Virus record (IMG/VR): IMGVR_UViG_3300045006_000207
Span: 1 to 24,884 of that record
Reading direction: 5' to 3' (one strand)
From: a virus
Length of the DNA: 24,884 nucleotides
A program made the translations under genes and the position numbers. The notes under the pieces are model-generated. The model made no database searches, had not been told where the DNA came from, and saw nothing but the letters and a program-made list of their open reading frames with translations. Positions 1-24,884 of this stretch are shown here, piece after piece; the first letter of the stretch is position 1, and each line of letters starts with the position of its first letter.

Positions 1-388
1 CCAATTTTACCCCCGCACCCCAATCGAACTGTGAATTTCCCTCGGTAACGCCAATCCTGTCCAATCCCGCATAGACCATAGGTTCAACGATAATCCATTT
101 CAGGATGGGGAATTTAAGGTTTTTAAGGTCAACCAACTTGTAACTTACCGCACCGATTAACTCCTGCTTCGGCGTATAACCGATGTCAAAATGCAGGTTG
201 TCGCCGTAACCAGCAACCGTTACCGTAGCCGCATAATCAAACTCGCTGTCCGATACGGAATAAATTAGGCATTGGTTAAGGCTGGGCAGTTTGCTGATTA
301 ACTCGGGAACATTGACTTCGGCAATCGCCACACCCATAAAAAACATAAACACCATACATACCAACAACGCTGGCAGTATCCTTCTCAT
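1..388 (-). CDS. Exported, possibly outer-membrane barrel protein (incomplete at window edge)
   Basis: The ATG at 388 follows GGAGGTG and overlaps the previous stop as ATGA. The 129 visible residues begin MRRILPALLV..MGVAIA, a Sec signal peptide with cleavage expected after AIA (residue 23). The mature part alternates polar and hydrophobic residues in strands: YAATVTVAGYGDNLHFDIGYT, ELIGAVSYKLVDL, WIIVEPMVYAGLDRIG, FDWGAGVKL. That suggests a small outer-membrane beta-barrel or a lysis-related exported protein. The reading frame runs off the left edge, so length and C-terminus are unknown. It is the sixth protein in the window with an export signal. Confidence 0.65.
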   Translation of the reverse strand, partial: MRRILPALLVCMVFMFFMGVAIAEVNVPELISKLPSLNQCLIYSVSDSEFDYAATVTVAGYGDNLHFDIGYTPKQELIGAVSYKLVDLKNLKFPILKWIIVEPMVYAGLDRIGVTEGNSQFDWGAGVKL

Positions 389-615
389 TTTACACCTCCT
401 CCGTTTTGTCTATCTGTCCTTGAAAAATAACTTACGAATATGGAACTTAATATTGCCGCAGTAGCCTCTGGCGGCATAATCTTTGCCCATACAGCATAAG
501 CAAACACAAATCCGCCGATAATAGTGAGAAAGTAACGCCCAGAAACCACCTTCATCAAAATTTCTTTCGGAATATCTGGAATTGTAATATTAAGCATTGG
601 GAGTTTTAGGTTCAT
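385..615 (-). CDS. Small membrane protein, holin-type candidate (76 aa)
   Basis: One or two membrane helices lie at about 28-65 (YFLTIIGGFVFAYAVWAKI, then EATAAILSSIFVSYF) with a short N-terminal region (LNITIPDIPKEILMKVVSGR). The 'SGRYFLTIIGGFVFAYAVWAK..PPEA...L....VSYF' pattern is one I know from phage lysis-region membrane proteins of unclear type, often named holin. The ribosome binding site is AAGGAG. The stop TGA overlaps the ATG of the exported protein that follows. Together with the XhlA-like gene this gives two holin-like candidates; one may be an antiholin. Confidence 0.6.
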   Translation of the reverse strand: MNLKLPMLNITIPDIPKEILMKVVSGRYFLTIIGGFVFAYAVWAKIMPPEATAAILSSIFVSYFSRTDRQNGGGVK

Positions 616-790
616 CTTTTTCTCCTTTCGATTGTTTTTCGGGCATAATTTTAGGCGTAGGTTCTATTATTGGCTGAGAAAGGGCAAGCATAATCTCCTT
701 TACTATGTCGGCATCCGTTACCATTACTACTGCCCGATTTAATAAATCAATGGCAATCTTTGCTTGCTGTGGCGTTAATTCATATTTCAT
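590..790 (-). CDS. Small hypothetical protein (66 aa)
   Basis: The N-terminal 40 residues (MKYELTPQQAKIAIDLLNRAVVMVTDADIVKEIMLALSQ) form two helices, and the rest is a Pro/Lys/Glu tail without structure. The LTPQQAxxAxxLLxRA opening is common in small phage proteins near lysis genes. The ribosome binding site GGAGG is 5 nt upstream. Start coupled to the previous stop (ATGA); its end overlaps the next gene by 26 nt. Function unknown. Confidence 0.6.
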   Translation of the reverse strand: MKYELTPQQAKIAIDLLNRAVVMVTDADIVKEIMLALSQPIIEPTPKIMPEKQSKGEKDEPKTPNA

Positions 791-993
791 TTTTCCTCCT
801 GTATGTTTATTCCGTTAAAAATCAAACTTTCCAATTCCTGACAACGGGAATCGCATTTATGTAAAATCTCCCTTAATTTTTTATGGGAGAGGATTAGGTT
901 GGGGTTTTCCAATAAATCACAATAATACTTGAAATACTGTCTAATTCCGATTATTTCGTGCCTTATCTCGTTTATTCTCTTGAAGTCGGTCAT
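787..993 (-). CDS. Small helical hypothetical protein (68 aa)
   Basis: A charged, helical protein: FKRINEIRHEIIGIRQYFKYYCDLLENPN and HKKLREILHKCDSRCQELESLIF, with three Cys that do not form a clear metal site. No signal or membrane segment is seen. The ATG is 53 nt inside the zinc-ribbon ORF with AGGA close by. The stop overlaps the next ATG as ATGA. I recognise no family; position suggests a lysis or late accessory gene. Confidence 0.55.
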   Translation of the reverse strand: MTDFKRINEIRHEIIGIRQYFKYYCDLLENPNLILSHKKLREILHKCDSRCQELESLIFNGINIQEEK

Positions 994-1081
994 CTTCCTG
1001 ACACTTTTCGCAAGGCTTGTCCTTTTGCATTTGTTCTATGGTAAGTATCCGCCCGCATTTGCAGAATTTAGTATAAATCAT
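941..1081 (-). CDS. Zinc-ribbon micro-protein (46 aa)
   Basis: Frame MIYTKFCKCGRIL...KPCEKCQEDD...NNRN. Cys7 and Cys9 (CxC) with Cys24 and Cys27 (CxxC) form a standard zinc-ribbon layout, and the remaining C-terminal half is strongly charged. Its ATG overlaps the preceding stop as ATGA, a sign of translational coupling, and it overlaps the next ORF by 53 nt in another frame. Such tiny zinc ribbons between lysis genes occur in phages. Function unknown; the four-Cys pattern is the best evidence that it is real. Confidence 0.6.
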   Translation of the reverse strand: MIYTKFCKCGRILTIEQMQKDKPCEKCQEDDRLQENKRDKARNNRN

Positions 1082-1317
1082 ACCTTACGCATAATGAATA
1101 AAATCAAGGTTGTCAATATTCCCCCGCCTATCGCCCACTTGATACCCTGTGCCACAAACCAGAGGATTGTTACCCTGTATCTATGCAGTTCACTTTCGTT
1201 AATATGCTTCTCATACCTGCCATTTATCTTGTCCGCCCTGTTGATAAGGGAATCAATTTTCTCCTCAAGGCGTAGGAATATTTGCTTGCACTCAGGTAAT
1301 AAATTTGAATGTTCCAT
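1078..1317 (-). CDS. XhlA-like membrane protein, holin candidate (79 aa)
   Basis: The protein has a helical soluble N-terminal part (CKQIFLRLEEKIDSLINRADKINGRYEKHINESELHRYR) followed by one long hydrophobic segment at about 50-76 (ILWFVAQGIKWAIGGGILTTLILFIM) and a basic end MRKV. This N-coil/C-anchor plan matches XhlA/haemolysin-type phage lysis proteins. The ATG at 1317 is chosen because GGGGGT lies 4 nt upstream; an in-frame TTG at 1329 would include that site in the coding region. The stop is shared as ATGA with the next small ORF. Holin function is inferred from topology and from its place after the tail genes. Confidence 0.65.
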   Translation of the reverse strand: MEHSNLLPECKQIFLRLEEKIDSLINRADKINGRYEKHINESELHRYRVTILWFVAQGIKWAIGGGILTTLILFIMRKV

Positions 1318-1319
1318 TT

Positions 1320-2477
1320 TTACCCCCAAGCGTATGCACCGCCACCGCCGCCACCGCCGCCTGAAACTGCGGTTTTGGTGAACTCAATGTAAAACTCAAA
1401 CTTGCCTATCTCCGAAGCGTTAATCTTCAATAAGGCAAGCCCCTGCCCTTCCCGAAGGATTATGTCCTGCGAGGTATTATAACAGGTCTTGACTACGGAA
1501 AACTTATCTGCGTTATTAAGGGCAAGACCGGAGAAACTTGCACCCTTGCCATATACGGGAACAGTCGTCTTGATAAATGCAGGATTGACGACAACAGCCC
1601 CTGACTTATGCCCCGCTAACTGCACAAGGCAGTTCTGCTTTATCTGGATATTCGTCAGGGTGTCATTTGCGGTATCCGCTTTGATAGAGGAAACATCCGT
1701 TCCGCCGGAAAGCCCGTCAATTTTCTCTATGGAAAAATACGGCACGTTGTCATCCCCGATTTCCTGCCACTCTAGTTGGTGTATGACTATCAAATCATTC
1801 GCCCCTGCACTAGAGTAGTTTAGAATAGAAAGAATGTTATCTGTGGATTCCGGTCTTACGGTTTCCTCAATGACCCAAGTCGTATCGTATCCCGACCCTG
1901 CATTGACATTGTGGAACAAACAATACACCTGAAACGCCTTTGTAAGTGGGACTGCCGCCGATACCAAAGTAATCCCCTCATTCTGCCTTAAAGTTAAACC
2001 CTGCGTGCTTGTGTTCGCACGACCATAATCCATCAGCAGGGCATTGTTCATCTGACGCTGCCCGACTACTCTTGCCCCCAATTGCCTGCCCGCAGCGGTA
2101 AAGTTAAGTATTTGTTGGTTCATATTCCTTAACAATGTGCTGCTTTCGGTAACGGTTGCCCCGGTAGCGAAAAAGATACTCTCGTCAAGCGGGTTATTGC
2201 TGGTATCCATCGTAACGGGAGTTACTGTCGTTCCCCCTGACATAGCCGTAATTCGCTTTAAATCAAACCTTGTCGGAAGCGCCGTGGATTGCCCTATTAA
2301 CGGACGGATGTTTATTTTCTTGACATTTAAATAAACATTGCTTCCATCTTGGTTATAAATCGCCAAAGGAGAGTAATGCTCCAAGTAAGGATGCTGAGTG
2401 ATAGCCGTAATCGGCATCTCAAACGATGGAGCAACTAACTCATCCAATAAATGACTTACAAAATAGGTTTGTGCCAT
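1320..2477 (-). CDS. Two-domain virion protein with internal duplication and poly-Gly tail (385 aa)
   Basis: The sequence is a tandem pair of the same beta domain found in the 172-aa neighbour. Copy 1 has FDLKRITAMSGGTTVTPVTMDTSNNPL at 71-97 and LTLRQNEGITLVSAAVPLTKAFQVYCLFH at 161-189. Copy 2 has FSIEKIDGLSGGTDVSSIKADTANDTL at 248-274 and IILREGQGLALLKINASEIGKFEFYIEF near the end. The C-terminus is VSGGGGGGGGAYAWG, eight Gly codons in a row followed by aromatic residues, like the glycine-rich ends of some minor tail or tip proteins. No signal peptide. It lies after the tail fibre and before the lysis-type genes. It may be a tail-tip or adhesin component. Confidence 0.72.
   Translation of the reverse strand: MAQTYFVSHLLDELVAPSFEMPITAITQHPYLEHYSPLAIYNQDGSNVYLNVKKINIRPLIGQSTALPTRFDLKRITAMSGGTTVTPVTMDTSNNPLDESIFFATGATVTESSTLLRNMNQQILNFTAAGRQLGARVVGQRQMNNALLMDYGRANTSTQGLTLRQNEGITLVSAAVPLTKAFQVYCLFHNVNAGSGYDTTWVIEETVRPESTDNILSILNYSSAGANDLIVIHQLEWQEIGDDNVPYFSIEKIDGLSGGTDVSSIKADTANDTLTNIQIKQNCLVQLAGHKSGAVVVNPAFIKTTVPVYGKGASFSGLALNNADKFSVVKTCYNTSQDIILREGQGLALLKINASEIGKFEFYIEFTKTAVSGGGGGGGGAYAWG
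1338..1361 (-). repeat. Gly-codon triplet run (8 Gly)
   Basis: Eight consecutive GGC/GGT codons encode the poly-Gly tail of the 385-aa protein. Such a triplet run can slip in replication and change tail length, and could also be an assembly weak point. The reading frame stays open through it. Confidence 0.8.
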
Positions 2478-2995
2478 TAACTTGCTTCGTCCAAGAACTC
2501 AATATAAATATCCGCCAGACCCGCCGCACCGCTTGTGTTATAGACCGTCAACATCTGGTTTGCCCGCAAGACGATAGGTTGGACAGTTGAATCCCCATAA
2601 CTTGCATCCCACAAACAAGACAAAATGGGTATGCACTCTAACTCATCACTCGTCGCCGAGGATACCGCAGGCTCATCTGACGACCAGATATACCGACGAA
2701 ATGTTGAAGGCGTCCCGTCAAGTGTTCCGGCATAGCCGATAGTTACCGTATCAAGTGCCGAGTTGTCCGTATCGTGTGCAACCGCCGTTACTGCAGTTGA
2801 GGAAGATAATGTCCCTGAAGTGTATCTTCTAATGTCCCCCAAGCAGATTACGCCTGTTACCGCTGCAGTCTGGATGTTCAACATATAGATACGCTTAATC
2901 CTTAAAATCCTTGACCCTCCGTTAAGTATGGAGAGCATATTTTTTGTTGCCGCAAAAGTTACCCCCTGGGCAAGTGCCGACCAAGTATTGGCCAT
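2477..2995 (-). CDS. Virion-associated beta-domain protein (172 aa), paralogue of the next gene
   Basis: A single beta-sandwich-like domain: NMLSILNGGSRILRIKRIYMLN, then DIRRYTSG...VTAVAHDTDNSALDTV, then VLRANQMLTVYNTSGAAGLADIYIEFLDEA. The same order of motifs occurs in the following 385-aa protein (NILSILNYSS; IEKIDGLSGGT...KADTANDTL; ILREGQGLALL...FEFYIEF), so the two genes share a domain. It is typical of small phage proteins encoded after tail fibres, with no known enzyme residues. The ribosome binding site AAAGGAGGT is perfect. The stop overlaps the next ATG as TAATG. A decoration or tail-tip role is possible. Confidence 0.72.
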   Translation of the reverse strand: MANTWSALAQGVTFAATKNMLSILNGGSRILRIKRIYMLNIQTAAVTGVICLGDIRRYTSGTLSSSTAVTAVAHDTDNSALDTVTIGYAGTLDGTPSTFRRYIWSSDEPAVSSATSDELECIPILSCLWDASYGDSTVQPIVLRANQMLTVYNTSGAAGLADIYIEFLDEAS

Positions 2996-3007
2996 CGTAA
3001 ACCTCCT

Positions 3008-3217
3008 TTAGATAAGTTCCAGTTTCTTTTTTTCCAAAAATCTTGCCTTGATTATATATAAAAAATCTGCAAGCAATTCCTTAACTTGCTTCATTTCGTC
3101 TTTAGTCAGGTGGTCGTCAAGGAAGAATACCTCGTTTGCCATTAACTTATTGACATAATCCACTATGATTGTAATTCTTCTCTCTACCATCCTGATTGCA
3201 AGTATGCGCCCTTTCAT
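3008..3217 (-). CDS. Small helical protein (69 aa), possible fibre accessory
   Basis: The protein is almost entirely helical and charged: MKGRILAIRMVERRITIIVDYVNKLMANEV, then HLTKDEMKQVKELLADFLYIIKARFLEKKKLEL. The two helices have heptad-like hydrophobic spacing, so it may dimerise as a helical hairpin. There is no membrane segment or Cys. It overlaps the tail fibre stop by one base and precedes a gene with a perfect AAAGGAGGT ribosome binding site. Genes in this place often encode fibre assembly chaperones, but I cannot show that here. Confidence 0.65.
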   Translation of the reverse strand: MKGRILAIRMVERRITIIVDYVNKLMANEVFFLDDHLTKDEMKQVKELLADFLYIIKARFLEKKKLELI

Positions 3218-5922
3218 TATGCTCTCGTCATCTTAATTATAAGGTTGACTCGTGTTACTGTTGCTACCGAGTTGACCACAAATTCTATAATATCACCTGC
3301 CGTAACAGCAGTCGTCCAAGTGGTTAAGTCTGTGTCCTCGTTCTTCTGTTCCGAAGAAAGTGTTGGAAGTTCCGTCCCGGCAATGGAGGTTGTCGTTGGG
3401 AAACCTTCATAATTGCATTTCCTGACATCTATTTCTATTGAACCAGATTGGTCAGCCAGCACCGTCCAAGCGGTAATCGTAGCCGCATACTTTATCCTAG
3501 TATAACCTTTGCTACCCGTAGTGATAACTACGCCTGCACCGTCTATGCTTATACCAAACTCCTCCACTAAACCCGTAGCCGATGGAACAGTCCACCCGCC
3601 TTGCCCATCAAGATAGTGGGTTGAATCGTTGTCAAGTTTCCTTAATAACCCGTGTCTTGTTGTGGAAGCGTTGAGGTCTGTGTTGTCATCAGGTGTGGCT
3701 AAATCATCTAACTTTAAAGGGTCGGTTGAGCCAGCGTTGTGTGTGGATTGGTGTTCGTAGGGCTTTGACCTGCTTGTAACATTCCAATTTGACCCGTCAG
3801 ACCTGATTACAATATAATGGTATTGCGTAGATATGTCGTAAGTATCCTTGTCATCAATCAGTTCTGTTCCAAAAGCGGTTACACGCAGGGTATAGTTGGT
3901 ATTATCCCATTTCTTGATGATATATTCCCTTCCAGTGCAATTAGAAGCGGTCGGCAAATATAACGGATAAAAAGCCCCTCCAACGGATAAGATATTGGCA
4001 ATATAAGTATGGTGGGTTTCGTCTAATATAAAACTTCCGCCTCCGCCGTCATCTATCACTATTGCACCGGCGAAAGAACCATTGACTGTAAGATAGGAAG
4101 TCGGGGAAGAAGTATCTATCCCAACATATCCAGAACCGATAATATCAAAATTGAGATTATAACTCTCAAGAGTAATCGTTGTATTTTCCGTTAAACTCCC
4201 GCCTAACTCAACTACCGAACCTGTTTCAGTAAGACCATTCTGGAAGTCATAAATGGCAAGCGAGTATCTTAACTCCCAGTCGTAATCAGGGTCTGCTATG
4301 CTATACTGATAGACAAAACTATCGTCGCTTGTTTCCGCCCACCAAGTTGACTCAGGAGTATAAACATCCCAAGTTGCGCCGTTATATTCCACTATCTTGG
4401 AAACGCCTTTTGCTGACCAAGCACCGCCAGCAAAGTGGATATTGCCGTCAACGGTAGTATCTCCTATTGCCTCGCTAACCAATACATTTGTCCTGTTATA
4501 AGTCCAATCAATTTGTCCGTCAGGCGTTGGGTCGGGGATTACTTCCACGGTAGTTATTCTTAATACTCTGCCGTTATCCGAAAGGGCAGCAACCGTGTAT
4601 GTTCCGTCGTTTCCGGTAGAACCGCTAACATCAAAAGTATCTCCTACCTCAAAATGCAGGAAATCATTCACATCATCGGTATCAAAAGCGGGAACATTCT
4701 GGTCAACAGCGGTTATAGTATCGCTTCCAGTATTGTAATAATTATCTCCCGATACACTATAAAATCCATCATTAGCAGTTGAACCACGCACAAGGATTTT
4801 ATCTGAAGAAGCATAATCTCCCGATTGGTCTCCGGTAAGGATAAAATAATCATCTCCTGCCAATGGCGCATCATTTATTCCCGCTATAGCATCGTTACCC
4901 TTGCTGTCAACAATATACCTGTCTCCGATGCTTGGCGAACCCGGAGGAGTATCTAAATCTTTATCAATTACAGGTTCTTGCCACGCCTGCCCCACAGCCA
5001 CCAAGTCATCAACATATTTCTTATGGGCCGCTTCGTATGAGGTCGTGGGTGATGATGAAGGAAGAATAAGAAAGGAAGAAAATGTCTTGACTCCCGCTAT
5101 TGTTTCGTTACCAGTATTATTAACTTTTGCGTCTAACTGGGTCTGTGCGTTTGAGGTAAGGGAATTGATATACTGGAACTCGGTATTGGATACCGTTCCG
5201 TCGGCTATCTTGGCTGCGTCTATGGAAGAAGGTAAATCTCCAGCGGCAATCGCTGTCCACGCCACATCCGTTCCATCGCTTCTGACAAACTTACCGGAAG
5301 TGCCTATCGCTAAGCGTTTCCACTTGGGAGTTGAGTCGCCGTAAAGTATATCCCCCCGCACTACGGTATCGGCAGTCGTGTCAGGGTGGGCTGCCGACAA
5401 AAGATTATGCCCTGCAAATTCAAGTGCGTCCTCGGAAGAATTTACTCTTACAGGAAGCCCAGCATATCCTGTGTAACTGTCAGGAGTATCGGTTAAATCA
5501 AGAAAAGTTGAGACACCACCACTTCCCACCGCCCATTGGTATCCCGTTCCTGCTCCGTTCACCTGCAAATAATAAAGCGGAGTCCCTACTTCAATTTCTC
5601 CCAAAGTATTGCTTGCACTTGCGTAAGGAATAGCATATTGCGTCCAAGATGATTTGCCCGTGCCGCCATTGGCTACTGTTAATGGGGTAGTTAATGCAAG
5701 GGTTGCAGCAGATATGTCGCCGCTTGATACCGTAAAGGTTCCGTCTGTAAGTGTTATTGCTGTTAGGGTTGTTGTGACTACAACACTGGGAAAAGTAAAA
5801 GTCCCTATTGTAGTCTGTGGGGTAGTTTGGTCTAATTTAAGATAGCGTAAATCACCGATTCCCGTAACTGATTCATAATAATCCAGCCCAATTTTTAATA
5901 AGGGATTAAATTTTCTTGCCAT
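3217..5922 (-). CDS. Modular tail fibre protein (901 aa)
   Basis: It is a receptor-binding fibre made of stacked beta modules. The N-terminus carries the usual DLRYLKLDQTTPQTTIGTF stretch. Then come shaft joints (VANGGTGKSSW; GTSGKFVRSDGTDVAWTA; AKIADGTVSNTEFQYINSL; GVKTFSSFLILPSSSPTTS..AAHKKYVDD), a DUF2793-like module near 312-337 (WQEPVIDKDLDTPPGSPSIGDRYIV), and two tandem modules near 365-465 marked by STANDGFYSV and STGNDGTYTV. Later parts hold STWWAETSDDSFVYQYSIADPDYDWELRYSLAIYD and a tail (YHYIVIRSDGSNWNVTSR, HGLLRKLDNDSTHYLDGQGGW) ending in a beta-sandwich with EFVVNSVATVTRVNLIIKM. No self-cleaving chaperone is visible. It is coupled to the next gene by TAATG. Confidence 0.85.
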   Translation of the reverse strand: MARKFNPLLKIGLDYYESVTGIGDLRYLKLDQTTPQTTIGTFTFPSVVVTTTLTAITLTDGTFTVSSGDISAATLALTTPLTVANGGTGKSSWTQYAIPYASASNTLGEIEVGTPLYYLQVNGAGTGYQWAVGSGGVSTFLDLTDTPDSYTGYAGLPVRVNSSEDALEFAGHNLLSAAHPDTTADTVVRGDILYGDSTPKWKRLAIGTSGKFVRSDGTDVAWTAIAAGDLPSSIDAAKIADGTVSNTEFQYINSLTSNAQTQLDAKVNNTGNETIAGVKTFSSFLILPSSSPTTSYEAAHKKYVDDLVAVGQAWQEPVIDKDLDTPPGSPSIGDRYIVDSKGNDAIAGINDAPLAGDDYFILTGDQSGDYASSDKILVRGSTANDGFYSVSGDNYYNTGSDTITAVDQNVPAFDTDDVNDFLHFEVGDTFDVSGSTGNDGTYTVAALSDNGRVLRITTVEVIPDPTPDGQIDWTYNRTNVLVSEAIGDTTVDGNIHFAGGAWSAKGVSKIVEYNGATWDVYTPESTWWAETSDDSFVYQYSIADPDYDWELRYSLAIYDFQNGLTETGSVVELGGSLTENTTITLESYNLNFDIIGSGYVGIDTSSPTSYLTVNGSFAGAIVIDDGGGGSFILDETHHTYIANILSVGGAFYPLYLPTASNCTGREYIIKKWDNTNYTLRVTAFGTELIDDKDTYDISTQYHYIVIRSDGSNWNVTSRSKPYEHQSTHNAGSTDPLKLDDLATPDDNTDLNASTTRHGLLRKLDNDSTHYLDGQGGWTVPSATGLVEEFGISIDGAGVVITTGSKGYTRIKYAATITAWTVLADQSGSIEIDVRKCNYEGFPTTTSIAGTELPTLSSEQKNEDTDLTTWTTAVTAGDIIEFVVNSVATVTRVNLIIKMTRA

Positions 5923-5940
5923 TTATGCCTATTCCAGTCA

Positions 5941-6201
5941 TTAAATATCAACATAATTATAGCTTGTCCTATTATTCCAAATCTTATCAAAGGCATCATT
6001 TTTATCCGCCCAACGCAAGGTGGTCATATTTCCAGAGGAATCGTATTCCATCTTGAATATTTGCCATAACGCACTCGTGGCTAACACCCCTGGAAAAGCC
6101 CTGCCAACATAAATAGCATTGTTAGAACCGTCATATTCAACCTTTTGGTCTAACCCCATTTCCCTTGCATAGGTTTCTTGTTCCGTTCTCTGTTTAGGCA
6201 T
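5941..6201 (-). CDS. Small conserved phage structural protein (86 aa)
   Basis: The core KVEYDGSNNAIYVGRAFPGVLATSALWQIFKMEYDSSGNMTTLRWADKNDAFDKIWNNR follows a pattern (EYDG.N..Y.G.A.PG....AVWQI.K..YD..GN.T...WADGN..FD.IWDNR) that I have seen in many tailed phages beside tail fibre genes. It should form a compact beta domain of two hairpins. No signal peptide. The ribosome binding site is weak (AGAGAAT). It lies between the ejection protein and the tail fibre, so a fibre attachment or neck role is likely but not proven. Confidence 0.75.
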   Translation of the reverse strand: MPKQRTEQETYAREMGLDQKVEYDGSNNAIYVGRAFPGVLATSALWQIFKMEYDSSGNMTTLRWADKNDAFDKIWNNRTSYNYVDI

Positions 6202-6213
6202 AATTATTCTCTT

Positions 6214-9200
6214 TTATCTTAATGCTTTCGGTCTTGTTAAATATTCTCTTACATCAGCGGGCAAATTCCTGTTTTTTGCCCTCTCCACCAATTCATCTAT
6301 CACTTTCCCCATCGGGTCGCCATCCCCGTATTTGGGATATTTTTTGATAAATTCTTCAAGTGCCATAGTGTCGCCCCTGCTGTCTAAAATATAATCAAGC
6401 ATTTTCCTGTGTTCATTGCGATAGATTTCCGCTTCTTTCCTTTCTTTGGATAAACTTTCCCAAGCCTCTTTTCTTTCTTTTGTAGGACCGACCAATATTC
6501 TTAATATTTCTTCCTTGGGGCTACTTTCGTATTGGAGTTGATTATAGGCATTCCTTATTTTATAATCGTTCTCATCGGCATTTATTAAATCTATGAGTTT
6601 CTTTACGGCAACTCCACCCGTAATTAAAGTGGGCAATGACTTTTGCACCAAACGGCTGCGTATAACATCTTGTAAGTTGGTTATTTCGTGAGTCCCTAAC
6701 GCCTTTACAAAACTACCCATTTCTTTGAATAAACCTAATGCGGGACCCCTACCCAAAGGAACACTGCCGCCATAAATACCAAAACCGAAATTCTGCCCTA
6801 TGTCTATCCCGGACAACCCAGCCAAAGAAGTATATTTTTCCACATTCCTGATTAGTTTTCTGGTATCTTCAGGCATTTGCGGAAGCATCTTATAATCCCC
6901 ATCTATAATCCCATCAAGAAACGGAACTGTCCGTGTCCCGCCCAAAAGATACGCTATGGTAGCAAACCTTGCCACTTTATCCCATTGCCCTTGCCTTGCC
7001 CAATTCCAAAGCAAAAATCCCTGTTTGGTAGGAAATTGGGTAAATTGCCCCAACATCCTGCCTACTCCGCCATATTGCCTGTATAATTTAGGGGTATCTA
7101 TACCCGTTTGGATAAATTGGGTTTTACGAACTATCTTCTTGGCATAATTTTCCGCCTCAAATAAATTTTTCCCTTCCGATAACGCTTTGTGCTTTGCCCC
7201 TAAATAAGTAACACCCCTATTTAAAAACTCTACTTGCGAAAAGAAATCTAATTGGTTTATTGGTTTCCCTAACGAAAAATCACCAGACAACCCGCTATTC
7301 ACGAACTCTTGCCTTCCTTCTGGGGTCATCAACCTTTTGTATCCATACATTACAGATTTACCGCCTATTTCCGGTATGGTGTTAGTTAAAACCTGGGTAG
7401 CGTTTTTGGTTGCCGCCGAGAAATTTCCGTATAAAGTTCCCCTATAAGTTAAGCGAACTAACCCCTTTGACAACCTCTCCAATACTCCTTCCCTGCCATA
7501 CCTACCACGCCCCAAAAATGCCTCCATAAAATCAACTGCCTCATTTTTGTATTCAATATTCAGATGGGGGTCTAAAATATTGTTGTATTCCTGCAAGACG
7601 GGTTCACGGAATATCTTTCTTGCAACCGAAGGGATATAAACATCCAAAGCCTTGATTATGTCTTGCTGGTATGGTTTTGCACCTTTCCTTGTTTCAAAGA
7701 AACGGGAATACAACTCATCCGGCAAAAACCTTCCCAACGCAGAAACATCATATCCCATTTCTTTTCCGGTTTGGATAAGGTGGGTAGCGTAATCCCTGAC
7801 ACTTTCATATTCAGGTTTTCCGGTCGCTTTCCAGATTTCCTTATAGGCATTTCTGATTATGGGGATAAACTTTTGCTGGTCGGGGGTAAGTTTGGCGATT
7901 TCCTCTGGTGTAGCCCTGCGATAATCAAGTGCCCTGAACACAACCTCGCTTGCCTTTGACCCCTCCGTAATGCCTACTTTATTGGCTAAATCAATTATTT
8001 GGGCGTATTTAGTAACGAACATCCTTTCTTTGTCTATCGCATCCGCCGCTCTGCTGACGAGTATGCTTTCATCTTTTCCGCCAGACTGGTTTATCGCCTG
8101 GATTGTTTTTTCGCTGTCATTGATTTCTTTCAGGCGTTGGGCAACCATACTTTGCGGTAATTCGCCAGATTGGATTTCGGTCATCTTTCTTTGGCGTTCC
8201 TGCATTATGGAATTGACAAGTTTATCGTTTCTTAAAACCTCTCCCGCCGGTGCTATGCCACGATATATCTGGGTTGCCGTTTGCTCTATTGGTTCGGTAA
8301 GTTCGGGAGGGATAACAACGGAACCTCGTTTATTTACTATATTACTAAAATTAACTAATTTCTCCTTATCGTTTTCTAATTTTAATTCCCAATTACCTAT
8401 TTTTATCTTAATAGGTTTAGCATACTTACCTTGTTCTGGAGCATTAGCAATAGCATTTGCAAGTTGATTTTGTAATTCTACCTTTTCTTCTGGAAGCAAT
8501 AAGTGTCTTTCTTGTTTGAGACCGACTATTTTCTTTTTTGCATTATACCTATAAGGAACTTCCCCAAATTTGATTTTAGGTATCGCTTTTTTAGCTAAGG
8601 GAGTAACAGTTACGGTGGTGGGTTCTGCGGGTTTCTGACCTTCACCTGTGGGTTTGGAGAGTTGTCTAATATATTCTTTCTCTGCCGTCTCCACATTATC
8701 AAATAAAGCACTTTCTGTTTTTGGGTTATAAACAAAAGTTCCATCGTTTCTCTTTAGATAATATTTGCCTTCTTCATTTATAAATAATCCTAATTTACCC
8801 TTATTATAAGTTTGTAAAACTTCCCCAGGAATTGCTCCTCGTCCTGCACTTATAGACTCTTTATCAATCTTTAACACCTTCTCCCCTATGGGTTGGGAGA
8901 TGGGTTCTAAATCTTTTGGTGTCACAACCACACCGCTTACGATTTTCTTTGCCCTTGCTTCTTGAATATCTTTTTGGACTTGGGGTTGAGTAATGGCAAT
9001 GGTTTCCTCTGGGGTAGGCGTAGTTCTTAATTCCTTTGCTTGTGCTTTGGCAATGGGGCGTTTAATCGTCTTGCCACCCACTACGGTAAATCCTTCTCCT
9101 TGCCTAATACCTTGCCCAAGAGCAGGTTCATAAGAAAGTTGTGCTTGTGTTTTCCCACCTATGAGTTTTTGTTCTGATATGGGTATTTTGGTAATGGGTT

Positions 9201-10029
9201 GGGTAGCAGTAAATCCTTTGCCATAGATAGTTTCTGGAGCTGGGAGTTGGCGTTGTGTAATGCCACGCTGGACTTCCCTTACGCCCTCTTTAAAAGTCGC
9301 TTCCCTATAAAGAGTATCTATGTTTGCCTTATCTCGGAAAGATAAATCTGGGCGTTGGTGGGTAAATGCAGTCAACCCCCCAAATAAAATTGATTGTGCT
9401 AATTTTTCCCCGGGGGGTGCCATAATAGCACCTAAACCAGTAGAAGTGGCTATTGCTCCAGGATAAGAACGGATTAAATTGGTGGGACCGAATACCGCCC
9501 CCATAACCGCTTCTTCTGGCAATCCTTGGGTTACGGGTTGGTTTTGACCGATATTCCTTAAAGCCCTTGCCCCCATAAATGTAGTAGCCCCACCGGCAGA
9601 AGCACCGATATATTTAGCAAGTCTTGGTAATTGAGTAACTAATTTTCCCGTTACTCCCCTTGCTACCGCACCGCCACCTATTCCGCCTATCATAAAAGAA
9701 GGAAGCATACCCAACAAAGAACCACCTGCCCTTGCTATCTTCGCTGGAAGCCCTTGCGGGGCGGGCATCTGTTCAAGTGGAACTGGATATTTTATTGATA
9801 GAGCCTTACTCTGAGCAAAGGGAGTCTGTTCTGCCATACCAGCTGTTAACTGGGGCAGGATTTTACGAGCCAAATCTTCTTGGGAATATACTGGGGGTTG
9901 GCTTTTCTGGGAAATTTTCTGTGTGGGTTCTATATTCTTAAATATAGATTCGCCCACACCCTTATTCTGTTGAAATATGGACTTGCCACTCTGATTTTCT
10001 TCTTTTATATCTGCAAAAATTGAAGGCAT
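6214..10029 (-). CDS. Large internal virion / DNA ejection protein (1271 aa)
   Basis: Its size and place match T7 gp16 (about 1318 aa). After a Lys/Gln-rich start with two SIFxxxK-type repeats (SGKSIFQQNKG, VGESIFKNIEP) there are Gly/Ala-rich hydrophobic stretches at roughly 85-160 and 190-225 (LLGMLPSFMIGGIGGGAVARG; IGASAGGATTFMGARAL; GAIATSTGLGAIMAPPG) that could enter membranes during ejection. A long low-complexity Lys/Pro/Glu/Gln region (about 250-520) follows. The C-terminal half is helical with the recognisable phage stretch RMLGQFTQFPTKQGFLLWNWARQGQWDKVARFATIAYLLGGTR. No lysozyme or transglycosylase catalytic motif is visible, unlike gp16. It probably enters the host with the DNA. Confidence 0.72.
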   Translation of the reverse strand: MPSIFADIKEENQSGKSIFQQNKGVGESIFKNIEPTQKISQKSQPPVYSQEDLARKILPQLTAGMAEQTPFAQSKALSIKYPVPLEQMPAPQGLPAKIARAGGSLLGMLPSFMIGGIGGGAVARGVTGKLVTQLPRLAKYIGASAGGATTFMGARALRNIGQNQPVTQGLPEEAVMGAVFGPTNLIRSYPGAIATSTGLGAIMAPPGEKLAQSILFGGLTAFTHQRPDLSFRDKANIDTLYREATFKEGVREVQRGITQRQLPAPETIYGKGFTATQPITKIPISEQKLIGGKTQAQLSYEPALGQGIRQGEGFTVVGGKTIKRPIAKAQAKELRTTPTPEETIAITQPQVQKDIQEARAKKIVSGVVVTPKDLEPISQPIGEKVLKIDKESISAGRGAIPGEVLQTYNKGKLGLFINEEGKYYLKRNDGTFVYNPKTESALFDNVETAEKEYIRQLSKPTGEGQKPAEPTTVTVTPLAKKAIPKIKFGEVPYRYNAKKKIVGLKQERHLLLPEEKVELQNQLANAIANAPEQGKYAKPIKIKIGNWELKLENDKEKLVNFSNIVNKRGSVVIPPELTEPIEQTATQIYRGIAPAGEVLRNDKLVNSIMQERQRKMTEIQSGELPQSMVAQRLKEINDSEKTIQAINQSGGKDESILVSRAADAIDKERMFVTKYAQIIDLANKVGITEGSKASEVVFRALDYRRATPEEIAKLTPDQQKFIPIIRNAYKEIWKATGKPEYESVRDYATHLIQTGKEMGYDVSALGRFLPDELYSRFFETRKGAKPYQQDIIKALDVYIPSVARKIFREPVLQEYNNILDPHLNIEYKNEAVDFMEAFLGRGRYGREGVLERLSKGLVRLTYRGTLYGNFSAATKNATQVLTNTIPEIGGKSVMYGYKRLMTPEGRQEFVNSGLSGDFSLGKPINQLDFFSQVEFLNRGVTYLGAKHKALSEGKNLFEAENYAKKIVRKTQFIQTGIDTPKLYRQYGGVGRMLGQFTQFPTKQGFLLWNWARQGQWDKVARFATIAYLLGGTRTVPFLDGIIDGDYKMLPQMPEDTRKLIRNVEKYTSLAGLSGIDIGQNFGFGIYGGSVPLGRGPALGLFKEMGSFVKALGTHEITNLQDVIRSRLVQKSLPTLITGGVAVKKLIDLINADENDYKIRNAYNQLQYESSPKEEILRILVGPTKERKEAWESLSKERKEAEIYRNEHRKMLDYILDSRGDTMALEEFIKKYPKYGDGDPMGKVIDELVERAKNRNLPADVREYLTRPKALR

Positions 10030-10631
10030 TATCTTTTACCCTTACCTATTGGAAAAACACCCGTTCTTCTAAAATAATATTCATCTATTTGTTTTTGCAT
10101 TTCTGGAAAATTTTCTGACATCATCTTATAGGCGGTTTGGTCATCTACTACTCCACTTGCCCAATCTTTTAATGAAGCATTGAAATCAAGTTCCCTATTG
10201 TATTTTTTTTCGGAAGGAGTTTCTTTTGTTGGTTCTTTTTCTGAAACAACTTTCGCTTTTCCAATATTAGGAGATATCTCTTTTAACTCGCCAGTCGTAG
10301 GGTTAACAAGATAAAATGGTTGTGGTTGTGGTAAAGCATATTTTCCTAATGGGGTTTCAAGGTTTAATCCCGCAGGTATATTTTTTGTATTTAGGGTATA
10401 TTGTAAAAATTGTTTGGGAACTTTAGATACATCGCTTGTTAATCCCTGTCCAATCATTTTTTGTTCATACTGAGGAGATATATCTCTTGTAGCATAACCC
10501 GCTTTGACTAAATTTTCCCAATCTTTTTGTTTCTGTGTTTCCTGTGCTTGTTGATTTAACCAATCTTGGAAAGCAATCTGTAATATAGGATTATCTAATA
10601 TACCCTCTCGTCTTGGTAATACCTGTATCAT
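10029..10631 (-). CDS. Probable ejection cassette protein (200 aa)
   Basis: It is a hydrophilic, mostly helical protein with a Pro/Lys/Glu linker in the middle (SEKEPTKETPSEKKYNREL). The N-terminal part (ILDNPILQIAFQDWLNQQAQETQKQKDWENLVKAGY) is a long helix. NLETPLGKYALPQPQPFYLVNPTTGELKEI is a short beta hairpin region. The C-terminus (SLKDWASGVVDDQTAYKMMSENFPEMQKQIDEYYFRR) is helical. It has a strong AGGAGG ribosome binding site and overlaps the 1271-aa gene by TAATG. Its place between a gp14-like and a gp16-sized protein matches T7 gp15, though it is much smaller than gp15 (about 747 aa). No family is recognised. Confidence 0.65.
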   Translation of the reverse strand: MIQVLPRREGILDNPILQIAFQDWLNQQAQETQKQKDWENLVKAGYATRDISPQYEQKMIGQGLTSDVSKVPKQFLQYTLNTKNIPAGLNLETPLGKYALPQPQPFYLVNPTTGELKEISPNIGKAKVVSEKEPTKETPSEKKYNRELDFNASLKDWASGVVDDQTAYKMMSENFPEMQKQIDEYYFRRTGVFPIGKGKR

Positions 10632-10661
10632 TTTAATCCTCCTATCATAATAATAATTCTA

Positions 10662-10691
10662 ATTATAGATTTTAGGCATTTATTATCTAAA
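10662..10691 (-). promoter_or_regulatory. Weak candidate sigma70-type promoter
   Basis: The 55-nt AT-rich gap upstream of the 200-aa gene contains a perfect TATAAT (10662-10667) with TTTAGA 18 nt upstream at 10686-10691, four of six matches to TTGACA. It would start transcription about 25 nt before the ATG and its AGGAGG. In AT-rich sequence such a match can be chance. Confidence 0.28.
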
Positions 10692-11451
10692 AATAACTTG
10701 CACCAGCTCCCAATCCCGCCCCTGCTAAAGCACCCCAAGGACCAAACCTTGCCCCCATCATTGCACCACCTAAAGCACCACCCAAAATACTTCTTCCCCC
10801 TCCCGTTGTATAATACTGGGGCTGTTTGGCTTGAGCCATTGCCTGATATAATACATCCGCACTCGGAACTGCACCTTGCCAGTATTGCGGGTATTGAGCC
10901 GGAGAAACCTGCGGATATTGCATCTGTAAAACAGGGGTCGCATATTGCAACGCCTGTTGCCCAGCCATAAGTCTTCTATTTATATCTTGTTCGGCAAATG
11001 CCTGTTGCATTTCGGTCAACGCCCTTTGTTCCGTGTCTGCCGCCCTGCCGCCATAAAGCCCGCCCCCAAGGTTAGCCCTTTCCCTTAATCCCCTTACAAG
11101 TTGCTCCTGTTGCCTACCCCTTATGGCATCCAACGCCGCTTGTTCCTCTGGCGTATAGCCAAAAGGATTTTGAAACCTTTGTAACGCCTGTCCCGCCAAC
11201 GCTTCGGTCAGTTGGGTTTGCTGGGGATACATCTGCTCCTGAAGTGCTTTCAACTGCGGAGCATACTGCTGTTGCACCGCCATTTCCGTTCCCGTAACCT
11301 GCGGAAGATATTGGGCATAACTTTTGGCATATTGCTCGTATAATTGTGGATTATATTTTAACTGTGCCTCAAATTGCGATGCTGCAGTTTCGCTTGCTGA
11401 AGGCGCTGGTGTAGTGGGTGCTGCCTGAATGGTTGTTTTTGTTCCGCCCAT
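10687..11451 (-). CDS. Ejection (internal virion) protein, T7 gp14-like position (254 aa)
   Basis: The protein is Gln/Ala/Tyr rich and helical (ASQFEAQLKYNPQLYEQYAKSYAQYLPQV; QQQYAPQLKALQEQMYPQQTQL; EEQAALDAIRGRQQEQLVRGLRERANLGGGLYGGRA). The last 35 residues form a Gly zipper-like hydrophobic end (GGALGGAMMGARFGPWGALAGAGLGAG) that could insert in a membrane. Composition, size and order (after the gp13-like gene, before a 200-aa and a 1271-aa protein) match the T7 gp14-gp15-gp16 ejection set, in which gp14 forms the outer-membrane pore. The ribosome binding site GGAGGAAG precedes the ATG. Homology to gp14 itself is not claimed; the resemblance is composition and synteny. Confidence 0.7.
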   Translation of the reverse strand: MGGTKTTIQAAPTTPAPSASETAASQFEAQLKYNPQLYEQYAKSYAQYLPQVTGTEMAVQQQYAPQLKALQEQMYPQQTQLTEALAGQALQRFQNPFGYTPEEQAALDAIRGRQQEQLVRGLRERANLGGGLYGGRAADTEQRALTEMQQAFAEQDINRRLMAGQQALQYATPVLQMQYPQVSPAQYPQYWQGAVPSADVLYQAMAQAKQPQYYTTGGGRSILGGALGGAMMGARFGPWGALAGAGLGAGASYF

Positions 11452-11460
11452 AACTTCCTC

Positions 11461-11745
11461 CTATTTTAATAACTTAATCCATCTGTCCCTTGAATATAAC
11501 CTAATCCGTTCATCATATTTTAACCTCTTAAAATACCCAGCCTTAGCCCAGGGGACTTGGTCGGTTATTTTCTTTATGAATTGTTTTATAAGCCCGATGC
11601 CGTTGCCGTTCACCGACGAGGAAATCTCTAATTGTTCTATCCAGACGAATTCCCCCTTCTCATTCCAAGTCCCGTCTGAGTTCACCAAATACCATTCAAG
11701 GCAAGCCAAAATATCGCCGCAACTGTTTCTTATAACTTCAAGCAT
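11461..11745 (-). CDS. GNAT-like protein, T7 gp13-type (94 aa)
   Basis: The segment EFVWIEQLEISSSVNGNGIGLIKQFIKKITDQVPWAKAGYFKR reads as the core of a small acetyltransferase-like fold: a central strand with a bend, then an acetyl-CoA-type loop (NGNGIG) and helix. The VPWAK..YFKR..Y..R.R.Y pattern recurs in phage proteins encoded just before the ejection proteins; T7 gp13 holds this place and also has a GNAT-like domain. It is short for a full enzyme. The start is one of coupled genes (2 nt from the preceding stop), and the stop TAG is part of the next ribosome binding site (TAGGAGG). Acetyltransferase activity is not shown; it may be a structural chaperone for the ejection proteins. Confidence 0.6.
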   Translation of the reverse strand: MLEVIRNSCGDILACLEWYLVNSDGTWNEKGEFVWIEQLEISSSVNGNGIGLIKQFIKKITDQVPWAKAGYFKRLKYDERIRLYSRDRWIKLLK

Positions 11746-11747
11746 AA

Positions 11748-12551
11748 TTAACTCGGTGTTCCCATTGAAATCCAGTATATTGTGGTATTAACGCCGTTGC
11801 TATTATAAACAGTGAACCCAGTCGTCGAAACTGCGGTTACATAACAATCATTAGTGGGCGGTATCCCGCTTGGATAATATTGGCTTACTACTACAATGGG
11901 GGCGGAATTATATGTAAAACTAAAATTAACATTTGCGGAACTTGTCGCATTAACGGCAACGCTACCGCTATCCAACCCCAAAGACGCCTTTGTAATGGAT
12001 ACCGTTTGCCAACTACCATCCCCTCTTAAAAAATTGCTTGATGAACCTGTGCCTGTCCCCAAATTGGCAACGGGAACTTGCCCCGCCCCAGAAGGAATGC
12101 TTGATAAAGATGTTACCGAAGCACCAGAAACCTTGCTTGCGGTTGTAATCTGGGCTAATTTGGTATCTACTATTGCCGCAGAAGCGTTTATGTCCGCATT
12201 GACGATTTCCCCATCCTTTATATCGCCTGTTAAAAGGGAACTTCCCAGCGATAACTTGGAATATACGATGGCGGCGGATGTTGATATATCGGCGTTGACT
12301 ATGGAATTATTCAAAGATAACTTGGAATAGGATATGGCGGCTGTGTTTGACAAATCCGCATCCACAATAGTTCCGTCCCTAAAAGTATCCACGCCAATAG
12401 TCAAATAATTATAAATATTATCCTCATTCTGGGTAACTTTTGCGGGGTCAATAATTTCTCCAGTAGTATAGGTGTAAGTCCGTGAAGGTGGAGCGGCGTA
12501 GAGGTTCGCTGCTAAACCAAAAACCAATAATGCAAAAAATATCTTTCTCAT
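11748..12551 (-). CDS. Secreted-type tail-fibre-like protein with tandem repeats (267 aa)
   Basis: The first 19 residues (MRKIFFALLV...NLYA) form a Sec signal peptide. The mature part opens APPSRTYTYTTGEIIDPAKVTQNEDNIYNYL, a known start of phage fibre shafts. Then come repeats of the kind 'IVDADLSNTAAISYSKLSL', 'SIVNADISTSAAIVYSKLSL' and 'EIVNADINASAAIVDTKLA', about 24 residues each, which form fibrous trimeric shafts. SSNFLRGDGSWQTV is the common fibre joint. The last 70 residues (VNFSFTYNSAPIVVVSQYYPSGI...TIYWISMGTPS) look like a small beta-sandwich of the H-type-lectin class, a possible receptor-binding tip. The ribosome binding site TAGGAG is present. It is probably a side fibre. Confidence 0.75.
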   Translation of the reverse strand: MRKIFFALLVFGLAANLYAAPPSRTYTYTTGEIIDPAKVTQNEDNIYNYLTIGVDTFRDGTIVDADLSNTAAISYSKLSLNNSIVNADISTSAAIVYSKLSLGSSLLTGDIKDGEIVNADINASAAIVDTKLAQITTASKVSGASVTSLSSIPSGAGQVPVANLGTGTGSSSNFLRGDGSWQTVSITKASLGLDSGSVAVNATSSANVNFSFTYNSAPIVVVSQYYPSGIPPTNDCYVTAVSTTGFTVYNSNGVNTTIYWISMGTPS

Positions 12552-12560
12552 AAATTACTC

Positions 12561-13250
12561 CTATTTGCTTTGTTCATATTTACTCCCGAAATCATCTATC
12601 TGATAATGAAAATCAATTTCCAATAATGCGGCGTCTTGTTCATACGTATCGTTTGCCGGATTTCTGAATAACCTGCAAACAAGCATACTTGAAACTTTCT
12701 TTCCGGTTCCGTCTATGTCGTCAAAATCCGAATATTTGCTTACCCACGCCGTTCCCCCCGCCTGCAATGCGGTAGAATTTATCGTTGTGGGGGCTGAAAA
12801 AGTCCCATCGGTATTCGCCCAAGTATATTCCAAAGACCAAACCACTGTTCCCGTGTTGGTGTCGATAGGCGTCCAGAGGATATGGGGATGAATGTTAGTT
12901 CCTTCTTTGTATCCGTGCGGAAGTTGTATCGTAAAATATGCCTGTTCGGTAGTGGCTGAACCATTAAATCCATATACCAATAGGTTTGTTGTTGCCGGGG
13001 CGAAGGCGATTAAATCCGGGGCGGTGGCATTTGTCTTTACCGCAAGTCCGGCAATCCTTATGTCGTCATACCTTACATCCGGTTGATACCTTCCGTTGGT
13101 AATATCCCATAATTTCTCAAGAGCGTCGTTTATTATTACCAACGCATTATGGTCAAAGTCGGTAATTCTTACCGGCTTGTTTATCCTTAAAGCATAAGCA
13201 TTGGTCAATAAAAGAAATCCTATGATTATTATTAAAATAAGTTTTTTCAA
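12561..13250 (-). CDS. Putative virion protein with signal peptide (229 aa, TTG start)
   Basis: The best start is the TTG at 13250, which overlaps the nozzle stop as TTGA and gives MKKLILIIIIGFLLLTNAYA, a clean Sec signal with cleavage after AYA. An earlier TTG at 13268 adds six residues. The mature part begins LRINKPVRITDFDHNALVIINDALEKLWDIT, a stretch common in phage fibre proteins, and contains TIQLPHGYKEGTNIHPHILWTP followed by VVWSLEYTWANTDGTF, a motif group I know from phage structural and tail proteins of unknown fold. The C-terminus LLEIDFHYQIDDFGS ends in beta strands. The role is probably tail or fibre attachment; a signal peptide on such a protein is unusual. Confidence 0.7.
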   Translation of the reverse strand: MKKLILIIIIGFLLLTNAYALRINKPVRITDFDHNALVIINDALEKLWDITNGRYQPDVRYDDIRIAGLAVKTNATAPDLIAFAPATTNLLVYGFNGSATTEQAYFTIQLPHGYKEGTNIHPHILWTPIDTNTGTVVWSLEYTWANTDGTFSAPTTINSTALQAGGTAWVSKYSDFDDIDGTGKKVSSMLVCRLFRNPANDTYEQDAALLEIDFHYQIDDFGSKYEQSK

Positions 13251-15124
13251 AATGAATCCAACCCCCAATAGATGACCGCATATCCCATTAAATCCATCGG
13301 TTCGTCAATGGATGGTTCATCAAACTTAAACTTGATAAACCTGCCTGAAACATTCAGGGGCAACCTTGTCAATGATGTCGCCATTCCCGCCCAGGTATCC
13401 GTTCCCCATATCGCCGTTCCCCATAAAGAACCGCTTGCGGTAGAAGCCAAGTCCAAACTTTCTATGGTGCTTGAAAAATCGGTTGCGTAATAAACCTGCA
13501 TAGTCGCCGAGGTCGCCGTAGTTGACCATACGAAAATTTCCCCATAATTCTTCCGTAACGGAGAAGAACCCATATCATACCATTTAGTCGTATAATATGC
13601 CGGAATGTCGCCTATGGAATACGCCGAAGTCGAATCCGGCGTAGTGGTAAATGTCGGATAAACAAGTATGCCGGTTACCGCAGAATTGCTATATAAAACC
13701 TGTGAGCCCGAAACATAAGTATCCATAATCCCGACAATGACCGCTTCCTCGCCAGAACCAGTGCCTGATGTTATCCTGACGATTGCCCCGGTAACATCAG
13801 TCAAGGTTGCGGAAGAATCATAAAGAACCTGAACTCCGCTTTCGGTATCCGACCAGTTGCTATCGACAGCGTCAACAATTCCGGTTTCACCCGCACAATC
13901 GCTATATAAATCTGCATCATTCATCTTATAGACAATCGAATAATAATTCCCGAAATAAACTTGCGGTATGGAATTTGCGTCATCCGCAATGCACATTGCG
14001 TTTGCGTCTATCTGGGTATGTTTTGACCACTCGCCTATGCCGTAATGGTAATCAAGCAATAAATTATTGTCATCAACCGCACCCGTTGTTACGGCAAGGT
14101 AATAATGGGAATTTACCCTGTCGTCCACCGCCACCGCATACTGCAACCTTGAAGCATATAGGTCATCCGTGGTAGTTTCAATAAGCGAGGAAATGTCCGT
14201 AACCTTGACGCCGTCAAGGAAGTTTATTGTCTTGTCCCTTGATAAAAATATAATCCCCTCGGAATTTCCTATGCCGATAGTCTTAACAGAGTTCTTGGCG
14301 ATACAGCCTATGCCCTCAGAAACCTTGCCGACATTTATCAATTCGTCCCCGCCGACCAACGAAACCTTATATATCGAGTCGGTAAGGAAAATATACAAAT
14401 CGTCATACAGGGTAGCCATCGCCTCTATCTGCTGACCGCCTTTCGTGGCAATATCCACATAATCGTTATCCGACCAGGTTTCAATAGTCCCGACATTAGA
14501 CCAGCGTATCCTTGTGGTATGGGCGGTAGAACCTTCCGTAGTATTGCCGAATATCAGGTAATTCTTCCACCACGCCACGCATTTTGCCTTTGTAACCGCA
14601 GATGACAGCCCAGTAAAACTTAAAGCAGAAGATGTTACCCCGTTTGTCTTTAAGGGCGGATTATACCCGTTTGTCCCTATGGCGTAATCCAAAGCCGAAG
14701 TCCAGATAAACTGATAATTCTGCCCCTCGGTAATAGTTGCCGAACCAGTAATGTCTGTTTTTACCCCTGCGGTTGAAACCGAGAATAACTTGCTTCCGCA
14801 AGTCGCCAACTTATACTTTGTCCCGCTTGAAAGATACAACTCATACAGACCGGTTACCGCCTCGTAAGAGTCAACCAAGTCAGTTGTATCAAGGATGCTG
14901 TGAAAAGCGTAGCCATAACGCTTTGACGCCTGCCCTGTATTATCAAGTGTGATATTTTGTATTGCCGCCGCACGCCCGTCCTTTACGATAGGCGGACTTG
15001 AAGTATCGTCAAGTCCTAAAAACACCTGCAATCCCTGTTCAGGAAATGTCTTTGCTTGTTCCTGTGCATTTGCATTACAAACCAAAGATAATGATAAAAG
15101 TAGTGTAAGAAATAATTTTTTCAT
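13247..15124 (-). CDS. Nozzle / tail-hub beta-propeller protein with N-terminal signal peptide (625 aa)
   Basis: After residue 21 the protein matches podovirus nozzle or stabilisation proteins: FLGLDDTSSPPIVKDGRAAAIQNITLDNTGQASKRYGY is the standard opening (a gene that lists residues around 'DG.A..AQN...D..G...KR.GY'). Repeated blades follow (LYELYLSSGTKYKLATCG; YDDLYIFLTDSIYKVSL; GIIFLSRDKTINFLDG; HYYLAVTTGAVDDNNLLLDYHYGIGEWS). The far C-terminus (RFIKFKFDEPSIDEPMDLMGYAVIY) is a beta domain. The surprise is the start: MKKLFLTLLLSLSLVCNANA is a perfect Sec signal peptide with cleavage expected after ANA (residue 20). The ATG is 4 nt after the adaptor stop. Its stop overlaps the next start as TTGA. 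The nozzle should form the tail gate below the adaptor. Confidence 0.78.
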   Translation of the reverse strand: MKKLFLTLLLSLSLVCNANAQEQAKTFPEQGLQVFLGLDDTSSPPIVKDGRAAAIQNITLDNTGQASKRYGYAFHSILDTTDLVDSYEAVTGLYELYLSSGTKYKLATCGSKLFSVSTAGVKTDITGSATITEGQNYQFIWTSALDYAIGTNGYNPPLKTNGVTSSALSFTGLSSAVTKAKCVAWWKNYLIFGNTTEGSTAHTTRIRWSNVGTIETWSDNDYVDIATKGGQQIEAMATLYDDLYIFLTDSIYKVSLVGGDELINVGKVSEGIGCIAKNSVKTIGIGNSEGIIFLSRDKTINFLDGVKVTDISSLIETTTDDLYASRLQYAVAVDDRVNSHYYLAVTTGAVDDNNLLLDYHYGIGEWSKHTQIDANAMCIADDANSIPQVYFGNYYSIVYKMNDADLYSDCAGETGIVDAVDSNWSDTESGVQVLYDSSATLTDVTGAIVRITSGTGSGEEAVIVGIMDTYVSGSQVLYSNSAVTGILVYPTFTTTPDSTSAYSIGDIPAYYTTKWYDMGSSPLRKNYGEIFVWSTTATSATMQVYYATDFSSTIESLDLASTASGSLWGTAIWGTDTWAGMATSLTRLPLNVSGRFIKFKFDEPSIDEPMDLMGYAVIYWGLDSF

Positions 15125-15128
15125 ATAT

Positions 15129-16139
15129 TTAGAAGTTTATCCCAAATTTAGTTCCGTAAGTTGCCTCCCCAAATTCAACAATACCACCGTGCGGAATGTT
15201 GTGGTTTTTAAAATGGGGCAGGTAATCTGGTTCTTGCATATCCGCCTTAATCATAGACTTAACGCCTGCTGCATACATCGCCTGCGTGGTATTAAATAAA
15301 CTTTCCTTATTCTGGTATTGATAAACTTTCGCCATAGTCCCAAGCCTGACCACCCAAATCCATTTCTCGTCTATGTCGGGGACATCAGTATCGTTTTCCA
15401 ACATCCTAATCCTTGTATAATATTCAAGATACAAAGAAGTCGCCGTGGTTACTATGGGATATATGCCTATGACTTTTGCCCTTACCGTTCTTTCCTCTGG
15501 TCCTAAAACCACCAATGTAGTCCCCCCAGAATGTTCGGTAACTGTAATATAACCAGTTGTCTTTGCGGACTTGGAAATCCTTAACGGCTTGTTTGCCACA
15601 TAAGTATTTGTTCCGTTAACAAGGGTTGTCCCGTTAAGGTTCAATTCCTCACTTTGGATATAACCGTTTGAATTGTAACCGACAATGGAAATTTTATAAG
15701 TGGAGGTATCGGAAGTTGAGGATGAAATTATATCAATCGTATCGGCTTCGGCAAGCCTTGTGGATACGCCTTCCTCCTCCCACAACCTGTAATAAAAAGG
15801 GCTTCCTGTAGCGGTAGGATTGGGAATATAACGATAAAATATCTCATCTGGAACATAAACGAGTTTTGAGGGGCTGTCAGTCTGGCGGATAAGCGAAATC
15901 TTGTCCAAATCCCGTGGTAGTTGTGCGGTTTCGGCGGATATGGACAATGTCGCCTTACGCCTTAAAAAAGTCCATAAGTGATTATATCCACCCTTGCCCA
16001 TCTGCTCGTAAGCCCAGGCAGGGTCATTCATCTCGCTAAGGGTAAAATTTATATATTCGTTTATATAACTGTCTATCTGTGTTTCTCTTGTGGTATTCTT
16101 TACCTCGTCACGGATTTCTTTTTTTGTCTTAACCGCCAT
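15129..16139 (-). CDS. Head-tail adaptor / tail tube protein (336 aa)
   Basis: The N-terminus is a helical segment MAVKTKKEIRDEVKNTTRETQIDSYINEYINFTLSEM..PAW, then RRKATLSISAETAQLPRDLDKISLIRQTDSPSKL, typical of adaptor proteins that sit under the portal (T7 gp11 and phage-adaptor type). The C-terminal part, SLYLEYYTRIRMLENDTDVPDIDEKWIWVVRLGTMAKVYQYQNKES, is the second conserved helical piece. Between them (about 130-225) lies a Thr/Ser/Gly-rich beta module (YKISIVGYNSNGYIQSEELN...GYITVTEH) that appears inserted. The ribosome binding site GAGGTG is inside the end of the ligase gene. The nozzle gene follows after 4 nt. In T7 gp11 likewise precedes the nozzle gp12. Confidence 0.75.
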   Translation of the reverse strand: MAVKTKKEIRDEVKNTTRETQIDSYINEYINFTLSEMNDPAWAYEQMGKGGYNHLWTFLRRKATLSISAETAQLPRDLDKISLIRQTDSPSKLVYVPDEIFYRYIPNPTATGSPFYYRLWEEEGVSTRLAEADTIDIISSSTSDTSTYKISIVGYNSNGYIQSEELNLNGTTLVNGTNTYVANKPLRISKSAKTTGYITVTEHSGGTTLVVLGPEERTVRAKVIGIYPIVTTATSLYLEYYTRIRMLENDTDVPDIDEKWIWVVRLGTMAKVYQYQNKESLFNTTQAMYAAGVKSMIKADMQEPDYLPHFKNHNIPHGGIVEFGEATYGTKFGINF

Positions 16140-17268
16140 TTAGCACCTCGTTATGAATTGTATAAATCCAGGCATATCCGATTATCGCCATAGAACCCGT
16201 AAGCCAAAGATGCGCTGGAAAATTCAATAAACTTAACACCAAAAAACCTGTAAATATTGAAGCCAATCTTATCGCCAAATCGTTTTTCCTTGCTTTCCAG
16301 AATACCCTGAAATATTCCCAAATGCCCCAAAAGATTATCCCCAAGCCTATTAAGCCTATTTCAACCGCCATCTGCAAATATTCCTGGTGTGCGTGCCGCC
16401 AATTTGAACCTTGTATTTTTATTTGCCAAGCCCCCACAGTCCCCAAGCCCCAGCCCGTAATGGGTTTTATAAAGAACTTGCCCCAAAGTATCTTCCAGAA
16501 ACCCATTCTTCCAGACAATGAAAAGAAAACTGGGTATTTAATCCATAGCAATATAATGGAGATTATAGAGATTACGCAAAATGACCATAATAACGCCCAT
16601 TTCTTTTTCATTGTTAGCCAGAACAACAGAACCGCTACCCCGCCCAAAACTCCCGACAAAGAACCGGTCAATAAAATTATTGTCCATAAAAGCAGTAACG
16701 GGAAAACTCCCTTTTTATTAAAGAACAACGGCTGGCATAACGCCAAATAACCCGCCAAGTGCGAGGAATTGCCTATTGTCCCGACCAATGCGTCGTCCCC
16801 TATATGCCCTAAATTTACTCCGCCCTTATCAAAGACCGCAGTATAAAACTGGTCTAAATTTAACTTTTGTAATACGCAATAAAACAAAATCACAATTACG
16901 CTATAAGACAGGTATTTTAATATCCGTTCTATGTTCTCGGTATCCAGATATTCCACGCTTAATTTGTAAAAAAACATAAAACACAGGAAATTAAAAAACG
17001 GAAGAAATATCTTTATGGCGTATGTCTGCCTGTCAACCAAAACCTGACCCCATACCACCGCCGTGATAATCCCCATCCACAAAATAAGCGATGCGAGGGG
17101 TTTATTCTGGATAAAATTATATTTCGGCTTTTCAATGAACGACCAACAGAATAAAAGCAAAATCCCGAACTGGAAAAACATTCCCTGTGCGTGCCAAATA
17201 TCGAATTTATTCAGGAGGAAATTAGCCCAAGGCAAACCGCACAGAAGCACCAAAAATAAATATGTCAT
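16129..17268 (-). CDS. O-antigen ligase / polymerase family membrane protein (Wzy_C-like), 379 aa
   Basis: The protein is polytopic with about ten or more hydrophobic helices (for example MTYLFLVLLCGLPW, FFNFLCFMFFYKL, LLLLWTIILLTGSLSGVLGGVAVLLFW). The O-antigen ligase/polymerase signature is in the large loop: SGRMGFWKI at 252-260, PITGWGLGTVGAW at 269-281, and RHAHQEYLQMAVEIGLIGLGIIF at 291-313, with His292/His294 at the place of the ligase's essential His. GTIGNSSHLAGYLA is the other conserved stretch. Family members transfer or polymerise undecaprenyl-linked glycan in the inner membrane. Here it lies inside a virion operon, ATGA-coupled to the lipoprotein and overlapping the head-tail adaptor gene by 11 nt. 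It probably remodels the host surface glycan; ligase versus polymerase cannot be told from sequence. Confidence 0.87.
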   Translation of the reverse strand: MTYLFLVLLCGLPWANFLLNKFDIWHAQGMFFQFGILLLFCWSFIEKPKYNFIQNKPLASLILWMGIITAVVWGQVLVDRQTYAIKIFLPFFNFLCFMFFYKLSVEYLDTENIERILKYLSYSVIVILFYCVLQKLNLDQFYTAVFDKGGVNLGHIGDDALVGTIGNSSHLAGYLALCQPLFFNKKGVFPLLLLWTIILLTGSLSGVLGGVAVLLFWLTMKKKWALLWSFCVISIISIILLWIKYPVFFSLSGRMGFWKILWGKFFIKPITGWGLGTVGAWQIKIQGSNWRHAHQEYLQMAVEIGLIGLGIIFWGIWEYFRVFWKARKNDLAIRLASIFTGFLVLSLLNFPAHLWLTGSMAIIGYAWIYTIHNEVLNGG

Positions 17269-17486
17269 TTATAATACTTTTCGTAACAACGCCAGCAGAT
17301 TTTCCTATTCTTATTATCTATTTTAAAGGTCGTGGTTGGCTTACGGCATTTGTGGCAAACCGCATTTCCCCAATAATAAGCATAAGCCATACCGCCGTGT
17401 CCCATCATATTTCCTTCCGGGTAAAACTTTAAAGAAGATGCACAACCAGCCAAAAACAAAAGTAAAATAATAAATAAATATCTCAT
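17265..17486 (-). CDS. Small lipoprotein with zinc-ribbon motif (73 aa)
   Basis: From the ATG at 17486 the protein starts MRYLFIILLLFLAGC, a type II signal with lipobox LAGC; Cys15 would be lipidated, and Ala at +2 suits outer-membrane sorting. The mature 59 residues hold Gly/Met/Tyr-rich sequence (MMGHGGMAYAYYWG) and then two CxxC knuckles, CHKC at 44-47 and CWRC at 64-67, a zinc-ribbon or rubredoxin-like pair. The upstream frame is open but lacks a plausible start and would bury the signal, so the internal ATG is chosen. The stop TGA overlaps the ATG of the O-antigen ligase gene (ATGA). Small phage lipoproteins such as T5 Llp and Cor block superinfection at outer-membrane receptors; a similar role here is inference. 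Confidence 0.75.
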   Translation of the reverse strand: MRYLFIILLLFLAGCASSLKFYPEGNMMGHGGMAYAYYWGNAVCHKCRKPTTTFKIDNKNRKICWRCYEKYYK

Positions 17487-17489
17487 AAT

Positions 17490-17517
17490 AAAGACAAAAG
17501 GGCGGATTGCTCCGCCC
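17490..17517 (-). terminator. Intrinsic terminator after the capsid block
   Basis: On the minus strand GGGCGGA-GCAA-TCCGCCC forms a perfect 7-bp GC-rich stem capped by a GNRA tetraloop, followed by TTTTGTCTTTATT. It lies 12 nt after the stop of the 183-aa gene and only 3 nt before the next ATG. The location matches the T7 T-phi terminator after its capsid gene. Some read-through must occur if downstream genes lack their own promoter. Confidence 0.88.
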
Positions 17518-17529
17518 AATTTGTTGCTG

Positions 17530-18081
17530 TTAATTTGCACAAGTAGTCGGGTTAACATAGATGAGCGACATATCGGCATCGGCATCGCCGCCAATATCGT
17601 TTCCTGCCGCAGAAGCCTTGATAACCACGCCCAACATTGCTGTATCGCCGCCTGAAATACTTTCATCCTCAACATAACCGTTTGTGGATGAAGCGCAAAT
17701 CGTGTTCACTGTCAGAGCTGTTCCCTGACTTCCCCTGAATACAACAGCCGGACCCTTGATAACAATTTGTCCTGTTGAACCACTGGCAATATCTTGCCCC
17801 ATCGGGACAACGCCTGCTGTCCAAACATCATCATTACCATCGCATTTTTTTACCCAGGGTAATGTATCGTCATATACTGTTCCTGCATTGGAATCTGATG
17901 TATCAAAATCCCATTCCACCACATAACAGGACGGGATAGTTGAAGTAGTACCGTTATACACGGTTTCAGTCCATACCACTGGATAACTCTTTGGGTCAAC
18001 TGATTGGGGTATTCCTGTCGCATTGGCAATTCCATAAGAGAATAAGACTGCCAAAGCGATGAGCAATAATTTCTTCATCAT
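17530..18081 (-). CDS. Capsid-adjacent protein with Sec signal peptide; possible head decoration protein (183 aa)
   Basis: The gene follows the capsid gene with the ribosome binding site TAGGAGG. Position and the C-terminal half (SGSTGQIVIKGPAVVF, AMLGVVIKASAAGNDIGGDADADMSLIYV) suit a small beta-barrel capsid cement or decoration protein of the DUF2190-like kind. Oddly, it begins with a textbook signal peptide: MMKKLLL, a hydrophobic core, then YGIANA with cleavage expected after Ala21. The mature part has four cysteines (52, 80, 129, 181), an even number that would suit disulfides in an oxidising compartment. Either a capsid-associated protein is exported, or this is a secreted protein that has settled beside the capsid gene. 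A strong terminator follows the stop codon. Confidence 0.7.
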   Translation of the reverse strand: MMKKLLLIALAVLFSYGIANATGIPQSVDPKSYPVVWTETVYNGTTSTIPSCYVVEWDFDTSDSNAGTVYDDTLPWVKKCDGNDDVWTAGVVPMGQDIASGSTGQIVIKGPAVVFRGSQGTALTVNTICASSTNGYVEDESISGGDTAMLGVVIKASAAGNDIGGDADADMSLIYVNPTTCAN

Positions 18082-18090
18082 TTTAGCCTC

Positions 18091-19047
18091 CTATCCTGAA
18101 ATGGTTGTGATAACGCCATTGGTTCTGCGAGAACCAGTGGTTAAATTGCCAATTAAATACATCAATGCGGTTCTTGATAACTGGTTGTGGCTCGGTTGAA
18201 AAGGCGTAACTTCCATATTGCCCTTTGAGAGAACCTGCAACCAAAGACTGTCCGTATCGACCATATATAAATGAGCCGACGGGCAGTTGTCATCAAATAA
18301 AACCGGCATCGTGGTATATGCGAGATGCAAGAACCCGGCATCCGCTAATTCGGTAGTCGCATAGCGGATTTGACCTGTTAAGCCAATCTCGTATAAACCA
18401 TAAACCGTCTTTGTCGTAATAACGCACCTCGGTCCTCTTGCACCAAAAGTGCAGCTATTCAACAAAGAATTCATTGCGGTTAAACCTTCGTTGCTCGTAT
18501 TGAATCTGGTAACAGTGTTGGTATCAACCTGATTTCTCCAATACGAATAACTGCTTGGGTTTATCCCGCCTACATCGGTCTGGGTGGAAGGAGTATCGGA
18601 AACAAGATTTTGTAATCCGTCAAAATCCTTATCCGCTAAACCATCTTTCCAAACCTGGTCTCCCAGAACTTCCGACATCGAGAGTTCCGCCGCCATCCTT
18701 ACTTCATCTGCTAAATCAAGCAACTTTTCCCTATCGCCGGCGTTCATCGCTTCTTCAACCGTTGAGATAACCAAAGAACCCGCAACGGTCTTGATTGGAT
18801 ATTCCGCCCTTGTTATGTCATCCATAATCGGAGTGTCAATAACATCCAATTTGGCATAGGATTTGAAACTTGTATTTACCAAATAGTAAAGAGGATGCGT
18901 CAATGCTCTACCGCCGCTAACTACCCTAATATTATCCCGCTTTTTAAGCATATACAAAAAGGCGTTATTGGTGGTGATATTGTCAAATATCTCTTTGCCG
19001 TGATTCTGGAGAGTAACCGTAGCAACCCTATCAAAAGATGTGTTCAT
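18091..19047 (-). CDS. Major capsid protein (318 aa)
   Basis: This is the likely HK97-fold shell protein. It follows the scaffold and opens with a helix (VATVTLQNHGKEIFDNITTNNAF). Then come a strand-rich stretch with RVVSGGRALTHPL and YAKLDVIDTPIMDDIT, an E-loop-like region, and a long spine-helix candidate (NAGDREKLLDLADEVRMAAELSMSEVLGDQVW). The P/A-domain-like part includes EGLTAMNSLLN, RCVITTKTVYGLYE and VLFDDNCPSAHLYMVDTDSLWL. The C-terminus (ALMYLIGNLTTGSRRTNGVIT) resembles ends of podovirus capsid proteins. The length is slightly short but within range. GAGAGGG precedes the ATG, and the stop TAG runs into the GGAGG of the next gene. Confidence 0.85.
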   Translation of the reverse strand: MNTSFDRVATVTLQNHGKEIFDNITTNNAFLYMLKKRDNIRVVSGGRALTHPLYYLVNTSFKSYAKLDVIDTPIMDDITRAEYPIKTVAGSLVISTVEEAMNAGDREKLLDLADEVRMAAELSMSEVLGDQVWKDGLADKDFDGLQNLVSDTPSTQTDVGGINPSSYSYWRNQVDTNTVTRFNTSNEGLTAMNSLLNSCTFGARGPRCVITTKTVYGLYEIGLTGQIRYATTELADAGFLHLAYTTMPVLFDDNCPSAHLYMVDTDSLWLQVLSKGNMEVTPFQPSHNQLSRTALMYLIGNLTTGSRRTNGVITTISG

Positions 19048-19076
19048 AAAAAATTACCCTCTCATTTTGTAGCGGT

Positions 19077-19829
19077 CTAAAGTTTTCCTTCTTCGGCAAG
19101 TTGAAAATTACGCAGGAAATCCTCCCGAAAACTTTTTTTAGTCGGGGTTGATTTTACCTGCGCCTGCGTGGGAACGCCTGACGATGTTTCCACATTCGCC
19201 GCTTTTTTAGCCGCTATCTGTTGTTTAGCCTGCTGTTTTCCCTTTTCCTCGGCTACCCTTATCCCCCTCGGTCCCATTACCGACCAATACGCATCCTCGG
19301 GAGTATAACCCTGCTTAATCCTTTGGGCTATTTCCATTTCCTCTGGCGAGTTAGTCTTGATGTCGGGGTGTGTTTGGCGGAATTGCTGAACTTTCATATT
19401 CGTAAGTTCCCGCACTCCCGCTTCAAGCATCGGGGAAATCTGTTTGGTTTCCTCCTGCGCTATCTTCCTTGCCCTTTCATCGACTGCCCGCCAAAAGCGT
19501 TCCTCCTCCGGTGTCATACCGGCATAAGGATTTTGGGTTGGTTGCTGGAATTGCCTTTGGGCTTGTTCCTGTTGCAACCTTAACTCAAGTTGCTGTTTCA
19601 ACCAGTTCGCCTCATCGACCTTTTCCTTAAACCTGGAATAAGGTATCCGACCTTCTTCTTCCTGCACTTCGGCTTGCTCTTGAACTACCCCTTGTTCCGC
19701 AGTTGGGGACTGCGCTTCCTGAGCCTGCTGTTGTGCCTCTTGCTGCACCTCTGGCGAGGAGGCTATTGCTCCTTCTAACGCCGATGGAGTGGATGAATTC
19801 TCCGATACATCCTTTGCTTTATCTGGCAT
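19077..19829 (-). CDS. Capsid scaffolding protein (250 aa)
   Basis: It is acidic at the N-terminus and very rich in Gln, Glu and Ala (EVQQEAQQQAQEAQ; LKQQLELRLQQEQAQRQ). The middle is a long predicted coiled coil (RFKEKVDEANWLKQQLEL) leading into EERFWRAVDERARKIAQEE. The C-terminal end is basic (TKKSFREDFLRNFQLAEEGKL), the usual capsid-binding helix of scaffolds. Composition, length and position directly before the major capsid gene all fit a scaffold that shapes the procapsid and then leaves. The ribosome binding site AAGGAG lies 7 nt before the ATG. No protease motif is seen, so there is no sign of a fused maturation protease. Confidence 0.82.
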   Translation of the reverse strand: MPDKAKDVSENSSTPSALEGAIASSPEVQQEAQQQAQEAQSPTAEQGVVQEQAEVQEEEGRIPYSRFKEKVDEANWLKQQLELRLQQEQAQRQFQQPTQNPYAGMTPEEERFWRAVDERARKIAQEETKQISPMLEAGVRELTNMKVQQFRQTHPDIKTNSPEEMEIAQRIKQGYTPEDAYWSVMGPRGIRVAEEKGKQQAKQQIAAKKAANVETSSGVPTQAQVKSTPTKKSFREDFLRNFQLAEEGKL

Positions 19830-19864
19830 TTGTTTCTCCTTTTACATCTTAACGGCGATGAACG

Positions 19865-19886
19865 GGCATAATCAAAGGTTTATGCC
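19865..19886 (-). other. Intergenic stem-loop upstream of scaffold gene
   Basis: A perfect 7-bp inverted repeat (GGCATAA / TTATGCC) with an 8-nt loop lies in the 64-nt gap before the scaffold ATG. No T-run follows, so it is not an intrinsic terminator. Its place before the scaffold and capsid genes would suit an mRNA-processing or stabilising hairpin. Confidence 0.4.
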
Positions 19887-19893
19887 AAACCCC

Positions 19894-20136
19894 TTAACTC
19901 GGTGATGGTATCATTCTTATCGGGTGTTGCCCCGTGGCTATTTTTTTCAACCCTTCGCTTTCCGCAAACGCTTGGTCAAGCGTGTATTCTTTTGCTTCTT
20001 CTTTTTTTTCTTCAATTTTCTGTTCTCCTTGCATTTGTAGGGTATGCAGTAAAAGAAACATAATCGCCTGCATCAAATAATTATTTCCGTCTTTTACCTG
20101 CCCTATCTGGTTAATTAAACTTTCCTGTAATGACAT
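19894..20136 (-). CDS. Hypothetical protein (80 aa)
   Basis: The sequence has a helical N-terminal half (LQESLINQIGQVKDGNNYLMQAIMFLLLHTLQ) in which the hydrophobic patch is short and interrupted, so it is more likely an amphipathic oligomerisation helix than a membrane anchor. A Glu/Lys linker (EQKIEEKKEEAKEY) and a short tail ending in PIRMIPSPS follow. It is coupled to the glycosyltransferase by a TAATG overlap and lies 64 nt before the scaffold gene. I recognise no family. Position before the scaffold suggests a head-assembly accessory protein, but nothing in the sequence proves that. Confidence 0.65.
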   Translation of the reverse strand: MSLQESLINQIGQVKDGNNYLMQAIMFLLLHTLQMQGEQKIEEKKEEAKEYTLDQAFAESEGLKKIATGQHPIRMIPSPS

Positions 20137-20822
20137 TAAAATCTCCTGAATAACCTGTTTGCCTGCTTATGGTAAATAACCGGGTTTCCTACTTTGGTAA
20201 TACCGTCCATATAACAATAACTATCCGGCAAATAATGGACGCTCATAATCTTTGCCTCTTGGTAAAAACTCCTTACGGCGCTTCTTAAATGCGCCTGTTC
20301 CCAATTATTCGGGTATATCCTTGTGCGGTTGACCCATGCATCAACCATCCTTAAAACCACTGGCGTATATCTTAAAAATACCGTCCCCGACTTAACGGTA
20401 TCCCTTGATGGCGTATAAATGTTCTCATCGTAAAAAGCCACATCTTCCTCAATGAAATCAAAATAAAACGGGTAGCGTTTCACTATTGCGTCGGCATCAA
20501 GCCATACCACACATTTCTTGTGTTTTTCCAACTTTTGTTTGATAAAGGCGGGTTTCATAGAAGTATTTTCCCACCAACCGCCCTTATCCTCTGCCCTGTC
20601 AATTTCATAAGGAAGATTAAACTTTTTCAAAGAACTTATTAAATCTTTTACAATGTCTGCGTAATTGTCGGTATAGAAAGAAACAACGATGTAATCGTTT
20701 TTCCCAAACCCTCGTTGTCGGGATAACCTTCTATCGTCAGATAACACGGGGCTTGTTTTATCCCCAAGTTCCTTAACGCCTGTATTCTTTGGTTTCCCTG
20801 GAATATCCTTAACTGATGCCAT
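20136..20822 (-). CDS. Putative glycosyltransferase (GT-A type, DxD), possibly expressed by -1 frameshift
   Basis: The protein reads as a small nucleotide-diphospho-sugar transferase. It has a first beta strand YIVVSFYTDNY at residues 44-54, a MKPAFIKQKL helix, then CVVWLDADAIV with the metal-binding DxD at 109-111, and a closing segment IYHKQANRLFRRF that resembles the His/Arg end seen in phage GT-A proteins. The recognisable domain begins at about residue 42. The first 41 residues (MASVKD...QRGFG) overlap the ParB-like gene in another frame and look like a shadow. Two expression routes fit: an ATG at 20822 with a modest GGAAG ribosome binding site, or -1 slippage on GGGAAAA from the ParB-like frame. 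The acceptor could be capsid protein, DNA or host glycan. The stop overlaps the next ATG (TAATG). Confidence 0.68.
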   Translation of the reverse strand: MASVKDIPGKPKNTGVKELGDKTSPVLSDDRRLSRQRGFGKNDYIVVSFYTDNYADIVKDLISSLKKFNLPYEIDRAEDKGGWWENTSMKPAFIKQKLEKHKKCVVWLDADAIVKRYPFYFDFIEEDVAFYDENIYTPSRDTVKSGTVFLRYTPVVLRMVDAWVNRTRIYPNNWEQAHLRSAVRSFYQEAKIMSVHYLPDSYCYMDGITKVGNPVIYHKQANRLFRRF

Positions 20823-21004
20823 AGGGTTTCTTCCAAAAGTAAATTTATCTCCAAGGGGTCTTTCATCCCGTTAACCCTTATATCCTCGGTTAACAAAGTA
20901 ACCGCCTTGCCGCCATCACGAGGAAATGAAATCTGGGTCAAATCATCCAAGTTCAGAAGGAACGGACCAAACCTCTTTTTCCAGGTAGGTTCGCCATTAC
21001 GCAT
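20648..21004 (-). CDS. ParB/Srx-fold (ParB N-terminal-like) domain protein
   Basis: Residues about 35-92 fit the ParB N-terminal / sulfiredoxin fold: LLTEDIRVNGMKDPLEI gives the first strand-helix, and LRIFQGNQRIQALRNLGI carries the GNQR turn at the place of the ParB GERR motif, followed by a final strand APCYLTIEG. In this family the fold binds nucleotide (CTP in true ParB) or acts as a nuclease; here the substrate is unknown. The ORF as read ends at 118 aa, but the last 16 residues (TITSLFLSIP...) do not look like domain sequence. At codons 101-102 the mRNA reads G-GGA-AAA, a -1 slippery heptamer, and the -1 frame there enters the glycosyltransferase domain. The free form and a 289-aa fusion may both be made. 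Confidence 0.72.
   Translation of the reverse strand: MRNGEPTWKKRFGPFLLNLDDLTQISFPRDGGKAVTLLTEDIRVNGMKDPLEINLLLEETLWHQLRIFQGNQRIQALRNLGIKQAPCYLTIEGYPDNEGLGKTITSLFLSIPTITQTL
20699..20705 (-). other. Candidate -1 ribosomal frameshift site GGGAAAA
   Basis: Read in the ParB-like frame the bases are TTG GGA AAA ACG, so the heptamer is phased G-GGA-AAA, the X-XXY-YYZ arrangement used for -1 slippage (lambda gpG/gpGT uses GGGAAAG). After slipping, the ribosome reads GGG AAA AAC GAT and enters the glycosyltransferase frame two residues before its first beta strand. A perfect 6-bp hairpin (AACGAT-TAC-ATCGTT, 20685-20699) follows but is closer than a normal stimulator. An assembly indel in the five-A run remains possible. 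Confidence 0.45.
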
Positions 21005-21130
21005 TTAATTGCTCTTGACCTGTTTCTTTTTCTTGACTATTTTAGACCCGTATTTTTTCGTCCATTTCTTTGCTATTTCGGGTTTTTTAGCCCACAGGTA
21101 TCTACGCTGAGCCTCGCTTTTAAAAGGCAT
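21005..21130 (-). CDS. Conserved phage micro-protein MPFKSEAQRR type (41 aa)
   Basis: It starts MPFKSEAQRRYLWAKKPEIA and continues with KKWTKKYGSK and a very Lys-rich tail. The MPFKSEAQRRYL(Y/W)A...PEIAKRW...YG pattern recurs as a tiny ORF in many tailed phages, usually near the portal or scaffold. TAGGAG precedes the ATG by about 6 nt. The stop TAA abuts the ATG of the ParB-like gene directly. The protein is strongly cationic with one predicted amphipathic helix; nucleic-acid binding is likely but unproven. It is real by conservation of the pattern as I know it; its biochemical role is unknown to me. Confidence 0.75.
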   Translation of the reverse strand: MPFKSEAQRRYLWAKKPEIAKKWTKKYGSKIVKKKKQVKSN

Positions 21131-21138
21131 AAATTCTC

Positions 21139-21309
21139 CTATTTAACGGGATTAGTTGTTCCCCTGCCGGGTTTTAAACTTGCCGTTCTTTCCTTCGGGG
21201 TTTTATTTTCGGTGTATTGCCTTGTGCTTTTTGCCCCCGCCCTTGTGCCGTCCGCCCTTGCCCCGATGTTGCCTTTTCTTGCTGGTGTTCCGCTTCCGCT
21301 TACTCCCAT
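21139..21309 (-). CDS. Small basic Gly/Ala/Thr-rich protein (56 aa)
   Basis: Reading frame MGVSGSGTPARKGN...GTTNPVK. It is preceded by GGAGGTGG 4-5 nt before the ATG, one of the best ribosome binding sites in the window, and overlaps the previous gene by 10 nt. It has about ten Lys/Arg residues with many Gly, Ala and Thr, and no hydrophobic segment, so it is probably disordered and cationic. Such a protein could bind DNA or RNA or fill the procapsid, but that is inference. The ribosome binding site and the tight fit with both neighbours (next ATG 8 nt after the stop) are the evidence that it is a gene. Confidence 0.6.
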   Translation of the reverse strand: MGVSGSGTPARKGNIGARADGTRAGAKSTRQYTENKTPKERTASLKPGRGTTNPVK

Positions 21310-21512
21310 TTTTCCACCTCCCTTTTTGCTTTATTTATTTGTTCTTCCGTTGGTATTAAATTTGAATATGGCTTTGCGTAATTTTCCTTTGACGCCCTTA
21401 ATACCAACCTTGCTTCGCAAAGGACATCGCCGCAATAATCAAATCCAAAAATATCGCCTGAAAAATTTTTTCCGATTTCCTTTCCGCAACTATCACAAAA
21501 TACTTTCATCAT
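21300..21512 (-). CDS. Small putative zinc-binding protein (70 aa)
   Basis: The N-terminal half carries Cys6 and Cys9 (FCDSCGKEIG) and Cys27 and Cys32 (DYCGDVLCEAR), a CxxC/CxxxxC layout that could hold one zinc ion in a treble-clef or ribbon fold. The second half is a charged helix (PTEEQINKAKREVEKWE). Two consecutive ATGs are possible starts. The upstream ribosome binding site is weak (AGATAAAT), but the gene follows the previous stop by only 5 nt, so coupling is likely. Its stop overlaps the next gene by 10 nt. The function is unknown; phages often carry such single-zinc proteins as nucleic-acid or protein adaptors. Confidence 0.65.
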   Translation of the reverse strand: MMKVFCDSCGKEIGKNFSGDIFGFDYCGDVLCEARLVLRASKENYAKPYSNLIPTEEQINKAKREVEKWE

Positions 21513-21517
21513 AATAT

Positions 21518-21826
21518 TTATCTATATTTGTAATATTTGCTTTTTCTTGCTACGCCTGGAATGAAATACATCCGCTTGCCCAAGCCCGCCTCGGGGCAAT
21601 TCGTATCCCCCTCTCTGTCCGAGGCTTGCTGTATTAACTTGTGTTCACGCATATACGCCTTCTTTTCGTCCAAAGAACTAAATTCCCTTTGTAGTGCCTT
21701 GTCAAAATACTTATGCCCGCCCTTGGGAAACCATACGGGTCCGTTTAACCCACGGTTAGGGTCTTTAGGCGTTCCCTCTAACTCAACTAACTTATGGACT
21801 TTTTCGTCCCATAAATATCTTGCCAT
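21518..21826 (-). CDS. Conserved phage small protein (102 aa), function unknown
   Basis: It begins MARYLWDEKVHKLVEL, a start I associate with small proteins encoded just after portal genes in uncultured and podovirus-like phages. The middle (YFDKALQREFSSLDEKKAYMREHKLIQQASD) reads as a short marking strand followed by a charged helix. The C-terminus is basic and aromatic (KSKYYKYR). No catalytic motif or membrane segment is visible. It is coupled to the portal by a TAATG overlap, so it is made together with the portal; a role in head assembly or virion DNA handling is inference from position only. Confidence 0.75.
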   Translation of the reverse strand: MARYLWDEKVHKLVELEGTPKDPNRGLNGPVWFPKGGHKYFDKALQREFSSLDEKKAYMREHKLIQQASDREGDTNCPEAGLGKRMYFIPGVARKSKYYKYR

Positions 21827-23748
21827 TAAGCAATCCCTATTCCCATACCTTTTTCGCCGGCCTGCCCCGATAATATATCGGCGATATTCGGCGGTTGCGG
21901 CGAGTTCTGCGTGTTTATCTTTCCCATACCCCCTGTCGGTTGCGGCAACTGGGGAGGAATAAGCCCTGTCGTGTTCGGTCCTATGGGCTGAATGATTTTG
22001 CCAATATCGGGGAACACATAGGGGAATAACTGCAAATATCTCTTGGCAAACTCGGCAAGGTTTATTTTGTAACCCTGCAACTGGAACGCCTCCATTACCC
22101 CCTGCTGTGCTATAAGCCCGGCAATGCGTTCAACCTGGGAACGCAAAACAGGCAAGTCGGGTTTTTCCATAGAGGAAATCTCAATCCTGAATTTATATTC
22201 GCCCTTGATAAGTTTTTCCTCTAAAACGCTGTCTATCGGCTTTAACCAGTCAAATTTAGGCAACCCGGTAACATCGTCAATGCCTTTTTCCCCGGTAATA
22301 AGCTCAACCTCCTGCATATCCACGAATTGCTGTATTACCTGCCATAATTTCCTCGCCTGTTTGGTGGCAAACGAGGCGACAAGGTCAAATTTGTCGGAAA
22401 TCCTTAAATTCTGCCCCGATTGCTCTATCTGGGCTTCGGTTGCGGTCTGGGCGTTAGACATTCCCATCAGTTGCGTCTTTGTAAGCCCTGTTTCAAGCAT
22501 TATCACTTCAAGGGTTTTATCTATGAATATGGATAAATCGCCCTTTAACTGCTGGAAAGACGCTTCCTTGACTATCTCGTTGGGGTTTTTGTTGCATTTG
22601 ACTATCGCTCCTATCTCGCCGTCCCTTAAAGTCCTTGAACCCTCGGCGGTAAGTGCGGTTTCATCCACGAAAATCTTCGGGACATACTTGTCTATCTGGT
22701 CTAATATGCTGTCAAATGTCAGGGCAATCCTGTCCTGCAAGCCCTTTACAATATCAATATCCGATTTTGGGTATAACCTGTGGTTATGTTTATTAAAAGT
22801 CAGTATCTCGTATTGGAAACCATCCATTTCGTAGGGCGATTTTTCGTGCCGCAACGCCTTGTAGTCAGAACCGTCTTTGGCGAGAATAAGAATATTTATG
22901 CCTTCGTCGGTCTTGTAGTGGATTTCGTATAAATCAATGGTCTTAAAATCGTCTATCTGGGTTTCAGGAACTTTTTTGGTGATGCTTTCGGGAACGGGCG
23001 AGCCTTCAAGATTTGAGGTGTTGGAATAATTGGAGTCCTCTTTCACATTCTTCAACAACTTGGTAATCCTTTGCGCTACCCAGCGGGCGGTTTCTATGGA
23101 ATTAGCCATCGGGTCTATGATGAAATCAAACGGGTTGACCCAAACAACATAAGGGCTTTCGCTTCTGATATACTCGTTCAACTCGGGGTTCTGGACTTCC
23201 TTTTCCTCTTTGGGTTTTGCCAAGCCAAGCATTTCCTTTGTCTTTTGGATAATATTTTTCCTGCGTTCCTTCTGTTCCTGCTTAATGCTTTCCTCCGAGG
23301 GGATAGTCCCGAACTTCGTGGTGTATCCAACTTTGCAAACACCCTGCCCTATGACATAAGCGTCAAAGATTATCTGGCGGTTTATGTTCTTTATATCCAA
23401 TTCTTCGTAATAATAATTCAGCAATGCTCCCGCATAGGGGGCGGAATCCTCATCCTGCGACCTTTTCGGCAATGCCACGATATAGGGGTTTTTCCAGTAA
23501 AGAGTCGGGATGACATTTTTAACAATGGGGAATATCACATTTATGGTGGACAATGGGACATTCCTTAGGTCAAGATTGTAATCCTGGACAAGGCGACCCG
23601 AAACCCCGTTTTCAAAATAATCAATGTTTTCGCCCGCCTTGGTAATCTCGGAATATGTGTTCTTGCCGAGTTCGTCATCCCTGAATTTTTCGCCCTGCTC
23701 TATTTCAAGCCGCCATTTCGCAACATCCTGTTCGCTTATGCGTATCAT
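21826..23748 (-). CDS. Portal (head-tail connector) protein, 640 aa
   Basis: The portal forms the dodecameric ring at the packaging vertex through which DNA enters and leaves, and it docks the terminase. The sequence fits podovirus-type portals. Near the N-terminus is a helical stretch (FPIVKNVIPTLYWKNPYIV), then a helix with LLNYYYEELDI and the DAYVIGQGVCKVGY strand-turn. A long helical stem follows (ALTFDSILDQIDKYVPKIF and onwards), and the C-terminal tail is Pro/Gly/Gln rich. The start is set at the ATG of MIRISEQ, preceded by AGAGGA. An upstream in-frame TTG at 23784 would add 12 residues inside the preceding small ORF and lacks support. The stop overlaps the next ATG by one base (TAATG). 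The length suits a portal, and the position just after terminase agrees. Confidence 0.88.
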   Translation of the reverse strand: MIRISEQDVAKWRLEIEQGEKFRDDELGKNTYSEITKAGENIDYFENGVSGRLVQDYNLDLRNVPLSTINVIFPIVKNVIPTLYWKNPYIVALPKRSQDEDSAPYAGALLNYYYEELDIKNINRQIIFDAYVIGQGVCKVGYTTKFGTIPSEESIKQEQKERRKNIIQKTKEMLGLAKPKEEKEVQNPELNEYIRSESPYVVWVNPFDFIIDPMANSIETARWVAQRITKLLKNVKEDSNYSNTSNLEGSPVPESITKKVPETQIDDFKTIDLYEIHYKTDEGINILILAKDGSDYKALRHEKSPYEMDGFQYEILTFNKHNHRLYPKSDIDIVKGLQDRIALTFDSILDQIDKYVPKIFVDETALTAEGSRTLRDGEIGAIVKCNKNPNEIVKEASFQQLKGDLSIFIDKTLEVIMLETGLTKTQLMGMSNAQTATEAQIEQSGQNLRISDKFDLVASFATKQARKLWQVIQQFVDMQEVELITGEKGIDDVTGLPKFDWLKPIDSVLEEKLIKGEYKFRIEISSMEKPDLPVLRSQVERIAGLIAQQGVMEAFQLQGYKINLAEFAKRYLQLFPYVFPDIGKIIQPIGPNTTGLIPPQLPQPTGGMGKINTQNSPQPPNIADILSGQAGEKGMGIGIA

Positions 23749-23749
23749 A

Positions 23750-23860
23750 TTATTTGTCCTCTTTGATAATGCAGTGGTCAACAATGATATTCTTGTTTTC
23801 CCCCTTTTGTTCTTCCGTTTTTAATTCTTTCTGCTCGGTTTCCTTTTTAGGCTTCGCCAT
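23750..23860 (-). CDS. Small charged protein (36 aa) between terminase and portal
   Basis: A short ORF, MAKPKKETEQ...IIKEDK, fills the gap between terminase and portal. The ATG is preceded by GGGGGTG at about 6 nt, a strong ribosome binding site. Its TAA stop ends one base before the portal ATG, so the two are probably translationally coupled. The first two thirds is Lys/Glu rich with no hydrophobic core. The C-terminal third (NIIVDHCIIKED) could form one strand and holds the single Cys. I do not recognise a family. The ribosome binding site and exact fit between neighbours argue that it is translated; length alone would not. Confidence 0.6.
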   Translation of the reverse strand: MAKPKKETEQKELKTEEQKGENKNIIVDHCIIKEDK

Positions 23861-23873
23861 CTTTTTCACCCCC

Positions 23874-24884
23874 TTAACTGAATGCAAGTTCAACATTTAT
23901 TTTCCTGCGCAACCTTCTCGGCAGGCGGTTGTTTCTGTTTATTTCATCATCCCAGGCACGCCTCTCAAGCCAGGCGGGGGAATTAACGGGTATTAAGTTC
24001 TCGATGGGTTTTTTATGGTAGAACATATAAGAAACCCCCATCGCCGCAAGACCCAATGCCATCACCCCGTCGTCGTGCAAGCCCTCGGGGGCTGCGTATC
24101 TTAATTTCCCCGACGGGAGCAGTTCGTAAGTGAAAGCCTTTAGTTCCTCGATTAAAAACCTCGTCTTTTCGCAGTCGGGTATCCCTATTAACGCCTGCTC
24201 TATGCCGACCATCAACTGCTCGACAAGTTCCTGCTTTGACTGGTTGGTAAAGTGGTAATCCCTGGTAACTATGCCCGATTTACGCAAATCCTCCTCTATG
24301 GGGTCGCCCACCCCGGTTGAGTCTATATAACAAATATGGTTCTTGTAACGCTGGCACAACGCCTTTATCTGGGCTTTCTGCAAAGACCAGTCAACCTTGT
24401 TCTGCCTGTAAATTTCAACCAACTGGCAGTTTGAGTTTTTAATGACAACGGCAACGGTGAAATCCTCGGCACGACCTAAGTCTATGCCTATGGTGTATTG
24501 TTCCTTTTCGCTTGCCTCCTCCAAAGAACCCCTTAAGCAATTTGCTATATTGTGAAAGACGCTTGCCTCGTCGTCCAAAAAGTCAGCCAGATATTCCTGC
24601 TTTAAAATCAACTCGGGCGTGGTCTTGACTATGGTATCCCATTCCTCCTTGGGAAAGTATGGGTTGGTATAGGTCGGGTATTGCCAGGATGTTACCTCCG
24701 AACTTCCTTCCTGACCTAAGCGGTATAAATCATAGAACCAGTTTTTTCCCTTCGGCGTGGATATGAATATCGCCCTGCCACGCCTGTCGGACAACGCAGG
24801 TCTTATGCCCTGCTCCCAGGATTTCCTTGTTACCCGACTTGCCTCGTCAACCACGCAGCAATTAAGCCCCGCCCCACGCAAACC
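23874..24884 (-). CDS. terL: Phage terminase large subunit, C-terminal part (truncated by window edge)
   Basis: This is the DNA-packaging motor protein. Its ATPase drives DNA into the procapsid and its RNase H-like nuclease cuts the concatemer. The 336 visible residues begin inside the ATPase domain. CVVDEAS close to the right edge is the Walker B strand with its catalytic Glu. FISTPKG is the coupling motif (motif III). The nuclease follows, with acidic residues in TIGIDLGRAED, CYIDSTGVGD and LHDDGVMALG, the usual three-part acidic centre. Walker A and the true start lie beyond base 24884; the reading frame is open to the edge, so no start is assigned. The stop lies 14 nt before the ATG of a small ORF, and GGGGGTG sits in the gap as its ribosome binding site. 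As the first packaging gene it sets the operon direction (right to left). Confidence 0.95.
   Translation of the reverse strand, partial: GLRGAGLNCCVVDEASRVTRKSWEQGIRPALSDRRGRAIFISTPKGKNWFYDLYRLGQEGSSEVTSWQYPTYTNPYFPKEEWDTIVKTTPELILKQEYLADFLDDEASVFHNIANCLRGSLEEASEKEQYTIGIDLGRAEDFTVAVVIKNSNCQLVEIYRQNKVDWSLQKAQIKALCQRYKNHICYIDSTGVGDPIEEDLRKSGIVTRDYHFTNQSKQELVEQLMVGIEQALIGIPDCEKTRFLIEELKAFTYELLPSGKLRYAAPEGLHDDGVMALGLAAMGVSYMFYHKKPIENLIPVNSPAWLERRAWDDEINRNNRLPRRLRRKINVELAFS

Follow-up and report, generated by a model that had tools for sequence, protein, structure and literature searches.

Wzy_C-family gene among virion proteins with predicted export signals in an uncultured podovirus clade

A gene for a Wzy_C-family membrane protein, lying between the head and tail genes of a viral contig, belongs to the core virion-morphogenesis genes of an uncultured podovirus clade. 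Export signals are predicted on the outer-shell and tail proteins encoded around it, and thus the virus may send parts of its particle out through the host inner membrane and have them coated in host sugar. We give close to an even chance to the reading that the Wzy_C protein transfers host lipid-linked glycan onto Sec-exported surface virion proteins, in a manner similar to PglL. The fuller proposal of a two-compartment virion, with Sec-exported decoration, nozzle, and fibre proteins, periplasmic disulfides, and O-glycosylation by an obligate Wzy_C enzyme that draws on host lipid-linked glycan, is put forward more tentatively.

The window, which is the whole stretch of DNA analysed here, is an IMG/VR record of 24,884 bases and holds a partial podovirus virion operon, which, like all window features described below, lies on the minus strand. 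The operon order is terminase, SU10/P22-like portal, scaffold-like protein, capsid, the region of interest, SU10-type adaptor, nozzle, fibres, and ejection proteins. The region of interest is thus bounded by the genes for the major capsid protein (18091..19047; PHROG 9953, E 4.6e-53) and the SU10-type head-tail adaptor (15129..16139; PF24175, E 7.7e-12). The phage had been described as T7-like, a label that was dropped in favor of an Mx8/SU10-like podovirus: the adaptor and portal match those of SU10 (E 8e-12 and E 1e-15, respectively), and the closest annotated capsids are those of Mx8, Mx9, BUCT555, and Bradyrhizobium ppBjS10J-1. Mx8, Mx9, BUCT555, and Ruegeria 45A6 have capsids about 27-31% identical to that of the window and a similar capsid, adaptor, nozzle, and GNAT-like gene order; however, no Wzy_C gene was found near the capsid in these Mx8-like podoviruses.

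The Wzy_C-family protein and its lipoprotein partner

The initial annotation described a small lipoprotein gene with two CxxC motifs and a gene for a membrane enzyme with a Wzy_C/WaaL signature, overlapping at ATGA on the minus strand between the head and tail genes of the virion operon. Both open reading frames (17265..17486 and 16129..17268), as well as their overlap and placement, hold. The larger (16129..17268) encodes a polytopic membrane glycosyltransferase of 379 aa that is, by profile match, a member of the Wzy_C family (Pfam PF04932, E 5.6e-9), with a score of 36.4 bits where the curated cut-off is 31.7. PF04932 was matched at E <= 0.1 by all 11 family members tested and scored above the curated cut-off in 7/9 contigs, while the family profile retrieved the WaaL structure 7tpg (E 0.0018), and the Wzy_C signature is in this way confirmed. 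The window protein also contains HQEYLQMAVEIGLIG, which fits the WaaL motif H[NSQ]x9Gxx[GTY]. Foldseek comparison of its AF2 model (pLDDT 76) returned FtsW (8p1u) and RodA (6pl5, 8tj3) with probabilities of 0.99-1.0, TM scores of 0.41-0.50, and weak E-values of 0.02-0.05, a resemblance that is consistent with, but weak evidence for, the same fold class (GT-C_B/SEDS-like). Three INPHARED queries for relatives of the protein in cultured phages returned none.

Twelve residues are invariant in 33/33 relatives, namely Q134, G163, H170, R254, W258, G272, G274, G276, H294, E296, E303, and G305. Loops rich in K/R alternate with loops bearing H170, R254-H294, and H353, and by the positive-inside rule the latter loops would therefore be periplasmic. 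R254 and H294, each conserved in 33/33, fit R288 and H338 of WaaL (E. coli numbering), and the HMM alignment to the Wzy_C domain of Cupriavidus metallidurans WaaL (7tpg) spans the catalytic region with its R..W and H.H motifs. The WaaL catalytic set of R215, R288, and H338 appears incomplete at the R215-type (TGSR-type) position, where no conserved Arg occurs in block 196-210 as placed by our own reading of the alignment; unlike WaaL 7tpg, the phage protein appears to be without the Arg of the TGTRGA-type segment. The phage gene differs from that of WaaL also in sitting in a virion operon, beside virion proteins with predicted export.

Like PglL, PilO, and TfpO, the phage protein belongs to the Wzy_C family, conserves a G-x-G at R+18/+20, and has a His in its last periplasmic loop. 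The invariant G272 and G274 match by spacing the PglL-specific residues G316/G318, which are likewise at R+18/+20 (PMC3643930). A further likeness is the exported acceptor candidate encoded alongside, which is typical but not universal for PglL; most of 31 candidate genes of the PglL family lie beside possible targets, 21 of them beside pilins (PMC3643930). The same adjacency is seen here, with the decoration gene directly upstream in 30/30 contigs, whether of the Wzy_C gene itself or of the lipoprotein-Wzy_C pair, although the candidate acceptors are phage decoration and tail proteins as opposed to pilins. The PglL_A HMM (PF15864) matched none of the 11 members, and PilO, a true O-OTase, is also without the PglL_A motifs (PMC3643930). 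Regarded as a WaaL, then, the protein seems to miss an Arg, and regarded as a PglL, it is unmatched by PglL_A; it may nevertheless work like PglL.

The smaller gene (17265..17486) encodes a lipoprotein of 73 aa with an SPII lipobox (LAGC, within LFLAGC/A) followed by CxxC...CxxC, in agreement with the earlier description. The proposed zinc-ribbon homology was set aside, as only weak CxxC matches were found (GATA, ribosomal S31; E 0.004-0.1) and these were put down to composition. In one relative (L007), the lipoprotein retains C44 and C67, the outer cysteines, but has lost both inner ones together, and periplasmic disulfide pairs would fit this loss at least as well as zinc. The gene is a lineage-restricted partner of Wzy_C, being present in 21/30 capsid-sampled contigs and missing in 9/30, such that the pairing anticipated in related phages stands for the former and fails for the latter. 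Between the decoration gene and the lipoprotein gene lies a GC-rich, terminator- or attenuator-like hairpin with a T tract (17500..17517). A similar hairpin is found in 15/22 relatives between the decoration gene and the lipoprotein or Wzy_C gene, and it could perhaps act as an attenuator that lowers expression of the membrane protein.

Conservation of the Wzy_C gene within the virion operon

Relatives were gathered from IMG/VR by capsid, a sampling that is independent of the Wzy_C gene. The order of capsid, decoration-type gene, and Wzy_C was found in 30/30 contigs covering the interval, followed by adaptor and nozzle in those contigs that run on, and sampling by nozzle instead of capsid recovered the same clade. 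Distances in Wzy_C and capsid are correlated (Mantel r 0.70), more so than those in capsid and nozzle (0.49), and the dN/dS of Wzy_C is mostly 0.10-0.20 in informative pairs, indicative of purifying selection. In the recombinant pair L056/L077, the Wzy_C and nozzle proteins are 86% and 92% identical, respectively, as opposed to 41% for the capsid, and thus Wzy_C travels with the tail module that is predicted to be exported. The earlier suggestion of a moron-like module or superinfection-exclusion cassette, which implies a patchy accessory gene, was rejected on these grounds: Wzy_C occupies the same place in every contig, co-diversifies with the capsid, and is under purifying selection, with only the lipoprotein gene showing patchy presence (21/30).

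Signal peptides on outer virion proteins

Directly downstream of the capsid gene is a gene (17530..18081) that was absent from the initial annotation and is as important as the pair. Its product combines a predicted Sec/SPI signal peptide (MMKKLLLIALAVLFSYGIANA/TGIPQ) with a beta-rich domain behind it (AF2 pLDDT 85.5), for which Foldseek returned the phi29 gp8.5 base and the Pam3, T1, HFTV1, and lambda gpD capsid proteins and, among predicted viral structures, also many fibre-like and DUF2190 proteins. The predicted fold is therefore of the head-decoration type, like that of the phi29 gp8.5 head fibre base and the Pam3, T1, and HFTV1 decoration proteins, but the protein differs from these in bearing a Sec signal peptide. 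Signals are also predicted on a tail nozzle or stabilization-type protein (13247..15124; MKKLFLTLLLSLSLVCNANA/QEQAK), whose profile matches the podophage structural chain 9nwi_Y (E 2.1e-5) and, weakly, nozzle gp16 (8zkk), and which by tblastn matches phage "stabilization/virion structural" proteins. A small tail-region protein (12561..13268; R.PKP..ITDF...L..LN..LE.LW), whose gene comes after the nozzle gene in relatives that extend that far, is predicted to bear one as well, as is a fibre-like protein (11748..12551; APPSRTYTYTTGE...NEDNIYNYL) with a weak H-type lectin match that falls below the cut-off (PF09458, E 0.0044).

Signal peptides were called with a home-made scorer, which on calibration with E. 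coli proteins was positive for 16/17 secreted and 1/57 cytoplasmic proteins (mqo). They were called in 31/32 decoration proteins, 25/29 nozzles, and most small tail and fibre proteins, as opposed to 0/29 capsids, 0/29 proteins in the adaptor slot, and 7/158 products of genes before the capsid. By this calibrated scorer, 56/61 decoration and nozzle proteins possess an n-h-c signal and an AxA site, compared with 0/58 capsids and adaptors (Fisher 2e-28, a value that overstates independence because the sequences counted are related). The four nozzles without a signal (4/29) may include truncated or misread starts. Outside the clade, signal-like N-termini occur in 5/76 post-capsid ORFs, including those of the Mx8-like podoviruses, which is background, and six nozzle homologues are without a signal. 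A Shine-Dalgarno-like site accompanies 25/32 decoration signal starts vs. 7/76 downstream starts; the corresponding counts at nozzles (7/26 vs. 3/52) lend weak support. Mature decoration proteins contain 2.3 Cys per 100 aa, with an even number in 20/25, as would be expected of proteins in an oxidising compartment. From sequence, Sec export of the decoration, nozzle, small tail, and fibre proteins is strongly predicted.

Two relatives encode LamG/concanavalin-A-like lectins with apparent signal peptides 3' of the ejection proteins (L124:3903-4745 in G010, Pfam E 1.8e-24; L119:2601-3428 in G007, Pfam E 7e-17). In the window, an ORF at 2-388, cut by the window end, has a signal-peptide-like N-terminus and no Pfam match.

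Proposed glycan transfer and alternative explanations

The scheme that we infer, which extends from export in life and glycan transfer to the donor and the place of head-tail joining, would begin with passage of the decoration, nozzle, small tail, and fibre proteins to the periplasm via Sec, a step that is well supported by prediction. Portal, scaffold, capsid, adaptor, and ejection proteins would remain cytoplasmic. With the outer parts in the periplasm and the head in the cytoplasm, the DNA-filled head would meet the outer parts only where the compartments join, whether at the inner membrane itself or once that membrane has been opened by the holin. In the second step, which is also supported, Wzy_C would reside in the inner membrane and turn its conserved Arg/His loops, which show an active-site-like pattern, towards the periplasm. 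In the third and more speculative step, it would move host glycan onto the exported virion proteins, beginning with the decoration protein, in a PglL/PilO-like reaction whose outcome would be a particle coated in host sugar. PglL-type genes commonly adjoin the gene for their exported acceptor, and it is for this reason that we propose that the phage enzyme sugars exported virion proteins. As for the donor, the G010 contig has a 127-bp end repeat that suggests a complete genome, and no other evident glycan gene was seen among its ORFs read by eye or scanned; the donor would thus be the host undecaprenyl-linked glycan.

The main rival explanation is that Wzy_C acts on the host surface as a late O-antigen or capsule ligase or polymerase, changing the receptor and thereby keeping superinfecting phages from adsorbing or progeny from sticking to debris. 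The lipoprotein would then help in this or would block a receptor, and the exported virion proteins would be a separate matter. Phage-encoded seroconversion enzymes such as the D3-type Wzy and Gtr are well-known membrane enzymes of surface glycans, and membership in the Wzy_C family, the H[NSQ]x9Gxx[GTY] motif, and a diderm-type lipoprotein all suit such a role. However, seroconversion genes are typically patchy and accessory or lysogenic, whereas Wzy_C is here a universal, core gene of the virion operon that co-diversifies with virion genes, is encoded among virion proteins with export signals, and moves with the tail module; the exclusion-like lipoprotein is, moreover, missing in 9/30 contigs. 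The signal peptides on neighbouring virion proteins, to which the initial annotation made no reference, make those proteins a likelier substrate than the host surface, and we consider host-surface remodelling the less likely explanation.

Glycan transfer onto virion proteins also finds some support in a second, distant podovirus lineage. A scan for distant relatives recovered a divergent podovirus (L136, G020) with a Wzy_C gene elsewhere in its genome (family E 5e-14) and a signal peptide on its post-capsid protein, and its relative G022 has both Wzy_C and such a signal. In G021, the capsid is 59% identical to that of G020 and the post-capsid protein is a homologue of its counterpart (E 4e-10) without the signal; no Wzy_C was detected in this 27.9-kb fragment, and neither Wzy_C nor a post-capsid signal was found in G025 (43.9 kb). 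The G021 contig, without detected Wzy_C, encodes a 1203-aa fibre with a signal peptide (L142, 11955-15566). In this lineage the nozzle has no export signal, and Wzy_C adjoins neither the decoration gene nor the adaptor. The unexported nozzle, the distant Wzy_C gene, and the exported fibre of G021 indicate that export does not strictly go together with Wzy_C. Four contigs, of which G021 is clearly incomplete, suggest that the association of Wzy_C with the signal was gained or lost on more than one occasion. In the main clade, the gain of Wzy_C and that of the signals may be a single event, to which the second lineage adds two positives.

An alternative role for Wzy_C is that of an assembly factor, a membrane anchor or docking platform that joins cytoplasmic heads to exported tail parts and for which catalysis is secondary. 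Its gene adjoins the adaptor gene, upstream of the nozzle gene in relatives reaching that far, and Wzy_C and export co-occur in two lineages, but this arrangement is not kept in the second lineage, where Wzy_C is not beside the adaptor. The 12 invariant residues in 33 divergent sequences, with R254, H170, H294, and E296 among them, suggest chemistry rather than docking, and an assembly factor is in our view improbable. It is more doubtful still that the N-terminal hydrophobic segments are membrane-targeting or autoprocessed tails of virions assembled wholly in the cytoplasm: although the open-access papers searched gave no tailed phage with exported shell and tail proteins, the segments have textbook n/h/c regions and AxA sites with scores like those of ompA/ompF, are shared by decoration proteins, nozzles, fibres, and LamG lectins, which are unrelated to one another, and are absent from homologues outside the clade; the mature decoration proteins are, in addition, enriched in cysteine.

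To our knowledge, the cytoplasm is regarded as the place where tailed-phage virions assemble, and Sec export, if true, would be an exception to this rule, raising the questions of where head and tail are joined, how lysis is timed relative to assembly, and whether the particle bears host sugar. A phage-encoded transferase that used a host lipid-linked donor on virion proteins would represent a novel means of disguising or aiming the phage particle, and possibly a tool for glycan display. The open-access literature search returned nothing on exported virion proteins or phage oligosaccharyltransferases. The Wzy_C family, phage seroconversion enzymes, and a proposed glycosylation of mycobacteriophage virions are known already; a tailed phage with predicted Sec-signalled outer virion proteins around an apparently obligate, periplasm-facing transferase is without a known match in that literature. 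The virion-glycosylating enzymes of mycobacteriophages are, as far as we know, cytosolic. Phage-encoded glycosyltransferases have been proposed to glycosylate the mycobacteriophage capsid, with neither virion Sec signals nor a Wzy_C-type transferase described in the abstract, in which the present phage differs (PMC11256854).

Further searches covered other features of these genomes. An Rfam search of the window gave no match, a PADLOC search for anti-phage defence gave none worth the name, a scan of the contigs of three relatives detected no tRNA, and GTDB contigs scanned with the capsid and nozzle profiles for a host link yielded no relative. The portal-scaffold slot of the window holds a gene for an accessory nucleotide-sugar transferase (20136..20822; PF03407, E 9.7e-7, above the cut-off), which was not seen in the ORF lists of most relatives, and a ParB-like ORF (20648-21004; PHROG 620, E 9e-4) overlaps it. 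A weak GT2 match is found in the same slot of another contig (L011).
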